Below are positions 1 through 64,000 of a stretch of DNA of 64,000 nucleotides, one piece after another. The notes below the pieces were generated by a model. That model was not told where the DNA came from, did no database searches, and saw only the letters and a list, made by a program, of their open reading frames with translations. The position numbers were made by a program, and so were the translations under genes. The stretch lies in assembly GCF_037969725.1 (NCBI RefSeq), contig NZ_CP150203.1, forward strand, positions 4,604,001-4,668,000. Reading direction: 5' to 3'. Source of the DNA: Paenibacillus sp. FSL W8-0426 (GTDB lineage Bacteria > Bacillota > Bacilli > Paenibacillales > Paenibacillaceae). How positions within the stretch are numbered: the stretch's first letter is position 1; every line of letters begins with the position of its first letter.

Positions 1-1534
1 GGCTGGACTCGACAAGCCCATCACCAAGGTGGTCGCGAAACGCAATCCGGTCGGGCTTTTCCTTCTCGAGGCCGCCTTCGACCGGATCCTCGCCGTAAAC
101 AGCGCCCATATCCGCCTTTGGCACCTCATGCTTCATGAGCAGCGCGCCGCCTCGCCTTTCCGACGGATGGCCCCCTCCCCATTCTTCAAGAGCAAGTTGG
201 ATGTGGGGATGAAGCTCCTCCATCGCATTTAGCGCGAGGCAGCGGATGACCTCTTCCGCCGATGTTCCGAAGTGCGCAGCTTTGGCAAAGCTCTCTCGGC
301 TTAAACGATATACGCTAAGGCGATCGCGATGAACCAATTCGGCGCAGCACTCTGCCACCCAATGCACGGAAGGGGCTGCCTCGCTAGGAACGAGCAGTTC
401 GAAATCAGGTTGAATGATGATACGAGGCAACCGCGCATCCTGCGTCCCATCCTCCCTCTCCGTTCCATACAACAGCGAATGAGGATCAACAAGCCAGCGA
501 AACACGATCCCTTCCGCAGCGTCTTGGCCGATTTCGCCAAAACCCCAACCCGCCAATGCCTCCAACCACCCCAGAATTCGGGGGAATACATGGTCCCATT
601 CGGGTTTCCACCCCGGATCAACCGAAATCGAAACGGTTTTGGCATGTTCATGTTCATGGGGAGCAGCAGCATCGCGCCATTCACGGATGAACGGCAGTAC
701 CTGCCGCAAACCAAACCATTGGTCTTTGCCCGGCGCGAGCAACAGCAGGCGATACTGCACGTGCTGCATGACGGGGTTCGTTGCAGCATACCTGTCCGCG
801 CACAGCCCATAGATCTTCCTGTGCATCGCGCTCCAGGGCAAATCCAGCCATGAACTCAGCCGATCTTGAGATATGGCGTACACGTCCTCGTTCTTTTGAA
901 TAAGCCCCAATGAAAGCAGCAAGTCCAGCATGATCGCAACGTGGCGCGGATAAACCTCTTGATGCTTATACTGAAAAACCAGGCCATTCACATCTTCCGG
1001 CCGCATGCTGGTCATACGGTCAAGCTGGTTTATTGCTTTTTTGTGCAGTGTGCCCTTTCGGGTCAATGGCAGACCTTTGCTTCCGAACCAGGCAAGCACG
1101 TGCAGCAGATCGAGGGCTATGTTGGTTTTCCCTTCCCGCCATACGGCCATGCCCACGCGATGGGGCGAAGGGCTTAACCCCCCGCCCTGAAGCGGCGAAA
1201 CGGAGCTGGAGGAGAAAGGCGGGACACCTTCCAAAGCGCGGCCGATTCTCCGTTCAAAGGCTGCTGCGAGTATAGGGAGGTGGGCAGCCGGGATGTAGTA
1301 CAAACATTCGCCCCAAGCTTTGCGGACGGCCTGTATCCATCCCTTCTCCCATAATGAGGCAAACGCCGCTTTCGCCTCCGCCCGGCTAAGTCCTTCTTCG
1401 GCCCAATCGGCCGCAGCCATTACCGACGCAAAGGGTTGGCCTGCATGCTTGCAAAAAAAGGCTCCCAATACCGTCTGCTCCATTGCCGGCAATGCTGAAA
1501 CCATGTTCGCCCCGCATGTATCTTCGAAATGCAT
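1..1534 (-). CDS. helicase-associated (XPB/Ssl2-like C-terminal domain) protein, 3' end outside window
   Basis: An open frame runs without a stop from an ATG at 1534 to the left edge, giving about 511 residues of a longer protein. The start MHFEDTCGAN follows GGAGGG, with a rather long 12-base spacer. The residues LPRIIIQPDFELLVPSE, near residue 375, resemble the core strand of the helicase C-terminal domain family PF13625, which is found beside bacterial XPB helicases. No Walker A motif is seen in the part present. The gene lies 55 bases downstream of the XPB helicase on the same strand, so the two are probably one operon and the products may act together on DNA. Family assignment rests on that motif and the context; the function is unknown. 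Codon use matches its neighbours. Confidence 0.75.
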   Translation of the reverse strand, partial: MHFEDTCGANMVSALPAMEQTVLGAFFCKHAGQPFASVMAAADWAEEGLSRAEAKAAFASLWEKGWIQAVRKAWGECLYYIPAAHLPILAAAFERRIGRALEGVPPFSSSSVSPLQGGGLSPSPHRVGMAVWREGKTNIALDLLHVLAWFGSKGLPLTRKGTLHKKAINQLDRMTSMRPEDVNGLVFQYKHQEVYPRHVAIMLDLLLSLGLIQKNEDVYAISQDRLSSWLDLPWSAMHRKIYGLCADRYAATNPVMQHVQYRLLLLAPGKDQWFGLRQVLPFIREWRDAAAPHEHEHAKTVSISVDPGWKPEWDHVFPRILGWLEALAGWGFGEIGQDAAEGIVFRWLVDPHSLLYGTEREDGTQDARLPRIIIQPDFELLVPSEAAPSVHWVAECCAELVHRDRLSVYRLSRESFAKAAHFGTSAEEVIRCLALNAMEELHPHIQLALEEWGGGHPSERRGGALLMKHEVPKADMGAVYGEDPVEGGLEKEKPDRIAFRDHLGDGLVESS

Positions 1535-1589
1535 CGAACCACCACGCCCTCCTTTTCAGAAACATTCAGAAAACAGGGAACTCACAACG

Positions 1590-3242
1590 CTATATATCCT
1601 CATGTCTAATCGTGTATTCATAACCTTGCTCAATCAGAAACAGTTGTCTGTTTATCGCAAATTCTTGTTCCCTGCTGTTCTCGGATACAAGCGTATAAAA
1701 GAAAGCTTTGTTCTCGCCCGATTTTGGTCGCAAAATACGGCCGAGACGCTGCGCTTCTTCCTGCCTTGATCCAAAGCTTCCCGATATTTCAAGGGCAACA
1801 GCCGCATCGGGAAGATCCACGGCAAAGTTGGCGACCTTCGAAACGACAATCGTTTTTATTTCACCGCGCCGAAAAGCCGAAAACCACTTGTTTCTCTCCG
1901 GTTGCGACATTTGACCCGAAATCAGGGGGGCGTTAATTTCCCGGGCAATCCCCTCCAGCTGATCCAAATACTGACCAATCACTAGCGCCGGAAGCTCTGC
2001 GTGAGTATCGAGCAGCCTGCGAACGACCTTGGCCTTGGCCGGATTTTCGGCAGCGATGCGGAACTGGTGTTTGCTGCCTGCCCGATCGTATTTCGATCTC
2101 CATTGAGGGGATAATGGGACGCGGATTTCCTGACACTGCACGTTAGCAATCCAACCTTGATGCTCCAGCTTCTTCCAAGGCATATCGTACAGTTTGGGAC
2201 CGATCAATGAAAATACATCCTGCTCACGGCCGTCCTCGCGAACCAGCGTAGCCGTCAGCCCGAGCCTCCGCGTGGTCTGGATATCGGCAGTGGCCCTGAA
2301 TACAGGGGCAGGCAGCAGATGTACTTCATCATAAATGATCAGCCCCCATTTCCGTTCGCTGAGCAATCGGATATGGGAAAATTCCGCTTGTTTCGATTTG
2401 CGGTGGGTCAAAATTTGGTACGTCGCAACCGTAACCGGTCTTATCTGCTTTTTCTGACCGGAATACTCCCCGATCTGTTCGGGAGCAAGCTCCGTTTTAT
2501 CCAACCATTCAGCAATCCACTGACGAACCGACGTCGTGTTGGACGTCAAAATGAGGCATTCGCATTGCAGCCGCTGCAATACAGCCATGCCAATGACGGT
2601 TTTGCCTGCCCCGCAGGGCAGCACCAGCAGTCCGCTTCCGTTCATGGCGTCGCTTCCGCCAAAAGCTTCGACCGCTTCCTTTTGATAGGGACGCAACGAA
2701 AATGCACCAGCACGCCATCCAATGGACAACGGCGTTCCCTCCCGATATCCGGCGTAATCCAGCACGGGATATCCAAGTCGTGTCAGCTCCTGCTTCAGCA
2801 GGCCCCGATGCTCGCCGCCCAGCACGAATTCCGCACGGCTTGAGCGCTTCAGGCCAAAAGCGGATAAGGAACGAGCTTCGGCCAACTCGTCGAGCAGTTC
2901 TTCATCACCGACCAGCCGCAACTGCTGCGATTCCTCGCTTGCGTGCAACTGCAGCCTGCCATATTGGTTCATCGTTCTGCGAATAAACTCCGCCAAGGAT
3001 GCGGGCATGTCCCAGCGCGAATGCTGGTTCAGGCTTGCCATGATTCCATCTGCATTCCATCCCATGGCCGCAGCGTTCCATAGCGATAAAGACGTGATCC
3101 GATACGTATGCCATGCAGACGGCGTCTTGATCAACTCTGCGTAAGCCGTCAGCTGCGACCTCGCCTGCTCGCTGCCAGGATGATCCGTTTCCAGCAAAAT
3201 CGTAAAGTCCCGCTGCACGATGCAAGCCCCTGTCGTTTCCAT
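1590..3242 (-). CDS. XPB-type superfamily 2 DNA repair helicase
   Basis: The 550-residue protein carries a complete SF2 helicase core: Walker A GAGKT at 211-215, DEVH box at 305-308, LGLTATLVRED near 327-337 and motif VI QRLGRILRP near 505. The RED triplet right after motif III is a hallmark of XPB. The N-terminal 180 residues match the damage-recognition-like extension of bacterial XPB. XPB unwinds DNA by ATP hydrolysis; in bacteria the repair role is inferred from eukaryotic and archaeal relatives. METTGACIV is taken as the start because CATGCTTTCCTCC in the plus strand encodes an AGGAGG 5 bases upstream. It leads the operon with the helicase-associated gene that follows. Confidence 0.92.
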   Translation of the reverse strand: METTGACIVQRDFTILLETDHPGSEQARSQLTAYAELIKTPSAWHTYRITSLSLWNAAAMGWNADGIMASLNQHSRWDMPASLAEFIRRTMNQYGRLQLHASEESQQLRLVGDEELLDELAEARSLSAFGLKRSSRAEFVLGGEHRGLLKQELTRLGYPVLDYAGYREGTPLSIGWRAGAFSLRPYQKEAVEAFGGSDAMNGSGLLVLPCGAGKTVIGMAVLQRLQCECLILTSNTTSVRQWIAEWLDKTELAPEQIGEYSGQKKQIRPVTVATYQILTHRKSKQAEFSHIRLLSERKWGLIIYDEVHLLPAPVFRATADIQTTRRLGLTATLVREDGREQDVFSLIGPKLYDMPWKKLEHQGWIANVQCQEIRVPLSPQWRSKYDRAGSKHQFRIAAENPAKAKVVRRLLDTHAELPALVIGQYLDQLEGIAREINAPLISGQMSQPERNKWFSAFRRGEIKTIVVSKVANFAVDLPDAAVALEISGSFGSRQEEAQRLGRILRPKSGENKAFFYTLVSENSREQEFAINRQLFLIEQGYEYTIRHEDI

Positions 3243-3320
3243 GCTTTCCTCCTATGAATATCACATTGACCCGAATTCATCCTTTTCAACACGTCGAAGA
3301 AATTCCGGTCGACGCTACAA

Positions 3321-3355
3321 ATAAAAAAAACACCCTATTCCTTAGGAATAGAGTG
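3321..3355 (-). terminator. rho-independent terminator of the M20 amidohydrolase gene
   Basis: The inverted repeat CACTCTATTCC / GGAATAGGGTG lies just downstream of the stop codon at 3372 and is followed by eight T residues on the minus strand. Confidence 0.85.
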
Positions 3356-3371
3356 CCCAATACTGGAAAAA

Positions 3372-4547
3372 TCATTCGAAAGACGAAGCATACCCCTTGG
3401 CCATCGCAATGAACAACTGAACGCCAAGCTGCATCGCGTCTTCATCGAAGTCAAACTTCGGATGATGATGGGGATACACGGCCCCTTTCTCCGGATTGCC
3501 TGCACCCACAAACATGAAACAGCCGGGAACCTGCTGCAAATAATACGCAAAATCCTCCGCAGGCATCAGCATCGGCGTTGTCTGGACGTTGCTTTCACCG
3601 AATACCTGAACGGCTTCACGGAAAAAACGCTCCGATTCCGTTTTGTCGTTCACCACGGGCGGATAACCCATGATGTAATTCACATCGGTTTGCGCGCCAT
3701 AAGCCGCGCCTGTCTGGGCAACGACCGTATGTACCCTCTCCTTCATCGATGCCCGGGTCGCCTCGTCAAACGTCCGGATCGTCCCGCTTAGTTTGCAGGA
3801 TTCGGCAATGACATTTTGAGCCGAACCGGCTTGCATCGTGCCAATGGTCAGCACAGCCGGACAGAGCGGGTCCACGGACCGGCTGACTACCGTTTGCAGC
3901 TGCATGACCAGCGCCGAACCGGCGACCACGCTGTCCACCGTCGATTGCGGCATGCCTCCATGCCCGCCTTTACCTGTAAGCGTGACGTAGAAATCGTCCG
4001 CCGCAGCCATCATCGGTCCTTCCTTGCTGGCTGCCACGCCCACCGGAAGCGGTGTCCAGAGATGAATGCCATAGATGACGTCCACACCTTCAAGCGCACC
4101 GTCGGCGATGACTTTGACTGCTCCGCCGGGAAGAAGCTCCTCCGCAGGCTGAAACAAAAAACGGATTTCGCCCCGAATGTCGGACCGATGGCGACTGAAA
4201 TACAGTGCCGTTCCCAGCAGGATCGAGACATGGCCGTCATGACCGCAGGCATGCATGGCCCCCGCCGATTGCGAAGCGTATTCCACGTCTTTTTCATCCT
4301 GAATCGGGAGCGCGTCCATGTCGGCACGAAGCATGACGACCGGCCCGGGCTGTTCCCCGCGCAGAATGCCGATGACGCCATGTCCCCCCACATGGCGCTG
4401 CACTTCAATGCCGAAGCTTTCCAGCATGTCCGCGATGAAGGTCGACGTTTTCTCCTCATGAAAGGAAACCTCAGGATTACGGTGAAGGTGACGGCGCCAT
4501 TCCACCATATGGATCTGCAGATCCTCCCACCATATTTTGTTTGTCAT
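3372..4547 (-). CDS. M20 family metal-dependent amidohydrolase (aminoacylase/deacetylase type)
   Basis: A 391-residue cytoplasmic zinc hydrolase of the M20D group, which removes acyl groups from N-acylated amino acids or related amides. Visible motifs are RADMDALPIQDE, HACGHDGH (metal ligands), QPAEE (catalytic Glu) and PAEDFAYY near the C-terminus. The frame is open for another 50 codons upstream, but the ATG of MTNKIWWEDL has AAAGGA 8 bases before it and matches the usual family length, so 4547 is chosen. It is divergent from the yugN-like gene and has its own terminator, so it is probably monocistronic. The exact substrate (hippurate, N-acetyl-diaminopimelate, N-acetylcysteine) cannot be told from sequence. 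Confidence 0.9.
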   Translation of the reverse strand: MTNKIWWEDLQIHMVEWRRHLHRNPEVSFHEEKTSTFIADMLESFGIEVQRHVGGHGVIGILRGEQPGPVVMLRADMDALPIQDEKDVEYASQSAGAMHACGHDGHVSILLGTALYFSRHRSDIRGEIRFLFQPAEELLPGGAVKVIADGALEGVDVIYGIHLWTPLPVGVAASKEGPMMAAADDFYVTLTGKGGHGGMPQSTVDSVVAGSALVMQLQTVVSRSVDPLCPAVLTIGTMQAGSAQNVIAESCKLSGTIRTFDEATRASMKERVHTVVAQTGAAYGAQTDVNYIMGYPPVVNDKTESERFFREAVQVFGESNVQTTPMLMPAEDFAYYLQQVPGCFMFVGAGNPEKGAVYPHHHPKFDFDEDAMQLGVQLFIAMAKGYASSFE

Positions 4548-4620
4548 TTCTCCCATCCTTTCTTTCTTGAGCAGAGCTTCTATCAGGCCCGCAACAACCT
4601 TGGCAAACCTATTGCTGTAT

Positions 4621-4626
4621 ATTGTA
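4621..4626 (-). promoter_or_regulatory. probable extended -10 of the M20 gene
   Basis: TGCTACAAT on the minus strand is a TGn-extended -10 element about 75 bases upstream of the start at 4547. No good -35 is seen. Confidence 0.35.
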
Positions 4627-4668
4627 GCAGAATTGGAAGAAATCCGATACGAAACGGTGTTCGAAAGC

Positions 4669-4697
4669 TTGCACGGGAAGGGGAAACATACTATCAT
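4669..4697 (+). promoter_or_regulatory. sigma-A promoter of the yugN-ftsW operon
   Basis: TTGCAC and TATCAT are separated by exactly 17 bases and lie 59 bases upstream of the ATG at 4756. Confidence 0.5.
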
Positions 4698-4755
4698 GAA
4701 TGAGAGAATGCACGAGAAAATACACTCGGAAGCTTGTGAGGAGGAGCAGACGCTT

Positions 4756-5103
4756 ATGATTTTTAAAAATACAGGCTTAGATGGCTTGAAAAGCGACTTG
4801 GCATACCTGGATGAAAGCGCCGAGAAAGTCGGATTTATTCGATGGCAATGGGAATATTACCGGGCTACATATGACTACAAAATTGAAGACGAATCCACCA
4901 AATCGGAATATTTCGTACGAATCAACACCCGCGTTGTTGACGGCAAATTGGAAAAACCGGACAGCATTCTGGCGGTAGAAGCCGTGTATCTTGGAAAAGC
5001 AACGTTCCCGCACGGCCTGGACTATGACTCTTCCGTTCCGCAGCCAGTCGTGAAGCTGGCGAACCAAAAACTGCAGCAGCTGTTAGAACTGCTTCAGGCA
5101 TAG
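4756..5103 (+). CDS. yugN: YugN-like family protein
   Basis: A 115-residue soluble acidic protein resembling Bacillus YugN (PF08868), a conserved family with no established function. The longer open frame upstream is rejected: MIFKNTGLDG at 4756 has AGGAGGAG 9 bases before it, and a promoter lies inside the longer frame. No signal peptide or membrane segment is seen. It is followed after 14 bases by ftsW, so the two are likely cotranscribed. Confidence 0.8.
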   Translation: MIFKNTGLDGLKSDLAYLDESAEKVGFIRWQWEYYRATYDYKIEDESTKSEYFVRINTRVVDGKLEKPDSILAVEAVYLGKATFPHGLDYDSSVPQPVVKLANQKLQQLLELLQA

Positions 5104-5117
5104 GCTGGGGCCATACG

Positions 5118-6413
5118 ATGAAACAACAAACGGCCCAGAAGAGAACGAAGAGAGGCACGCCGGATTTTCAACTGCTGATCCTCACTCTATTGTTGGTGGG
5201 CTTTGGACTGGTGATGGTATTCAGCTCCAGTTCCAGCATTGCAATTGCTAACGCGGATTATCACAATGATGCCCTTTACTTCACGAAAAAACAACTGATG
5301 TGGGCGGTTATCGGCCTGTTTGGCATGTTCTTTGCCATGAACATTCGTTTCAACAAGTATAAGAAGCTGTATGCACCCTTTTTCCTGTTTACAACGGTTA
5401 TGCTCCTGCTGGTCCTGATTATGGGCAAGGTGCTTAACGGGGCGAGAAGCTGGATCCACATTTTCGGATTCAGCGTGCAGCCTGCCGAGTTCGCGAAGAT
5501 TGCCATTATTCTGTACCTGTCCGCGCTAATTACCAAAAAAGGCGAGCGGTTCAGGGATTTGAAGACAGGGTATCTTCCCGTCCTGATTATTGTGGGATTC
5601 GTAGCCGGGTTGATTATGCTTCAGCCTGACTTCGGTACGACTTTTATTTTGGTCGCCACTTGCGGATTGGTCATTTATGCAGGGGGAGCCAACATGAAAC
5701 ACATCATGGGATCCATTCTGCTGGTGGTGCTTGGGGCTGCACTGGCTTTTGGAGGAAACGCTCTCCTTTCAACCTTATCCCCCTCGGACAACGCAGCCTC
5801 CACCACGGACGCTGCAGACGCGTCAAAGTCGAATTACAAGGTTGGACGGTTTCAAGCCTTCCTCGATCCGATGTCTGACCCGAACGGAAGCAGCTATAAC
5901 CTCTATCGCTCGTTAGTCGCGATCGGGGACGGCGGCTTTACGGGGTCCGGAATCGGGCAAGGCACCATTAAATTGCATTACTTGCCCAATGCATACAATG
6001 ACTTTATTTTTTCGGTCATTGGCGAAGAGCTCGGTTTTTTGGGAAGCATGCTCTTCCTGCTCGTCTATCTGTACTTCATATGGCGAGGCATCATCGTCTC
6101 CCTACGCTGCCCCGATCCGTTCGGAACGCTCGTCGGCATCGGCATCATGGGATTGATCGCCATCCAGGCCTTCATTAATATCGGTGGCGTGACTCAAACG
6201 ATTCCGGTGACGGGAGTTACCCTTCCGTTTATCAGTTATGGTGGTACTTCCCTCTTCATTATGATGGTGGCCATGGGCATTTTGCTGAGTATTTCACGCA
6301 CCAACAACCTGGATGTCATCAAGGAAGAAAAAACGAAGTCCGTCACGATTCAAACCCAAACACGCACTTCTCCGGCGGTACGTTCCCGCCAGGCCATTCG
6401 TCGCGTTCGTTAA
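5118..6413 (+). CDS. ftsW: FtsW/RodA/SpoVE family peptidoglycan glycosyltransferase
   Basis: A 431-residue polytopic membrane protein of the SEDS family, which polymerises lipid II into glycan strands together with a class B PBP, here most likely at the division septum. About ten hydrophobic segments are visible. SEDS hallmarks are GARSWI near 110, the LQPDFGT segment with the conserved Asp near 170, GIGQGTIKLHYLPNAYNDFIF near 280 and the C-terminal PFISYGGTS. The tail is basic (RQAIRRVR). Length and motifs fit FtsW/YlaO; RodA or SpoVE cannot be fully excluded, but ylaN is encoded only 1.9 kb away, as in Bacillus, where ylaN sits beside ftsW. Confidence 0.88.
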   Translation: MKQQTAQKRTKRGTPDFQLLILTLLLVGFGLVMVFSSSSSIAIANADYHNDALYFTKKQLMWAVIGLFGMFFAMNIRFNKYKKLYAPFFLFTTVMLLLVLIMGKVLNGARSWIHIFGFSVQPAEFAKIAIILYLSALITKKGERFRDLKTGYLPVLIIVGFVAGLIMLQPDFGTTFILVATCGLVIYAGGANMKHIMGSILLVVLGAALAFGGNALLSTLSPSDNAASTTDAADASKSNYKVGRFQAFLDPMSDPNGSSYNLYRSLVAIGDGGFTGSGIGQGTIKLHYLPNAYNDFIFSVIGEELGFLGSMLFLLVYLYFIWRGIIVSLRCPDPFGTLVGIGIMGLIAIQAFINIGGVTQTIPVTGVTLPFISYGGTSLFIMMVAMGILLSISRTNNLDVIKEEKTKSVTIQTQTRTSPAVRSRQAIRRVR

Positions 6414-6431
6414 TCGGTGAATGGATAATCG

Positions 6432-6471
6432 AAAAAAGACTTCACATCCCTTGGGATGTGAAGTCTTTTTT
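6432..6471. terminator. bidirectional terminator between ftsW and the Asp23 gene
   Basis: A near-perfect repeat AAAAAAGACTTCACATCCC / GGGATGTGAAGTCTTTTTT separates two convergent genes. A-rich and T-rich ends on both sides let it work in both directions. Confidence 0.9.
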
Positions 6472-6489
6472 CTTACCGCATATGGATGA

Positions 6490-6852
6490 TTATACGTCGT
6501 CACCTTTGAAAGAAACGCCTTCGACCTTGACGTTGACTTCAACAACACGCAATCCGGTCATGCTTTCAACCGCTTCCCTTACGTTTTGCTGAAGCATGCG
6601 GGATACTTCATGAATCGGGGTCTCGTACAGGACGATGATGCGCAGATCAATGGCTGCTTCCAGCTGGCCGACCTCAACGCCCACGCCTTTCTGTACGTTT
6701 TTACCGCTGAGGCGCTTGGCCCAGCCCTCCGACAATCCTCCAGACATTGCGGCAATTCCGGGCGTCTCGAGCGCAGCCATTCCGGCAATTTTCGCCACGA
6801 CGTCATCCGCAATCCGGATATTTCCGCCATCCAGTTGAAGTTGTTCTGCCAT
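6490..6852 (-). CDS. Asp23/Gls24 family envelope stress response protein
   Basis: A 120-residue protein with the Asp23 fold signature: IRIADDVVAKIAGMAALETPGI at the start, DLRIIVLYETPIHEVSRMLQQ in the middle and VEVNVKVEGVSF at the end. Family members sit on the inner face of the membrane and are linked to cell-wall stress. GGAGGATGTGGC precedes the ATG. It is a single gene facing ftsW. The precise paralogue (AmaP partner, YqhY or YloU type) is not clear; with no accC or fatty-acid genes nearby it is not the usual YqhY locus. Confidence 0.88.
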   Translation of the reverse strand: MAEQLQLDGGNIRIADDVVAKIAGMAALETPGIAAMSGGLSEGWAKRLSGKNVQKGVGVEVGQLEAAIDLRIIVLYETPIHEVSRMLQQNVREAVESMTGLRVVEVNVKVEGVSFKGDDV

Positions 6853-7032
6853 GCCACATCCTCCTTCACTTCGTTACTCGTATTTTATCCGGTTTCCATA
6901 CCAAAAAGCAAATGAAAGTCATTTGCGGCGTTTACAATCCAGGATGATTTGGGTATATTGAGTTATAAAAATATTCTCATATGCTTTTCCATTTCAAATT
7001 GAAATAAATACATAATGCCGAGGTGTTAGCTT

Positions 7033-8103
7033 GTGAAAAAACGGATTTCATCAACCTTGCTGATCGTAACCTTCGTACTCAGCGCCATTGCACATTATGC
7101 GAACTGGAATCCGGTCCTGCAATTTGTAGTCTCGGCCCTTTCGGTCATTTTCGTTGCCGGATTTCTGGGCAAGGCTACCGAATCCGTTGCACATTATGCC
7201 GGACAACGGCTGGGCGGATTTTTGAATGCCACCTTTGGCAACGCGGCCGAGCTGATCATCGCCATATTTCTGGTCAAAGAGGGATTGTTCGACATGGTCA
7301 AGGCCAGCCTGACAGGCTCCATCATCGGAAACCTGTTGCTCGTGCTTGGATTAAGCATCTTTGCCGGCGGCCTCAAGTTCAAAATCCAAAATTATAACGT
7401 TTCACTGGCAGGCCTTAACGGTTCACTGATGATTGTGGCTATCATCGCGCTGTTTATTCCCGCCGTCTTTCTGAACACCCATTCCATTACGCAAAAGGAT
7501 ACCGACACACTTAGCCTGGTCGTGGCAGGCTTGCTCATTCTGGCTTACATTGCCTGGCTCTTGTTCTCCATGGTGACGCACAAAACGTATCTTGCCGATG
7601 TGACGGAAGACGAAGACGAGGAGCTGCCGCATGAACATGCGCCGGTATGGTCCAAAAGCAGATCTATCCTGTACCTTGTGCTCGCTACCGTCATGGTTGC
7701 TTTTGTCAGCGAATGGCTTGTCGGCACGCTTGAGGTGTTTACGGAACAATTCGGATTGAGCGAGCTCTTTGTGGGTGCCTTCCTTGTGGCCATTATCGGC
7801 AATGCAGCCGAACATAGCGCGGCCGTCATGCTTGCCATGAAAAACAAGATTGGCGCCGCCGTGGAAATCGCGGTGGGCAGCAGCCTGCAAATTGCCCTGT
7901 TCGTGGCACCCGTGCTTATCTTTGTCAGCTACTTTATCGGGGACACGATGGATATCGTATTTACAACGATTGAGTTGGTCGCCATCGGGGTGTCCGTATT
8001 TATCGCAAAATCCATCACGCAGGACGGCTCGACCAACTGGTACGAAGGCTTGCTGCTGCTGGTTGTCTATGCCATTCTCGGTGTATCGTTCTTTCTTGTC
8101 TAG
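7033..8103 (+). CDS. calcium/cation-proton antiporter of the CaCA superfamily
   Basis: A 356-residue integral membrane protein with about eleven hydrophobic segments and the two duplicated alpha repeats of Cax/ChaA antiporters: GGFLNATFGNAAELI near 62-76 and VGAFLVAIIGNAAEHSAAV near 246-264. Such proteins exchange cytoplasmic Ca2+ or Na+ for external protons. An acidic loop (VTEDEDEELPHEHAP) lies between the halves. The start is GTG at 7033 with GAGGTG 7 bases upstream. It is monocistronic and followed by a terminator. YfkE of Bacillus is the closest known analogue by motif. Confidence 0.88.
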   Translation: MKKRISSTLLIVTFVLSAIAHYANWNPVLQFVVSALSVIFVAGFLGKATESVAHYAGQRLGGFLNATFGNAAELIIAIFLVKEGLFDMVKASLTGSIIGNLLLVLGLSIFAGGLKFKIQNYNVSLAGLNGSLMIVAIIALFIPAVFLNTHSITQKDTDTLSLVVAGLLILAYIAWLLFSMVTHKTYLADVTEDEDEELPHEHAPVWSKSRSILYLVLATVMVAFVSEWLVGTLEVFTEQFGLSELFVGAFLVAIIGNAAEHSAAVMLAMKNKIGAAVEIAVGSSLQIALFVAPVLIFVSYFIGDTMDIVFTTIELVAIGVSVFIAKSITQDGSTNWYEGLLLLVVYAILGVSFFLV

Positions 8104-8117
8104 TCCATTAACACAAC

Positions 8118-8171
8118 AAAGAGGAGCTGTCCCTGGTCATTCTGTTTTGACCTATGAGACAGCTCCTCTTT
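8118..8171 (+). terminator. terminator of the cation antiporter gene
   Basis: AAAGAGGAGCTGTC pairs with GACAGCTCCTCTTT across a 26-base loop, 14 bases after the stop codon. Confidence 0.75.
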
Positions 8172-8212
8172 GCTTTGGCAGCGGTCTGCCGATTCTCCCG
8201 GAATCCGCACAC

Positions 8213-8240
8213 AAAAAAAGCATGCATAGCCGCTGCATGC
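8213..8240 (-). terminator. terminator of ylaN
   Basis: GCATGCAGCGGCTATGCATGC on the minus strand forms a hairpin and is followed by seven T residues. Confidence 0.8.
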
Positions 8241-8268
8241 CTTCTATTCGGACCCGCGCGAAGGCAGG

Positions 8269-8562
8269 CTATTGCTCATTCTTCTTGTTCAAAGCCTCAT
8301 ATAAAATAGCCAGATTCCGCTCAAGGGCACTGACCATCTGCTTACCCGAACTTTCCGGGAGAAGCCCTGCGCGAACAGCAAAATCCACTTCCTTGGAGAA
8401 CCCATACATCTGTGTATCCAGTACTTCCTCGTAGAGAGGGCAGTAGCGGGTAGCCAGATTCTCCATCTGTACTTCAATAAGCTTCTGTATTTTATCTGCA
8501 TCTTCTTGAAGAAGACTGATCGCTTTCATATTCAGCTGTTCCTGCAGATCAGATGAAGTCAT
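8269..8562 (-). CDS. ylaN: YlaN family (UPF0358) iron homeostasis protein
   Basis: A 97-residue protein with the diagnostic segment CPLYEEVLDTQMYGFSKEVD (residues 41-60), nearly identical in pattern to Bacillus YlaN. YlaN has been reported to bind Fe(II) and the repressor Fur, easing Fur repression when iron is low. The protein is mostly helical with no membrane segment. The ATG at 8562 follows a run of seven G residues 6 bases upstream. In Bacillus ylaN adjoins ftsW; here a cation antiporter and an Asp23 gene are inserted between them. Confidence 0.92.
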   Translation of the reverse strand: MTSSDLQEQLNMKAISLLQEDADKIQKLIEVQMENLATRYCPLYEEVLDTQMYGFSKEVDFAVRAGLLPESSGKQMVSALERNLAILYEALNKKNEQ

Positions 8563-8612
8563 GCATTTCCCCCCCTATGTCCCAAAAATCGCGTAAAGAC
8601 GTTCTACCCCTA

Positions 8613-8641
8613 ATATTAGACGAAATCAGAAGCTAATACAA
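8613..8641 (-). promoter_or_regulatory. sigma-A promoter of ylaN
   Basis: TTGTAT and TAATAT are spaced by 17 bases on the minus strand, about 50 bases before the ylaN start. No Fur-box-like palindrome was recognised next to it. Confidence 0.5.
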
Positions 8642-8747
8642 GAACTTGACCAAAATAACCACCTAATCCGAGTCCAGTTCGATGAAATAATACCCTATAG
8701 GCGTATTTATGGAAATCGGAGAGATCAATACGTCTCGGGAACAACGC

Positions 8748-8784
8748 AAAGAAGCACCTCCGCCACGTTAGGCAGAGATGCTTC
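8748..8784 (-). terminator. probable terminator of the HPr-like gene
   Basis: GAAGCATCTCTGCC and GGCGGAGGTGCTTC pair with two mismatches; only three T residues follow on the minus strand. Confidence 0.5.
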
Positions 8785-8792
8785 CCGAACCA

Positions 8793-9038
8793 TTACTCGG
8801 ACGCGATCGTTACATTGAGGCCGTGCTTGGCAAACACTTCCGCCATCGCTTTTTTGGCTTCATCCTCATCCGGGCCATGAACGTGCAGCTCATAGCTGTG
8901 CGTGCTCACCAACGTTGTGAACAAACCCAGAATGCTTTTGACGTCGATATACTTGTTGTCCGAATGCAATACGATTGAAGATGTAAACTTGCCTGCTGTT
9001 TGAGCAATTTCCACTACCGCAGCGTTATTACTCGACAT
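8793..9038 (-). CDS. HPr-like protein lacking the phosphocarrier histidine
   Basis: An 81-residue member of the HPr fold. Residues 12-18 (AQTAGKF) and 34-39 (KSILGL) align with the QTASKY helix and the regulatory Ser46 segment KSIMGV of HPr, so Ser35 would be the HPr-kinase site. The first strand and the His15-Ala-Arg-Pro loop that accept phosphate from enzyme I are missing: only about six residues precede helix 1. GGAGGGATTCCT directly before the ATG at 9038 argues that this is the true start. Crh of Bacillus likewise lacks His15 but keeps Ser46, so a regulatory rather than transport role is inferred. It is not linked to ptsI (24.5 kb). Confidence 0.8.
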   Translation of the reverse strand: MSSNNAAVVEIAQTAGKFTSSIVLHSDNKYIDVKSILGLFTTLVSTHSYELHVHGPDEDEAKKAMAEVFAKHGLNVTIASE

Positions 9039-9065
9039 AGGAATCCCTCCGTCTTTTCACTAAAT

Positions 9066-9098
9066 GGTATCATCTATGAATTACCCCTTCATGATACC
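9066..9098. repeat. inverted repeat upstream of the HPr-like gene
   Basis: GGTATCAT and ATGATACC are perfect inverted arms separated by 17 bases. The repeat lies between the M29 aminopeptidase stop and the HPr-like start and has no T-run, so an operator or leader hairpin is as likely as a terminator. Confidence 0.5.
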
Positions 9099-9136
9099 GT
9101 GAATCCGCTTTCCTAGCAACAGCAAAATGGCAAGGA

Positions 9137-10252
9137 TTACTTCAATTGATCTGGATTAAGGCATTCAAGCTCAGGGACAACGAAAATGCCGTCTTTGCGA
9201 ATCAATACATCGTCAAAATAAATTTCGCCACCGCCGTAATCCGGACGTTGGATCAATACGAGATCCCAGTGGATCGACGAACGGTTGCCGTTATCGGTTT
9301 CCTCATAGGCTTGCCCTGGGGTGAAGTGCAGGCTGCCCGCAATTTTTTCGTCGAACAGGATGTCCTTCATCGGATGCAGAATGTATGGGTTGAATCCGAT
9401 CGCGAACTCGCCGATGTGGCGCGCGCCTTCGTCGGAGTCGAGGATTTCGTTCAAACGTTTCGTATCATTGCTCGTCGCTTCAACGATTTTCCCGTCTTTG
9501 AAGGTGAATTTGATGTTTTCAAACGTAATGCCGTTGTACAGCGTGGCCGCATTGTAGCTGATTGTACCGTTGACGGAATCGCGAACAGGCGCGCTGTAAA
9601 CCTCGCCATCCGGAATGTTTTTTTGGCCGGAGCATTTCACGGCGCCAATGTTTTTGATGGAGAAGCTCAAGTCCGTGCCAGGTCCGGTAATGCGGACTTT
9701 GTCCGTACGGTTCATGAGATCCGCGAGAGCATCTTGCGCTTTGTCCATTTTGGCGTAATCCAGATTGCAGACGTCGAAGTAAAAATCTTCGAAGGCTTCC
9801 GTGCTTGTGTTTGCAAGCTGAGCCATGCTTGCATTCGGATAACGCAGCACTACCCATTTGGTATGTTTGACGCGTTGTTCGCTATGTACCGGGTGGGAAT
9901 ACAGCGCATTGTACATCTTCATTTTGTCTTCCGGCACATCGGACAGGTCGTTTACGTTTTCCCCGGCGCGAATGCCGATGTAGCAATCCATCTGCTTCAT
10001 CCGGTTCAGGTCGATTTCCGCCCATGTTTTCATCATGTCTTCGGTGGCGTTTTTGAGCATGGCGCGCTGCACCGTTCGATCGGTCAACTGCACAAAGACG
10101 TTTCCGCCTTTTTTGCCTACCTCTTCAATGATGGCGTTCATCAAATCGCGTTCCGTTCCGATCATCTCAACGAGCACGTTCTCCCCAGGCTGCACGTCTA
10201 CCGAGTAGCCGACGAGGTTTGCTGCGAGTTTCTGAATCCTTGGGTCCTTCAT
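9137..10252 (-). CDS. M29 family metallo-aminopeptidase (AmpS/PepS type)
   Basis: A 371-residue cytoplasmic aminopeptidase of the M29 family, which releases N-terminal residues from peptides using a two-metal centre. Typical segments are GENVLVEMIG near 24, GPGTDLSFSI near 190, NIPDGEVYSAP near 212 (family metal-ligand region), IGEFAIGFNP near 280 and GNRSSIHWDLV near 320. The frame is open seven codons further up, but AGGAGG lies 10 bases before the ATG of MKDPRIQK, so 10252 is the start. The length is slightly short of the usual 400-410 residues. An extended -10 TGCTACAAT sits at 10315-10323 on the minus strand. The gene stands alone. Confidence 0.9.
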   Translation of the reverse strand: MKDPRIQKLAANLVGYSVDVQPGENVLVEMIGTERDLMNAIIEEVGKKGGNVFVQLTDRTVQRAMLKNATEDMMKTWAEIDLNRMKQMDCYIGIRAGENVNDLSDVPEDKMKMYNALYSHPVHSEQRVKHTKWVVLRYPNASMAQLANTSTEAFEDFYFDVCNLDYAKMDKAQDALADLMNRTDKVRITGPGTDLSFSIKNIGAVKCSGQKNIPDGEVYSAPVRDSVNGTISYNAATLYNGITFENIKFTFKDGKIVEATSNDTKRLNEILDSDEGARHIGEFAIGFNPYILHPMKDILFDEKIAGSLHFTPGQAYEETDNGNRSSIHWDLVLIQRPDYGGGEIYFDDVLIRKDGIFVVPELECLNPDQLK

Positions 10253-10419
10253 GTCGTAACATCCTCCTGTCATCCGCCATTCTTTAAATTGAACAACGGT
10301 AAATTACGTTAACTATTGTAGCACGCTACAGCGTTCCCGTCAGCAGGCAGTGCTCAATTCCCGTTTTCGGCCTCCCAGAACTGCGACGAAATAAATTACC
10401 TCTAATTCCTTGCAGCTTC

Positions 10420-11289
10420 TTAGTTATAGGACTTGAAGTTAACGTCCGTCACAAGCGCTTCCTGACTTTTCTTGACGCCGTCTTCCTCAAGACTTACCTT
10501 GCTTTCGGACGATAATCGCAGCGGCAAACTGCTTCTCCGGTCTACGGTAAGATGATAAACGGTCTGCACCTCAGCGTTTTGCATCATCTGCATCAACCTG
10601 TCCTCTCCTTGTTTCCAAACCTTGTCCAATTCTTTCTCCATTGCTGGACGATTCTTCCCCCCGCTTGCAGCCGCTTTATGCAGGTACTCCGCCCGTATGG
10701 CTTCCATCTCGCCGTTCAGTTGGGCGACGGCCCAGGCCTTCGCGTCTTTCGGGGCCAGTTCAATCCGCAAAATCCGCGTGCGACGGCCTGATCCATATTC
10801 CGAATGGATGGTTTTGTTCATGCGATCAATGTTCTCCAATTGGGCAATCGGATTGAAACGGGATAAAGATCCGCGCAGCGGTTCATGCTCAGCGGATAAT
10901 GCCTGCCATTTTCCACCCTTTCGCGCAAAAGAAGCGCTAAACCCTCCCTTCTTCCCATTGAGAGGCTTTCCATCCAGAGGCGCAATGCCGGATTCCTTAC
11001 CGGCAGCCGCAATCGTTCCGGGCACTCTCGTCTGCAGCGTCAGGCGATCATGGTCTTCCAGCTTGCCTTCAAATTTGAACTGATTCTCGAACCGGGCGCT
11101 GTTCTCCCTGCGTAATCCGGCCTCTCCTTCGAAAACCAACCTTTCCTTTCCGGCAATGCCGGAAACCGCACGCGAAAATACTTCCTCAGGAGTTTGCTCC
11201 TTCTGGAACATTCCGCAACCACCCATACATAACGCCAAGACGATCAGCAAAAATGCAGTCGGCATATGACGTCTTATCCACACCCACAT
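10420..11289 (-). CDS. putative lipoprotein of unknown function
   Basis: A 289-residue protein with an N-terminal membrane segment (AFLLIVLALC) ending in a lipobox-like MGGC near residue 24, so it is probably lipid-anchored outside the membrane. The rest is hydrophilic, Lys/Arg/Glu-rich and without recognised catalytic motifs. The pattern of strands (VFEGEAGLRRE, FKFEGKLEDHDRLTLQTRV) recalls LolA/LppX-like lipoproteins, but this is weak. AAAGGTGG 8 bases upstream supports the ATG at 11289 rather than the GTG four codons earlier. It lies downstream of the diguanylate cyclase gene but beyond that gene's terminator. Confidence 0.75.
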   Translation of the reverse strand: MWVWIRRHMPTAFLLIVLALCMGGCGMFQKEQTPEEVFSRAVSGIAGKERLVFEGEAGLRRENSARFENQFKFEGKLEDHDRLTLQTRVPGTIAAAGKESGIAPLDGKPLNGKKGGFSASFARKGGKWQALSAEHEPLRGSLSRFNPIAQLENIDRMNKTIHSEYGSGRRTRILRIELAPKDAKAWAVAQLNGEMEAIRAEYLHKAAASGGKNRPAMEKELDKVWKQGEDRLMQMMQNAEVQTVYHLTVDRRSSLPLRLSSESKVSLEEDGVKKSQEALVTDVNFKSYN

Positions 11290-11389
11290 CTCGAATTCCA
11301 CCTTTCGGACAAACGTTCTTCATAGCCTGCCCCGTGGGATTCGCCTTATACTTTGTCAGTATTGTAAGAGGGATGCCCCCATCCATCGC

Positions 11390-11429
11390 AAAAAGAGGAC
11401 CATCCCGCACAACGGAATGTCCTCTTTTT
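11390..11429. terminator. terminator overlapping the stop of the GGDEF gene
   Basis: AAAAAGAGGAC and GTCCTCTTTTT form an 11-base-pair stem whose edge overlaps the stop codon of the minus-strand gene ending at 11428. Confidence 0.8.
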
Positions 11430-13404
11430 ATCGGTTGATCTCCTGTTTTTCGAGCACGATGCGATTGCGTCCCCCGTTTTTTGCTTCATACAGGGCCATG
11501 TCTGCGCGGTAAAACAACGATTCCACGGTCACCTTATCATCCATGCAATTCCACTCGGCAATCCCGCTGGACACTGTCACAAGCGGTCTTGTTTCTTCCG
11601 CCACTCTTCTACGGATGGTTTCCGCATAATGCCGAGCCTGATGTATTCCGACTTGCGGCATGTAAATGGCCAGCTCCTCGCCCCCCCACCTTGCGCATAC
11701 ATCCTCGGGGCGAACCGAACTTGTCACGATATCACTGACCTGCTTCAGCACCTGGTCTCCGGTTTGGTGCCCAAATGTATCGTTCACCTGCTTGAATTGG
11801 TCAATGTCCACCACGATCAAAGAACCGCAAAATTCGTGAGCCTGACGTTCATGAATGATATTATCCAGATAATGCCTGACGTATAACCCCGTCAACATGT
11901 CCAGATTGGCAAGCCGCCGCACTTCGGCGTGAAGCGTAGCGTTCGAAAGGGCCAGTCCGATATGAATGGACAACATTTGAAGCAGCCGATAGTTGTCATA
12001 CGAAAAATAATGCTCGCGCCGGTGGGACAGCAAAATAAAGCTTTTCACCACACCATTCACTCTTACAGGCGCAGCCATGAGCGAAAGCGAATGGGTAACC
12101 TCCATAAACACGGAAGTCAATTGCCCGTACTCGGCATAGTTGGAAAGAATGATCGGTTCCTCGGTTTGGCGCAGCAATCCGGCAAATCCATAATCCAGAG
12201 GAAACGTTTTATGGGCGAAATCGGGTATATTCGAAGACATGACCTCAAATTGGTCTGTATCCTCCTTTAACTGCAGGATGCAGCACCATTCGGCTTGAAA
12301 AATGGCTAACAGCTCCTGGACCGAAAAATCGAATATTTCCATGAGCTGCAAACTTTTGTTCAATCGCTGTGTCAGGTCATTCATCAGGCGCAGCTCCTGG
12401 ACGAGCATGTTCGACTGTTCATGCAATTTGGCATTTTCAAATGCCGTTCCCGTTGTGTCAGCCATCATGGACACCAGCTGCAGATCGGACTCCTCGATCG
12501 TTTCCTCGTTCATTTCCATGTGGAATACCCCATATACTCCCTGGTTTCCCTTAAGAGGAAAAGCCACCTCGGCAATGCGATTTCCCGGTTGTTCTGAACG
12601 GAGTACGATCATTTTCCCCTCTTTAAAGGAGCGCACGCAAATATCATTTCCTCGTTCGCGAACCAATAACGGCTTGATCCGGGAATGGGGGCTTTTCTGA
12701 TCCTGCGACATGTACAAATTCATCCGGGTGGCCGGGTACAAGTAATCGATGCTTTCAAACACCTTGTCCAAAATCGCATCCGCATTCATCTTGTCATTCA
12801 ACCGTTGAATGATCTGAAACAGAATTGATCTGCGATGTTCCTCGCGTGCCGTTTGTTCATGGGCTTTCAACAGATCCGTCATAAATATGTATTCAAATCT
12901 TCGGTAGAAGCAAGTACGAAAGTGCGCCGCCTCAGATCGAACTACAGCTTCAGACGTTTCATATCGATCAGGTTCGTGAATCAAGGCCGTGAAGACAGCA
13001 AACAAGTCTTGATTGATTCTCGAGTACAGCGGCTCTGCAAGCATCGCATATTGGCCATGAGCGCCCAAGTTTCGAGCGATTCGCGGCTGTCCGGAATCCA
13101 GACATTCCGAAACCAATTGCACGACAGCCCCGATACTCTCCTGTTCAATTGGAGCGACGCATATGCCTTCGGCATTCCAGACAGAATACTTCGTTTGCGA
13201 ACGGTCAAAGTCCGTTAAACGCTGTACCTGCCAATCGGCAAAGGCTTGTTGCAGCAACGTGTCAAGATAGCAGAAGTCAAAAGGTGTGATGTCCATATGC
13301 TGCATCCAGAGCGTATGCTCTTCATGTGATTTTTTGGAAAATAACGTTTCGGTCGAGTTAGGCGAATTGACGCTCTCTGGCAACCTTCCTAGATGTTCCA
13401 ACAT
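11428..13404 (-). CDS. GAF-GAF-GGDEF diguanylate cyclase
   Basis: A 658-residue soluble signalling protein. The N-terminal 170 residues are unassigned. Two GAF-like sensor regions follow (about 190-350 and 365-510), the second containing the typical VNGVVKSFILLSH. A C-terminal GGDEF domain starts at LANLDMLTGLYVRHYLD and carries the active motif RWGGEELA, which fits c-di-GMP synthesis from two GTP. An inhibitory RxxD site five residues before GGEEL is not evident (SSVRPEDVCARW). The ATG of MLEHLGRL has AAAGGAG about 9 bases upstream; the longer frame starting at 13527 lacks this. The ligand of the GAF domains is unknown. Confidence 0.9.
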   Translation of the reverse strand: MLEHLGRLPESVNSPNSTETLFSKKSHEEHTLWMQHMDITPFDFCYLDTLLQQAFADWQVQRLTDFDRSQTKYSVWNAEGICVAPIEQESIGAVVQLVSECLDSGQPRIARNLGAHGQYAMLAEPLYSRINQDLFAVFTALIHEPDRYETSEAVVRSEAAHFRTCFYRRFEYIFMTDLLKAHEQTAREEHRRSILFQIIQRLNDKMNADAILDKVFESIDYLYPATRMNLYMSQDQKSPHSRIKPLLVRERGNDICVRSFKEGKMIVLRSEQPGNRIAEVAFPLKGNQGVYGVFHMEMNEETIEESDLQLVSMMADTTGTAFENAKLHEQSNMLVQELRLMNDLTQRLNKSLQLMEIFDFSVQELLAIFQAEWCCILQLKEDTDQFEVMSSNIPDFAHKTFPLDYGFAGLLRQTEEPIILSNYAEYGQLTSVFMEVTHSLSLMAAPVRVNGVVKSFILLSHRREHYFSYDNYRLLQMLSIHIGLALSNATLHAEVRRLANLDMLTGLYVRHYLDNIIHERQAHEFCGSLIVVDIDQFKQVNDTFGHQTGDQVLKQVSDIVTSSVRPEDVCARWGGEELAIYMPQVGIHQARHYAETIRRRVAEETRPLVTVSSGIAEWNCMDDKVTVESLFYRADMALYEAKNGGRNRIVLEKQEINR

Positions 13405-13642
13405 GTCAGGCGCTCCTTTGCACCGTTTTTGCATCTGAAGATGCATGAATCTGCAGATCCTATCGCAAATCTGCAAAAGGTATGGAATAACGTTTGTTTT
13501 ACGCAATCCTTTAAAGTTAAGATACACTTTATTCTACTCTCTTTAAAGGGTTTTTGCATCCATATTTCATAAAATCGTCCCATTTTTTTAGGCCCAACGA
13601 CCTATCGACAAAATTAGACGTTTTTCTATCTTCGCCTTGCTC

Positions 13643-13671
13643 TTGACTTCCTTTCATCCAAACTGTAGAAT
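13643..13671 (+). promoter_or_regulatory. strong sigma-A promoter of rpsD
   Basis: TTGACT and TAGAAT are spaced by exactly 17 bases and lie about 200 bases upstream of the rpsD start, leaving a long transcribed leader. Confidence 0.8.
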
Positions 13672-13677
13672 ATATTG

Positions 13678-13868
13678 TTGATGAAGACTGCTAATGGGTC
13701 TTTAAATTTGGGCATTACCGGTTGTGTCACCCTCATTTGTTTTGTTGCTTTCAGGACAGCGGCTGAACTTTCCTGATTGATGCTTGCGAGGCTTGCCCGC
13801 AACAACAAAACGAAGCGCAAACAGAGCCCTAACTATTGAATTTTAATTAAAAAGGAGCTACTTTACAC
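13678..13868 (+). ncRNA. probable S4-binding autoregulatory leader of rpsD
   Basis: About 190 untranslated bases separate the promoter from the S4 start codon. Bacillus rpsD is autoregulated by S4 binding to a structured leader, so the same is inferred here. The last 30 bases are AT-rich and hold the AAAGGAG ribosome binding site. No terminator-like hairpin with a T-run is seen, which favours translational rather than attenuation control. The pseudoknot was not folded. Confidence 0.5.
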
Positions 13869-14468
13869 ATGGCACGTTACACTGGTCCTAAATTTAAATT
13901 GAGCCGTCGTCTCGGCATTTCCTTGAGCGGAACTGGCAAAGAATTGAAACGTCCTTTCCCTCCGGGTCAGCACGGTCCTAACCAACGCAGAAAAATGAGC
14001 AACTACGGTATGCAGTTGCAAGAAAAACAAAAACTTCGCCACATGTACGGCCTGGGCGAAAAACAATTCCGCACTCTGTTTGCTAGAGCGCAAAAAATGC
14101 AAGGAATCGCGGGTGAAAACTTCATGTTCTTGCTCGAGAGCCGCCTTGACAACCTGGTATACCGCCTTGGATTCGCTAACTCCCGTGCAGGTGCACGTCA
14201 GTTGGTATCCCACGGTCACGTTACTGTAAACGGCAAAAAAGTCGACATCGCTTCTTACCAAGTAAGCACTGGCGACGTAATCGGCCTGCGTGAAAGAAGC
14301 CGCGGTTTGTCTTCCGTGAAGGAAGCTCTGGAAAACCGTACGCATCTTCCGGCATACCTGGAATTCAACGACACAGCTGTTGAAGGAAAATACATCCGCC
14401 TGCCAGAACGCGCGGAACTTTCCCAAGACATCGACGAAAAACAAATCGTCGAGTTCTACAACCGTTAA
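13869..14468 (+). CDS. rpsD: 30S ribosomal protein S4
   Basis: A 199-residue protein matching bacterial S4 over its full length: [16 protein letters not shown] at the start, the S4 RNA-binding domain with [23 protein letters not shown] near 90-113, [13 protein letters not shown], and the C-terminal IVEFYNR. S4 nucleates 30S assembly by binding 16S rRNA and acts as a translational autorepressor. The zinc-binding cysteines found in some S4 paralogues are absent from the N-terminus, so this is the C-minus form. It is monocistronic, as is usual for Bacillota rpsD, with a strong promoter and terminator. Confidence 0.98.
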
Positions 14469-14497
14469 TCGTTGTTTTTCAATCCTGCTTTACCCCA

Positions 14498-14536
14498 AAC
14501 AGCTGCCTGAGAAATTTCTCGGCAGCTGTTTTTTTG
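14498..14536 (+). terminator. terminator of rpsD
   Basis: AACAGCTGCC and GGCAGCTGTT form a perfect ten-base-pair stem followed by a T-run. Confidence 0.9.
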
Positions 14537-14689
14537 CTTCCATGCTAAGCCTATATTCCCCCACAACTTACATATACTAATCCGAACGACTTCGTCTCGA
14601 TGACAACTTATTCAGTCATTCCCCCAAGAAATTGGCAATTTTCGTCGATTGCTTGTATTTCTCACGCATGCAAAGCCTCCTTTTTATGC

Positions 14690-14695
14690 TATAAT
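14690..14695 (+). promoter_or_regulatory. extended -10 of the PBP1A gene
   Basis: TATGCTATAAT contains a consensus -10 with the TGn extension, 29 bases upstream of the ATG at 14725; the -35 is weak. Confidence 0.55.
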
Positions 14696-14724
14696 AAGTG
14701 TCGTTAAAAGGAGGAAGACACTGA

Positions 14725-17700
14725 ATGGTTGATGCAAATAAAAACAAGCCCGACGAGCAGCCTGTCCGCAAGCGGAGCTTTATCCGCAAACTCGGCAGCG
14801 TTGTCAAATGGATGGCTATCCTGGGATTCATGGGCGTGCTATTCGTTGGCGGTGCCTTGATGGGGTACGTCAGTTCCATCGTTAAAGATGAACCCGTTCG
14901 TTCAAGAGCCCTGATCGAGCAAAAAGTCAGCGAAAACTCCATTACAGGCTTTGCTTACTTCGCCGATGGAAGCCCGATCGGCCAGTTGCGAACCGAAGAA
15001 GATCGGCGCCCGGTCACCTTTGACCAGATTCCGCAAAAGGTCATCGACGCCGTCATTGCCATTGAAGACAATCATTTTTACGAACATAGCGGCGTAGACA
15101 TGAGCGGAACGCTGCGCGCAGTGAAACAGAAGGTTTTGAACGAATCCGTTCAAACCGGCGGAAGCACCCTGACCCAACAGCTGGCCCGGCGTGTATTCCT
15201 CAATTTGGACCGAACCGAGGACCGCAAAGTCAAAGAAATTCTGCTCTCTCTGCGGCTTGAACGGTTTATGACCAAAAACCAAATCATGACCGCGTATCTG
15301 AATAAGGTTCCTTTCGGTAACGGGTCTAGCGGCTATAACGTCTACGGGATCAAAGCGGCCGCAAAAGGATTGTTCAACATCAATGATTTGGAGAAACTGA
15401 ATACGGCACAAGCCGCTTATCTCGCAGGTTTGCCGCAGTTACCCTCCTCTTACTCTGCCTTTAACGGAAAAGGCGATTTTGTAGAGGAAAACTTCGAGCG
15501 CGCAATCAATCGTCAGCACCTCGTGCTGCGCCGCATGCTTGAACTCGGCAAAATCAATACGTCGGAATACGATGAAGCCCTTGCTTTCGATATCAAAAGT
15601 TCGCTTGCACCAAAAACCGTAAAAGCTTACAACACTTATCCTTACCTTATGATGGAAACGGAGCGGCAGGCTGCGCAGATCCTCATGGATCTGAATACGG
15701 AAAAAGACAAAACGAATAACTCAACCGGCAAGGACACGGATGGAAATACCGCCGATAAGGACAACAGCACATTGTTGGAGGAAGCACAGCAGCAATTGCG
15801 CACTGGCGGATATCGCATCTATACGACCATCAACAAAAATGTGTACAAAACGATGAGGTCGATCGCCGAGGATGATAGCAACTTCTCTGCCGAAGATCCT
15901 ACCAAAGGCAAAGAACAAACAGCGGCCATGCTGATCGATCACAAAACCGGGGCCATTCTCGGCATGATCGAAGGACGCAGCTTCCAAGACGAACAGATGA
16001 ACTATGCCACCCAAATGGTACGTCAGCCAGGTTCGACGATGAAACCGATCGCAGCATATTTGCCGGCCATGGAGGCAGGTCTCGTTCAGCCGGCTTCCAT
16101 TATCGACGATGCTCCGATCATCCTGAAGAACGGCGGTGCCGGATACCATATTCCGAAAAACGCCAACAATCGCTATCAGGGACTCGTTACAGCCCGCAGG
16201 GCATTGAATTATTCATTGAACATCCCTGCACTCAAGCTGTTTAACGAAGAAGTCGGAATCGATAAAGCTTGGGCTTTTTCGAAAAAGCTCGGCATCACGA
16301 CCATCCAGAAAAGCGATTACCAAGCGCAGACCGGTGTTCTTGGCGGCCTTCAGTATGGCGTAACCGTCGAAGAACTGACCAATGCCTATGGCGCAATTGC
16401 CAACAATGGCGTCTATAACGATGCGTACATGATCAGCAAAATTGTAGATTCCAAAGGCAACATTGTTTACAAACACGAAGCCAATCCCGTTCAGGCTTTT
16501 TCCGAGCAAACGGCATACTTGATGACCGACATGCTGCGGACAGTCATTACGGAAGGGACGGCCGACAAAGTTCGTTCCAATTACAAATATACCAAGAGCG
16601 TTCCTATTGTCGGTAAAACAGGATCCACTCAAAGTTACGCAGACGTATGGTTTGAAGGATACACGCCAGACGTCACCTTGGGTGTATGGGTTGGATACAA
16701 GCAGCCTGTGAATACGCTTGAGACCAAATCCCAACGCAAACGGGCGCAGCAGCTATGGACCCAGATCATGAATGAGTTGGTTTCTTCCCAAAAGGACTTA
16801 TTCGTGACGGATTCGTTCAAAAAACCCGACGGGATCGTTAGCAAAACCGTATCGGCTTACAGCGGCAAGCTGCCTACTTCTCTAACGGACAAATTTGTGA
16901 CGGATATATTCAACAGCAAATACGTGCCGAAAGAGAGCGATGACGGCGTTGGGCGGGCAACATATATCACTTACAATGGCGTGAATTACATTCCGCGGGA
17001 CGGAACGCCTTCGGATATGCTCAAAGTAAAAACGGTCATCAAACGGAAAAAGCCGATTTCCGAGTTGATTAAAGAACTGCAAAATGCGTTTTCTCGCATG
17101 AGTCGTCACGAATCGCTCGCATACTATTTGCCTGAAGATGCCGGCAGTGATATGCCGACCAAGATCGATCCGCGTACGGACAACGGCAAGGCACCTGATG
17201 CGCCATCCAATGTAAGGCTTTCCGGGTCGGTCATCACATTCAGCGCAACGCCTGAGAACGACGTCGTAGGCTATCGTTTGTATCGATCCGCCAATGGCGG
17301 AGGATTCCAGAATCAAGGCAAAGTCGTCCTGACAGGAGAATCCAGATCGTTTAGCGTTTCGACAAACGGTAATTTTGCTTACTATGTCACTGCCGTCGAT
17401 GTAGCCGGCAAAGAGTCTGCACCGAGTGCCATCGTCAGCACTGCAGTCAATGCAGCCGAACCGGACGTAGAAAATAATGAACCGATCGAGGTTCCAGGTA
17501 CTGTCATTGATCCAACGAATACAGGGGAGAAACCGGCCGCGCCAACGCCTCCTGGCACGCCTGGCCAGGTCGGCGTTTCCGCCCTTCCCCAAGGCATTCG
17601 CATTCAATGGTCTCCGAACCCGGAGACGGATGGGGTCAAAAGCTACACGGTATATTACAGCGAAACCGGATCAGCACCGTTTAACCAAATCGGAACCACT

Positions 17701-17817
17701 TCGGGCACATCGCTTGATTTCGGCGTAGCCGAAGGAACCGGAGGTTGGTTCAAGGTCTCTGCGACTAACGATGCGGGTGAATCCAGCCCTTCGGCAGCCG
17801 TTTCTTTGCAGCCTTGA
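14725..17817 (+). CDS. class A penicillin-binding protein 1A with C-terminal fibronectin type III domains
   Basis: A 1030-residue bifunctional cell-wall synthase. The basic cytoplasmic N-terminus is followed by one membrane segment (about 30-52). The GT51 glycosyltransferase domain has catalytic Glu114 in AIEDNHFYEH and GGSTLTQQLARR near 146. The transpeptidase domain has STMK with Ser437 and Lys440, SLN at 497-499 and KTG at 631-633. From about 825 to the end there are two fibronectin type III-like modules (PDAPSNVRLSG... and APTPPGTPGQVGVSALPQGI) joined by a Pro/Glu-rich linker. It polymerises and cross-links peptidoglycan outside the membrane. GGAGGAAGACACTGA precedes the ATG. FN3 tails occur in PBP1 of several Paenibacillus-like species and probably bind the wall. 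Confidence 0.95.
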   Translation: MVDANKNKPDEQPVRKRSFIRKLGSVVKWMAILGFMGVLFVGGALMGYVSSIVKDEPVRSRALIEQKVSENSITGFAYFADGSPIGQLRTEEDRRPVTFDQIPQKVIDAVIAIEDNHFYEHSGVDMSGTLRAVKQKVLNESVQTGGSTLTQQLARRVFLNLDRTEDRKVKEILLSLRLERFMTKNQIMTAYLNKVPFGNGSSGYNVYGIKAAAKGLFNINDLEKLNTAQAAYLAGLPQLPSSYSAFNGKGDFVEENFERAINRQHLVLRRMLELGKINTSEYDEALAFDIKSSLAPKTVKAYNTYPYLMMETERQAAQILMDLNTEKDKTNNSTGKDTDGNTADKDNSTLLEEAQQQLRTGGYRIYTTINKNVYKTMRSIAEDDSNFSAEDPTKGKEQTAAMLIDHKTGAILGMIEGRSFQDEQMNYATQMVRQPGSTMKPIAAYLPAMEAGLVQPASIIDDAPIILKNGGAGYHIPKNANNRYQGLVTARRALNYSLNIPALKLFNEEVGIDKAWAFSKKLGITTIQKSDYQAQTGVLGGLQYGVTVEELTNAYGAIANNGVYNDAYMISKIVDSKGNIVYKHEANPVQAFSEQTAYLMTDMLRTVITEGTADKVRSNYKYTKSVPIVGKTGSTQSYADVWFEGYTPDVTLGVWVGYKQPVNTLETKSQRKRAQQLWTQIMNELVSSQKDLFVTDSFKKPDGIVSKTVSAYSGKLPTSLTDKFVTDIFNSKYVPKESDDGVGRATYITYNGVNYIPRDGTPSDMLKVKTVIKRKKPISELIKELQNAFSRMSRHESLAYYLPEDAGSDMPTKIDPRTDNGKAPDAPSNVRLSGSVITFSATPENDVVGYRLYRSANGGGFQNQGKVVLTGESRSFSVSTNGNFAYYVTAVDVAGKESAPSAIVSTAVNAAEPDVENNEPIEVPGTVIDPTNTGEKPAAPTPPGTPGQVGVSALPQGIRIQWSPNPETDGVKSYTVYYSETGSAPFNQIGTTSGTSLDFGVAEGTGGWFKVSATNDAGESSPSAAVSLQP

Positions 17818-17842
17818 TCGAAACCTGAACGCATTAAAACGT

Positions 17843-17927
17843 TAAGCCCCGCCTCCTTTGATTGGAGGCGGGGCTTATATGTCATACAAATAAGCCTGCT
17901 CTGGTGTGATCCAGAACAGGCTTATTT
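17843..17927. terminator. two consecutive hairpins between PBP1A and acsA
   Basis: The first hairpin is AAGCCCCGCCTCC / GGAGGCGGGGCTT at 17844-17876. The second is AAATAAGCCTGCTCTGG / CCAGAACAGGCTTATTT at 17888-17927, followed by a T-rich stretch. They separate convergent genes and can serve both strands. Confidence 0.75.
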
Positions 17928-17966
17928 CTTTTGCTTTCATTCGAGAGACGAGCGAACCCTGCTGCT

Positions 17967-19691
17967 CTAATCCTCAATCGTGGATAGATCGCCAGCCGGA
18001 AGATCCAGCTCCCACGCCTTCAACACACGCCGCATGATTTTGCCGGAACGGGTCTTCGGCAGTTTATCCTTGAACTCAATTTCGCGTGGAGCAGCGTGGG
18101 CGGATAACCCTTCTTTCACAAAGCGGTAAATCTCCTCTTTAAGCTCAGGAGTAGCTTCATAGCCTTCACGCAATGCCACAAAAGCTTTAATGATCTCCCC
18201 TCGCATGACGTCGGGTTTGCCAATAACCCCCGCCTCGGCAACAGCCGGATGCTCCACCAGCTTGCTCTCGACCTCGAAGGGACCGATGCGCTCTCCCGAG
18301 GAATTAATGACGTCGTCAATCCGCCCCTGAAACCAGAAGTACCCGTCTTCATCCATATACGCGGAGTCCCCTGAGACATACCATCCAGGCAAACGGAAAT
18401 ATTCCTCGTATTTGGCAGGATTGTTCCATATCTTCGCCATCATGGATGGCCAAGGGGTGCGGATGGCCAAATTCCCCATGCTATACGGAGGGAGTACCTC
18501 GCCTTGATCGTTGATGATCGCCGCCTCTACCCCTGGCAAAGGCCGTCCCATGGATCCCGGTTTGATCGGCATGCCCGGATAGTTGCAGATCAGCTGTGCA
18601 CCGGTTTCCGTCATCCACCACGTATCATGGATACGCTGCCCGTACACGTTCCATCCCCAACGAACCACTTCAGGGTTAAGCGGTTCTCCTACGGACAGCA
18701 CATGACGCAGGCTGCTGAGATCATGCCGCTTTATTTCGTCCTCTCCCGCTCCCATCAGCATACGGAATGCAGTCGGCGCACTGTACCATACGCTTACTTT
18801 GCGTTTCTCAATGGTGCTGTACCAATCCTGCGGACTGAAACGGCCCCCGCGAATGACATTGGTTACCCCGTTCAGCCACGGAGCGAAGATACCATAAGAA
18901 GTGCCTGTGACCCACCCCGGATCAGCCGTGCACCAGTACACATCGTCGTCGCGCAGGTCCAATACCACTTTACCGGTATAATAATGCTGAATCATGGCAT
19001 TTTGAACGTGATAGACCCCTTTGGGTTTACCGGTGGAACCTGAGGTATAGTGAATCAATAGCCCGTCCTCGCGAGTCAGCCATTCCACTTCCATCTCGTC
19101 CGAAGCGGACGACATCTCGGCATCATAATCAACGAGGCCTTCTTCGGTCTGCGCTCCGCCGCCAACAACGAATACATACTTAAGCTCAGGCAATTCGGAA
19201 CGTTTGATCCGACCGAGCAGCTCCGGCGTCGTCACAATCGCAACCGCGCCGCTGTCTTCAAGGCGATCCTTGACCGCCGTCTCCATGAACGCTTCAAACA
19301 GCGGGCCCACTACGGCGCCTGCCTTCAGAATGCCGAGCAGGCTGAAGTAGAGTTCAGGACTGCGGGGCATGAATATAAAAACCCTGTCTCCCTTGGCAAT
19401 GCCGTATTTTCGCAGAACGTTCCCGAAGCGGTTCGATTGCTCGCTTAGATCGGCAAACGTGTATGCCTCTTCTCTTGTGGCATCGCTGTACAACAATGCG
19501 GTTCTGCCGCCTCTGCCTTCGAGCACGTGACGGTCGACCGCCTCATGCGCAATGTTTACTTTTCCGCTGGTATACCACGTAAAATGTTTCTCAACCGATT
19601 CCCAATCGAAGCGGCTTCGAGCTTCCTCGTAATCACCCAGATTGGATTCGGACACAACCGTTTGCAGCATCTCACCATGTGCTTGACTCAT
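17967..19691 (-). CDS. acsA: acetyl-CoA synthetase
   Basis: A 574-residue AMP-forming ligase that makes acetyl-CoA from acetate, CoA and ATP. Motifs of the adenylate-forming family are YTSGSTGKPKG near 220, WWMTETG near 360, and WFQGRIDDVINSSGERIGP near 455. The C-terminal LPKTRSGKIMRR carries the lysine whose acetylation inactivates the enzyme. AGGAGG lies 9 bases before the ATG of MSQAHGEM; the TTG six codons further up overlaps that site and is not used. The acetyltransferase gene acuA is divergent, and a cre site sits between them, so glucose repression through CcpA is likely. Its length matches Bacillus AcsA. Confidence 0.96.
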   Translation of the reverse strand: MSQAHGEMLQTVVSESNLGDYEEARSRFDWESVEKHFTWYTSGKVNIAHEAVDRHVLEGRGGRTALLYSDATREEAYTFADLSEQSNRFGNVLRKYGIAKGDRVFIFMPRSPELYFSLLGILKAGAVVGPLFEAFMETAVKDRLEDSGAVAIVTTPELLGRIKRSELPELKYVFVVGGGAQTEEGLVDYDAEMSSASDEMEVEWLTREDGLLIHYTSGSTGKPKGVYHVQNAMIQHYYTGKVVLDLRDDDVYWCTADPGWVTGTSYGIFAPWLNGVTNVIRGGRFSPQDWYSTIEKRKVSVWYSAPTAFRMLMGAGEDEIKRHDLSSLRHVLSVGEPLNPEVVRWGWNVYGQRIHDTWWMTETGAQLICNYPGMPIKPGSMGRPLPGVEAAIINDQGEVLPPYSMGNLAIRTPWPSMMAKIWNNPAKYEEYFRLPGWYVSGDSAYMDEDGYFWFQGRIDDVINSSGERIGPFEVESKLVEHPAVAEAGVIGKPDVMRGEIIKAFVALREGYEATPELKEEIYRFVKEGLSAHAAPREIEFKDKLPKTRSGKIMRRVLKAWELDLPAGDLSTIED

Positions 19692-19770
19692 GCTTGCCAG
19701 CCTCCTCAACTCGACATTTCGATTCCTTCAAAAAGGTGTTTCGCTTTGCCTTGGTGTTGACTGAACTTAC

Positions 19771-19784
19771 AGTTAGCGCTTACA
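19771..19784 (-). promoter_or_regulatory. cre site (CcpA operator) upstream of acsA
   Basis: TGTAAGCGCTAACT on the minus strand fits the catabolite-responsive-element consensus TGWAAGCGNTWWCW almost completely. It lies 80 bases before acsA in the acsA-acuA intergenic region, and ccpA itself is encoded 2 kb away. The Bacillus acsA-acuA region is known to be under CcpA control. Confidence 0.75.
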
Positions 19785-19968
19785 TTATTTAGAGAGCAAC
19801 TCTCTGCATGTACCCTGTCAGGTAGCCAAAATCGGTGCAGCTTCATTCTGCATTCCAATTGTGAACGTTTTATGTCAAGGCAATTATATCAAATTGCTTC
19901 CGGGACCGTCTATGGCTTTTCATTTTTTTGATTTTTTGCTATAAGTAGGGAGGAGAGGAGCATGAACC

Positions 19969-20601
19969 ATGGAGCATTTGAAAGAATACCACATGCGTTC
20001 CATCTTCAAGTCCGGTTTCCATATTACCGTGGAAGGCCCTTTGCCTCCTGACAGGATCGCAGCGTTGTCTTTTCATCCGGATCTGGATGCGTTCCGGCGC
20101 CCTGCCGAGCAGCAGGAAGCGTTGATCGAGATTGCAGGTTTGCCCGAAGGGCGCATCATCATCGCTCGTGAACGCGAAACGATCGTGGGTTATATTACGT
20201 TTCACTACGCCGATGAGTGTGAGCGTTGGTCTGAAGGCAGCATGGCCGATCTGATTGAATTGGGAGCTATTGAGGTAGCGGATCGGTACCGCTCGCTGGG
20301 CATCGGGAAAGAAATGCTGCTTACGGCTTTTGCGGGCGGCCAGATGGAAAGATACATCGTGTTTACGACTGAATATTACTGGCATTGGGATTTGAAAGGC
20401 AGCGGTCTGTCCGTGTGGGATTATCGGAAAATGATGGAGCGTTTGATGCAGACCGTCGACATGACCTGGTACGCTACCGACGATCCCGAAATATGTTCGC
20501 ATCCGGCCAATTGCCTGATGGTGCGTATCGGAAATAAGGTGCCTCTCGAATCCGAGCAGCAGTTCGATCGCGTTCGTTTCCGCCACCGGTTTATGTATTG
20601 A
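19969..20601 (+). CDS. acuA: acetoin utilization protein AcuA, GNAT-type protein acetyltransferase
   Basis: A 210-residue protein matching Bacillus AcuA along its length, including LIEIAGLPEGRIIIARER, DLIELGAIEV, RYRSLGIGKEML (acetyl-CoA binding loop), YIVFTTEYYWHWDLKG and SHPANCLMVRIG. AcuA acetylates the active-site lysine of AcsA and switches it off. GGAGGAGAGGAG precedes the ATG at 19969. A TATAAG with TGC before it lies at 19940-19945. The acuB and acuC genes that follow acuA in Bacillus are absent; a terminator follows directly. Confidence 0.95.
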   Translation: MEHLKEYHMRSIFKSGFHITVEGPLPPDRIAALSFHPDLDAFRRPAEQQEALIEIAGLPEGRIIIARERETIVGYITFHYADECERWSEGSMADLIELGAIEVADRYRSLGIGKEMLLTAFAGGQMERYIVFTTEYYWHWDLKGSGLSVWDYRKMMERLMQTVDMTWYATDDPEICSHPANCLMVRIGNKVPLESEQQFDRVRFRHRFMY

Positions 20602-20604
20602 TGC

Positions 20605-20671
20605 AAAAACCGCTATCCTTTCAACCATGTTTCATTTGAAAGACACATGGATGCAGTCATAGCGGTTTTTT
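20605..20671. terminator. bidirectional terminator between acuA and mtnN
   Basis: AAAAACCGCTAT and ATAGCGGTTTTT flank a long loop that can itself fold (TTTCAACCATGT... region). T-runs on both strands suit the convergent genes. Confidence 0.75.
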
Positions 20672-20721
20672 ACAACAATTCGCTCCCATCAAGGGCGCAT
20701 TTACGATTTTTTTGCTTTCGC

Positions 20722-21417
20722 TTACATATTGGTGAGCATGTGTTCCACAATACGATGAGAACGTTGAGACGAATGTACGGTAAACTCCGCAAAATTGACA
20801 TGGGCCGAACCGTCAGCCTTATCGGACATGCCGCGCAGCACCACAAACGGCACACGATTCATGAAACACACCTGAGCAACCGCAGCCCCTTCCATCTCGG
20901 CACAGGCGCCATCCATTTCGGCATATAACCTGCCTACCGTCTCCTTGCTGGCGATGAATTGGTCGCCTGACAACACTTTGCCGATCCGATAATGTGCCCC
21001 TTGTGCAAGGCATGCCTGTTCCGCCAGCGCAATCAATGTCTCATCGGCCGGAAAAGCCGACGTCTCCTGATAAGGGATGACGCCGCGTTCGAACCCAAGC
21101 GCGGTTACATCCATGTCATGCTGGACGCATACGGAAGAAATGACGATATCGCCGATATTCAACTCGGGATGCACCGCTCCGGCCACACCCGTAAATATAA
21201 TTTTGTCCACCTGGAACCGGTCAATCAAAATTTGCGTGGTCACGGCGGCATTGACCTTGCCTACGCCTGACTTGCACACTACAATCTGTTTCCCCAGCCA
21301 CTCGCCTGCGACATACGTAAGCCCGGTCTGCTTGACGGTCTCCGATCGTTTCATGCCTGCCAGCAAAAGCTCCACTTCTTCATTCATCGCACCGATTATT
21401 CCGATGGTTTCGCGCAT
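20722..21417 (-). CDS. mtnN: 5'-methylthioadenosine/S-adenosylhomocysteine nucleosidase
   Basis: A 231-residue enzyme that cleaves MTA and SAH to adenine and thioribose products, feeding methionine salvage and making the AI-2 precursor. Family markers are IGIIGAMNEEVELL with catalytic Glu near 13, IIFTGVAGAVHPEL near 73, and MEGAAVAQVCF with the substrate Glu near 172, followed by LRGMSDKAD with the catalytic Asp near 197. TGGAGGCAGGACAGG precedes the ATG. It stands alone between acuA and ccpA. Confidence 0.95.
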   Translation of the reverse strand: MRETIGIIGAMNEEVELLLAGMKRSETVKQTGLTYVAGEWLGKQIVVCKSGVGKVNAAVTTQILIDRFQVDKIIFTGVAGAVHPELNIGDIVISSVCVQHDMDVTALGFERGVIPYQETSAFPADETLIALAEQACLAQGAHYRIGKVLSGDQFIASKETVGRLYAEMDGACAEMEGAAVAQVCFMNRVPFVVLRGMSDKADGSAHVNFAEFTVHSSQRSHRIVEHMLTNM

Positions 21418-21487
21418 CCTGTCCTGCCTCCATTTGATCCAAGCCTCGTCTTGAGATTCGGACGTATCTATTTCTTGTCAAGCACAA

Positions 21488-21507
21488 AAGCTCCGTTTCC
21501 GGAGCTT
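21488..21507 (-). terminator. terminator downstream of ccpA
   Basis: AAGCTCCG / CGGAGCTT with a short loop, followed by TTTTG on the minus strand, about 90 bases after the ccpA stop. Confidence 0.5.
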
Positions 21508-21599
21508 CGCCTGCATACTATGTAGAGAGGGAATAAAACTTCCCTTTCATCTTAATCCGGGCTGCGTCCGCCAGACGCGACATCCCTTTGCCGTCCCGT

Positions 21600-22607
21600 T
21601 TAGCCAGCGTGGCTGACAGACAAACGCAAAATCGTTTCATGCGGCAAAATCACGCGTGGATTTTCTACGTTTTCCTTCTTCATCAGCTTGGTCAAAAGAC
21701 GCATCGCCACGGCACCCAGGTCGTACATCGGTTGGGCCACCGTTGTCAGCTGAGGACGAACCATGGAGGCCATACGGATGTTGTCCACGCTAATGATCGA
21801 GAAATCATCCGGTACTTTCAAGCCTTCATCCTGAATGCTGTGGATGGCACCAATCGCCATTTCATCCGTCGCGGCAAAGATCGCAGTTGGTCTCTTCTTC
21901 AAGCCCAGGAAGTACTTCATGGCTTCCACGCCGGACTCATAGCGGTAATTTCCGATACGTACCAGATCCTCCTGGTACTCCATACCTGCAGCTTCAAGCG
22001 CCTTCTTGTAGCCTTGGAAACGGGCATAACCGTTGGCCGGGTCTTGCAGTGTGCCGCTGATCATGGCAATTTCCTTGTGACCATGGCGAATCAGCGTATT
22101 CACCGCATCGAATGCAGCCGCCTCATGGTCGATGTCCACGGAAGGATATGCCCCCTTCTCGTCGCTTGTGGCGCAAAGCACGATCGGCACGGCGGCAGAC
22201 TGGAACGCCTGGATATGCTCGTCCGTCACGGTTCCGCCCATAAAGAGCAGACCGTCCACCTGTTTCTCAAGCAGCGTGTTGATAACGCGAATTTCCTTTT
22301 CCTTCTTTTTGTCCGCATTACACAAAATGATATTGTAGTGATACATATTCGCGATATCCTCGATACCGCGGGCAATCTCGGCAAAGATGGAGTTGGAAAT
22401 ATCAGGGATCACAACGCCGACGGTTGTTGTCTTTTTGCTCGCCAGACCTCTGGCTACAGCATTAGGACGATATCCCAGGCGTTCGATTGCTTCATAGACT
22501 TTTTTGCGGGTTTGAGGTTTAACATTAGGGTTATTGTTGACAACCCGTGATACTGTCGCCATGGATACGCCAGCTTCACGTGCTACATCATAAATGGTTA
22601 CCGTCAC
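21600..22607 (-). CDS. ccpA: catabolite control protein A, LacI family regulator
   Basis: A 335-residue LacI-family repressor/activator that, with HPr-Ser-P, binds cre sites. The helix-turn-helix is at the N-terminus ([20 protein letters not shown]) with the hinge [14 protein letters not shown] near 47-60, nearly identical to Bacillus CcpA. The C-terminal sugar-binding-like core has [19 protein letters not shown] and ends in ILRLS. The start is GTG at 22607: GGAGAG lies 7 bases before it, and the product then begins like Bacillus CcpA. The ATG five codons upstream overlaps that ribosome binding site. A cre site next to acsA is a probable target. Confidence 0.95.
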
Positions 22608-22699
22608 AGCACTTCTCTCCATTACCAGTAAATTTTCATACCATTTTCATTAAGATTTATATTACGACAAATTATTGCATTAATCAATTAAAATAGGCT

Positions 22700-23047
22700 T
22701 CAATAGCCGTTTAATACACTTGTAAGCGCAGTCGAAGTAATGTTTGAATGGGAGGTATGCCATACCGCTTTCCCATTCTGCACAAGAATGGCCTGCGGCG
22801 ACTCATGTTTAACCCCGAGTATTGCCTCCGTTTCATTGGAAACAGGGCGATCTTCCACAACATAGACGATGCCATAGTCCACATTTTCGTTCGGCTGGTT
22901 CTGCAGATAATGGTCCATCTCCTGATAAGCTCTTGAACTGATTGGGCACCGAGTACTATGCTTAAACAGAAGCAATGGTTGATTATTCGTAGCTCCCAGT
23001 GCGGAGTTAAGCTGTTCAACACTTGTCATTTTGGTCATGTAAGCCAT
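22700..23047 (-). CDS. bacillithiol-system monothiol redox protein (YtxJ/BrxC family)
   Basis: A 115-residue thioredoxin-fold protein with the segment LLLFKHSTRCPISSRAYQEM; the CPIS motif is that of YtxJ/BrxC, a bacilliredoxin thought to remove bacillithiol from oxidised protein thiols in the cytoplasm. Bacillus members usually read TCPIS; here Arg precedes the Cys. The ATG of MAYMTKM with GGGGGA upstream is chosen over the long upstream frame, which is rich in hydrophobic residues and lies in the promoter region. It is a single gene downstream of a zinc-ribbon gene. Confidence 0.8.
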   Translation of the reverse strand: MAYMTKMTSVEQLNSALGATNNQPLLLFKHSTRCPISSRAYQEMDHYLQNQPNENVDYGIVYVVEDRPVSNETEAILGVKHESPQAILVQNGKAVWHTSHSNITSTALTSVLNGY

Positions 23048-23169
23048 TGGATATACATCCCCCTTTATCAGGAATACCAATATGTTGAGCGTTTTCACTC
23101 TACGATATCTTAACAAAAAGTGCAGGAAAAAGCCAATTTTCATGAAAACAAGCATGAAACGCGTCAAAA

Positions 23170-23622
23170 TCAAACAGCATTCGAGAAATAACTTCTCCAT
23201 GCAAAGCCGGACAATTGTCCCAGCCTGCGCTGTGTCATTTGAATCCATTCCTCGTCACCGGATTTTTGGGCATAGTTCAATATATCCAGGAGCAGGTTGA
23301 TGCGTTCCTGAACGGCTTGCTGCATGCGCTCTTCCATCTCCCGATCCGACGCGTCCGGCCACGACTGAAGCATTTCGTGAAAAAGGTCGGCGAGTTCGTT
23401 CTGTTTACCGAAAGATACGTCTTGCTGCACGGGATGATCTCCCAATTTGCTGATACATTCCTTAAGGTCCGGCTTTACCGGCTGAAGAACCTCGTATGTA
23501 ACGCAATCCGTGCATGCGAATACAGGCACGTTGCGAATTTCCACCTTTTTGGCATATACTACCGTTCTCATTTCCAATTCCATTACATGTCCGCACTTGC
23601 ATGATTTGCGCACATCCATCAC
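23170..23622 (-). CDS. conserved hypothetical protein with a zinc-ribbon N-terminus
   Basis: A 148-150-residue protein with CKCG near residues 8-11 and CTDC near 37-40, arranged like a YgiT/YokU-type zinc ribbon. The rest is helical, charged and ends with WRSYFSNAV. The start is uncertain among three codons: GTG at 23622, ATG at 23619 or GTG at 23613; GAGGTG best fits the third. The function is unknown; there is no toxin gene next to it, so the MqsA-type antitoxin role of some YgiT proteins is not supported. Confidence 0.7.
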   Translation of the reverse strand: MMDVRKSCKCGHVMELEMRTVVYAKKVEIRNVPVFACTDCVTYEVLQPVKPDLKECISKLGDHPVQQDVSFGKQNELADLFHEMLQSWPDASDREMEERMQQAVQERINLLLDILNYAQKSGDEEWIQMTQRRLGQLSGFAWRSYFSNAV

Positions 23623-23805
23623 CTCATTCGTTCTTTGCTCATGAGTAGTTCATTCGACCTTTTTCGGCGCAAATCCTGCCCAAAACCACAAATTAAACAA
23701 ATTACCACCATCCCCAGAAGATGGTACCTTATGAGGAAAGCATACATCGACACAAATCGTTGTACCGACGAAAATGCTGACCGTGAAGCCGTCCACAAAA
23801 TTTGT

Positions 23806-23811
23806 TACAAT
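23806..23811 (+). promoter_or_regulatory. extended -10 of the DJ-1/PfpI gene
   Basis: TTGTTACAAT provides a TGn-extended -10, 41 bases upstream of the start at 23853. Confidence 0.4.
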
Positions 23812-23852
23812 AAATCGCGATGGTGAACACGTTCAATAAAGGAGAGATGATC

Positions 23853-24380
23853 ATGAGATTAACCGGTAAGAAAGTTATCGCCCTTGTCGATGAAGAATTC
23901 GAGGATTTGGAGCTATGGTACCCGGTCCATCGGGTTCGTGAGGAAGGTGCGGAAGTGCATCTGGCCGGCGAAAAAAAAGGAAAAACCTACATTGGAAAAT
24001 ACGGCGTTCCAGCCGAGGCCGAATACAGCTTCGACGAACTGGAAAGCTCGCAATATGACGGCATTCTCGTTCCAGGGGGATGGGCGCCGGACAAGCTGCG
24101 CCGATATCCGAAGGTGCTTGAGCTGGTCCGCGAAATGCATGCCGACCGCAAACCCATCGGTCAAATCTGCCATGCGGGCTGGGTACTGATCTCAGCCAAA
24201 ATTTTGGAAGGCGTTACGGTAACCTCTACGCCAGGTATTCGGGACGACATGGAAAATGCCGGAGCGATCTGGAAGGATGAGGCGGTAGTCGTAGATGGCC
24301 ATATCATCTCGGCCCGCCGTCCTCCCGACCTGCCTCCCTATGGCAAAGCGTTCTGCGATGCGCTCGCGAATAACCAATAA
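23853..24380 (+). CDS. DJ-1/PfpI family protein (class I glutamine amidotransferase-like)
   Basis: A 175-residue cytoplasmic protein. The strand-helix opening KKVIALVDEEFEDLELWYPV contains the conserved Glu of the DJ-1/PfpI triad. The nucleophile elbow GQICHAGWVLISA places Cys near residue 107 followed by His. PPDLPPYGKAFCDAL closes the domain. Close relatives are described as stress-related deglycases or proteases; the true activity is disputed. AAAGGAG is 8 bases before the ATG of MRLTGKKV, so the 11 upstream codons are not used. It faces ptsI with a shared terminator. Confidence 0.9.
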   Translation: MRLTGKKVIALVDEEFEDLELWYPVHRVREEGAEVHLAGEKKGKTYIGKYGVPAEAEYSFDELESSQYDGILVPGGWAPDKLRRYPKVLELVREMHADRKPIGQICHAGWVLISAKILEGVTVTSTPGIRDDMENAGAIWKDEAVVVDGHIISARRPPDLPPYGKAFCDALANNQ

Positions 24381-24485
24381 TGACATCGCAACTTGGTTGA
24401 CCGTCTGAAAACGCATATGCCAAACAGGCCGGACCGCTCCTTTTGCCCGTTAAAAGGCGTTTTATGGATGGCGGCCAATAAATGA

Positions 24486-24536
24486 ACGAGCACCCAACCC
24501 GGTTTGGCTAAATCGGGTTGGGTGCTCGTCGTTTTT
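24486..24536. terminator. terminator between the DJ-1 gene and ptsI
   Basis: ACGAGCACCCAACCCG and CGGGTTGGGTGCTCGT form a 16-base-pair stem followed by GTTTTT on the plus strand; it abuts the ptsI stop codon. Confidence 0.85.
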
Positions 24537-26295
24537 ACGATGCATTCGAATCGTTTTGTTCGTCAGGGCTGCAATTGGCGTTATTGAAGGCTTGCAGCCT
24601 CTCCTCGATCTCTTCGCTAGTGCGAAGGCCGAAACATGCTCTCGCCGTTTCTTTCGCTGTGCTAGCCGTCGTGTTCAGGGCCCGGTGTTTGACCCGCAGG
24701 AGAGACTGGGGCGACATGCTCAAATTGAAAATGCCAAGCTCCAGCCAGAGCGGTATGGACCGCTCGTCTCCCGCCATTTCGCCGCAGACGCTGATTCCGA
24801 TTCCCGCACGGTGCGCCGCTTCCGCCGTTGTGCGCAGCATCCGCAGCACCGCAGGATGATACGGATGGTACATGTGGGCAATCTGTTCGTTCATGCGGTC
24901 AACGGCGAGGACATACTGTACCAGGTCGTTCGTGCCGATGCTGAAAAAGTCCGCTTCCTCTGCCAGCAAGTCGGCAATCATGACGGCGGCCGGCACCTCG
25001 ATCATGATGCCGACCTGAATATGCGGATCGTAAGGCAATCCGCGCTCATCCAGATCATGCATCGCTTCGCGCAAAATCGCATTGGCTTGTCTGAGTTCTT
25101 CCACGGAAGAGATCATCGGATACATGACCTTGACGTTGCCGGCAGCGCTGGCACGCAAAATGGCCGTAAGCTGCGTTTTGAACAGGTCTCTACGGTCCAG
25201 GCTTATGCGAATGGCACGATATCCGAGGAATGGATTATCTTCTTCAGGCAATTCAAAATAGTCCAACTGCTTGTCTCCGCCGATGTCCAGCGTTCGGATG
25301 ACGACAGATTGGCCTGCGGTTTTTTCCGCAACAAGCCGATACACCTCATATTGCTCCTGCTCGCCAGGGAACGTCGCCCGGTCCATGTACAGAAACTCGG
25401 TCCGAAACAGTCCGACCCCCTTGGCTCCGTGCTTCAGCGCAAGCTCCAGTTCTTTCACGGAGCTGATATTGGATGCCAGGTGCAGCGTTTCTCCGTCCTT
25501 CGTAACGGCGTCCACCGTGGCAAGCACTTGCAATTGCTCTTTTTTCTTTTGCTGCTGGGCGCGGAGCACCGTATACCTTTCCACCGTTTTGCGGTCAGGC
25601 TCCGTAAACACCAAGCCGTTATCGCCATCGACAATCAGCAGGTCTCCGGTCTCCACCGGCATGCCAAGGTTCGCTTCCAGTCCGGAAACGAGCGGTATGC
25701 CCAGTGCGCGGGCCATGATGGCCGAGTGAGACGTTTTGCCGCCAATCAAGGTCACGATGCCCAGCACGTAGGTTGGATTCAGATGCGCCAATTGGGAAGG
25801 CGACAGCTCCTTCGCCACCAAAATGTACGGCTGGGTATCCGAAGGAAGCGTAATTTCGGGCGCTCCCAGCAGATGCTTCAGGAGCCGATTGCCGACGTCC
25901 TTGATATCGATGGCCCGTTCCTTCATGTATTCGTCATCCAACAGATCGAACATGGTGACGAAATGGTCGATCGCTTCTTTGACCGCCACTTCGGCCGCCT
26001 TGTACTGACGTTCGATGATCCCGCGGATTTCGTTCATGAACACCGGGTCTTCAAGGATGGCCAAATGGGCATCGAAGATGCTCGATTCCTCCGGACCGAC
26101 TACTTCCTTGAACTCGTTTTTGATGTTTTCGATCTCGTCCTTCGATGTCCGTATTCCCTCATACAGTCGTTCGAATTCCTGGGCAAGGTCTACCGAGTCC
26201 ATCTTCTGATCCGGCAGGTCCCACTCCCAGCTGGGCAGGACAAATGCTTTGCCGATCGCTATCCCTGCAGCGCCATTGATGCCTTCTATCTTCAT
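24535..26295 (-). CDS. ptsI: phosphoenolpyruvate-protein phosphotransferase (PTS enzyme I)
   Basis: A 586-residue enzyme that takes phosphate from PEP and passes it to HPr. The swivelling domain has GGKTSHSAIMAR with phospho-His190. The PEP-binding barrel has GVGLFRTEFLYMDR near 297-310, IGTNDLVQYVLAVDR and the active Cys in ISVCGEMAGD near 503. The C-terminal tail (SPDEQNDSNAS) is a little longer than usual. Its ATG overlaps the stop of the upstream IICBA gene in ATGA, so translation is coupled. Unlike most Bacillota loci there is no ptsH between the transporter and ptsI. Confidence 0.97.
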   Translation of the reverse strand: MKIEGINGAAGIAIGKAFVLPSWEWDLPDQKMDSVDLAQEFERLYEGIRTSKDEIENIKNEFKEVVGPEESSIFDAHLAILEDPVFMNEIRGIIERQYKAAEVAVKEAIDHFVTMFDLLDDEYMKERAIDIKDVGNRLLKHLLGAPEITLPSDTQPYILVAKELSPSQLAHLNPTYVLGIVTLIGGKTSHSAIMARALGIPLVSGLEANLGMPVETGDLLIVDGDNGLVFTEPDRKTVERYTVLRAQQQKKKEQLQVLATVDAVTKDGETLHLASNISSVKELELALKHGAKGVGLFRTEFLYMDRATFPGEQEQYEVYRLVAEKTAGQSVVIRTLDIGGDKQLDYFELPEEDNPFLGYRAIRISLDRRDLFKTQLTAILRASAAGNVKVMYPMISSVEELRQANAILREAMHDLDERGLPYDPHIQVGIMIEVPAAVMIADLLAEEADFFSIGTNDLVQYVLAVDRMNEQIAHMYHPYHPAVLRMLRTTAEAAHRAGIGISVCGEMAGDERSIPLWLELGIFNLSMSPQSLLRVKHRALNTTASTAKETARACFGLRTSEEIEERLQAFNNANCSPDEQNDSNAS

Positions 26296-28172
26296 TCTAC
26301 CCCTCCAACGTTCCTGTCATAGAGCACCACGGACATAACGGATGCCTGACCTTTCTTGACATGCTTGAACGGAGCAAAGCTCCAGGACTTGACGCGATCC
26401 GGATTGGTGATCACCATCGGTGTCGTTAAGGACGCCGCTTCGGTCCGCAGCTTCGCGAGATCGAAGCGGATGAGCAGCTGCCCCGGCTCCACCGTGTCCC
26501 CTTCCTGCACAAGCGCTTCAAAACAGCCTTTCAATTGCGAAGTGTCGATGCCGATATGCAGCAATACTTCCAAACCTTCCCGGGTCGAAATGCCGAGTGC
26601 GTGCATGGTCGGATAGAGATGCATGATCGTCCCGTACACGGGGGAAACCAATTCCCCTTTTTCAGGTACAAATGCAACGCCGTCACCCACCAGTTTGGCC
26701 GCAAAGATCTGATCCGGCACTTCTTCGATCGGCAGCATTTTGCCTTGAACCGGGGCGCAGAACAGCACCTGCTGCAAATCCCGCTCAAGCAGCTTTGCGA
26801 TCTCTTCCCGGATCAGCTCCGAATATGTACCAAACACCACTTGCACATTGCCGCCGCCCAGCTTGATCAGGCCCGCGGAGCCCAAACTCTTCATCGCTCC
26901 CGTATCGATAAGCCTGTCATTGTGAACCGTCAGCCTCAACCGGGTGATGCATGCCTCCACCTGCACGATGTTCTCCTTGCCTCCCAATGCTTCCAGCACA
27001 AGGGGAGCCTGGTAAGGAATGTTGCCCACCCAATCTTCCAGCACGGAGCCTTCCTCGCGGCCGGGCGTTGGAATTTTGAACGTGCGAATAGCCCAGCGAA
27101 ACAGGAAGTAATACACCAATCCGTAAAGAATGCCGAGCGGAATCAGCTTCCAGGCATTTTCGGACAGATGGAAATTGATGATGTAATCGATGATACCTGC
27201 CGAATAAGAAAACCCGTGGCGTATGTCCAGCCAGTATCCCATCCACATGGCGATTCCCGACATTACGGCATGCACAATAAACAGATAAGGTGCCGCAAAC
27301 AGAAATGCAAACTCGATCTGCTCCGATACCCCTGTCAGGAAACACACTAACGCAGACGTCAAAAACGTCTTTTTGATCTTGGGCTTGAGATCTTCCCTTG
27401 CTTCCTGAATGATGGCAAACGCGATCGCGGGAATCGCAAACATCATGATCGGAAACAGTCCTGCCATGAAATATCCGGCGGTCGGATCACCCGCAAAAAA
27501 ACGCGGCAAATCCCCCTGAACGATATGGCCATCAGGTGTCTGATAGGTGCCGAGCTGGAACCAGAACACGTTATTGAGCAGATGGTGCAGCCCAAACGCC
27601 ACGAGCACCCTGTAGAGCACCCCGTAAATGAACAGCCCGAACCCGCCCAGACTGTACTCCCACGAAGCGATCACATTAAGCCCGTTTTGAAGAATGGGAG
27701 CAATCCACAGCATAAAACAGGAAAACAAGGCCGAGCACAGCCCCACGATCAGCAAAACAAACCTGGAACCGCCGAAAAATTGCAAAATCTCGGGCAGTTT
27801 AATGCTTTTAAACCGATTATGCGTAACCCCGGCGAGCGCGCCAAGGATGATTCCGATTAATGAAGCAGGCTGAACCGTCCCGTCCCCGAAATGACGAATG
27901 ACCTGATCGTAAATCACGATGCCCGCAAGCGCGGCAAGCCCCGCCTGTCCGGCTTGATTGGAGAGGCCAAGCGCTACGCCGACGGCAAACATGTAGGGCA
28001 AAAAATAAAAAATACCGCGTCCAGCCACGGTAGAAATCTCGCCAACAACGTTCAGTCCCCAGGCATCCCAGGGCAAACTGCCAACGCTGAGCAGAATCGC
28101 TGCGGCGGGCAAAACCATTGTGGGCAGCATGACTGCCCTTCCGAGCTGCTGCAAGGACCCGAGCCAATTCAT
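26292..28172 (-). CDS. PTS sugar transporter subunit IICBA (glucose/N-acetylglucosamine type)
   Basis: A 626-residue three-domain permease. Residues 1-370 are the membrane IIC domain with about ten segments and GLHHLLNNVFW near 194-204. Residues about 385-460 are IIB with phospho-Cys408 in VEACITRLRL. Residues about 475-620 are IIA with the phospho-His539 motif LLHIGIDT. Domain order and motifs fit the Glc family (NagE/PtsG-like); glucose versus N-acetylglucosamine cannot be decided. AAAGGAGAGGACGCC precedes the ATG. It is translationally coupled to ptsI and driven by a near-consensus promoter at 28249-28277. Confidence 0.93.
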   Translation of the reverse strand: MNWLGSLQQLGRAVMLPTMVLPAAAILLSVGSLPWDAWGLNVVGEISTVAGRGIFYFLPYMFAVGVALGLSNQAGQAGLAALAGIVIYDQVIRHFGDGTVQPASLIGIILGALAGVTHNRFKSIKLPEILQFFGGSRFVLLIVGLCSALFSCFMLWIAPILQNGLNVIASWEYSLGGFGLFIYGVLYRVLVAFGLHHLLNNVFWFQLGTYQTPDGHIVQGDLPRFFAGDPTAGYFMAGLFPIMMFAIPAIAFAIIQEAREDLKPKIKKTFLTSALVCFLTGVSEQIEFAFLFAAPYLFIVHAVMSGIAMWMGYWLDIRHGFSYSAGIIDYIINFHLSENAWKLIPLGILYGLVYYFLFRWAIRTFKIPTPGREEGSVLEDWVGNIPYQAPLVLEALGGKENIVQVEACITRLRLTVHNDRLIDTGAMKSLGSAGLIKLGGGNVQVVFGTYSELIREEIAKLLERDLQQVLFCAPVQGKMLPIEEVPDQIFAAKLVGDGVAFVPEKGELVSPVYGTIMHLYPTMHALGISTREGLEVLLHIGIDTSQLKGCFEALVQEGDTVEPGQLLIRFDLAKLRTEAASLTTPMVITNPDRVKSWSFAPFKHVKKGQASVMSVVLYDRNVGGVE

Positions 28173-28248
28173 GGCGTCCTCTCCTTTCTATCCTTGATGG
28201 TAAGCTTTACGGAACGTTTTGTCAAAACAAAACGAGTGCGTGCCAAAA

Positions 28249-28277
28249 ATTAAAACATCCCTTGCGACACATGTCAA
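28249..28277 (-). promoter_or_regulatory. near-consensus sigma-A promoter of the PTS operon, with leader palindrome
   Basis: TTGACA and TTTAAT are spaced by 17 bases on the minus strand. Just inside the predicted transcript, at 28215-28234, lies the palindrome CGTTTTG-TCAAAA-CAAAACG, either an operator or a 5' hairpin. Confidence 0.8.
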
Positions 28278-28385
28278 AAAGGCCGTATCCTCGTGCGGTT
28301 TGCCTTTGGCATCGGCACTCACTTCAACGCTTACCCGAAGCAAAAATTCCTCTCCTGCCTAACCGGTCATTTCCTTGGTCTGGAA

Positions 28386-28449
28386 GGTTTCGCAACGCCA
28401 CCTTACGGATGCGAAACCCCGCCAACCTTGGGGGGTCAACGGGGTTTCG
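28386..28449. repeat. two overlapping, mutually exclusive inverted repeats
   Basis: GGTTTCGCA / TGCGAAACC (28386-28418) and CGAAACCCCG / CGGGGTTTCG (28412-28449) share seven bases, so only one stem can form at a time. The region from 28278 to 28517 has no convincing coding frame and lies between the CoA-binding gene stop and the PTS promoter, all on the minus strand. There is no T-run after either stem. Confidence 0.65.
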
Positions 28450-28517
28450 ACAAGCGGTTTATGAACCTGTTATTCGCAGGGCACAAGTCACAGGGCTGCC
28501 TTCAACATGAAAAGGCC

Positions 28518-28952
28518 TTAACCTCTTCCGGCGCTGCGCAGTGCGTAATCTTCCACTTTGATGCAACGATTCGTAACAGCCGTCATGCCGTTGTCGGCTG
28601 CAATCTGCACGGCTTCGTCACTATGGATTCCGAGCTGCAGCCAAAGCACATTGGCATGGATGGCAGCTGCTTCGCGGGCAACGTCGGCGCAAAACTCGGC
28701 GCGGCGGAAAACGTCCACGATGTCAACGGGCTCCGGAATATCCGCCAGAGAGGCATACACCTTTTCACCAAGAATCTCGCCACCACTTGCCTGCGGATTG
28801 ACCGGAATGATCCGGTAACCTCTGCTCTGCAGTGCTTCCGCAACCAAGTAGGAAGTCCGGTCCGGTTTGTCCGACAGACCGACAATCGCGATGTTGCCTG
28901 CATTGCGCAAAATGTGTCCGATCTCTTCACGTGTAGGGTTGTTGAATTCCAT
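28518..28952 (-). CDS. CoA-binding domain protein (YccU/YneT type)
   Basis: A 144-residue Rossmann-fold protein of the succinyl-CoA-synthetase-like CoA-binding family: NIAIVGLSDKPDRTSYLVAE near 20-39, GYRIIPVNP near 45, and a C-terminal ANVLWLQLGIHSDEA and TNRCIKVEDY. These small stand-alone domains bind CoA; the physiological role is unknown. The ATG of MEFNNPTRE at 28952 is preferred to the TTG eight codons earlier because AAAAGGA lies 12 bases before it. It follows aroA by 36 bases and is likely cotranscribed with it. Confidence 0.87.
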   Translation of the reverse strand: MEFNNPTREEIGHILRNAGNIAIVGLSDKPDRTSYLVAEALQSRGYRIIPVNPQASGGEILGEKVYASLADIPEPVDIVDVFRRAEFCADVAREAAAIHANVLWLQLGIHSDEAVQIAADNGMTAVTNRCIKVEDYALRSAGRG

Positions 28953-28988
28953 GCAAAGCACCGTCCTTTTCAGCAAACGTTTGTTATG

Positions 28989-30284
28989 TTATCCTTCTAC
29001 CCATTCCACCGAGGCTCCAAGCGCCCGCAGATGGTCGAAGTATTGAGGATAAGACTTGGCTACATGATGTGCGTCCCGAATACGAATCGGCTGTTTGGCA
29101 CGCAGGCCTACCACCGTCAGTGCCATAATTACGCGATGGTCGAAGTGGGCATTGATCTCCACGCCGCCCTCCACGCCTTCAGGACGTCCATGCACGATAA
29201 TCTCGGCTTGGCGTTCCTCCACATTGGCACCAGCCTTGCGCAGTTCGTTCAGATAATCCGTAATTCGGTCGCATTCCTTGTAACGCAGGTTCTCTACATT
29301 ATAAAACCGGGAGGTGCCTTCCGCAAATACGGCCGCCGCGACCATCGCAAGCACGGCATCCGTTGCCGCATCGCCATCGAATTCCACGGCCTTCAACTTG
29401 CCGTTGCCCTGTACGTGAACGACATGGTTCTCATGCGTCAGCGGCACTTCCATCATGCGCAGTACGTCCACGATGGCGCGCTCTCCCTGTTTGCTTTGTT
29501 CCATCAAACGCTGGATCTTCACGTCCGATTGCGTAACTGCCGCTGCGGCGAGCACAGCTGCAGACCCGGGATAATCCCCCTGAACGGTATACGTTTGCGG
29601 TTGATAGGACTGGCCGCCCGGCACCCGGAAAGACATGTAGTCATCGCTCGCGTGGATGACGATCCCCGCCTGCTCAAGCACTTCGAGCGTTTGCCCGATG
29701 ACAACCTTGGATTTCAAGTCGTTCAGCACTTCGATCGTGCTGTCTTCCGCCAGAAGCGGCGTTACGAAAAGCAGTGCGCTCAAATATTGGGAGCTGACGG
29801 AACCGGATACGCGGATATGACCGCCTTTCGCATGTCCCCCCTTGATCGTGATCGGCAGGCGTCCTTGCTCGTGCTGAACTTCGACTCCCATTTGGCCGAG
29901 CGCATCGATCAGGTCGTCATGCGGGCGTTTGCCGAGTGATTCCGGATACGTGTTCACGAACGTCACCTCAGGGCAAAGCGCGGCTACCCCCATCAGAAAG
30001 CGCAATACGGCTCCCGCGTTCCCCACGTTGAGTTCGCGCACGTCGCGCGGGTGTTTGCCAAAACCTTGGATTACGATTTTGCTGTCGTCTTCCTCCAGCA
30101 CGGCGCCAAGGTCGCGAATGCATCTGCGCATCGCATCGCTGTCCTCGCTGTGGGCAGGGAAATGAATGGTGCTTGTGCCTTCTGCCAGTGCTGCGGCAAG
30201 CAAGTAACGCGTCGTGTAGTTTTTCGAAGATAAAGCTCCGATGTCCCCTTTCAGGGTAGGTGTCGGTTTAACGATAACGTCCAT
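28989..30284 (-). CDS. aroA: 3-phosphoshikimate 1-carboxyvinyltransferase (EPSP synthase)
   Basis: A 431-residue shikimate-pathway enzyme joining PEP and shikimate-3-phosphate. The conserved SSKNYTTRYLL near 19-29 carries Lys and Arg of the active site, VSSQYLSALL near 175, ENLRYKECDRI near 340 and AHFDHRVIMAL near 380. Two regions are atypical. The N-terminal loop reads LKGDIGALSSKN instead of LPGDKSIS. The PEP/glyphosate loop reads NVGNAGAVLRF, so the positions usually Thr97 and Pro101 in the Escherichia coli enzyme are Ala and Phe. AAGGAGAATTTAATCG precedes the ATG. aroK lies 0.5 kb away on the same strand, separated by a rhodanese gene. Confidence 0.93.
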   Translation of the reverse strand: MDVIVKPTPTLKGDIGALSSKNYTTRYLLAAALAEGTSTIHFPAHSEDSDAMRRCIRDLGAVLEEDDSKIVIQGFGKHPRDVRELNVGNAGAVLRFLMGVAALCPEVTFVNTYPESLGKRPHDDLIDALGQMGVEVQHEQGRLPITIKGGHAKGGHIRVSGSVSSQYLSALLFVTPLLAEDSTIEVLNDLKSKVVIGQTLEVLEQAGIVIHASDDYMSFRVPGGQSYQPQTYTVQGDYPGSAAVLAAAAVTQSDVKIQRLMEQSKQGERAIVDVLRMMEVPLTHENHVVHVQGNGKLKAVEFDGDAATDAVLAMVAAAVFAEGTSRFYNVENLRYKECDRITDYLNELRKAGANVEERQAEIIVHGRPEGVEGGVEINAHFDHRVIMALTVVGLRAKQPIRIRDAHHVAKSYPQYFDHLRALGASVEWVEG

Positions 30285-30369
30285 CGATTAAATTCTCCTT
30301 CATTGATCAGATTCATTCGAAATAAGGTGCAATGCTGATGTCCATAACCACAATCGGCTGCAAGCCAAA

Positions 30370-30398
30370 TTGACATTTCACTTGCCGCTTCGTATCAT
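30370..30398 (+). promoter_or_regulatory. sigma-A promoter of the rhodanese gene
   Basis: TTGACA and TATCAT are separated by 17 bases, 38 bases before the start codon at 30436. Confidence 0.75.
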
Positions 30399-30435
30399 TA
30401 TAGGCGTTAAGTCCATACAGAAAAGAGGACCTGAA

Positions 30436-30741
30436 ATGACACAAATCGCTGAAATTCTGCCTTCCGAACTGCGCAGCCGCCTGCAAGCCGGCGAGAAGCT
30501 GCAGATGATCGACGTCCGCGAGGACGAAGAAGTCGCCCTGGGCATGATCGAAGGCGCCAAACATATTCCGCTCGGACAAATTCCGGACAGATTGTCCGAA
30601 ATCGAGAAGACGGGCGAAATCGTCTTGATCTGCCGCAGCGGCTATCGCAGCGAGCGTGCCTGCGAATACTTGCAGCAGCTTGGCTACGAAGGATGCACCA
30701 ACATGGTTGGCGGCATGCTGCAGTGGCAGCAGGAAGAATAG
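30436..30741 (+). CDS. single-domain rhodanese-like protein
   Basis: A 101-residue sulfurtransferase-fold protein. The active loop is LICRSGYRSERA with Cys near residue 66, preceded by MIDVREDEEVALGMIEGAKHIPLGQI, the usual rhodanese start. Single-domain rhodaneses carry persulfide sulfur in the cytoplasm. The ATG at 30436 has GAGG 7 bases upstream, and the promoter overlaps the longer reading frame, so the longer frame is rejected. It lies between aroK and aroA on the opposite strand. Confidence 0.9.
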   Translation: MTQIAEILPSELRSRLQAGEKLQMIDVREDEEVALGMIEGAKHIPLGQIPDRLSEIEKTGEIVLICRSGYRSERACEYLQQLGYEGCTNMVGGMLQWQQEE

Positions 30742-30753
30742 AGTGGATCAGGA

Positions 30754-30775
30754 ACGGGCCGAAAGGCCCGTTTTT
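30754..30775 (+). terminator. terminator of the rhodanese gene
   Basis: ACGGGCC-GAAA-GGCCCGT followed by TTTTT. Confidence 0.9.
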
Positions 30776-30796
30776 GTTTCCGGAACATTTACAGGC

Positions 30797-31306
30797 TTAG
30801 ACGCGGTAATGCGCTAAAATTAAACGGGTCACTTCAGCGGCGGATAGCTCGGTTGTATCCACGGTGTGATGTGCGAAAAGGTACGCGTCTTTCCGCTCCT
30901 GCATAATGGTACGAATTCGTTCCTCCGCATTGCCGGCAAGCAGCGGACGATGGTCTGAGCCGCCGATGCGTTCGACAATGGCTTCGGGATCGGCCGTCAA
31001 GGCGACAACCCAGCCTTGTCCTGACATCTCGTCACAGTTATCCTGGCGCAGCACGATGCCGCCGCCCGTAGCGATGACCTGTGATTCGCTCGCGAGCACA
31101 TTGCGGAGCACCCGGCTTTCCGCATCCCGGAAATACACTTCTCCCTTGTCTGCAAACATCTCGGGAATCGTACAGCCTTCCTCTTTCTCTACCTCGGCAT
31201 CCAGATCTACCAGCTGATAACCAAGCTCATTTGCCAGCATCTCCGCCACGGTTGACTTGCCGGTACCCATCATGCCGATAAGAATAATATTGTTCGACTT
31301 GCTCAA
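30797..31306 (-). CDS. aroK: shikimate kinase
   Basis: A 169-residue kinase phosphorylating shikimate. Walker A is GMMGTGKSTV near 11-20, the shikimate-binding DLDAEVEKEEG follows, then ATGGGIV near 80, and the lid Arg lies in SDHRPLL. The start is TTG at 31306 with AAAGGAG 9 bases upstream (LSKSNNIILIG). A much longer open frame exists upstream, but it runs through the gnd terminator and cannot be real. It is on the same strand as aroA, which is typical of dispersed shikimate genes. Confidence 0.93.
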   Translation of the reverse strand: MSKSNNIILIGMMGTGKSTVAEMLANELGYQLVDLDAEVEKEEGCTIPEMFADKGEVYFRDAESRVLRNVLASESQVIATGGGIVLRQDNCDEMSGQGWVVALTADPEAIVERIGGSDHRPLLAGNAEERIRTIMQERKDAYLFAHHTVDTTELSAAEVTRLILAHYRV

Positions 31307-31504
31307 GGTGTACACTCCTTTAATTCCAAGCAACTCATGGACACTTTTGTTTGTCCTATCATAACACACCCCCACGGACTGGGGAAGTCGTTTCATGGAC
31401 CGGGACTGGCGCCTGTCATTCCGGTCAAGGATGTTCACCCGCGCTTGCACTGAAAGGGATGGGACAGATGCACATTTATGCCGCCTGCGTGTGTACTTCA
31501 CTCC

Positions 31505-31549
31505 AAAAAGGCCTGGAGCCGTCCGGCATTGCCGGAACTCCAGGCCTTT
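31505..31549 (-). terminator. terminator of gnd
   Basis: AAAGGCCTGGAG and CTCCAGGCCTTT form a 12-base-pair stem, with an inner TCCGGCA/TGCCGGA stem, followed by TTTTTGG on the minus strand. Confidence 0.85.
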
Positions 31550-31621
31550 CGCCGATCCATGCGCGGGAATCAACGTATGGATCGCAAACATTCGATTCGT
31601 CCAAAAACCAAAGAATGCGTA

Positions 31622-33031
<1,410 letters not shown>

Positions 33032-33095
33032 CTGGTCCTCCATCCTTTAATCCACTGTATTTTTGGGTTTGGAGTTGTCTCCCGACAACACTCTC

Positions 33096-33124
33096 ATTTT
33101 AACGGTTTTACGCATGGAAGTGAA
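33096..33124 (-). promoter_or_regulatory. probable promoter of gnd with a 5' leader hairpin
   Basis: TTCACT and TAAAAT are 17 bases apart on the minus strand. A perfect small hairpin GTTGTC-GGGA-GACAAC follows in the leader at 33073-33088. Confidence 0.5.
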
Positions 33125-33150
33125 CCCTGTCCCCCTTGCCGACAAGGCGA

Positions 33151-33175
33151 AAACACCTCAATCCGTTGAGGTGTT
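33151..33175 (-). terminator. terminator of the hypothetical gene 33235-33834
   Basis: AACACCTCAA-CGGA-TTGAGGTGTT followed by TTC on the minus strand. Confidence 0.7.
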
Positions 33176-33234
33176 CATCGTATAGTCATAAATCGAAACC
33201 TCCCGCCACTCTCATACATCCAATAATTGTATAT

Positions 33235-33834
33235 TTAACCTTCCATCATCAGCAATTGTCTGGAAAGACGTTCCAGCGTTTCCCGACAAGCAGCCGCTTT
33301 GTCTGCATTGCCTGTCAGCAGGGCGGCGTGCAGCCGCTCCAGTTCATCGTCAACCTCCATACGCAGCAGCATTAACCGCTCTTCGCCTTCATGAGAGAGA
33401 AACATTTCCTCCATATCCTCCGCCGTCGGGGCGGGTCCCTTTTGGAAAATGACGCGCTGCTTGAAGCCGGTCACCTCGACAAGCCGGATCACTTCGCCAA
33501 ACAAAATGTTTTCCACGGTCATTTGATGGTCCTTGAACCGTTTCACCACGGCATGCCCGCGCGTGTCGCCAATCAGCTTCTCCAGCCACTCGGCCAGCTT
33601 GGCGTCTTTGATGATGTAATCGCCCGTCATTTTGTAATTGCCGCTGCGCGTATGTTGAAAACGGAGCTTCACGAGCTTGCGCCCTGTGCGGACAGAGAGA
33701 ATGATGAAGGATTCGTCCTCGCTCCAATATAGTGAATACCCTTCTCGGATCAGGTCTTTGATCAAGTTCTGGATATGCCGACGGTTGAACCGCAGCTCCA
33801 CATTGCAATATTCAACTTCGTAACTTTTGTTCAC
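33235..33834 (-). CDS. conserved hypothetical protein
   Basis: A 199-residue cytoplasmic protein without recognised domain. The first 140 residues alternate short charged strands (VEYCNVELRFNRR, FIILSVRTGRKLVKLRFQH, NYKMTGDYIIKDAKL); the C-terminal 60 residues are a long charged helix (EVDDELERLHAALLTGNADK). The start is taken at the GTG at 33834, because GGAGGGG lies 6 bases before it; the ATG five codons earlier overlaps that site. It is a single gene between gnd and yktB with its own terminator. No function can be assigned. Confidence 0.75.
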   Translation of the reverse strand: MNKSYEVEYCNVELRFNRRHIQNLIKDLIREGYSLYWSEDESFIILSVRTGRKLVKLRFQHTRSGNYKMTGDYIIKDAKLAEWLEKLIGDTRGHAVVKRFKDHQMTVENILFGEVIRLVEVTGFKQRVIFQKGPAPTAEDMEEMFLSHEGEERLMLLRMEVDDELERLHAALLTGNADKAAACRETLERLSRQLLMMEG

Positions 33835-34018
33835 GGCATTCCCCTCCATCTATATCGGTTTGTTCCGGCCGTTTCCGCATCCCTTCTTCAAGTTGGCTTA
33901 CCCTATTTTATACTTCATTTTATGTAAGGGTACTTGGTTAGTTGACTATTTTTCGCCCAATCGGCCCGAGTGGATTGGATCCATCAGACGAGCCGGGGCA
34001 ATCCCCCGGATTTCATGA

Positions 34019-34024
34019 TATAAT
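34019..34024 (+). promoter_or_regulatory. extended -10 of the yktB-like gene
   Basis: TGATATAAT is a consensus -10 with the TG extension, 23 bases before the ATG at 34048. Confidence 0.5.
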
Positions 34025-34047
34025 GGACGCGAAACGGAGGTAATCAG

Positions 34048-34671
34048 ATGACTTTTTCGGGGTTTAACGATAACGATTTTGATGTTTTCCAGATACCTGG
34101 ACTGGAACCGCGTATGGAAATGCTGATCGAGCGGGTACGGCCGAAGCTGGAAACGATCGGAGCAGAGCTTGCGCCGTACCTGACGGAATTGTGCGGGGAG
34201 GAAATGTTCGTGCATGTGGCCAAACACGCGCGCAGAACCGTCAATCCGCCTATAGATACATGGGTGGCCTGGGCTTCCTCCAAACGTGGATATAAAGCAT
34301 TGCCACACTTTGAAGTGGGTTTGTTTGGCACGCATCTGTTCGTCATTTTCGCCATCATCTACGAGAGTCCGAACAAAGCGGCATTTGCCGAAGGGCTGGA
34401 GCGCCAGTTGCGGGAAGTACGCCGGTTCATGCCACAGGGTTACTATTGGTCCATGGACCATATGTCGCCCACAGGTACCCTTCAGCAAAATATGCAGGAT
34501 GAGGATTACGATAAAATCATCACCAAGCTGAAGACGGTGAAAAAAGCCGAGGTGATGTGCGGCCTGCGTATTGAGCGCGATGATCCGCTGGCGGCAGACG
34601 GCGAAAAGCTGCTTGAAACCGTGCGTCAAACGTTCAAAACGTTGCTGCCTTTGTATAAAATGTCATTTTAG
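34048..34671 (+). CDS. yktB: DUF1054 (YktB/UPF0637) family protein
   Basis: A 207-residue cytoplasmic protein matching the YktB family: FSGFNDNDFDVFQIPGLEPRM at the start, CGEEMFVHVAKHARRTVNPP near 50-69, DTWVAWASSKRGYKALPHFEVG and the C-terminal TFKTLLPLYK. The family has a known fold but no known activity. CGGAGG is 8 bases before the ATG. A terminator shared with the convergent MFS gene follows. Confidence 0.9.
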   Translation: MTFSGFNDNDFDVFQIPGLEPRMEMLIERVRPKLETIGAELAPYLTELCGEEMFVHVAKHARRTVNPPIDTWVAWASSKRGYKALPHFEVGLFGTHLFVIFAIIYESPNKAAFAEGLERQLREVRRFMPQGYYWSMDHMSPTGTLQQNMQDEDYDKIITKLKTVKKAEVMCGLRIERDDPLAADGEKLLETVRQTFKTLLPLYKMSF

Positions 34672-34700
34672 CCGGCTGTCGGACATGCCGGCTTATAATC

Positions 34701-34740
34701 AAAAAAGCTTCCGAGCCTTTACCTGGCCGGAAGCTTTTTT
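34701..34740. terminator. bidirectional terminator between yktB and the MFS gene
   Basis: AAAAAAGCTTCC and GGAAGCTTTTTT form the stem, with A- and T-tracts on both sides. Confidence 0.85.
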
Positions 34741-34764
34741 GATTTATCCAGTTTGTCCCCTGCC

Positions 34765-36063
34765 TTATTTGGCCGGCACGGTTCGATACGGCTTCCGCGA
34801 AAGCACAAAATGCACCGCCGCCAATGAAGCCATCACCACCGCGCTGGCGATAAACGGAGCCGGGTGACCGACGTGGTCCCAGAGCAAGCCGGATACGATG
34901 GGGCCTACCACCATGCCCGACCCTTGAAGGGTAAGAAAGAAACCCCAGATGGCCCCTCGCTCTCCCTTGGGAATCAGCGTCGCCACAAAGGTGTTCCAGG
35001 CCGGCAAAATCATGGCATAGCTAACGCCAACCAGCATGACGATGCCGAATACAACCGGAATCGAAGTGATGGAGGCAAATGCCAGCAAACTGGCTGCAGC
35101 GAGCAAAAAGCCCATGTTCAGAAACAGGGATGTACCGAACCTGTCCACCATTTTGCCGACGGGCAGCAGGGCCAGCACCGTAATCCCTCCGCCCGCCACC
35201 AGCAGCAGGCTGTACAGATTCGGCGAAATATGCAAGTCCGTACGCGTATACAGCGTAATGACCGGGCTGAGCAATCCAATGACGAAGGATTGCATGAACA
35301 AGGCCGGATAGACGAGCGGATTTACGTTTAAAGTGTCACGCACCCGCTGCAATGTTTGCTGCACACTTTTCTTGAGCCGAAACAGCGGTGTGAACAGATG
35401 AGGTTTCGCCGGCACGTTTTTCTGTCTCCCTTTGTTCGCAGCCTCTGAATGCTCTCCCTCCACGACTACATGTCCTGGCAAGATCATGGCGACAAGAATG
35501 ACCAGGACGGCACAGCCCAGCAGCACGAGAAAAATGGTGCGGTAATCGTGATGCGTCCGCTCAAGCAGCCAATTCATGCCAACAGGGCCGAGCCCCGTGC
35601 CGCCAAGCGCAGCCATCTCCAGCGCGCCCATCGCAGTCCCGTTTTTGTTCTGGGGGCCGGACATTGCCGTTACTCCTGTCATCGCGCACGGCCATAACGG
35701 AGACGTGCCGATGCCGAGAATCAGGCAGGCCAGCGACAAGCCGAATGAGCTTTTGAAAAAAATAATCATGATGAGCGCAAGGAGGGTGCACACTAATGCC
35801 GTCACCATCGTTAGGCGAAAACCGATTCGCTCGGCAGCCCATCCTGACGGGGCACGAAACAAATTATCTCCCAAATATTGCAAAGCAAAGGCTACGCCGA
35901 TAATCCCGGCGGACAATCCAAGGACGCTCCCCATGTATACGGGAAGGACGGCGACGAGCAGCGCCCCTTTAATGACCTCGACCAAAAACAAGGTCAGCCA
36001 CATGGCGATAAAAAAAGGCGTGCGCAAAATGTTGGTCGGTTTGGTTGCTGGTTGTGGTTGCAT
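34765..36063 (-). CDS. MFS transporter
   Basis: A 432-residue membrane protein with twelve hydrophobic segments in two halves, joined by a charged loop of about 45 residues (about 205-250, rich in Lys and His). The loop between segments 2 and 3 has the motif A-like GDNLFRAPSGWAAERIGFR, and the second half has GKMVDRFGTS. Substrate and direction cannot be told. AAAGGGG precedes the ATG. It is monocistronic and divergent from speA. Confidence 0.87.
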   Translation of the reverse strand: MQPQPATKPTNILRTPFFIAMWLTLFLVEVIKGALLVAVLPVYMGSVLGLSAGIIGVAFALQYLGDNLFRAPSGWAAERIGFRLTMVTALVCTLLALIMIIFFKSSFGLSLACLILGIGTSPLWPCAMTGVTAMSGPQNKNGTAMGALEMAALGGTGLGPVGMNWLLERTHHDYRTIFLVLLGCAVLVILVAMILPGHVVVEGEHSEAANKGRQKNVPAKPHLFTPLFRLKKSVQQTLQRVRDTLNVNPLVYPALFMQSFVIGLLSPVITLYTRTDLHISPNLYSLLLVAGGGITVLALLPVGKMVDRFGTSLFLNMGFLLAAASLLAFASITSIPVVFGIVMLVGVSYAMILPAWNTFVATLIPKGERGAIWGFFLTLQGSGMVVGPIVSGLLWDHVGHPAPFIASAVVMASLAAVHFVLSRKPYRTVPAK

Positions 36064-36164
36064 GTTTTTCCCCTTTCAGCGTTCATTCGTTGGCTTATGG
36101 ACCCGCCTCAGGCGAACAAATTCGCCCAAATCCTTGTAATTTGAAATTTTGTCATAAGGATTGC

Positions 36165-36192
36165 TTGCATTCGGTCCCACATTTGCTATACT
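36165..36192 (+). promoter_or_regulatory. probable sigma-A promoter of speA
   Basis: TTGCAT and TATACT are 16 bases apart, with TGC directly before the -10. Confidence 0.55.
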
Positions 36193-36264
36193 CATTTTTG
36201 TTTGATATAAAGTTTCCTCATGAAACTGAACCCATTTTAATGAAGAAAGGTTGTGACAGCACTG

Positions 36265-37740
36265 ATGGATCACCGCCGTACGCCGCTGTTTACCGCTTTA
36301 ACCAATCACGCGGCACTCAATCCGGTGCAATTTCATATTCCGGGACATAAAAAAGGATTGGGAACGGATACCGAGTTTCGTGAATTTATCGGCGATAATG
36401 CCCTGTCCATCGATTTGATCAATATCGCTCCATTGGATGATCTCCATCAGCCTACAGGCGTCATTCAGGAAGCGCAGATGCTGGCCGCGGATGCCTTCGG
36501 AGCCGATTATACCTATTTCAGCGTACAGGGCACAAGCAGTGCCATCATGACCATGATTTTGTCAGTATGCGAACCGGGCGATAAAATTATTGTACCCCGT
36601 AACGTGCATAAATCGGTCATGTCAGCCATTATTTTCTCGGGAGCCAAACCGGTATTCGTCTCTCCCGCACAAGACGCAAATCTGGGCATCGACCACGGAG
36701 TAACCGTTCGTTCGGTCAGGCGTGCGCTTGAGCGTCATCCAGACGCCAAGGCATTGCTTGTCATTAATCCGACGTATTTCGGCGTATGTACAGATCTGAA
36801 GGAGATCGTGGAGCTGGCGCACAGCTACCAGGTTCCTGTGCTTGTCGACGAGGCGCATGGCGTGCTGATTCATTTTCACGAGGACCTGCCGCTTTCTGCG
36901 ATGGCTGCCGGAGCCGATATGTCCGCAACGAGCGTGCACAAGCTGGGCGGTTCCATGACACAGAGCTCTGTATTGAACCTGAACACCAAAAACGGGTTCG
37001 TGAACCCGCAGCGTGTACAGACGATCCTCAGTATGCTGACTTCAACCTCAACATCATATATTTTGCTGGCTTCATTGGACACGTCCAGACGCAATCTGGC
37101 ACTGAATGGCCACGCTATGGCACAGAAAGCCATCGATCTGGCTGAATTCGCCAGAAGAGCCATCAACGACATCGACGGATTGCACTGTTTCGGCAGAGAA
37201 TTGCTTGGAACGGAAGCAACCTTCAACATGGACCCGACCAAGCTTACGATCCATGTTCGTCATCTGGGCATTACCGGTTATGAGACCGAAAATTGGCTGC
37301 GTGAGCATTACAATATCGAAGTCGAGCTTAGCGACATGTACAATATTTTGTGTCTCATCACTCCGGGTGATACGGACGAATCGGTCGACATTTTGCTGAA
37401 CGCGCTGCAGGATCTGTCCCGTACGTATTACCAGGTCAACCCGGCGCATGAACTGGTCGTCAAAGTACCTGACATCCCGCAATTGATGCTCACTCCGCGT
37501 GATGCCTTCTACGGCGACACGGAAGTTATTCCGTTCAAGGAGTCTGCGGGACGCATTATAGCGGAATTTATTTATGTGTATCCTCCGGGCATTCCGATTC
37601 TGTTGCCGGGCGAGGTCATCACGCAGGAAAATATCGACTACATTGTCGATCACGTCGAAGTGGGCCTGCCCGTAAAAGGACCTGAGGACCGCAGCGTTAC
37701 AAATGTTAAGGTGATCGTGGAAGCCGACGCGATTTTCTAA
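36265..37740 (+). CDS. speA: arginine decarboxylase (Orn/Lys/Arg decarboxylase fold type I, SpeA)
   Basis: A 491-residue PLP enzyme making agmatine for polyamine synthesis. It follows Bacillus SpeA closely: FHIPGHKKG near 24, NALSIDLINI, FSVQGTSSAIMTM near 86, LVDEAHGV near 190 and the PLP lysine in ATSVHKLGGSMTQSS near 222. YPPGIPILLPGE closes the small domain. MDHRRTPLFTAL matches the start of Bacillus SpeA, so ATG 36265 is preferred. GTG 36253 is also possible; neither has ideal spacing from GAAAGG at 36245. speE-speB are not adjacent. Confidence 0.93.
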   Translation: MDHRRTPLFTALTNHAALNPVQFHIPGHKKGLGTDTEFREFIGDNALSIDLINIAPLDDLHQPTGVIQEAQMLAADAFGADYTYFSVQGTSSAIMTMILSVCEPGDKIIVPRNVHKSVMSAIIFSGAKPVFVSPAQDANLGIDHGVTVRSVRRALERHPDAKALLVINPTYFGVCTDLKEIVELAHSYQVPVLVDEAHGVLIHFHEDLPLSAMAAGADMSATSVHKLGGSMTQSSVLNLNTKNGFVNPQRVQTILSMLTSTSTSYILLASLDTSRRNLALNGHAMAQKAIDLAEFARRAINDIDGLHCFGRELLGTEATFNMDPTKLTIHVRHLGITGYETENWLREHYNIEVELSDMYNILCLITPGDTDESVDILLNALQDLSRTYYQVNPAHELVVKVPDIPQLMLTPRDAFYGDTEVIPFKESAGRIIAEFIYVYPPGIPILLPGEVITQENIDYIVDHVEVGLPVKGPEDRSVTNVKVIVEADAIF

Positions 37741-37775
37741 TCGATCCTCATGCTTCTCTCACGACAAGACTGCTC

Positions 37776-37805
37776 AAGACCAGGCCATCAGGCCTGGTCT
37801 TTTTA
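37776..37805 (+). terminator. terminator of speA
   Basis: AAGACCAGGCC-ATCA-GGCCTGGTCTT followed by TTTT. Confidence 0.92.
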
Positions 37806-38312
37806 ATGCGCAGGATCGATCTTTCGGGCAGCACAAAAGCCCCCTTGCAAAAGGCGAAAACCACAAGGAGGACGTCCACAGTGGTCAATCGAATCCAGTG
37901 ATACGAATGCCATTCGGAGCTTTTGAAGGAACAACAGGCCGTAGCGTTGATTCCCCGAAAGAGAAATCACCGAGTGATCCCGACATATGATCGATATGTC
38001 TACAAAGAGCGCCATTGGGTGGAATGCTTCTTTAATAAAATAGAAGAAATATCGCCGTTTGACAACTCGTTATGATAAATTAGCGTGTACGTTCAAGGCT
38101 TTTTTGACGCTGGCATTCATCATGGTGTGGCTTGCTTGAGTTTGAAGACACGCCCTAGATTGTATCAGGTAATGCAAGTTAAGGGCAGATGTCTATCCAA
38201 GGATAGATTCTGCCCTTTGTCATGTCCGCACCACGCACAGACAAGATATTCAATTCTATCTCATCATCAATAAAACTGCACCGCCGCTGAAGCGCCTACG
38301 TCATGCCTTCCC
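37806..38312. other. 507-base region without a supported gene; contains an orphan hairpin
   Basis: No frame here has both a ribosome binding site and protein-like composition. At 38181-38217 there is a long stem AAGGGCAGATGTCTATCC / GGATAGATTCTGCCCTT with one bulge, followed by TTTG on the plus strand. It could end an unseen small RNA or be a relic. The region marks the border to the AT-richer cluster at 38.3 kb. Confidence 0.5.
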
Positions 38313-38723
38313 TTATCTCATGACACTGAACTTCTTAGTCATGGCCCGAACGGCTTCATCTTCTCCCCATATAATAACTCCCACCACTTTGGTGGCTTCC
38401 AAAGCCATATTCGCAATTTCACTCGCATATTGTTCAAATGCGTTATTGAGTGACCGCCCAGTCTGAGAAAAAACAAGAAAATTCAATCCGCCATCGTGTT
38501 CTGAGCAAGATTTGACCAGGTTAATGAGTTGATTCTCCCCGGCCTTTAGAATGACCGTGCTGTATTGAATACCCGCATGCTGAACACCGCTCTGATCCAG
38601 TACAGGTTGACTCGAATATAACTCAGGCTCGTTCAGGGAGGCTTGTCCCATCAGAAGGGCTGCCACATTCGCTGCGGCTCCAGGCTCCAGATTTTTATCC
38701 AGTATAATAGCGATTCTTTTCAT
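38313..38723 (-). CDS. DUF2000 family protein
   Basis: A 136-residue protein of the DUF2000 family (PF09391), related in fold to type 2 peptidyl-tRNA hydrolases. It opens with KRIAIILDKNLEPGAAANVAA and contains FLVFSQTGRSLNNAFEQYA. No function is established. Its ATG overlaps the stop of the BacA-like gene (ATGA), so the two are translationally coupled and probably work together. The 15 codons upstream of this ATG lie within that gene and are not used. The pair is transcribed away from the ATP-grasp and MFS genes. An accessory enzyme or chaperone role in a small-molecule pathway is possible. Confidence 0.78.
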   Translation of the reverse strand: MKRIAIILDKNLEPGAAANVAALLMGQASLNEPELYSSQPVLDQSGVQHAGIQYSTVILKAGENQLINLVKSCSEHDGGLNFLVFSQTGRSLNNAFEQYASEIANMALEATKVVGVIIWGEDEAVRAMTKKFSVMR

Positions 38724-39283
38724 ATGAGTGCATTCACCCTCTGTGTATTTTTCGTAAAACATACCCAAGGCATCTGGATTCCCTCGCGCAGCACCTTGTA
38801 AGTCACCAGTCCGTAATGATCCGCACAGAGCTGGTTCGTGAGCGCAAGCGATCTCTCCGTATTTAGCATGACTTTCCTACAAGCCTCTGGGTTCGATGAT
38901 ACCGTGCAGTTCTCTCTATAGATGATATCAAGTTCGGTCAACAAGTATGTAGTCGCCGGATGATGATAGATAATATCGATCTGTTCTGGGCATACCACCT
39001 GAAAACCAGACAGCACCAGTGCAGGAATCTTTTCTACAAAGCTTTCAGATACCACGAGATCTGAATCCATAATGAAGCTGTTAAGCTTGGGATACGCTCC
39101 AGGAACCAGGAGACAGGAAATCTCACCTGATTTCAGGTCATCTGCTGCCGCTTCGAATTCGGGGTATGGCTTAATCAAATCAGAATTATCCATTTTTTTT
39201 GCAATATGCATACTGCAAGTCAGGAAGCCTTCATCGTCACCCAATGTGCCCAGTATAGCGTATTTCCCTTTAGTTATCTCCAT
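38720..39283 (-). CDS. BacA-like protein (prephenate decarboxylase/dehydratase fold)
   Basis: A 187-residue soluble protein resembling BacA of bacilysin synthesis, which decarboxylates prephenate without aromatising it. The fit is spread over the length. TLGDDEGFLTCSMHIAKK corresponds to the TLGPEGTSS region. CLLVPGAYPKLNSFIMDSDL corresponds to TIVPHAYDGIKHFYMRPDL. LALTNQLCADHYGL with MPW near the end corresponds to ALTNELARQKYGL with MSW. The TRF motif of true prephenate dehydratase is absent. GTSS is replaced by GFLT, so the substrate may differ. AAGGAGG precedes the ATG. The assignment is by motif pattern only. Confidence 0.65.
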   Translation of the reverse strand: MEITKGKYAILGTLGDDEGFLTCSMHIAKKMDNSDLIKPYPEFEAAADDLKSGEISCLLVPGAYPKLNSFIMDSDLVVSESFVEKIPALVLSGFQVVCPEQIDIIYHHPATTYLLTELDIIYRENCTVSSNPEACRKVMLNTERSLALTNQLCADHYGLVTYKVLREGIQMPWVCFTKNTQRVNALI

Positions 39284-39325
39284 TTATTTCTATATCCTCC
39301 TTTTTATTTCTATTTCCGGTATGAT

Positions 39326-39352
39326 AGTATACCATATAATCCCTATTGTCAA
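39326..39352 (-). promoter_or_regulatory. promoter of the BacA-like/DUF2000 pair
   Basis: TTGACA and TATACT on the minus strand are 15 bases apart, with TGG before the -10 as a TGn extension. Confidence 0.45.
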
Positions 39353-39412
39353 TTAACACTTTAACGCAACAAAAATATGTATAATCGTTCATAATATTTT
39401 ACAAAAAATGTA

Positions 39413-39440
39413 TTGAATATGGAAAATAATGAGTTATAAT
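39413..39440 (+). promoter_or_regulatory. promoter of the ATP-grasp/MFS pair
   Basis: TTGAAT and TATAAT are 16 bases apart. It lies in a very AT-rich 205-base divergent region; 60 bases separate its -35 from the minus-strand -35. Confidence 0.6.
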
Positions 39441-39488
39441 GTTGAGAAAACCATTTTTTCTATTTTTAACTTTGTTCAAGGAGGTCCC

Positions 39489-40730
39489 ATGAAAACGATC
39501 GTCTACATATCTGATTTCAGACTGCCTTTCGGCCTAAACTTCGTGAAACCACTTACCAAATTCACAGATCACAAAAGAATTCTGATTATTGAACAGCATC
39601 AATTACATCACCCCGAGCGGCTTCAGGATTATTTTGATGAAATTCGCTACGTCGATCACCTCGAATCCTACGATGCCATTCGGGAGCATGTTCTACAGAT
39701 CAGGCAAACCCATTCGATTATCGCTTTGTTAACTCCAGGTGAGAATGCCATTGAGATCGGCGGGCAGCTCCGCTCCGAATTTGGCATCCCCGGTATGCAG
39801 CGCAATCAGGCCGAGGCGGTCCGTAATAAATGGATTATGAAACAAATGCTTCATCAACGCGGAATTCGTACGTCCAAAATAGCAATCGCTCTGCAAGAGC
39901 AGGACTATTTTCATTTCTCTGCTGCCCATGGATTCCCGATCATTGTAAAGCCACTTAGCGGTTACGGAAGTATCAATACCTTCAAGTTGTCCAGTATGGA
40001 TGAGCTCTCACATTATCTGCAGCACACTAGACATGAGCTGCAGAGGGACCTGCTGGAAGAATTCATTCACGGTACAGAGTTTCACTGTGACTCCATCGTG
40101 TCCAAGGGAATCGTTGTATTTTCCTCTGTCTCTCAATACCTTTACAACTGTCTGGACATTGCAACCAAGCAGAAACCTCCGGCTAGCATTACGTTCCCCA
40201 AAGGCGCTAACGCGAACGTTATCAGGCGTATCCAAGAGATCAATTCACAAGCCATTGCTGCCCTTGGGATTAATCAATCTGTAACCCATGCCGAGCTGTT
40301 TCTCACGCCGGATGGAGAAGTGGTATTTGGAGAGATCGGGGCAAGAATCGGGGGCTCACAAGTTATGCCGCCTTGTATCAAAAACACCCATGGCGTAGAT
40401 CTTTTTGAAGCCGTAACTGATCTGGAGGTTGGCATATATACTTTTACACAGCAGCAAACGAACAACAAATTCACGGGCATGATCTGTTTTCCTTCACGCG
40501 CGGGTGTCATTCAACGAATATCAGGAATCGACGATTATAAGGATGTTTCTGGCATTATTGAGTTCAAGGTTTCTTATGAAATAGGGCAGCGTGTAGGCGA
40601 TGTGAACGATACGATGACACGATCAGGATTTGCCATTGTTGAAGGGGAGTCGTTTGAGGAATTGCGTCAGACTTTGCTGGACTTGTATGATCGATTCGTC
40701 ATTGAGGTTGAGGTTGCCGAAACTGTATAG
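39489..40730 (+). CDS. ATP-grasp family carboxylate-amine ligase
   Basis: A 413-residue ligase expected to join a carboxylate, activated as acyl phosphate, to an amine. ATP-grasp motifs are complete: IIVKPLSGYGSINTFK with Lys154, DLLEEFIHGTEFHCD with Glu190-Glu191, and HAELFLTPDGEVVFGEIGARIGGS with Glu269, Glu282 and Arg286 as the metal and phosphate ligands. The domain layout is like L-amino acid ligase BacD and carbamoyl-phosphate-synthase-like ligases. AAGGAGG is 4 bases before the ATG of MKTIVYISDF, so the 20 upstream codons are not used. The MFS gene follows closely. Substrates are unknown; a dipeptide or amino-acid amide product is inferred from context. Confidence 0.85.
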   Translation: MKTIVYISDFRLPFGLNFVKPLTKFTDHKRILIIEQHQLHHPERLQDYFDEIRYVDHLESYDAIREHVLQIRQTHSIIALLTPGENAIEIGGQLRSEFGIPGMQRNQAEAVRNKWIMKQMLHQRGIRTSKIAIALQEQDYFHFSAAHGFPIIVKPLSGYGSINTFKLSSMDELSHYLQHTRHELQRDLLEEFIHGTEFHCDSIVSKGIVVFSSVSQYLYNCLDIATKQKPPASITFPKGANANVIRRIQEINSQAIAALGINQSVTHAELFLTPDGEVVFGEIGARIGGSQVMPPCIKNTHGVDLFEAVTDLEVGIYTFTQQQTNNKFTGMICFPSRAGVIQRISGIDDYKDVSGIIEFKVSYEIGQRVGDVNDTMTRSGFAIVEGESFEELRQTLLDLYDRFVIEVEVAETV

Positions 40731-40759
40731 ATTCGGACATACACCTTACGATTTATTTT

Positions 40760-42115
40760 ATGGAATTGGGGTTTTCTTGGGGAGGATTGGAACGATTGTC
40801 TTTATCTCTATCCAAAACATACGCGGGACTAAGCCGCGATGTCTATTATCTCTGTTTGGCCAGAACCATTAACAGCACTGGAGATTTTATATTCTCGTTA
40901 ATTACCTTGGTCCTTACGCTCCAGCTTGGTATGAATGTGGTCAGTGCAGGCATTTTTGTAGCCATGGCGGCCTTGATTAGCGGTCCCGGCGTATTGCTTG
41001 GAGGCTATTTAAGTGATCTGATGGGCAAAAAAACGATTATTGTCATCGGGCAGCTGTTGTCTACATTGATGATTATCAGCTGCTCCTTCTGGTCGGGCAC
41101 GATAACCATTGGTTATCTTCTGATTGCAGTCATGTTTTTCATCAGTATTACCCGGCCTGCCTATAACGCCTTAATTATTCAACTGTGCACAGAGGAGAAG
41201 GAGCGCAAATCTGCCTTTTCTCTCATGTATCTTGGAGCCAATCTAGGCATAGCGCTTGGACCACTCATTGCCGGTTTTTTTATCAAGGATCACGTGCATA
41301 TCGTCTTTATAGGTATCGGCACAGTGTTTCTGATCTCCACCTTGATCATCTTGAAGCGGGTTCATGTCGGTGCGGGCAACAAAGCAATGGAAACCGGAGA
41401 CCATGCACATCAGATGCAACAATCACAAAAGAAACATCCCAACCATCAACATCAACAAGTATTGAAGCAATCGGCTCCTTCAATATTTAAGTTGCTATTG
41501 AGAAATCCGCTCGTCGCCTTCTTCATCGCAGTGTCATTTCTTAATTATTTTATCTACATGCAATACTCGTTTAGCCTTCCACTTCAGATGAATCATTCGT
41601 TTGGAGAGAATGGAGCTGCTTATTATGGGTCTGTCATGACCATTAATGCGATCAGTGTTATTATTCTCACCACGTTGGTCCTGTCTGCTACCCACAGCTT
41701 CACAGCTCAGAATTCCATAGCGGCAGGTGCACTCTTTTATGGAATTGGATTTGGCGTTCTCTACCTGCTGAGCGATTTGCCTCATTTCGCTATCGTTGTT
41801 TTTTCCACTGTGCTGTGGACCATCGGGGAGATTCTGGTGCAAACCAATATCAACCTGTATATCGCGTCACGTGTACCCGATACCCATCAGGGAAGGTTTA
41901 ACGGCTTGCTGTTATTCGTAGGTTGTCTCGGTTACACACTTAGTCCATATTTGACCGGCCTTTTCATTCGAAGCGTAGATATGGAGAGTGTATGGATTGT
42001 TATTCTGGGTATCAGTCTGTTCTATGCGTTATGCATGTCCCTTCTCTCGTATATTGAAAAAAGCTCCCCTACCAAACGCGAAATGGATTCAACAGATTTA
42101 TCAAAAAGTATCTAA
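40760..42115 (+). CDS. MFS exporter with a His/Gln-rich central loop
   Basis: A 451-residue (or 439-residue) membrane protein with about twelve segments. Motif A reads GGYLSDLMGKKTII near 80, and the second half has RVPDTHQGRFNG. The loop between segments 6 and 7 is unusually His/Gln-rich (HAHQMQQSQKKHPNHQHQQV) and could bind metal. No Shine-Dalgarno precedes the ATG at 40760; the TTG at 40796 has GGGGAGG 10 bases upstream and may be the true start. It follows the ATP-grasp gene by 29 bases, like bacE after bacD, so export of and self-protection against the product are likely. Confidence 0.82.
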   Translation: MELGFSWGGLERLSLSLSKTYAGLSRDVYYLCLARTINSTGDFIFSLITLVLTLQLGMNVVSAGIFVAMAALISGPGVLLGGYLSDLMGKKTIIVIGQLLSTLMIISCSFWSGTITIGYLLIAVMFFISITRPAYNALIIQLCTEEKERKSAFSLMYLGANLGIALGPLIAGFFIKDHVHIVFIGIGTVFLISTLIILKRVHVGAGNKAMETGDHAHQMQQSQKKHPNHQHQQVLKQSAPSIFKLLLRNPLVAFFIAVSFLNYFIYMQYSFSLPLQMNHSFGENGAAYYGSVMTINAISVIILTTLVLSATHSFTAQNSIAAGALFYGIGFGVLYLLSDLPHFAIVVFSTVLWTIGEILVQTNINLYIASRVPDTHQGRFNGLLLFVGCLGYTLSPYLTGLFIRSVDMESVWIVILGISLFYALCMSLLSYIEKSSPTKREMDSTDLSKSI

Positions 42116-42559
42116 TTCTTTGTGAGTAGAAGCTCTCTACTATAGCTTAAACGAGGAATCAAAAAGTAAAGGGATCACTCTGAAGTGACCATTTTGGGGA
42201 AGTACCAGCGAAGCTGACAGCACTCGCAAAGTAGATAGTATTAAATGGGGAATCTATGGCTAACTTCGTTGTATTCCTCCTGTGCATCAGTGATGGCAAG
42301 CTTGGAATAAACTTCTACTTCAGGCCTTCATGCCCCGAATACGGTTGGATCAGCATCATCAATGCCTTGTTTTTTAAGCCACGTTAAAAGAAAAATGCCG
42401 CATCATGGTCTGTCGTTGATTAAGCTCAGAGCGGTATAGAACAAGAGCGGGTTATCGAAAAGATAGCTTGCTCTTGTTTTGTTCAAAAAGAGTGACGGAA
42501 TTCAGCAGGCAAATGGAACGGATGGCGAGGCCTCTTAAAAAAGAAGGAGGTTACGTCAG
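42116..42559. other. non-coding, relic-like region with a terminator hairpin
   Basis: No intact gene is seen. On the minus strand, about 42243-42323 reads as a 26-codon protein-like fragment (PEVEVYSKLAITDAQEEYNE) with stops and a frame break upstream, suggesting a decayed gene. A hairpin AACAAGAGC / GCTCTTGTT at 42440-42478, followed by TTG, may terminate plus-strand transcripts from the ATP-grasp/MFS pair. Confidence 0.45.
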
Positions 42560-43073
42560 ATGGATGAGTATGCGAACTCATTAAAAAGAAGACTGACATC
42601 TCTCTATAACCTTCTGCATTTGAACGCAGTTTATGATCTCGCAACAGACGTCTTTCTGGCCTGTATTTGCCCTCGGGTGGAGAGTTTGATTTGATCGGAA
42701 CGTTCATCTGACACTCACCAAAAAACAATCCAAAGAAATCAAGGCTCAGCCTGAGATGTATAAGTTCGTTCCTTCCACGTCAAACTTTGATTTTTTGGAT
42801 TTGCATGAAAATTTGTTTTATCCGATTTCATTTTGAGTGGTTCGTTTCATCCTGCCAAGTGGAGCCAATGAAATGATTCTGACCAATCTTTCAGGTCTGA
42901 CGTATTGTCCTGCAAAGAGACGAGAGTCCATCACCCAAGAGATTTTCGCCAGAATGAACAGGTACAATTTCGCTGAGATGATGACCTCGCACGTCATCAT
43001 TTCGGGAATGGATATTTTTCAAGCGGAGTTTTTCTCCGTTGTGTTTGCTATACGCTTTTTCCTTGCTTGCACT
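42560..43073 (+). pseudogene. degenerate IS4-family transposase remnant
   Basis: Fragments in order match the C-terminal half of IS4-family DDE transposases. HLNAVYDLATDVFL (from 42560 frame) and GGEFDLIGTFI come first. After frame changes follow LTKKQSKEIKAQPEMYKFV, FDFLDLHENLFYPISF, an in-frame TGA, VVRFILPSGANEMILTNLS, RRESITQEIFARMNRYNFAEM and TSHVII. About 40 residues that should lie between LTNL and the ITQEIF segment, including the catalytic Glu helix region, are deleted. No terminal inverted repeats were found. The relic is dead and marks past mobility next to the BacA-like cluster. Confidence 0.8.
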
Positions 43074-43109
43074 AAAAAAAAACGGCACAGATTGTTCTCC
43101 CATGCCGTT
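43074..43109 (-). terminator. terminator of the DUF1292 gene
   Basis: AACGGCA / TGCCGTT with a 15-base loop, followed by a run of T residues on the minus strand. Confidence 0.8.
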
Positions 43110-43162
43110 TCGAGTCCATAAATTCACTTTGTTTTGTCTATTGAACTTATTTGGAGCCTGAC

Positions 43163-43480
43163 TTATTCCTGTCCTGCAACGAGTTCGTTATAAGCCGCTT
43201 CAACACGGCTCCACTCTGCTTCGTCTTCGATATTGTAGAGTACCATTTCCTCGTTTTCTTCTTCCATGCGGAAAATGATACCGTCAGCTTCAGGATTGTT
43301 ACGTTCCAGCAGGAGCGCATAAACATGGTCTTCCACGTCAAACGTCTCCACCAAAACCATCTCCACGTCGTTTCCGTTCTCGTCTGTCAGCGTCAGAAGA
43401 ACTTCTTCATGCTCGTGGTCGTGGTCATGATCGTGACCGCAGCCGCAGGCATCGCCGTGTTCATGTGTGTGATCGCTCAT
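43163..43480 (-). CDS. DUF1292 family protein with a His/Cys-rich N-terminus
   Basis: A 105-residue acidic protein. Residues about 30-100 match DUF1292 (YrzB type): LTLTDENGNDVEMVLVETFDVED, YALLLERNN and GIIFRMEEE. The first 25 residues read HTHEHGDACGCGHDHDHDHE, an unusual potential metal-binding tail. The ATG of MSDHTHEHG has GAGGT 7 bases upstream; the 24 codons before it are not used. In many Bacillota DUF1292 genes follow ruvX/alaS; here it stands alone. Function unknown. Confidence 0.85.
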   Translation of the reverse strand: MSDHTHEHGDACGCGHDHDHDHEHEEVLLTLTDENGNDVEMVLVETFDVEDHVYALLLERNNPEADGIIFRMEEENEEMVLYNIEDEAEWSRVEAAYNELVAGQE

Positions 43481-43577
43481 TGATATACCTCGCTTCATCG
43501 ATTGAAATTGTGTAACCTTGCATATCGTAACATGTTCATAGTGCCAGGTCAATTTCGACCGCGGGCGTGATTCGGGT

Positions 43578-44132
43578 TTATTCGTTTAGTGCGGTAATGA
43601 CTTTCTCGGCGACCTGCACGTAATTGCTGTTTGCATTTTCCTTAATATGAAAACCGATTGAATATTTGCCTGCGCGGCTGAAATCATACGTGAAATCATA
43701 CGTGCGGAACCAGAAGTTATCTTTCTGGGTTGTCAGCTCCTGGGACTGAATATCCTTCACCTGCCCGCTCGGGTTCGTAATCGTCAACTTCACGGCAGCC
43801 ACGTCGGTCGTCAGACTGTCGACTTGTGAGAACACGTTGAACTTCAGCTTGCCCACGTTCACGTTGCCAAATACAGTGTCTCCTTTGAACAGAAAAATAT
43901 GTACATTGGGCTTAATCACCGTCACCCGCTTGCTACTGTTGTCCCATTTGGCGATGCCGCCCGCTTCCCTCACAGGAACATAGGTGGTTCCATCAATCAA
44001 ATAACCGCCGTCAGCCGCTTCCTTGCCATTGATGAGTACCCGAATCTTCTCGTTCACGGAATCTGCAAACAGTAGAGATCCGCCAAGCAAGGAAAATATG
44101 CTGACACAGAGCAAGACCCTCTTCCACTTCAT
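43578..44132 (-). CDS. secreted protein with a copper-amine-oxidase-N-like stalk domain
   Basis: A 184-residue protein with a signal peptide (KRVLLCVSIFSLLGGSLLFADS), then a stalk domain unit: IRVLINGKEAADGGYLIDGTTYVPVREAGGIAKWD. The C-terminal 110 residues form a beta-rich domain (HIFLFKGDTVFGNVNVGKLKF, NFWFRTYDFTYDF). Stalk domains are common in secreted and wall-associated Paenibacillus proteins. GGGAGGG precedes the ATG by 11 bases. It is probably exported; the function is unknown. Confidence 0.82.
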   Translation of the reverse strand: MKWKRVLLCVSIFSLLGGSLLFADSVNEKIRVLINGKEAADGGYLIDGTTYVPVREAGGIAKWDNSSKRVTVIKPNVHIFLFKGDTVFGNVNVGKLKFNVFSQVDSLTTDVAAVKLTITNPSGQVKDIQSQELTTQKDNFWFRTYDFTYDFSRAGKYSIGFHIKENANSNYVQVAEKVITALNE

Positions 44133-44344
44133 GCGCCAATTTCCCTCCCCTGCTGCTGCTGTTGTACATTTATACTGCAGATTCGCTCACAAAGTTGCGC
44201 CGTTTTTCATTATTTTTCATTTTTTATCCAACATTTTTTCCACTCCATGGATTGAAAAAAAGAGATTTCCTGTGTGTCAGGAAACCTCCATGATCTCGTT
44301 GTTGCCAACCCCTTCTCAGCCGAAGCAAATTCACATGCCCATGC

Positions 44345-45085
44345 TCAAATGAAGCCGCCATTGGCACGGAGCGTTTGCCCGGTAACCCACCGGGATTCAG
44401 GCCCGACTAGGAAAGAAACGACGTCGGCAATGTCTTCCGGTTCCCCCAGCCGCCCAAACGCATTCAATTTGCGCATGCCTTCTATCTGCTGCTCCGTTTT
44501 TCCCTCAGTAAACAATTCAGTAAGGACCGGACCCGGCGCCACCGCGTTAATCGTGATTTGCCTGGACCCGAATTCCTTCGCCAATTGGCGCGTGAATTGC
44601 TCCACGGCTCCTTTCGTGCCAGCATACACGCTGTAAGCCGGAAACATTTGCCCCACTACCGAGGTGGAGAAATTGACGATGCTTCCGCCTTCGGTCATAT
44701 GTTTCATCGCCTGCTGGCATGCAAAAAACGTCCCCTTCACATTGATCGCAAACTGTTGGTCAAACTCCTGCTCCGTGACATCGGCAAGCGGCGTTGTTTT
44801 CATGATGCCTGCATTGTTAACCAAAATGTCCACTTTGCCTAACTGGGCAATCGCCTCTTCAAACAGCCGTTCAACCTCCTCCTTGCGTGCCAGGTTAGCT
44901 TGGACAACGGCTGCGCGTACGCCTTTTTGCCGAATGGCCTGTGCCGCCGCCTCAGCATGGACAACATTGCTTGTATAGTTGATTACGATGTCCGCGCCCT
45001 GGTCTGCCAGTTTCTCCGCAATGGCACGTCCGATGCCGCGTGATGAGCCTGTTACGATCGCTACTTTGCCGCTTAAATGGTTCAT
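44345..45085 (-). CDS. short-chain dehydrogenase/reductase (FabG-like)
   Basis: A 246-residue classical SDR: NAD(P)-binding TGSSRGIGRA near 12-21, NNAGIM near 89, catalytic Ser in NFSTSV near 140 and YAGTK near 153-157. The C-terminal VTGQTLRANGGF is typical. Probably NADPH-dependent (Arg after the glycine motif). The gene lies 4 bases after the TetR gene in one operon, so the repressor likely controls it. The substrate is unknown; a role in detoxifying a small carbonyl compound is one possibility. Confidence 0.9.
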   Translation of the reverse strand: MNHLSGKVAIVTGSSRGIGRAIAEKLADQGADIVINYTSNVVHAEAAAQAIRQKGVRAAVVQANLARKEEVERLFEEAIAQLGKVDILVNNAGIMKTTPLADVTEQEFDQQFAINVKGTFFACQQAMKHMTEGGSIVNFSTSVVGQMFPAYSVYAGTKGAVEQFTRQLAKEFGSRQITINAVAPGPVLTELFTEGKTEQQIEGMRKLNAFGRLGEPEDIADVVSFLVGPESRWVTGQTLRANGGFI

Positions 45086-45089
45086 AAGT

Positions 45090-45704
45090 CTACTTCCTCT
45101 CCGCTTGTAATTGGATAAGCCCTTTCTCTACCAAGTTCCATACCTGGCCGAATTCCGCTTCAATGGCACCCTGTTTCCATTCGTAGGCATGTGCCGGGTG
45201 ATGAAAACGGGCAGTGGATTGCAACACGGCGGCCGCGATATTCCCCGAATCGGCAGCGTCAAAAAGGTAGTTCTTTTCAAGAATTTCCCGGATCTGCGCG
45301 ATCATGTTCCGCACATGGGCTTGGATAATGTCAGCCGATTGCTCCGTAACTTTGGCGTACAAATCAAACAACTCGGCATCCGTCTCGGCATAATGACGCT
45401 TCCGCTGCACCAAGGTTTGAATATAGGCATGAACGTGACGGATACCTTGGCCCGAAAGCTCCCGGTCTTTAACGATTTCATCCAACCGGGCAATGATCTC
45501 CTCTTCAAGCCATTTCTCGGTGACGGCCTCAAACAGTTCTTGTTTGCTCGCGTAATGCCTGTATATGGTACCGTGGCTTACGCCAAGACGTTTGGCGACA
45601 TCCGTCACTGAGGATTTGGCCGCTCCGTAGCGCCTTACCGTATCCTGCGTAGCTTCCATAATCTGCTCTTTGGTCAAAAATTCAGTTGCTTTCTGTTTGG
45701 TCAT
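45090..45704 (-). CDS. TetR/AcrR family transcriptional regulator
   Basis: A 204-residue repressor-type protein. The N-terminal helix-turn-helix is SSVTDVAKRLGVSHGTIYRHYASKQELFEAV near 31-61; the C-terminal ligand domain resembles the YbjK/TetR_C group. The ATG at 45704 has only a weak ribosome binding site. A perfect inverted repeat overlaps its promoter (45776-45797), fitting autorepression. It is cotranscribed with the SDR gene. Confidence 0.9.
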   Translation of the reverse strand: MTKQKATEFLTKEQIMEATQDTVRRYGAAKSSVTDVAKRLGVSHGTIYRHYASKQELFEAVTEKWLEEEIIARLDEIVKDRELSGQGIRHVHAYIQTLVQRKRHYAETDAELFDLYAKVTEQSADIIQAHVRNMIAQIREILEKNYLFDAADSGNIAAAVLQSTARFHHPAHAYEWKQGAIEAEFGQVWNLVEKGLIQLQAERK

Positions 45705-45752
45705 TTGTTTGCAAGATGGCCCCAGCCTTCTTCGCTCACCTCCGTTGCAGAT

Positions 45753-45797
45753 AGAATACCACAGCGAATGACGAATGACAAATTTTATTTTTTGTCA
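45753..45797 (-). promoter_or_regulatory. promoter and probable TetR operator of the tetR-SDR operon
   Basis: TTGTCA and TATTCT are 17 bases apart on the minus strand. The palindrome TGACAAA-N8-TTTGTCA (45776-45797) covers the -35 box, an arrangement typical of autorepressors. Confidence 0.65.
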
Positions 45798-46040
45798 CCG
45801 TTAATCATCAATGATCTCGAAGTTGCACGAAAATGGCAAAGACAGCGCTCTAATCCAAGCATAGGACACAATTTCGATTCAGTTGGAACGGGAATATCCA
45901 TGCTGAACCCGAGCTGATGCGAGCCCATAGGCTAAAACGCATACAAAAAGGATCAACCGGAAATTTCCGACTGATCCATATCATCGTTTCACATCCATTC
46001 GGCGCATATTGAACGTATGCTGCGCGTAGATAAATAAGCG

Positions 46041-46241
46041 TTATGAGGAGATATGACGAGTCAGGATGCAGGGCACGCCTTTGCCAACCGCTCCATCCAG
46101 TCTCATTCTGGCAGCATACTCCGTCCCTCGGGCACAAGGGGTTTTACATCGTTCGCATACATCCGAAGTGACCAACTTCATCGATACGCGAACCTTGTCA
46201 CTCTTTGCTGCCGAAGCCTTTTTGCCTTTTGCTTTTGCCAT
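46041..46241 (-). CDS. small basic CxxC protein
   Basis: A 66-residue protein: a Lys/Ala-rich head (AKAKGKKASAAKSDK) followed by a cysteine cluster, CERCKTPCARG near 30-40, and one Cys near 59 (GKGVPCILT), so it may bind zinc. GGGGGAATCGG precedes the ATG at 46241. Similar short proteins occur in Paenibacillus but have no known function. A second minus-strand frame overlaps its start and is not annotated. Confidence 0.6.
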   Translation of the reverse strand: MAKAKGKKASAAKSDKVRVSMKLVTSDVCERCKTPCARGTEYAARMRLDGAVGKGVPCILTRHISS

Positions 46242-46405
46242 TCCGATTCCCCCGCTTCCCATATTGCTTGTTGAAGTACAGCATTATATGGAAATTCGCC
46301 TAGAGGTGTGCATGCATCAAATGTAATGGCGAGCAGGGCGTCGGTATACGAGTCGATCACAACGCTTAGTATGAGGATTGAACCATGGTTCGACGTTCAG
46401 GCGCA

Positions 46406-46430
46406 AAAAAAGCCTCTGTTCAGAGGCTTC
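46406..46430 (-). terminator. terminator of the small membrane protein gene
   Basis: AAGCCTCTG-AACAGAGGCTT stem followed by seven T residues on the minus strand. Confidence 0.85.
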
Positions 46431-46459
46431 GCAGCAAATGCAGTTTAGTTGTTTAGTGC

Positions 46460-46639
46460 TTAGAACACATATATAAACAACAGGAAAATGCCCACAAAAA
46501 TCCCGGCAACAATCAGCCAGTTACTGATTTCTGTCCAAATGCTGGTGCCTCCGGCTAGCAACTTTTGCTCATTCTCCTCGTGACGCTGCTGGTGCGTGTA
46601 ACTTTCGGAGCCATGGGGTGGCTTACTGAAGTCCATCAT
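46460..46639 (-). CDS. small single-span membrane protein
   Basis: A 59-61-residue protein with a hydrophilic, His-containing head (KPPHGSESYTHQQRHEENEQ) and one C-terminal membrane segment (LIVAGIFVGIFLLFIYVF). AGGAGG is 9 bases before the ATG at 46639; ATG 46645 is too close to it. Function unknown; downstream of the YdhK lipoprotein on the same strand and possibly cotranscribed. Confidence 0.65.
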   Translation of the reverse strand: MMDFSKPPHGSESYTHQQRHEENEQKLLAGGTSIWTEISNWLIVAGIFVGIFLLFIYVF

Positions 46640-46721
46640 ATCCATTCTCCTCCTGTTTACTAAGTCGTTTTTGAATCTCTACTAAACACCAGATCACTTC
46701 AAATTTGGAATAATTCGAAAC

Positions 46722-47279
46722 TCAATCAACAGCCAGCTCTTGTTCGGTCACCCATTTATGGTTGCGAACCATCTCTCCATCTGTTGTCGACTTGTAATCA
46801 ACCATATAAACGGTCGTTGGTTCGGCGGTCTCGACCGTCGCTGCGGCCCCCTTCATTCCTGGCATATGGTCGGCTTGGAGAATGACCTCGTCGCCAGGCT
46901 TATACGGCTGATCGGCAGAGTCCTTTATTTCTTCGTGTATAACCCATTTATGGTTTTCTACGGGATGGCCACCCGTTGTCGGTTTATACGTAACAGCGTA
47001 AGCAGTGGTTTCATATGCACCGACAATCGTAGCTTCAGCCCCCTTCATACCGGGCATGTGATCTGCATTCATCGTTGCCTTGCTCCCGATCGGAAAGGTC
47101 GGATGGCTTTTCTCCTTCAGATTCGCGGGCAGCTCGCCCGAGCCGGAATGATGCATCTCCTCCATGTTTCCTTCATGGTTCGAACTGCTAACTGGCTGCG
47201 GTTCGTTTTTTCCGCATCCGCTGAACACAATCGTGCTGAGAAGCAATATAGCAAGTCCGATGCTGGCCGTCTTTTTCAT
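46722..47279 (-). CDS. ydhK: YdhK family lipoprotein (DUF1541 repeats)
   Basis: A 185-residue lipoprotein: signal segment IGLAILLLSTIVFSGC with lipobox Cys near 22, then a His/Met-rich stretch (NHEGNMEEMHHSG) and two DUF1541 repeats, each beginning ADHMPGMKGA and ending NHKWV (about 73-115 and 133-177). The Met/His-rich, duplicated HMPGM motif suggests metal, perhaps copper, binding outside the membrane. AAAGGAG precedes the ATG. A CsoR-like palindrome lies 45-63 bases upstream. Confidence 0.9.
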   Translation of the reverse strand: MKKTASIGLAILLLSTIVFSGCGKNEPQPVSSSNHEGNMEEMHHSGSGELPANLKEKSHPTFPIGSKATMNADHMPGMKGAEATIVGAYETTAYAVTYKPTTGGHPVENHKWVIHEEIKDSADQPYKPGDEVILQADHMPGMKGAAATVETAEPTTVYMVDYKSTTDGEMVRNHKWVTEQELAVD

Positions 47280-47323
47280 GAGTAATCTCCTTTAATGAAT
47301 AGAGTTGGAATCACTTTTCATAA

Positions 47324-47342
47324 TATACCCATATAGGGTATA
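47324..47342. promoter_or_regulatory. CsoR/RcnR-like operator upstream of ydhK
   Basis: TATACCC-ATATA-GGGTATA is a perfect 19-base palindrome with the C-tract/G-tract pattern of copper-sensing CsoR operators. It lies just upstream of the minus-strand ydhK gene. Confidence 0.6.
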
Positions 47343-47464
47343 TTTCAATCATCAAAAAGTCAGCCAAGCGGAGGAAAACGTCGGCATGGGGTTTCGGAGC
47401 TTTCGTTCGAACTTGTTGATTCGTCCCCCAACTTCATTTATTCATAGCTTATTATCTGGATCGG

Positions 47465-47497
47465 CAAAAGAAAAGAAGCCTTGCTGCGCAAGGCTTC
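47465..47497 (-). terminator. terminator of the split tRNA-Val gene
   Basis: GAAGCCTTGC / GCAAGGCTTC followed by TTTTCTTTT on the minus strand, 8 bases after the tRNA 3' end. Confidence 0.85.
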
Positions 47498-47504
47498 TTG
47501 TGTA

Positions 47505-47547
47505 TGATCTGTAGTGGGCTCGAACCACTGACCCCTACCCTGTCAAG
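47505..47547 (-). other. prophage attachment site: 3' fragment of tRNA-Val(GAC)
   Basis: Read on the minus strand, the segment holds anticodon loop TTGACAG with anticodon GAC, half stem GGTAG, variable GGGTC, T-arm AGTGG-TTCGAGC-CCACT, acceptor ACAGATC and discriminator A. CCA is not encoded. The 5' half of the tRNA is missing; phage-like DNA follows. This is the host 3' fragment left by integration, and a reconstituted tRNA is expected at the far end of the prophage. Confidence 0.85.
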
Positions 47548-47566
47548 ATTATCACGTGTTCGGTAG

Positions 47567-47699
47567 GTTTCAGTAAAATTCAGTAATGGCAATCGTTTAG
47601 TGTGTTCGCACGAACATTTATTCTGTATGTTTCAGTAGGATTTTGTAGCGCTTTTCGTATCAAATTTCGTATCAGTTTTGGCCTACTGGTATCGTATCA
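47567..47699. repeat. short direct repeats beside the attachment site
   Basis: GTTTCAGTA occurs at 47567 and 47629, with ATTCAGTA at 47578. CGTATCA occurs at 47656, 47668 and 47693. A palindrome TGTTCG-CA-CGAACA lies at 47603-47616. Clusters like this next to an att core are typical of integrase and excisionase arm sites. Confidence 0.5.
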
Positions 47700-47899
47700 A
47701 GATTTGTACCTTCAAGCCAGTTCCTGAACACGTTCTTACTAATATATATATCTCGTCCCGCGCGAGCAACATGGAAAGGTGCATCCCCCAAAAATTCATA
47801 AGTCTTCTTTTGACTCATTTTCATAATCTGTTCAATGTGCTTGGGCCGGAGTGTCATCGGATAATCAATCCAATTGATTTCTTTTTTTTCAGCTTCCAT
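47672..47899 (-). CDS. excisionase-like helix-turn-helix protein
   Basis: A 75-residue protein with a MerR/excisionase-type helix-turn-helix (RPKHIEQIMKMSQKKTYEFL) and a wing segment (FHVARAGRDIYISKNVFRNWLEG). Such proteins bend att DNA for excision or act as small regulators. AGGAGG 10 bases upstream supports the ATG at 47899, which overlaps the end of the ArpU gene. It is the last gene before the attachment site, consistent with an Xis role. Confidence 0.7.
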   Translation of the reverse strand: MEAEKKEINWIDYPMTLRPKHIEQIMKMSQKKTYEFLGDAPFHVARAGRDIYISKNVFRNWLEGTNLDTIPVGQN

Positions 47900-48365
47900 C
47901 CGTCGTTTCCTCCTCGACCAGTTTTTCCACGACAATCCTCAAATCCAAAGCCAGTTTGTAAAATGCTCTCCAGCGTATCTCGATATATTTCGGCGCGCTG
48001 ATCGGCGGTTTGAATTCGAAGCTGTAAACCTTCTGGTCCGTAATGTAATCATGTTCCACCGTCATGTACCTTGCTTCTATTAAAAATCGTTCCATTCGCG
48101 GCATCCGCTTTACAGCACGTTCCACGCGCTCGCAATATTCCTGCCGGTACATCTCCTGATCGGCGTTATATATGGCAATACTGGCCGTTTGATCGCTCGT
48201 CTGATTTGTTGGTCCGTGAAACCGCTCGTTGTAACCGGCTGTTGTGCTTGCCTCGCGGGCCTCGAACGTCATGTACTTGTATATTCTGTATTTCTCCAAC
48301 GCAGCCTCCACGGCAGCCTGCGTCCGTTTCCGATCAATCTCCGGTAAAAAACTTTGTTGACCCAC
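47889..48365 (-). CDS. ArpU family phage late transcription regulator
   Basis: A 158-residue protein with family segments EKYRIYKYMTFE, GPTNQTSDQTASIAIYNAD, YCERVERAVKRM and EIRWRAFYKLALDL. ArpU-like proteins usually close the early operon of Bacillota phages and activate late genes. The start is GTG at 48365 with GAGGTG 8 bases upstream. Confidence 0.85.
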   Translation of the reverse strand: MGQQSFLPEIDRKRTQAAVEAALEKYRIYKYMTFEAREASTTAGYNERFHGPTNQTSDQTASIAIYNADQEMYRQEYCERVERAVKRMPRMERFLIEARYMTVEHDYITDQKVYSFEFKPPISAPKYIEIRWRAFYKLALDLRIVVEKLVEEETTDGS

Positions 48366-48425
48366 CTTTGTATCACCTCAATGTAAGGATGGTTCCCCGA
48401 CCGGAGCCGGGGAGTGAGACTTTAT

Positions 48426-49097
48426 TTAGAACGGCAGATCGTCGTTAGTGACAGGCACTTTCTGACCGTCTTGAGTCGTTGCTATGATACTGGCAGCAGC
48501 GTCCTGTTCATCGAGCGGGATCTTTGCTTGGTTCGGATCGGATATTAAAATATTTCCCTCAGCATCGGTCTTCGGCCCCTGCTGCCCGCCCTGTTCCTCT
48601 CCCCCGCTTACGTCAGCAGTTTCAAGCGTAAGCTGCTCGACGTTCACCTCTTTTATTGCGAATGCAAGGCGCTTTACATCCTCGCTGACAGCCCCGTGAC
48701 GGGTGATAACTGCGAAGAAGGCTTCAATATCAGGCGGCAGTGTCTTGAGCAGTGGACGGCCGTCGTCAGCTTCCAGAACGTCCTTGTTCTTGTCCTTCTT
48801 CACATCCAAGCCAAACAGTGCATGGTCCAGAACGTACCGCTTCTGCGGATCGGACATTTTGTTCCACATATCCGCATTAAGGTAGAGGATCAGGTCCTTG
48901 GCCATCTCCATTCGAACAGCTTCATTCAGGACAGTAACACCGCTAAACTTCGTTTTGCCCTTGGATTTCCATCCACCATGTTTCATCATGATCAGGAATT
49001 CATTTCTGGACAAATGTGGATGGTGTTTTTCGATCATGTCTTCCAAGAGTTCAAAAGTTTCTTCGGATGCTCTCGAAACAAATTTATCAGTTGCCAT
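48426..49097 (-). CDS. phage metallopeptidase-like protein with lost active site and an SSB-like C-terminal tip
   Basis: A 223-residue protein. Residues 20-140 follow the putative phage metallopeptidase family (PF18894): HHPHLSRNEFLIM, WKSKGKTKFSGVTVLN, DMWNKMSDPQKRYVLDH and PDIEAFFAVITRHG. Where active relatives have HELxH, this protein has HALFG at 92-96, so Glu and the second His are gone and it is probably not a protease. The acidic, disordered tail ends in NDDLPF, very like the tip by which SSB recruits repair and replication proteins. GAGGGG precedes the ATG. It sits between ArpU and small hypotheticals. Confidence 0.75.
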   Translation of the reverse strand: MATDKFVSRASEETFELLEDMIEKHHPHLSRNEFLIMMKHGGWKSKGKTKFSGVTVLNEAVRMEMAKDLILYLNADMWNKMSDPQKRYVLDHALFGLDVKKDKNKDVLEADDGRPLLKTLPPDIEAFFAVITRHGAVSEDVKRLAFAIKEVNVEQLTLETADVSGGEEQGGQQGPKTDAEGNILISDPNQAKIPLDEQDAAASIIATTQDGQKVPVTNDDLPF

Positions 49098-49152
49098 GGG
49101 TGGTTTCCCCTCTCAAATTGGATTTATTAGTTTAATAGAATTATGGCGTGGT

Positions 49153-49512
49153 TTACTGTGGATTCGGGTCCGCTTCCGTTCCTTCGGGGACCCATTCGAC
49201 CAGCCCCTCAAAGATTTCTGGATCGATTCCGTACACCGTCGCGGCAGCAACAACCCCGTTTGCAAAATCCTCGCTTTTAGCGTTGATGTACATATTCCGG
49301 AGGTGGTCTTCAAGGCTCGGCTCGACCACTACCAGATCGGGATTGTACAGAAGGAGTGCCATTTGGTCGATGCTCAGGCTGTTGAGCGCGTCAACACTCC
49401 AGTACTTTTTCCCCAAGTTATCGGAATGCTCTTTCATGATCTGAGCCGCCGCCTTGTTTTTCAGTAGGTCTTTAACCCCTTCGAATTGCTCTTGTGTCAC
49501 CATTGTTTGCAT
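49153..49512 (-). CDS. phage hypothetical protein
   Basis: A 119-residue acidic, helical protein (QFEGVKDLLKNKAAAQIMKE, LNSLSIDQMALLLYNPDLV) without known motif. GGGAGG precedes the ATG at 49512. Part of the minus-strand early operon. Confidence 0.7.
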   Translation of the reverse strand: MQTMVTQEQFEGVKDLLKNKAAAQIMKEHSDNLGKKYWSVDALNSLSIDQMALLLYNPDLVVVEPSLEDHLRNMYINAKSEDFANGVVAAATVYGIDPEIFEGLVEWVPEGTEADPNPQ

Positions 49513-49530
49513 ACTCCATTCCTCCCTTGA

Positions 49531-49782
49531 TCATTTGTTAGGGCTCGTTTTTTCTACTGCGGCCATCTGCTTATACTCCATCCGGCTAACCAGGTCAGAT
49601 GCCGCCTTCAACCATGGACTGTATTTTAAAAGCTTCTTAGGATCGTAACCCAACCACCCGTGGTGCTTGAGAAAATTGTCATACTGGATAGCAGCAAGAC
49701 CCGGATTGTCCGAGTGCATCTCCTTGAGCTTGGCACGCATCGCCCGACGTTGTGCCTTTGCTCGCAATTGTGCTTTGGTCAT
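49531..49782 (-). CDS. small basic phage hypothetical protein
   Basis: An 83-residue protein with a very basic head (AQLRAKAQRRAMRAKLKEMH), possibly nucleic-acid binding. GAGGGG precedes its ATG, which overlaps the stop of the upstream gene (ATGA). Confidence 0.7.
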   Translation of the reverse strand: MTKAQLRAKAQRRAMRAKLKEMHSDNPGLAAIQYDNFLKHHGWLGYDPKKLLKYSPWLKAASDLVSRMEYKQMAAVEKTSPNK

Positions 49783-50105
49783 GGATTAACCCCTCGCTTC
49801 CCCTGTTCCTCGCAGTGCTTGACCCAAAAGTCGCCCACCTGTTTTGCTGCAGCGGACATTAACCTTTCGCGCAATTCGTCCATGACCGTGAACGGGATGG
49901 GAACCTCGTGTTCTCTGATCGACCCGGCAACGTTCGCATTCCAACAATCGTAAACCTTAACGGGGTTGAATCCGTGCCTTGCTGTCGATCGCATTTCATG
50001 AACATACTTTTTAAGGAACAAATCCTGCATGTCGACATAGAATATCCATCGTTCCTGCTCTAACGGCTTGTGCTCCCACTTCTTTTTCACGATTTCAATG
50101 ATCAT
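49779..50105 (-). CDS. phage hypothetical protein
   Basis: A 108-residue soluble protein (KKKWEHKPLEQERWIFYVDM, FTVMDELRERLMSAAAKQVG) with no recognised family. GAGAGGTG precedes the ATG of MIIEIVKKKW at 50105; the longer frame upstream is not used. It is the first minus-strand gene after the break made by the plus-strand gene at 50272. Confidence 0.65.
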   Translation of the reverse strand: MIIEIVKKKWEHKPLEQERWIFYVDMQDLFLKKYVHEMRSTARHGFNPVKVYDCWNANVAGSIREHEVPIPFTVMDELRERLMSAAAKQVGDFWVKHCEEQGKRGVNP

Positions 50106-50271
50106 CCGATTCACCTCTCGCCAGCACTTCGGCCACGTTGTATTGATCGTATACAGCAGCAAGGATCGTTGCTTGTTTCGGATACATATTAGGACACACC
50201 TTGCCGGAAACTCTTTAATTTAATGAAATAATCTTCTTTTTTTTGTACATAATAACTTTGGAGGTGAAGAA

Positions 50272-50535
50272 ATGGAGAAATTAGAATTAACACTAGCTGA
50301 TGATGTAAAATTTGTTGTAGAAGTGAAGAAATGTTCTAAAACAAATCGTGAGTATGTTTTGACTCACATGGTTAACCCAGAAGCACCATTAGACGAGTGT
50401 AAAACGTATTCACTCACATGTACTTATCCAGGCGGTGGTACAGAGACTGTTACTGCAAAATGTAAAACAGCGAATACAACAGGTGATTGCACAGTTCGTC
50501 CCCCAACGCTTACTTGTGATGATGGATCTTGTTAA
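50272..50535 (+). CDS. AT-rich, cysteine-rich small protein (moron-like)
   Basis: An 87-residue protein on the strand opposite to all other phage genes. It has GGAGGTG 5 bases before its ATG and clearly AT-richer codon use than its neighbours. The N-terminal half is strand-like (KLELTLADDVKFVVEVKK); the C-terminal half holds seven of the nine cysteines or their pairs (CKTYSLTCTYPGG, KCKTANTTGDCTV, LTCDDGSC) and is Thr-rich. No signal peptide is present. A weak hairpin GTGAAG / CTTCAC at 50550-50577 follows. It is not recognised; a lysogenic-conversion or defence-related gene is possible from context only. Confidence 0.65.
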   Translation: MEKLELTLADDVKFVVEVKKCSKTNREYVLTHMVNPEAPLDECKTYSLTCTYPGGGTETVTAKCKTANTTGDCTVRPPTLTCDDGSC

Positions 50536-50582
50536 CTAACGCTAGACGGTGAAGGGTGAACGTATTCCACTCTTCACTGTAC

Positions 50583-51755
50583 TTATATATTCATATTAGG
50601 CTGTACCACGGCTGTACGACGCTCTGCTATCTCAACGTTATGTGGACCCATTTCAATAATCGTGCATTCCCGGTTGTTCTCCATGGCAACCTTGAGCGTT
50701 GTTCCGGATCCACCGAACGGATCGAGTACATGCCCCCCCACCGGCGCGCCTGCCAAGATGCATGGCTCAATCAGCTTTTCGGGGAACGTGGCATAGTGCG
50801 CTTCCGGAAATGCTTGTGTGGCCACAGGCCAAACACTTCGCTTGTTTCGCATACCGCTGTATTCCACGTCTTCACGATCCGGGCGGTGCTGTTGGGGCTG
50901 TCCTGGCGGTGGCGACTCATTCACAGCTCGAGCAAATGAATTCGCTTTGCTTCGTCCTGTACGGTGAATCGTTCCGTGCGCCCCGGGCTCCGTATCCCAT
51001 CCGGCTGGAACCTTGAAATTCCCTTTCGTTTTCCGCTTGCCACCCTCTTGGTTATCGAACGTTTCATTTCCCGTGTAGCTGCCGCCGCGGAATCCGTTGG
51101 CCCACTCGTCCTGGACTCCCGGCTCCTTGATAGCTTCTTTGTCGTAGTAATAGCGCTCTGACTTGCTCAGAAGGAACATATATTCATGGGCCTTTGTTGG
51201 CCGATCCCCTACACTCTCTGGCATCGGATTAGGCTTTGCCCAAATGTTATCCATTCGAAGATACCAGCCGTCCGCCTGCAGGGCGAATGCTACTCGCCAA
51301 GGTATTCCGATAAGATCCTTTGGTTTTAAATCGGCTGGTTGCTGGCGCGCTGGGCGATGTCGGTCTGAATCTCCTTGCTTGTTGGACAAATAGTGTTTAC
51401 CGTGCCAACGTTCATTCAGCCCTTCGTCACGCTTGATTCCCGAACTGGCATAACTATCTCCGAAGTTGACCCAGGCCGTTCCATCAGGCCGCAGCACGCG
51501 CCATACCTCGCGGAATACCAAGACTATATGAGCCACAAACATTTCCGGCGTAGGCTCCAGTCCAAGGCACCCGGTCCATTCCGGTACCGTAATCGGTGGA
51601 AGCCCCGGCATTGGCGTGTATGTCGTCTCCGGCCAGTATGATGGCTCCAAGCCGTAGTCACGTAGGCCCCAATACGGCGGGCTGGTGACGCATGTATGGA
51701 ACGACTCGGCCTCGAGATCCGGCATAACGTCGATGCAATTTCCTGTGATGATCAT
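50583..51755 (-). CDS. DNA methyltransferase, N4-cytosine/N6-adenine type
   Basis: A 390-residue beta-class amino-methyltransferase. The catalytic motif TSPPYW at 24-29 comes before the AdoMet-binding DPFGGSGTT near 350, the beta-class order. TSPPYW is more usual for m4C enzymes, but m6A is possible. Other parts are WRVLRPDGTAWVNFGDSY near 85 and FLLSKSERYYYD near 195. The insert rich in Gly, Pro and Arg at 220-300 is probably target recognition. No restriction partner is seen, so an orphan phage methylase protecting its DNA is likely. It follows the C5 methyltransferase by 15 bases. Confidence 0.9.
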   Translation of the reverse strand: MIITGNCIDVMPDLEAESFHTCVTSPPYWGLRDYGLEPSYWPETTYTPMPGLPPITVPEWTGCLGLEPTPEMFVAHIVLVFREVWRVLRPDGTAWVNFGDSYASSGIKRDEGLNERWHGKHYLSNKQGDSDRHRPARQQPADLKPKDLIGIPWRVAFALQADGWYLRMDNIWAKPNPMPESVGDRPTKAHEYMFLLSKSERYYYDKEAIKEPGVQDEWANGFRGGSYTGNETFDNQEGGKRKTKGNFKVPAGWDTEPGAHGTIHRTGRSKANSFARAVNESPPPGQPQQHRPDREDVEYSGMRNKRSVWPVATQAFPEAHYATFPEKLIEPCILAGAPVGGHVLDPFGGSGTTLKVAMENNRECTIIEMGPHNVEIAERRTAVVQPNMNI

Positions 51756-51770
51756 TTCTCTGCCCCTTCC

Positions 51771-53549
51771 CTACATACTGAATGCCAGTTGACCGGCTTC
51801 CTGCTCCGCATAACGTTCCAGTGTCAGGCTGTTCCCCGACCCTGTGCAAAGCTCTGGCAGATTCGCACGTACCAAAGCTTGAGCGAACGGCGGCGGTACG
51901 GCGTTCCCGCAGCGAGCAACCTGCGCGCTCTTAGAATATTTCTGGCCGTTTGCATCCTCAGCGATAACGTAATTGCTCGGGAATCCTTGAGCCGCGAATA
52001 ACTCATGAGGCTCCAACATCCTCATGCCGATGTCTACGATCTGGTATTCAACGCCTTTTATCGTGACCAGCCCAAACCGATCCTTGGTAGTTACGGTGTG
52101 CAGCGGTTGGTCCAAAGTCTGGCCGTTGTCTGCGCTGCCGTAATACTTGAGTAGGAACGCCCTAACCTCTCCGAAGTGCAAGCCGCCTGCTGTGATCGTT
52201 TGAAGTGGATCGGTAATCGGCTGCCCTGTGTTGGTCCCGCGCATCTTGACCAGGTGACTGGTGACAAGCGCGTTATGATCGACGGTGGTAACGGTGTGGA
52301 GCGGTTCATCCAAACTCACTCCGGCCCCTGTGTAGTTACCGCCATAATGCTTCGCTAGGAATGCCGCTGTTAGAGCAAATTTATTTCCTCCGGCAGTCAC
52401 GGTCCCGAGCGGCTTCTCCAAGTCCAAGACCCTGCGGCCTTCCGGATCTCCGTAACCCATTTGAATCAATGCCGGACTGATTAACATGTGCTGATTTCCT
52501 GTAGTCACTGTGCGTAACGGTTCGTCCGGCGGACTGCCGGGATGCCCTGAGGTGTTGACGCCAAGCACAGGGGTAACAAGCAGGTGTTCAGCTTTGGTCG
52601 TAATCGTCGTCAGCGGGTCAGTAGCCTTGTATTGCAGCCGATCCCCGGCATAGCCCGTCTGTCCGATACGTGCGATGTATGGGGTAACCAAGCCCCATCC
52701 GTTCTTGGCCGTGATCGTCTTCAACGGCTCTTTGACTGAATCGCAGTAATGATGATTTGAACCCGAGAAATTAACGCGCATTACGAACGGCTCCGGGTTG
52801 TCGATAACAAACTTTTGCATGCCGCGCGCTATCCGGCGCATAGTGTTCTCGGCCAGTGGCTTTTTCCGTTCAAAGATTGACGGGCACGGAATCGACCAAT
52901 CAATGATCTCCGCTGCCGTCCGCCACGGTAGCCGCTTGCCCGCCTTAACCTCCGGGCTGTCCGACGCGCCGTGTGTTGGTTCGGGCCAGACGATCGGTTT
53001 GCCGTCACGCCGAGCCACCATGAACAGCCGCTTGCGGATCGTTGGCGCGCCGTAATCACATGCCCGAAGCTCCTTCCATTCAACCTTGTATCCCTGCCGC
53101 CGCAGGGCATTCACGAACGTTCGGAACGTCCGGCCCTTTTGCTTCTTGTCTGGATAACCATCCGCCGTAAGGGGGCCCCATGTCGTGAATTCTTCCACGT
53201 TTTCCAGCATGATGACTCGGGGCTGAACCGTTGCCGCCCAACGGACTGCAACCCATGCCAGACCGCGAATTTCCTTTGCTACGGGCTTTCCGCCTTTGGC
53301 CTTGCTGAAATGCTTGCAGTCAGGCGAGAACCAAGCCAGCCCCACCGAGCGTCCTTTGACCGCTTCGACCGGATTCACTTCCCAGACCGATTCGCAATAA
53401 TGCTCAGTATCCGGGTGATTCGCTTCATGCATGGCAATAGCTGCCGGATCGTGATTTATTGCTATATCTACGCTGCGACCGGTTGCCAACTCTATTCCCG
53501 TACTGGCCCCGCCCCCGCCTGCGAAATTATCGACTATGATTTCCTGCAT
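51771..53549 (-). CDS. DNA cytosine-5 methyltransferase with seven repeats in the target-recognition region
   Basis: A 592-residue Dcm-like enzyme. Motif I is VDNFAGGGGASTGIE, motif IV is FSPDCKHFS with catalytic Cys78, motif VI is ENVEEF at 116-121, motif VIII is RKRLFMVARR near 172 and motifs IX-X are QVARCGNAVPPPFAQAL near 543. Between VIII and IX, residues about 274-495 hold seven imperfect units of 32-37 residues, each starting xPLxT[IV]T[TA] (PL at 275, 312, 344, 380, 416, 448, 482). Its end is followed by the amino-methyltransferase gene, and its start overlaps the PAPS-reductase-like gene. Confidence 0.93.
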   Translation of the reverse strand: MQEIIVDNFAGGGGASTGIELATGRSVDIAINHDPAAIAMHEANHPDTEHYCESVWEVNPVEAVKGRSVGLAWFSPDCKHFSKAKGGKPVAKEIRGLAWVAVRWAATVQPRVIMLENVEEFTTWGPLTADGYPDKKQKGRTFRTFVNALRRQGYKVEWKELRACDYGAPTIRKRLFMVARRDGKPIVWPEPTHGASDSPEVKAGKRLPWRTAAEIIDWSIPCPSIFERKKPLAENTMRRIARGMQKFVIDNPEPFVMRVNFSGSNHHYCDSVKEPLKTITAKNGWGLVTPYIARIGQTGYAGDRLQYKATDPLTTITTKAEHLLVTPVLGVNTSGHPGSPPDEPLRTVTTGNQHMLISPALIQMGYGDPEGRRVLDLEKPLGTVTAGGNKFALTAAFLAKHYGGNYTGAGVSLDEPLHTVTTVDHNALVTSHLVKMRGTNTGQPITDPLQTITAGGLHFGEVRAFLLKYYGSADNGQTLDQPLHTVTTKDRFGLVTIKGVEYQIVDIGMRMLEPHELFAAQGFPSNYVIAEDANGQKYSKSAQVARCGNAVPPPFAQALVRANLPELCTGSGNSLTLERYAEQEAGQLAFSM

Positions 53550-54609
53550 GCTTTATTCCGTCCTTTCCTGCGCCCCATTTGGCTTGAATATACTCCTGCC
53601 ACTCTGCTATCCAGCGCGACAACTCGTATTTATATGCACTTGAAAGTAATTGGTACTCCTGAGCAAACACCTCTGACAGCGGCCTGCGGCTGTAATGCAG
53701 ATATGGAATACTCCGCATGATCTTGGTCCCTGTCGCTTGAACCTCGCGCAGTTTGGTATCAAACCAGCAAGCCTTAACAAAACTCCACGGCTCCGATTCG
53801 ATGATCTCTTCCCAGTCCATGCCGATATTACGTTCTGCCGCGCAGTTGAACGGGCAAAGGTAACAGCGACTGCGGCGTGTCGGGAATCCGTTGACCTCCA
53901 GGTACTTGATGCTGTCCTCGGTCGTCTCGTTCGCCTCCACCAGCGGATAAGCCAGCCGAATGTAATCGTATTGTGGTGACTGGTACGTATTGATCCGGCG
54001 TATCTCGTCATAGCTGAATCCGATGTCGATGATGAAAGCCACGTTATTTGGAATCATCTGCTTTGGCCCGAGTCCATGCCGCTGTAAGACCATCTGCCGC
54101 GCCTTTTGCTTAACCGGAACAATTTTGAAATCCACCGTGCATTGCCTGGGCAGCATGCCGCCTGCCTTGATCTCGCCGTCCTCATTGACCGAATTGCAGT
54201 ACACGGGCATCTGGAACCGTTGATAGTCCGTTAAGATGTAGCGCATCAACATCTCTTCCAATCCGCGCTCCATGCTGCTGTGGTGTGTGATCAGGAAGGG
54301 TGTTGTGTTTCCCACCTGCCGTTGCCTGTGTCGCCACCACCAGACTTGCTCGTGGATGAAATCCGGCTCGGCTCCGGTGTCCGAGAAAATGATGTAGTCA
54401 TAATGGATCTCGCCCCGGAAGTGCATTTCCAGCAAGTGAGAGGACTGCGTCCCGCCGCCGAAAGAAAGGACATGGTATATCTGGTCCCGGCCCTCTTCCC
54501 GGAACTGCTGGATCAGCTCCGCTTTTGTTTTGAACACGCCGTCCAAGTATTTCTTGTGCTGCCGGTAGTCCTGCATATCGAACAGTGCAAGCTGCCTGGG
54601 CGCGGCCAT
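53527..54609 (-). CDS. PAPS-reductase-like (adenine nucleotide alpha-hydrolase) phage protein
   Basis: A 360-residue protein of the PP-loop ATP-pyrophosphatase superfamily: SFGGGTQSS at 49-57 binds nucleotide, YIIFSDTGAEPDF follows as in PAPS reductase, and CYLCPFNC (Cys249, 252, 256) could hold zinc or an iron-sulfur cluster. Host CysH catalytic ECGLH is absent from the C-terminus, so sulfate reduction is unlikely. Its place upstream of two DNA methyltransferases suggests a link with DNA or tRNA modification, or with sulfur transfer; that is inference. Its start overlaps the preceding stop (TAATG), and its end overlaps the C5 gene by 23 bases. Confidence 0.82.
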   Translation of the reverse strand: MAAPRQLALFDMQDYRQHKKYLDGVFKTKAELIQQFREEGRDQIYHVLSFGGGTQSSHLLEMHFRGEIHYDYIIFSDTGAEPDFIHEQVWWWRHRQRQVGNTTPFLITHHSSMERGLEEMLMRYILTDYQRFQMPVYCNSVNEDGEIKAGGMLPRQCTVDFKIVPVKQKARQMVLQRHGLGPKQMIPNNVAFIIDIGFSYDEIRRINTYQSPQYDYIRLAYPLVEANETTEDSIKYLEVNGFPTRRSRCYLCPFNCAAERNIGMDWEEIIESEPWSFVKACWFDTKLREVQATGTKIMRSIPYLHYSRRPLSEVFAQEYQLLSSAYKYELSRWIAEWQEYIQAKWGAGKDGIKHAGNHSR

Positions 54610-54926
54610 TACAATAATCCTTCTGGATTCTCGCGCTGCAATTCAGCATTTGTTCCGCCACAATGCGGGCAGGCTGGTTCTTCGATTTCATCTCCAGGTA
54701 TTTGCCGGATCGCGTAGCCAAGGCCACATTCGCATTCGTAAATGTCCCAATCCTCACTCAGCCCATATAGAGCGCTGCCCAACGTATGAAGATCTATGCC
54801 ATTCAGTGCAGTATAGATAACCCAGCCACGCGGAGATTTTACATGCTGCTCAAGGACCCAAGCTCTGCTAACTCTCTCATCCTTGATAAGCTGAATCGTA
54901 TCTGCCTGCTCTTTTGTGAGTATCAT
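54609..54926 (-). CDS. phage hypothetical protein with zinc ribbon
   Basis: A 105-residue protein with CECGLGYAIRQ near 65 and CPHCGG near 86, a likely C-x-C...C-x2-C zinc ribbon. The first 45 residues are helical (EQADTIQLIKDERVSRAWVL). AAGGAG precedes the ATG. Confidence 0.7.
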   Translation of the reverse strand: MILTKEQADTIQLIKDERVSRAWVLEQHVKSPRGWVIYTALNGIDLHTLGSALYGLSEDWDIYECECGLGYAIRQIPGDEIEEPACPHCGGTNAELQRENPEGLL

Positions 54927-54953
54927 AATGCGCTCCTTCCTGGGGATGCTCCC

Positions 54954-55424
54954 CTAAACCGCCCGATCCTCTCTGATCGGCTTATCTCTGCCTTTCAAGA
55001 ATGCTTCATAGGCCCAGTAGCCCTGAACATCCCCTTGGTAAGTGCTTTGCAAATTTTCCAAGCTATCTTTTATCGCTTGGCTACCCGTAAAGACATAGCA
55101 TTTGGTTAGCGACTCTTTATCGTTGAAAGTGGCATGCACCAACTCTTCGCCAAGAAGCTCAGCAGCTTGTTGATAACCTCCATCCCACCACTGACCATGA
55201 CAGTGAATGACTTCTCCGTTCTCTAGCGTTATATCGAACTTGTGACCTCCAAATGCTTCGAATCCTTGCATCCTTTGGTAGTAATAGCACTGAACAAACG
55301 TACAAGTGTCATCCAGCCCGATGATCAAATTCCCATGTTTGTAATACTTGTATTCGACTGGCTTATCCAGAACAAAAGCAATTCCATCGTTGAAAGTCAC
55401 GATGTTTTCTACCTTATATGTCAT
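54954..55424 (-). CDS. phage hypothetical protein
   Basis: A 156-residue soluble protein rich in aromatic residues (CYYYQRMQGFEAFGGHKFDI, HCHGQWWDGGYQQAAELL) with no recognised family. GGGAGG precedes the ATG. Somewhat AT-richer than adjacent genes. Confidence 0.7.
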   Translation of the reverse strand: MTYKVENIVTFNDGIAFVLDKPVEYKYYKHGNLIIGLDDTCTFVQCYYYQRMQGFEAFGGHKFDITLENGEVIHCHGQWWDGGYQQAAELLGEELVHATFNDKESLTKCYVFTGSQAIKDSLENLQSTYQGDVQGYWAYEAFLKGRDKPIREDRAV

Positions 55425-55438
55425 GGGTTTTTCCTCCC

Positions 55439-55981
55439 TTAATAGCCGTTCGCCTGACGCTCGTGGTTGACTTTGTTCTTTTCGAGGTATGCTGCCTTGA
55501 TCTGTTCAAGTGTGAATCCGAAACGCTGTTGCCCGAGAGCGAAGAAAATATTGAATGCCATTCGGAACGATGTGAGGGTTGAATATCGGCTGAAATCTAT
55601 ACCAATTGCGCCAGTGTGATAAATCAATCTGGATATTGCCTTTGTCGTGCTGCCTTCCAAGTAGTCGTCAATGATGGTGAGGTCCGTTTCACCCAAGTCG
55701 AGTTGCCGTGCGATGCTCAGGAAGAAGTGAAGGCAATCGACGTATTCCTCAAGCAGCAAGTTCCTGTAAGGCGCTCCCCATGCTGTTGCTGGCACCTTAA
55801 CCCTCGGTTCTTGATCGTTGCTCCAATGCTTGAACCCGCGCCATTCGTTTGCCATTTCGCCCAATTCCACTTGCAAAGCCAGGATCGTGTTAGGGAGCAA
55901 GTCTTGCCCTCGCAGCCCCTTTTCCTCAATGATCCGCGCATCCAACATCTTCTGCATTTCGAACAATTTAGCGATGTTCAT
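55439..55981 (-). CDS. dUTP diphosphatase, dimeric (dUTPase_2) family
   Basis: A 180-residue all-helical dUTPase/MazG-like enzyme that hydrolyses dUTP to dUMP. The metal ligands are in ALQVELGEMANEWRGFKHW (ExxxE) near 35-53 and LLEEYVDCLHFFLSIARQL (ExxD) near 76-94. It keeps uracil out of phage DNA and feeds dTMP synthesis. ACGGAGG precedes the ATG. Confidence 0.9.
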   Translation of the reverse strand: MNIAKLFEMQKMLDARIIEEKGLRGQDLLPNTILALQVELGEMANEWRGFKHWSNDQEPRVKVPATAWGAPYRNLLLEEYVDCLHFFLSIARQLDLGETDLTIIDDYLEGSTTKAISRLIYHTGAIGIDFSRYSTLTSFRMAFNIFFALGQQRFGFTLEQIKAAYLEKNKVNHERQANGY

Positions 55982-56072
55982 AGCGTTTCAGCCTCCGTAT
56001 TAATTAGAATGAGTACACACGTTCTGTATTTTGGGCGCAACTGCCCGCCGCAGGACCCCACGGCCCCGGGTG

Positions 56073-56639
56073 TTATGCTTTATTTAAGATTGCTTCTGTC
56101 ACTTCAATTTGATAAGGCTGGGTGTCCAGTAGAGGCATGTATTCGCGCATCCGATAGAGGTTGACAGCAGACCTTGCAATGATGTAAGCGTCCGTCACGT
56201 TATCGCTCTTATGGGAGTAACCGAACATTTCCTTAGCCGCATCAGCCACCGCTTTTTTCTTTTCCGTATCCTTCAACCTTCGCTTATTCCCGACCTCACC
56301 GGTCCAACCTGTTACGGAAACATATTTTTTAGTCCATATGGGGTTTATTTCGTTGAACCCGAGATTTTTTCGATGAATCATGGTGCGCAGCCCGCCGTGG
56401 ATCATCCCTGTTGTTACGCCTTTCTGGGTTCCCATCGCTGGCTGCTCGATCATTATTTCGTCGCCTGGTATGAGCAGTCCAAACAGCTGATTTTCCAGTG
56501 AAACAAGTTGCTCCACGGAAATTCCACCTTTAACCGCTGGACCCTTGCCTTTAAGCTCAACCTGCTCAAGCACATTACCATCAATGTCTAATGCGACGAA
56601 TCCTGTTTTGGTGGCAGGGTCGATACCGACAAACCTCAC
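56073..56639 (-). CDS. RuvC-like Holliday junction resolvase/RNase H fold nuclease
   Basis: A 188-residue nuclease-fold protein with the acidic residues of the RuvC family: Asp in VGIDPATKTGF (strand 1), Glu in DEIMIEQPAMG near 65 and Asp residues in KSDNVTDAYIIA near 150. It could resolve recombination or packaging intermediates. The start is GTG at 56639, overlapping the sigma-factor stop as GTGA. Confidence 0.83.
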   Translation of the reverse strand: MRFVGIDPATKTGFVALDIDGNVLEQVELKGKGPAVKGGISVEQLVSLENQLFGLLIPGDEIMIEQPAMGTQKGVTTGMIHGGLRTMIHRKNLGFNEINPIWTKKYVSVTGWTGEVGNKRRLKDTEKKKAVADAAKEMFGYSHKSDNVTDAYIIARSAVNLYRMREYMPLLDTQPYQIEVTEAILNKA

Positions 56640-57340
56640 ACTGCTTCACCTTCTTCTGCTGAGATATATTTCTTGGCCCTACCTTTAATTCGCTCCAGCA
56701 TTCTACTGACACTCATTTGTGTCACTCCGACTTGTTGACCGATTTCTGTTTGAGTCAACCCCTTTAATCGTAGAGCGAGAACTGCTTGCTGTTTTACATT
56801 CAAACTTTTAAAGAATTCCTGTGCATAGGCATCGGAGAAATCCTCTTCTTTTCCGATAATTTCATAATTGTCAGCATGGCCTTCGCCGTCATAGATGTTC
56901 ATAATAAAGTCCAACGAGTAGGTGTCTTTTTCTCCAGACAGATAACTTAATGCCCTTTCAGCAGTTCTTTTGGTGCATCCAATGGACAAAGATATCTCTG
57001 TTGCATCGCGGCCCATTAGATCATTTTTCAAAATTTGTGTGGCGACTTCATATATCTGTTTTGGAGGTCTGATCAAAGGAACCTTATCCCTGATGTACTT
57101 TCGGATTTGGTTGATGATATAGGTATGGGCAACGGTCGAGAACTCTGTTTCTCTTGCAGGATCATACTTCTGATATGCGAGCAAGAAACCCACCCAACCT
57201 TCTTGAACCAGATCGTTTAGTTCAACTGGAAATCTCGATTTACGAAGCTGACCTTTGGCGATTTTGTATACCAATCCTACATTTTGTTCAACAAAATTAT
57301 TTACGTCACCTAATGCAGGGTTATGCAATCCGGCATCCAT
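56636..57340 (-). CDS. phage-encoded sigma-70 family factor
   Basis: A 234-residue sigma factor. Region 2 is NDLVQEGWVGFLLAYQKYDP near 43-62 with FSTVAHTYIINQIRKYIRD, a region 3-like part follows, and region 4 is LTQTEIGQQVGVTQMSVSRML near 195-215. It resembles SigB/SigF-group and YlaC-like phage factors. It probably redirects RNA polymerase to phage promoters. AAGGAGG is 5 bases before the ATG. Confidence 0.88.
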   Translation of the reverse strand: MDAGLHNPALGDVNNFVEQNVGLVYKIAKGQLRKSRFPVELNDLVQEGWVGFLLAYQKYDPARETEFSTVAHTYIINQIRKYIRDKVPLIRPPKQIYEVATQILKNDLMGRDATEISLSIGCTKRTAERALSYLSGEKDTYSLDFIMNIYDGEGHADNYEIIGKEEDFSDAYAQEFFKSLNVKQQAVLALRLKGLTQTEIGQQVGVTQMSVSRMLERIKGRAKKYISAEEGEAV

Positions 57341-57351
57341 ATCTATCCTCC

Positions 57352-57723
57352 TTAATCATCCAGCCAGGATGATACTTTTGTTTGCTGTTTCTGCGGCTCT
57401 GGCGGCCTTTCTGGGGCATGTTTTGGTTTGCCTTGAGTATTTGTCTGGGGCTTGGGTTGAACCGCCTTAACTGGCTCTGAGAAGTCCTGATAATCCCATC
57501 CCGCAGCGTCATACTGTTCCTTCAAACTCGGATCGCGTTCCACGTCCCGGCCCCGGCTGTATAGCTTCATCAACTCTGCTGTCCGGTCGTATTTCCAATG
57601 CATTTTCCTGCGTTCCTCCGGGTCCATGTCTTTCAGCGGATCATCCAGCCGGGCAGCCATATCGAGCAGCGCAACCCGAGCACGTTCATACTCTTCGTCA
57701 TTTTTTATAACTCGCCCGCTCAC
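57352..57723 (-). CDS. phage hypothetical protein
   Basis: A 123-residue charged protein with a helical first half (EYERARVALLDMAARLDDPL) and a Pro/Gln/Lys-rich disordered tail ending SSWLDD. The GTG start at 57723 lies inside the end of the DnaB-like gene (26-base overlap) with GGTGAGGG before it. Confidence 0.65.
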   Translation of the reverse strand: MSGRVIKNDEEYERARVALLDMAARLDDPLKDMDPEERRKMHWKYDRTAELMKLYSRGRDVERDPSLKEQYDAAGWDYQDFSEPVKAVQPKPQTNTQGKPKHAPERPPEPQKQQTKVSSWLDD

Positions 57724-59035
57724 GTTCCCTCACCTGCTTTTGCAATTCGTATTTCTGGTCTGTGTCCAGATCGGTAAACCGCCCGTTTTTCCGATTGAAG
57801 AACATTTGAATCGTACCCGTTCCGATCTTCCGCCCTTTGGCGACAATCAATTCGATAATGCCAGCAAGCACGGTGTCCGGATAGTAATAGTCGTCCCGGT
57901 AAAGGAAGATAATTACGTCTGCATCAAATTCGATATTCCCGGATTCCCGCAGGTCGCTCATCATTGGACGTTTATCTTGACGGTCCTCGCATTTACGACC
58001 AACGGATGATATTGCGATGACCGACACATCAAAGGTTCGGGCAATCTTCTTGAGCTGCTTGGATACATAGTTCACCCGATCGGCCGTGCTATTGAATTTC
58101 TTCTCGCTTTCGATAAGCTGCAGGTAGTCAATATAGATGACCAGGTTCGGGAACTGCTTTTTCATTCGTTTCGTTTCGCGCCAGATATACTCGATTGTCA
58201 TGCCCGGTGTATCGTCGATATACAAGGGTAAACTGTCGATAATGTCTCTGGCTGAACTGTACGAAGCCCAATCATTTTCCGACATGAGGCCGTTCCGAAT
58301 CTTTTTGCTGTCAATGCCCCCAATGGAGCATATAAAGCGTTCCGACACATCCGCCGCAGCCATTTCTGCCGAGAATATGGCCGCTGTATATCCTGTCATC
58401 GCGACTGATGTTGCATCGTTTACGATGTATGCCGTCTTCCCGATACTGGGCCGCGCCGCGACGATCGTTACGTCCTGTTTTTGGTGCCCACCGGACATGT
58501 CGTTGTAATCTTTACTAGCAGCCTTTGCACCCGTGAGACCAGCACGCGTGCTGCGCTTTATTACCTCCTTATGGTGGTCCCCCAATGTGTCGGACATCTT
58601 CTTCATGCCGTTTTCTTCGCCGCTGCCCTGCTCTTCCTCAAGCTGTTCCATACGTTCCTTCATCGCCGATACATCGACGGTGCCCTCGTTCAGCGCTGTC
58701 GCCATCGTTTCAGCAGCTTTGCGTTGTATCGAGGCGGCGCGGACTGCACGCTGGTACTCTTCGAAATTGGAACCTACAGCCGATTCTCGCAGCTGCATCA
58801 GGTAGGTGATTCCACCAATTTTCGTGATGTCGTTACCCCAGTGCGTCGCCATTACAACCAGGTCAAAAGGATCAGGTTTATCGTTGAACTGCTCATAAGC
58901 ATATTGCAAGGTGGTCATGATGGTTTTATGCCGGCTATCCGCTCCAAAATCGTCTGGCCGGAGATAACATTCATCCATCAAACTAGATTGCTTGAGCAGC
59001 ATTCCAAGCGTGGCTCGTTCTGCCTCAATGCTCAT
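57698..59035 (-). CDS. DnaB-like replicative DNA helicase
   Basis: A 445-residue hexameric-helicase-type protein. The N-terminal helical domain reads ERATLGMLLKQSSLMDECYL and the RecA-like motor has Walker A ARPSIGKTA near 198. YIDYLQLIES with Walker B Asp near 300, SKQLKKIARTFDVSVIAISSV near 322 and DLRESGNIEFDADVIIFLYRD near 352 are typical of DnaB. It unwinds DNA at the phage fork. GGAAGGTG precedes the ATG; the 3' end of the loader gene overlaps it by 11 bases. Confidence 0.95.
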   Translation of the reverse strand: MSIEAERATLGMLLKQSSLMDECYLRPDDFGADSRHKTIMTTLQYAYEQFNDKPDPFDLVVMATHWGNDITKIGGITYLMQLRESAVGSNFEEYQRAVRAASIQRKAAETMATALNEGTVDVSAMKERMEQLEEEQGSGEENGMKKMSDTLGDHHKEVIKRSTRAGLTGAKAASKDYNDMSGGHQKQDVTIVAARPSIGKTAYIVNDATSVAMTGYTAAIFSAEMAAADVSERFICSIGGIDSKKIRNGLMSENDWASYSSARDIIDSLPLYIDDTPGMTIEYIWRETKRMKKQFPNLVIYIDYLQLIESEKKFNSTADRVNYVSKQLKKIARTFDVSVIAISSVGRKCEDRQDKRPMMSDLRESGNIEFDADVIIFLYRDDYYYPDTVLAGIIELIVAKGRKIGTGTIQMFFNRKNGRFTDLDTDQKYELQKQVRERERASYKK

Positions 59036-59384
59036 TCGTGTTCACCTTCCGTTCCCTCGCCGATCGTTCGAACCGCTCTATTAAGTGTTCAGGCATCGGG
59101 ATGGCCGTTTCGTTGTACTCTTCCAGCTCAAGGGTATATGCTTCTTCCTCAACACGTTGAAGTTGGTAGAATGATGGACGGTGCTGGTCGTCGCCCGTAA
59201 TGTCCGCAATGGTAGGGGCAAACCTGCTGGTTCTGATGTGATGCCCAAGGCGCTCCTTCGCTACCTCGTAGTTCATGCCTTCCAGCATTTGATGCCATAG
59301 ACGTGTTACCGGGACCGTGATTTCAAAGAATGGATAAGCCGTCTTGATTACCGCTAGGAAGCTGGCCGTTTCCGTTTGCTTCAT
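59025..59384 (-). CDS. replicative helicase loader/inhibitor (G39P-like)
   Basis: A 119-residue protein. The helical N-terminal part FLAVIKTAYPFFEITVPVTR, LWHQMLEGMNYEVAKERL and FAPTIADI follow the G39P family, small proteins that carry DnaB-type helicase to the origin. The position between initiator and helicase genes agrees. GGGAGGAGC precedes the ATG at 59384, which lies within the initiator gene (62-base overlap). Confidence 0.82.
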   Translation of the reverse strand: MKQTETASFLAVIKTAYPFFEITVPVTRLWHQMLEGMNYEVAKERLGHHIRTSRFAPTIADITGDDQHRPSFYQLQRVEEEAYTLELEEYNETAIPMPEHLIERFERSARERKVNTNEH

Positions 59385-60132
59385 GCGCTGCTCCCTCCTG
59401 ATAGAATTGATTGAGGATATCGTTCTCTTCTTGTCGGCGCTGCTGCTTGTTCTTGCCTGGGTTGCGGGCTATGTCACGCTTGATCCAAACGCGCAGTGCT
59501 TTATTGTGGTCCTTCTTATGCTTGGATGGTTTCTGATTACCCTGCCATTCGTCCAGAGCTTCGATCATGTCATCCACGGTTTGTTTGCCAAAGTCACCGC
59601 ACAGTTTTTCATATTGTTCAGGTGTTAGGAACACCGTATCTGCATATGCCTGTTTTCCCTCTGGAATTTGCATATCTATATCCTCTTTCTTTAATATTTT
59701 CTTTCTTTCTTTCTTGGGTGGAGAGTCCTCCCCCATTAATGGGGTATGATCATCCACCGCCACGGTGGGGAGTTCTCCACCAGTAACTTTTATTGTTTTC
59801 GGGGGAGGATTACCCCCCACATTCCATTGCTCATAATCTTTATTGAATGATATCGTTCGCGGCCGCGCCCCGTGTCCTTCCTTGATTACAAGCAACACTT
59901 GCCAATCAATCAGCCTTTGCATTTCGATCTTTACGCCTTTTAAATCAGCATCAACGGCGTTTGCTATGAACCCGGCTGACAGTTGGTGCGACTTACGTTT
60001 AAACCCATACGTATACCGCCAAACAGTGTCTATGATTGACCGCTGTATACCGTTGAACCGTCGCCGCGAAACTTGCTCAAGGATCTCGTTAGCAAGCCTT
60101 GTGTAACCATTCTCAGTTTGCGGACTGGCCAT
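59323..60132 (-). CDS. phage replication initiator, O-protein/DnaD-like
   Basis: A 269-residue protein. Residues 1-105 fit the replication protein O N-terminal winged-helix domain: GYTRLANEILEQVSRRRFNGIQ, IIDTVWRYTYGFKRKSHQLS and ISFNKDYEQW. A Pro/Lys-rich linker (about 108-150) follows, encoded by iteron-like DNA, and then a C-terminal part (YEKLCGDFGKQTVDDMIEAL, HKKDHNKALRVWIKRD) resembling DnaD-like replisome domains. It should bind the origin and recruit the loader-helicase pair. AGGTGAG precedes the ATG. Confidence 0.87.
   Translation of the reverse strand: MASPQTENGYTRLANEILEQVSRRRFNGIQRSIIDTVWRYTYGFKRKSHQLSAGFIANAVDADLKGVKIEMQRLIDWQVLLVIKEGHGARPRTISFNKDYEQWNVGGNPPPKTIKVTGGELPTVAVDDHTPLMGEDSPPKKERKKILKKEDIDMQIPEGKQAYADTVFLTPEQYEKLCGDFGKQTVDDMIEALDEWQGNQKPSKHKKDHNKALRVWIKRDIARNPGKNKQQRRQEENDILNQFYQEGAAHEANGNGQLPSGNQDGLSIL
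59664..59818. repeat. probable phage replication origin: iterons and AT-rich tract inside the initiator gene
   Basis: Three 18-base dyad-like units lie at 59717, 59764 and 59801: GGTGGAGAGTCCTCCCCC, GGTGGGGAGTTCTCCACC and GGGGGAGGATTACCCCCC. Next to them is a pyrimidine/AT-rich tract (59670-59715, with repeated CTTT). Lambda-like phages place the origin inside the O gene in this way. Confidence 0.55.
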
Positions 60133-60145
60133 TTAACTCACCTGC

Positions 60146-60859
60146 TTATACGGTCTGTCGTTCTGCAATTTGGCTGTTCAGCCGATCTACCAGGCTTTGC
60201 ATGTCGGATTCGCTGGCCTCGATATTCCGTTCCTTCCACCAGGAGAGTGCGATCCGGGCAATGCCTGTCGTTTCTTCCTTCTGCGGCTCGACTACGTACC
60301 CGTTGACCATGCCGTTAATGAGTTTCCAACCGTTTTCATCTGCATAATTCCGGATGACATATATCGCTTCCCTGAATGCTATATCGCATTGATAAGGCTT
60401 GGTCATCCACCGGATAACAGTGTCCCAATCGTCACCGTTACGTTTGAAAGCTTCCAGCGCATGCACTACCTCACCCGGCAATGCCGACATCTCGTTATGT
60501 GCGGTTGCTCTTTCGATCGTCCGAAGCAAAGCGACTCTATCTTCTTGGAGTTCGACAATCGTCTGGCCGTGCTTTGCCAGGTCTGCAAAAGATGCATCGC
60601 GCTGTGCCAATGCTTCATCCCGTTGGGCCACAATTTCGTCATACTGCTGCTGGGTGTACGTTCTTTCCGGTTTCAGTTCGACGGCGCATTTAAAAGGGAT
60701 TTCCTTTCCCGAGTGCGGTCCTTCAACGATTTGGTACGGTGTTGAGTAATCGAATATTTTCATGCTGATCCGCCGCGCCTTATATGTCTCTCCCGGAACA
60801 AACCTTGTTTTGTCCTTGGCCTTGAATGGCGCCACGATCTTGATTTGAACTGTATTCAT
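60146..60859 (-). CDS. phage hypothetical protein with a coiled coil
   Basis: A 237-residue protein: an N-terminal beta-rich part (VQIKIVAPFKAKDKTRFVPG), a coiled coil (about 75-120, QQQYDEIVAQRDEALAQRDA) and a C-terminal helical part with SWWKERNIEASESDMQSL. Some resemblance to DUF1642-type phage proteins, but not firm. It overlaps the MBL gene stop by ATGA. Confidence 0.65.
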   Translation of the reverse strand: MNTVQIKIVAPFKAKDKTRFVPGETYKARRISMKIFDYSTPYQIVEGPHSGKEIPFKCAVELKPERTYTQQQYDEIVAQRDEALAQRDASFADLAKHGQTIVELQEDRVALLRTIERATAHNEMSALPGEVVHALEAFKRNGDDWDTVIRWMTKPYQCDIAFREAIYVIRNYADENGWKLINGMVNGYVVEPQKEETTGIARIALSWWKERNIEASESDMQSLVDRLNSQIAERQTV

Positions 60860-61614
60860 TTGCTGACCACCTCGATTTCATAATGTGTCCCTGCTATAAA
60901 TCCACGTTTCCGCAATGCCGCTTCAACGGTCATTATGGCAAGAAAGGAATTGTTATTACTGCTGGATAAGTGCGTAAGATATATACGTTCACCCTGGCCC
61001 TTAATAAGCCGCTTGAGCGCTTCTGCTGTTTGCTGGTTGCTCAGGTGACCAAGGTCACTCAGTATGCGCGCCTGTACGCTATCGGGATAGCTGGAAGCCA
61101 GAACAAGGTCCGCGTCGTGATTGCTCTCGATGATGTATATCTGACCTTCCATGAGCGCAAGCATGTCGTCATCGACCTTTCCAGTGTCAAACACCACGCA
61201 TGCGCGGCTGCCGTCGTCTGCTTCTATCGCGTATCCAACCGGTTCGTATGCGTCATGATGTGTTTTGAAGGGGTACACCCATATGTCGCCCAGGTCTATT
61301 GCTTCATATTTTCCGAATCTGGTTTCCGCCACCTTACGCAACTCGTCGTGTACGCCGGATATTCCGTTCCACTCCCCGGCCGTGGCCCAGACGTTCATCA
61401 TGTACTTATTCGCCAGTGGCAACCCCTTGATATGGTCGCCGTGGGCATGCGTGATGAAGATGTCCGTTACCTGATCTGGCCGGATGCCGACCTCAAGCAG
61501 CCGCTTGGCGATTTTGGTTTTGGCAACGCCTGCGTCGATCAGGATCGTACGCCCCGCATAGGTCAGTGCTATGCAGTTGCCCCCGGAGCCTGATGCAATA
61601 ATGTCGATTTTCAT
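60856..61614 (-). CDS. metallo-beta-lactamase fold hydrolase (WalJ/YycJ-like)
   Basis: A 252-residue enzyme of the MBL superfamily. SGSGGNCIAL opens the fold, ILIDAGV follows, and the metal motif is THAHGDHIKGL near 55-65; further ligands are in KTHHDAYEPVGY near 120, DTGKVDDD near 148 and YLTHLS near 218. WalJ-like proteins are thought to be DNA exonucleases linked to replication; with RecT and an SbcC-like ATPase nearby, a DNA-processing role is plausible. GAGGTGGG precedes the ATG. Confidence 0.88.
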   Translation of the reverse strand: MKIDIIASGSGGNCIALTYAGRTILIDAGVAKTKIAKRLLEVGIRPDQVTDIFITHAHGDHIKGLPLANKYMMNVWATAGEWNGISGVHDELRKVAETRFGKYEAIDLGDIWVYPFKTHHDAYEPVGYAIEADDGSRACVVFDTGKVDDDMLALMEGQIYIIESNHDADLVLASSYPDSVQARILSDLGHLSNQQTAEALKRLIKGQGERIYLTHLSSSNNNSFLAIMTVEAALRKRGFIAGTHYEIEVVSK

Positions 61615-61626
61615 GAATTGCCCACC

Positions 61627-62225
61627 TCAGTCCACATACTTCACATCAGATTGGATTACACCGGGGTTATCTACAACTGCTTCCAATATTGACCGCATCA
61701 CTCCAGCACAAGCCGTAAATCCTTGGTCTGTATATTTAATAAGTCTCCTCATTGTGGCAACTCCGTAAGTTAACTTATGAAGAGCTAACTTTTTTCTGGG
61801 GATATCCCACAACGTGTATTCTCCAAAATAGAAATCAGTGCCGTCATACGCGCATTGTGTAATTGTGAAATCGAAGGAATCAATGACGCTTTCGGGAGAA
61901 GTGTAGTAACCCATTCTAATAAGCTGGATGTATCGATCCTTACCATGAATCCGCTTGATGAATGTTTCTGCATACTCATTTGAGTTGATTTTCTTCGCGC
62001 CATCTTTCTCAATTTGCTTTTTAAAGCAATTGAACTGATCTACGTCTTGAAGAAGAAATCAAAATCTGAATCAATATCCATGCCAATCAACGTTCTTCGG
62101 ATTGCACCACCACCAAGCCATGGTCCTTCTGGAGATAGAGCAGGAAGGTCATTTAAAACCTTCAATATTTCTACCTCTTCCGCATCAGTGAACCTTCCAA
62201 GAAACTCAAGTGCATTTTTCTTCAT
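61627..62225 (-). pseudogene. nucleotidyltransferase-fold protein interrupted by one frame change
   Basis: The first frame begins MKKNALEFLGRF at 62225 and has the nucleotidyltransferase signature LGGGAIRRTLIGMDIDSDFDFFF. It stops at a TAG at 62041. The second frame, shifted by -1, carries on with VDQFNCFKKQIEKDG, then MGYYTSPESVIDSFDFTITQ and ends at 61627. Joined, they give a protein of about 199 residues like phage tRNA-nucleotidyltransferase/poly(A)-polymerase head-domain proteins. A lost base near AAGACGTAG would explain the break. No canonical slippery heptamer is seen, so mutation or a sequencing error is more likely than programmed frameshifting. Confidence 0.7.
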
Positions 62226-62455
62226 ATGCTCCGCTCCCTTTTAATTCGTTCCCGCCATTCCTTCGAGTGCTTGCACCCCTGGGCAGGCTCTTCATAATGC
62301 CGCTTGCCAAGCATGAATGAAACAAACTTGTCAGTAGCCTTTTCGTAATACATGCCGTTCAACTTTGGCCGGGATGGAGCCGGAGGCGGCTCCGCTGGTT
62401 CGGCTCCTATGCTGAACAGATCGAGTTGCACGGGCTTCTCGTCTGGCACGGTCAT
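62222..62455 (-). CDS. small phage hypothetical protein
   Basis: A 77-residue protein beginning MTVPDEKPVQLDLFSIG, with a Pro-rich stretch and a basic tail (GKRHYEEPAQGCKHSKEWRE). The peptide QLDLF resembles a beta-sliding-clamp binding motif (Q-x-x-L-F type). AAGGAAGG and GGAGG precede the ATG at 62455. It overlaps the zinc-finger gene in another frame and the nucleotidyltransferase start by ATGA. Confidence 0.6.
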   Translation of the reverse strand: MTVPDEKPVQLDLFSIGAEPAEPPPAPSRPKLNGMYYEKATDKFVSFMLGKRHYEEPAQGCKHSKEWRERIKRERSI

Positions 62456-62588
62456 TCGCCTCCAATCCTTCCTTGCACTGGTCGCATACGCGGCGTCCAC
62501 GGTTGTATTGCTCCCTGCCTACCGTTATTTCGTGGCCGCATATTTCACAATCCGGACAGCGCCGATATATTTCGACCAAGGCGCTCAT
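62331..62588 (-). CDS. small zinc-finger phage protein
   Basis: An 85-residue protein. The first 50 residues hold CPDCEICG and CDQCKEG, a four-to-five-cysteine zinc finger; the rest is Arg/Ser-rich and overlaps the next gene in another frame, so only the N-terminal part may be under selection. Its ATG shares a base with the recT stop (TAATG). Confidence 0.55.
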   Translation of the reverse strand: MSALVEIYRRCPDCEICGHEITVGREQYNRGRRVCDQCKEGLEANDRARREARATRSVQHRSRTSGAASGSIPAKVERHVLRKGY

Positions 62589-63481
62589 TATTCGGGCAGG
62601 CTGTCATGCTGCGCTTGGATTTGCAGGTCCATAACTTTGAGGTAAGCTTTGATTTCCTGAACAGTTGGTTCGCCGTTCTTCGCCTGGCAGTATTGGCCCA
62701 TGTGTGCGGCCATAGCATCTTTATCTGTTATCCCGAGCAGCTTATATTTTTGTTTCATTTCAGCTTTCATCTGCTTGATTTCATCAACCGGGGCTTCTTC
62801 GTTCCCTTCAACAGAATCAGGTTGTTGAATGGTCTGAACCGGTGGAGCTTCCGGGGTTACATCACGTCTTGTATATGGATTGTGCTCACTTGGTGCCGCC
62901 GGGGCTTCGTCTTCTGAAACCTCAATCCCGTACTGGCGCTTGAATGCACGCTTAATGGCGTGTTTAACGATCATGTCGTCGAAGTAGTCCTTCCACATCT
63001 GACCGTTGCGCCCCTTAATCAGATGTTCCACCTGATCCTTACGAACAATGACCAGAATGTTCGGTGCGTCCTCACGATAGGCGATGCAGTAGGCTCCGAT
63101 CGTCTCACCTGGGTTCATCACATCCGGTTCATGTTCAACCTCACCCGTGTGAATCTTGGCTTTGAAATGATCATTAGCTCGGATTTCGGAAGCAATGAAT
63201 CCTTTATATTGCGGGTGCTTCTTTGCCAGAGCGACAATCCCCTCGACAGCAATTTGCATGCTCATAGTCGGGCCGTCCTTGCCGTTGTAAACGATGCAGA
63301 AGATTTGATTGAGGAACGGGTCCAAACCTGTACGGACGCACGTTTGCACGAATAAAGCGAACTGCTCATTACTGGTACCTTTGGCGATGGTCGACTTCAA
63401 AGTATCCAAGTGTTTTTGCGTGTAGTTGCCTACAACCACCTCTTCATTGATCGCTTGCAGTTGATTATTTGAATTTGTCAT
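62588..63481 (-). CDS. recT: RecT/Bet-family single-strand annealing recombinase
   Basis: A 297-residue annealing protein. The core is NEQFALFVQTCVRTGLDPFLNQ near 39-60, MSMQIAVEGIVALAKKHPQYKG near 75, GAYCIAYREDAP near 128 and the C-terminal DDMIVKHAIKRAFKRQYGIEV near 168-188, which matches the Bet/RecT group. It anneals complementary single strands during phage recombination. The last 100 residues are a Pro/Glu-rich linker and a helical end. ATAGGAGG precedes the ATG. It acts next to the SbcC-like ATPase encoded just upstream. Confidence 0.93.
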   Translation of the reverse strand: MTNSNNQLQAINEEVVVGNYTQKHLDTLKSTIAKGTSNEQFALFVQTCVRTGLDPFLNQIFCIVYNGKDGPTMSMQIAVEGIVALAKKHPQYKGFIASEIRANDHFKAKIHTGEVEHEPDVMNPGETIGAYCIAYREDAPNILVIVRKDQVEHLIKGRNGQMWKDYFDDMIVKHAIKRAFKRQYGIEVSEDEAPAAPSEHNPYTRRDVTPEAPPVQTIQQPDSVEGNEEAPVDEIKQMKAEMKQKYKLLGITDKDAMAAHMGQYCQAKNGEPTVQEIKAYLKVMDLQIQAQHDSLPE

Positions 63482-63517
63482 GGGCTTGTAGCCTCCTATG
63501 ATTGAATGATTTTGTTG

Positions 63518-64000
63518 TTAACGAATTGCGTTATCTGTTTCAATGCGTAATTCCTGACCTTCGACCACTCGGCCCGTAATCAGTTGGTCGTATACTGCAA
63601 CCCGGCCTGTGTAGCTCTCGATGTTGTCGATAAAGGTTGGAACGATTAATTCTGATTGCTTGAACAACACTTCTGTCAGCTCAAGACCCGCTTCAATGCG
63701 TTCGCCAGTGGACAATGCTAGGTAATCCTTGCCGTCCATTTGGATGCTGAAATCCGGCTCGTATGAACCGCTGGACTTCACATATTTGAAAAGACGGATC
63801 GAAAGTCTGGTAAACAGCGATTGCACCTTGCTGGCTTGCAATTCGGCTTCTTTGGCGCGATACGCTTTGATTGCATCCAAGATGAAGACCGATTCTTTCA
63901 GGCTTGCAAGGGTGTCTGCCTCGGCCTGCTTCGCATCCTCAACCTCGGCAGCAAGGCTGCTCCGGCGCTTCTCCGCTGCCAGTAAGTCCTCCAATGCATC
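63518..64000 (-). CDS. SbcC/Rad50-like AAA ATPase, C-terminal part (5' end outside window)
   Basis: About 161 C-terminal residues of a protein that continues beyond the right edge (the frame is open through GAT GCA at 64000). A coiled-coil stretch (AAEKRRSSLAAEVEDAKQAE) leads into the ABC-type signature LSTGERIEAGLELTEVLF and a degenerate Walker B VPTFIDNIESYTG. Phage ATPases of this kind precede RecT and probably act with a nuclease to make single-strand ends. 37 bases separate it from recT. Confidence 0.78.
   Translation of the reverse strand, partial: DALEDLLAAEKRRSSLAAEVEDAKQAEADTLASLKESVFILDAIKAYRAKEAELQASKVQSLFTRLSIRLFKYVKSSGSYEPDFSIQMDGKDYLALSTGERIEAGLELTEVLFKQSELIVPTFIDNIESYTGRVAVYDQLITGRVVEGQELRIETDNAIR

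Follow-up and report, generated by a model that had tools for sequence, protein, structure and literature searches.

The antibiotic bacilysin is made in Bacillus by a known pathway that combines three roles, those of a BacA-superfamily enzyme, an ATP-grasp amino acid ligase and an MFS exporter (PMC9147277). The same three roles are found, together with a DUF2000 family protein, in a divergent cluster of four intact genes at positions 38313-42115 of the window analysed here, a stretch of 64,000 nucleotides from Paenibacillus sp. FSL W8-0426. An earlier note on this DNA compared the cluster to a reduced bacilysin pathway, which is fair as an analogy, but the cluster is not a cut-down bac operon. 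As that note had observed, no BacB-, BacC-, BacF- or BacG-like gene is among the four ORFs, and DUF2000 is an addition. Further, the BacA-like protein belongs to a separate clade, the ligase shares 22-23% identity with two BacD proteins, and the MFS protein has no BLASTP match at E 1e-3 to one BacE (L075) in a single pairwise test; these BacD and BacE comparators, like the BacC/BacD/BacE/BacF genes at L074 and L075 in general, were named by eye. By sequence comparison, then, the cassette is not a member of the bacilysin pathway. On balance, we lean towards reading it as a minimal pathway, self-contained and movable, that makes a small non-aromatic dipeptide from prephenate and exports it. This keeps as the best reading the earlier inference of an exported amino-acid-derived dipeptide, though with a BacA-like clade and a ligase that are not of the bac type. 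The observations behind it are intact genes, fixed linkage, folds, motifs, insertion at the site, a plasmid copy, and the recurrence of DUF2000 near BacA-family genes.

ORF and profile analysis of the window bears out the layout described earlier (Table 1). Four genes share one AT-rich divergent promoter region with promoter-like boxes facing both ways; the BacA-like stop codon and the DUF2000 ATG overlap by 4 nt (ATGA); and the ATP-grasp and MFS genes are spaced 29 bases apart. The cluster is also AT-richer than its flanks, with 43.9% GC against 52.7% on the left, 48.7% on the right and 50.3% in the window. An AAGGAGG ribosome-binding site, read by eye, precedes the BacA-like gene, and another lies just upstream of the ligase ATG at 39489 (the listed ORF opens at 39429). 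For the MFS gene, a TTG at 40796 behind GGGGAGG appears by eye a likelier start than ATG 40760. The promoter-box scan is weak taken alone, since it returned 14 sites where 9.1 were expected; TGTCAA, which is TTGACA on the minus strand, is invariant in 24/24 aligned loci. None of the four cassette proteins was matched by PADLOC at E 0.01, and Rfam models matched nothing over 36000-44500 up to E 0.5.

Table 1. Features of the cassette and its surroundings, in window coordinates
Feature	Position	Strand	Details
Insertion holding the cassette	37741..43162	.	about 5.4 kb; between an Orn/Lys/Arg-decarboxylase-like gene and a DUF1292 gene
Decayed IS5-like remnant, left flank	37888..38161	- (inferred from related copy)	76% identity to another stretch of the genome
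DUF2000 family protein	38313..38723	-	136 aa; PF09391 72.8 bits (cut-off 25); PTH2 (Bit1) fold predicted
BacA-like protein	38720..39283	-	187 aa; prephenate dehydratase fold, no ACT domain; motifs T-x-S, A-Y, H-x-A, S-N, M-x-W
Shared AT-rich divergent promoter region	39284..39488	.	205 bp, 25% GC
Promoter-like TTGACA-17-TACTAT	39324..39352	-	faces BacA-like/DUF2000 pair
Promoter-like TTGAAT-16-TATAAT	39413..39440	+	faces ATP-grasp/MFS pair
ATP-grasp L-amino acid ligase	39489..40730	+	413 aa; RizA-like; LAL_C2 C-terminal domain
MFS transporter	40760..42115	+	451 aa counted from ATG 40760

The earlier reading depended on the BacA-like protein belonging to the prephenate dehydratase/BacA fold, and fold comparison places it there. 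Profile search against the BacA and PheA families was less direct: the PDT profile scores 15.5 bits, below the Pfam cut-off of 25.2. Because this profile is PheA-centred, we do not take its cut-off as defining BacA-type proteins; L076, L077 and L080 also fall below it, and the Bacillus BacAs L074 and L075 pass. No NCBIfam model matches the protein, and PDB sequences, searched with the single sequence and with a profile, gave nothing credible where fold comparison succeeded. In alignment it carries the BacA-type A-Y and M-x-W motifs and lacks the TRF of PheA, a criterion for BacA-type proteins drawn from the alignment made here and not from a paper. The earlier statement that it has GFLT in place of BacA's GTSS arose from misalignment; the first motif contains a three-residue insertion, and with this allowed for T22-C23-S24 aligns with T-S-S. 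The protein ends after its PDT-like domain and has no ACT domain, unlike GqqA (7am0), a prephenate dehydratase-like AHL acylase described as combining prephenate dehydratase activity with an ACT domain (PMC8192741).

In a tree, the BacA-like proteins form their own deep clade outside Bacillus BacA; the PheA rows split off by a 100/99 branch, these three long rows being the only outgroup in a midpoint-rooted tree that L076 enters by joining PheA weakly (84/50). In 25/25 cassette-type rows of the alignment, S-N replaces the S-T common to BacA and PheA, and the substrate may therefore differ. Together with the insertion in the first motif, the deep separate clade and the low PDT score, this substitution speaks for an enzyme acting on a relative of prephenate, such as arogenate, or on another keto acid, to give a peptide that is not of the anticapsin/dihydrophenylalanine kind. 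We consider this unlikely, as A-Y and M-x-W are kept, and S-N is common also to sister-clade proteins, with chorismate mutase/DAHP synthase encoded at two of their loci.

The ligase, judged by its sequence, is RizA-like rather than BacD-like. It combines an ATP-grasp domain (ATP-grasp_4, 38.3 bits; cut-off 27) with a LAL C-terminal domain (LAL_C2, 54.1 bits; cut-off 29.4) and an E-x-G/A-x-R-I-G-G region, the features of an L-amino acid ligase, while the BacD-type model NF053745 reaches 29.3 bits against a cut-off of 850. Its best solved-structure matches are 4wd3, which we take to be RizA, and BL00235, ligases that likewise pair ATP-grasp with LAL_C2; unlike the setting of RizA, the cassette has no recognised rhizocticin-type gene among its four ORFs. 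An ATP-grasp protein of 42-45% identity, present in six of 75 genus genomes, was set aside as a paralogue, with gene order read at four of the six loci. The exporter is a clear MFS_1 member (145.9 bits; cut-off 33.4), and its matches to peptide transporters are weak and to importers.

All four genes occur in the same order at 23/23 loci, the window and 22 others, in at least five chromosomal settings with differing flanks, and a mobilizable Priestia plasmid carries the same four genes plus an aminotransferase (in plasmid gene tables that are incomplete); no aminotransferase lies inside the Paenibacillus cassettes. The two gene pairs thus co-occur as the earlier note had required, and this constancy across settings leaves almost no credence for chance neighbours without a shared pathway. 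The insertion that holds the cassette is absent from the same junction in 28/28 other genus loci read. Calling the cluster acquired is accordingly right for this chromosomal site, but recent transfer from a distant donor is unsupported: scaled to the OKR-decarboxylase-like gene, the BacA-like and ligase genes diverge at third positions by 0.72 and 0.88 between the window and ten carriers, and by 0.75 and 0.90 among the ten. Since divergence tracks the core gene, the cassette looks old in the genus. The flanking element described as a dead IS4 transposase is indeed decayed IS debris, but IS5-like: an 80-aa ORF overlapping the related genomic stretch scores 65.3 bits with an IS5 model, below the cut-off of 110, and 18.4 with IS4. 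An ORF in the right flank (42837-43121) that looks by eye like a transposase has no Pfam or NCBIfam match.

What is new here is that DUF2000, on which we found no paper in the literature searched, recurs near BacA-family genes. The earlier note had set it down as foreign to the bacilysin pathway; it is extra to bac, but it is found close to genes of the BacA family in four distinct arrangements. In one, a plasmid operon of Pantoea/Pseudomonas/Photobacterium (Dabb, DUF2000, AMP-ligase, BCAT, BacA, CMD, OCD, LysE), DUF2000 again accompanies a gene of the BacA family, an exporter and a ligase predicted to activate acids, but the ligase and exporter are of other types, an aminotransferase is included and the BacA belongs to another clade. 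In a comparison of 18 of 49 BacA-like with 27 of 35 DUF2000 entries, eight pairs, one of them the window's own genome, have longest contigs of exactly equal length, a hint, short of proof, that the two genes are linked there; many of the relatives are metagenome-derived. In the stretches read, 14 other BacA-family loci are without DUF2000, and a Rhizobiaceae member of the cassette's own BacA-like clade (L046) has none in the 20 kb read, with no ATP-grasp gene seen among its ORFs and an EamA exporter as neighbour. Among the comparator loci, we take L073 to carry an AMP-ligase and a phosphopantetheinyl transferase, L047 an EamA-like protein, and L078 and L079 ABC genes, all by eye.

The DUF2000 protein scores above the curated PF09391 cut-off and is, by structure prediction, a PTH2-fold protein, sharing its fold with the PTH2 peptidyl-tRNA hydrolases. 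The GKGK motif of PTH2 bears the catalytic lysine. This motif, present in a phage-encoded PTH2 protein, reads GAAAN or GxxxN in DUF2000 (by eye). The DUF2000 profile finds 2gax (Atu0240), a DUF2000-like structure, weakly among PDB sequences (E 0.074); WD-repeat matches that swamped this search are an artefact. The absence of GKGK, and a profile comparison with one phage PTH2 that was not significant and aligned only 11 columns, weigh against what the fold itself would suggest, a tRNA-directed protection factor that strips the analogue from mischarged tRNA, and we regard this role as improbable.

DUF2000 could instead substitute for BacB, as an isomerase with the PTH2 fold that takes the BacA product as substrate in a two-enzyme module. 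Its 4-nt overlap with the BacA-like gene is in keeping with this, as is the finding that a BacB-type cupin and DUF2000 were not seen to share an operon in 14 BacA-type lineages read (cupin in 0/4 with DUF2000 and 3/10 without). The apparent mutual exclusion is not significant, however (Fisher p 0.51), and it counts as outside the operon a small cupin gene in Pantoea, on the other strand at a distance of about 6.4 kb. Moreover, at 11 DUF2000 loci the stretch read contains no BacA-family gene, and we know of no isomerase of the PTH2 fold. We regard an isomerase-type step replacing BacB as doubtful. More tentatively than for the pathway itself, we suggest that DUF2000 may repeatedly work together with BacA-family enzymes in Bacillota and Gammaproteobacteria, that BacA-like protein and DUF2000 may form a portable module with which cells make, or survive, non-aromatic amino acids derived from prephenate, that on at least four occasions this module may have been joined to different ligases and exporters, and, as part of the same suggestion, that the window cassette may be the smallest complete version of this module seen here.

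In the pathway we favour, the BacA-like enzyme would, judging from its family, decarboxylate prephenate while leaving the ring non-aromatic, which would yield a keto acid of the dihydro-4-hydroxyphenylpyruvate type. An aminotransferase, present in the Priestia plasmid cluster and in Paenibacillus necessarily encoded elsewhere, would convert this to a cyclohexadienyl or cyclohexenyl amino acid. The RizA-like ligase would then join the non-aromatic amino acid to another, which may mask a toxic residue, and the MFS protein would export the product. DUF2000, co-produced with the BacA-like protein, would most likely handle or protect against the unusual amino acid and not build it; of all the steps this one is the least certain, and a protective or handling role of any kind is a tentative assignment. 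Several observations speak against the pathway: the PDT score under the Pfam cut-off and the lack of an NCBIfam match, the S-N change, the missing aminotransferase in the Paenibacillus cassettes, the L046 locus, the loci that have a BacA-family gene or DUF2000 but not both, and the exporter's weak, importer-type matches. The product might alternatively be a signal or a metal-binding dipeptide, as the cluster has no marked target or immunity gene besides the exporter and perhaps DUF2000. We think this improbable, as bacilysin, the product of the known pathway in which these three roles occur together, is an antibiotic (PMC9147277).

If our reading is correct, the cassette would be a compact, expressible gene set for making dipeptides from non-aromatic amino acids, separate from the bacilysin lineage. 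DUF2000 would gain a testable setting, in which one can ask whether synthesis of the compound, or survival during that synthesis, requires it. More broadly, the cassette would suggest that unrelated ligases and exporters have been brought together around BacA-family enzymes on more than one occasion.

Four genes, all of them intact, occupy 38313-42115 as two divergently oriented pairs (table), the layout and short ATP-grasp/MFS gap that the earlier note had described. By eye, the leading gene of each pair has a good ribosome-binding site. The 205-bp region separating the pairs (25% GC) contains promoter-like boxes, one set facing each way, and TTGACA, the -35 box for the minus pair (TGTCAA on the plus strand), is invariant in all 24 aligned loci, a plasmid copy included. 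The cluster is also AT-richer than its surroundings, as had been noted (43.9% GC vs 52.7% and 48.7% in the flanks).

Genes of the cassette, window 38313-42115
Gene	Position in cassette	Strand	Remarks
BacA-like	minus pair, first gene	-	187 aa
DUF2000	minus pair, second gene	-	136 aa; ATG overlaps BacA-like stop by four bases
ATP-grasp protein	plus pair, first gene	+	413 aa
MFS protein	plus pair, second gene	+	29 bases downstream of ATP-grasp gene

In a neighbourhood survey of the kind the earlier note suggested, the two gene pairs co-occur: all four genes stand in the same divergent order in 23/23 loci (the window and 22 fetched), and the same four are found on p-LAD2, a Priestia aryabhattai plasmid of the mobilizable type, with a class I/II aminotransferase gene adjoining the MFS gene. 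The BacA-like protein is present in 16/295 family genomes, and its profile matched 26 of 344 order genomes, 21 of these matches being close relatives of the protein and five weak and more distant. Ligase orthologues (at least 81% identity) occur in 20/75 genus genomes, all 20 among the 23 four-gene loci; cassette-type DUF2000 matched in 4/118 family genomes, every match at a cassette. Fourteen of the 16 named loci from the genome collection belong to Paenibacillus (P. xylanexedens, P. amylolyticus, P. pabuli and P. spiritus among them); the other two are more distant relatives, from Rhizobiaceae.

The earlier note saw in these genes the functional set of bacilysin synthesis. The roles are indeed alike, but outside the BacA superfamily itself the likeness appears to be one of roles and not of descent, because the ligase is far from BacD and the MFS protein lacks a match to one BacE. 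The ATP-grasp protein carries a LAL_C2 domain, and its best solved-structure matches are L-amino acid ligases (4wd3, which we take to be RizA, E 7e-33; BL00235, 3vot, E 6e-15); BacD lies far behind among the ATP-grasp matches (E 4e-5 to 1.5e-4), and identity to two BacD proteins is 22-23%. The MFS protein has no BLASTP match to the BacE of comparison locus L075, and its only three sequence matches among solved structures, all weak, are di-/tripeptide transporters (best E 3.5e-5). An ATP-grasp paralogue, 42-45% identical, is found in 6/75 genus genomes (L116-L121), in a different operon in the four read (L116, L118, L119, L121). There it accompanies a 350-aa protein, presumably YqcI/YcgG-like, and, by eye, a 422-aa protein (in 3/4), an MFS-like membrane protein and a TetR-like regulator.

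DUF2000 is rare, occurring in 52 of 72,556 plasmid records with a Pantoea query and in 4/249 phylum genomes with the Pfam profile, two of the four being cassette genomes. Near BacA-family genes we read it in four arrangements: the window cassette; Pantoea, Pseudomonas and Photobacterium plasmids (L125, L130, L132) with an operon for Dabb, DUF2000, AMP-type ligase, branched-chain aminotransferase, BacA, CMD, OCD and LysE, the unannotated Photobacterium set being read from ORFs and its DUF2000 by profile; Vibrio halioticoli, where the matched stretches lie 41 bases apart in overlapping ORFs, with LysE and AraC genes within the following 3 kb; and a Paenibacillaceae genome (L076) with BacA-like, EamA and DUF2000. 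BacA-type and DUF2000 genes lie no more than 2.5 kb apart in at least six plasmid records, among the 40 of 84 BacA-type and 40 of 52 DUF2000 records listed. A Streptomyces plasmid (L138) carries a set related to the second arrangement, without DUF2000.

The two genes also occur apart. In a profile check of 32 loci, whose counts are not rates because loci were chosen partly for having one gene or the other, DUF2000 was found at 7/21 loci with a BacA-family gene (L044, L076, L124, L125, L130-L132) and was absent from 14 (L046, L047, L073-L075, L077-L080, L134-L138); at 11 DUF2000 loci (L126, L127, L133, L139, L142-L148) the stretch read held no BacA-family gene, though for L126 and L127 it was just 2-3 kb long. 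Near these 11 lie AraC-type genes in six (L126, L139, L144-L147), Lrp-type genes in two (L133, L142), LysE in two (L139, L146) and EamA in one (L126), neighbours that lead us to lean towards DUF2000 helping cells to handle or tolerate compounds that resemble amino acids. No operon seen combined DUF2000 with a BacB-type cupin, a difference that is not significant (cupin in 0/4 lineages with DUF2000 vs 3/10 without, p 0.51); in the Pantoea stretch, a small cupin gene does lie on the opposite strand, at a distance of about 6.4 kb.

BacA-family genes have other settings too. Three same-family genomes (L077-L079) encode a protein of an S-N sister clade, followed by class I/II aminotransferase and ABC transporter genes (both profiled in L077 only). 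In L073 (G570:C30) a BacA-like gene precedes a cupin, a thiamine-dependent enzyme and, by eye, an AMP-ligase within a larger cluster, in which DAHP synthase is fused to chorismate mutase and a phosphopantetheinyl transferase is likely, again by eye. A Pseudoalteromonas xiamenensis plasmid (L134) is annotated with BacA-like, aminotransferase, DUF6421, two ATP-grasp genes, oxidoreductases and DAHP synthase/chorismate mutase.

Judged by flanking genes within 6 kb, 18/23 loci sit at a common chromosomal place and two, those of the window and its conspecific, at a second; three lie where no flank is shared with the rest. At the window's junction, an Orn/Lys/Arg-decarboxylase-like gene directly adjoins a DUF1292 gene, without the cassette, in 28/28 other genus loci read (out of 73 other genomes with a match), so about 5.4 kb was inserted here; ten of the 28 genomes carry the cassette elsewhere. 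The insert's left end holds a decayed IS5-like remnant that has 76% identity to DNA elsewhere in the same genome; for this remnant the IS4 label of the earlier note finds no support (18.4 bits, vs 65.3 for IS5, both below cut-off). On the right, ORF 42837-43121, transposase-tail-like by eye, has no Pfam or NCBIfam match, and the DNA around it occurs just once in the genome. At third positions the BacA-like and ligase genes diverge in proportion to a neighbouring core gene, both between the window and ten carriers and among those ten, which suggests that the cassette is long resident in the genus and was moved or exchanged locally; of the acquisition proposed earlier, insertion at this site is retained, but fresh import is not supported.

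We propose that prephenate would be decarboxylated without aromatisation, and that transamination would fall to an enzyme encoded outside the cassette or, on the plasmid, to the aminotransferase found there; the resulting amino acid would be ligated to a second and the dipeptide exported, with DUF2000 (PF09391, predicted PTH2 fold) protecting or assisting. Bacilysin offers a precedent, as described in a review (PMC9147277), and ligation has been suggested to serve self-detoxification in the Hil operon (PMC3684760). Among the open-licence papers searched we found none on DUF2000, on an L-amino acid ligase in Paenibacillus, or on peptidyl-tRNA hydrolase as self-resistance in a biosynthetic gene cluster. 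The cassette is best called a putative BacA-family dipeptide pathway put together from different parts.
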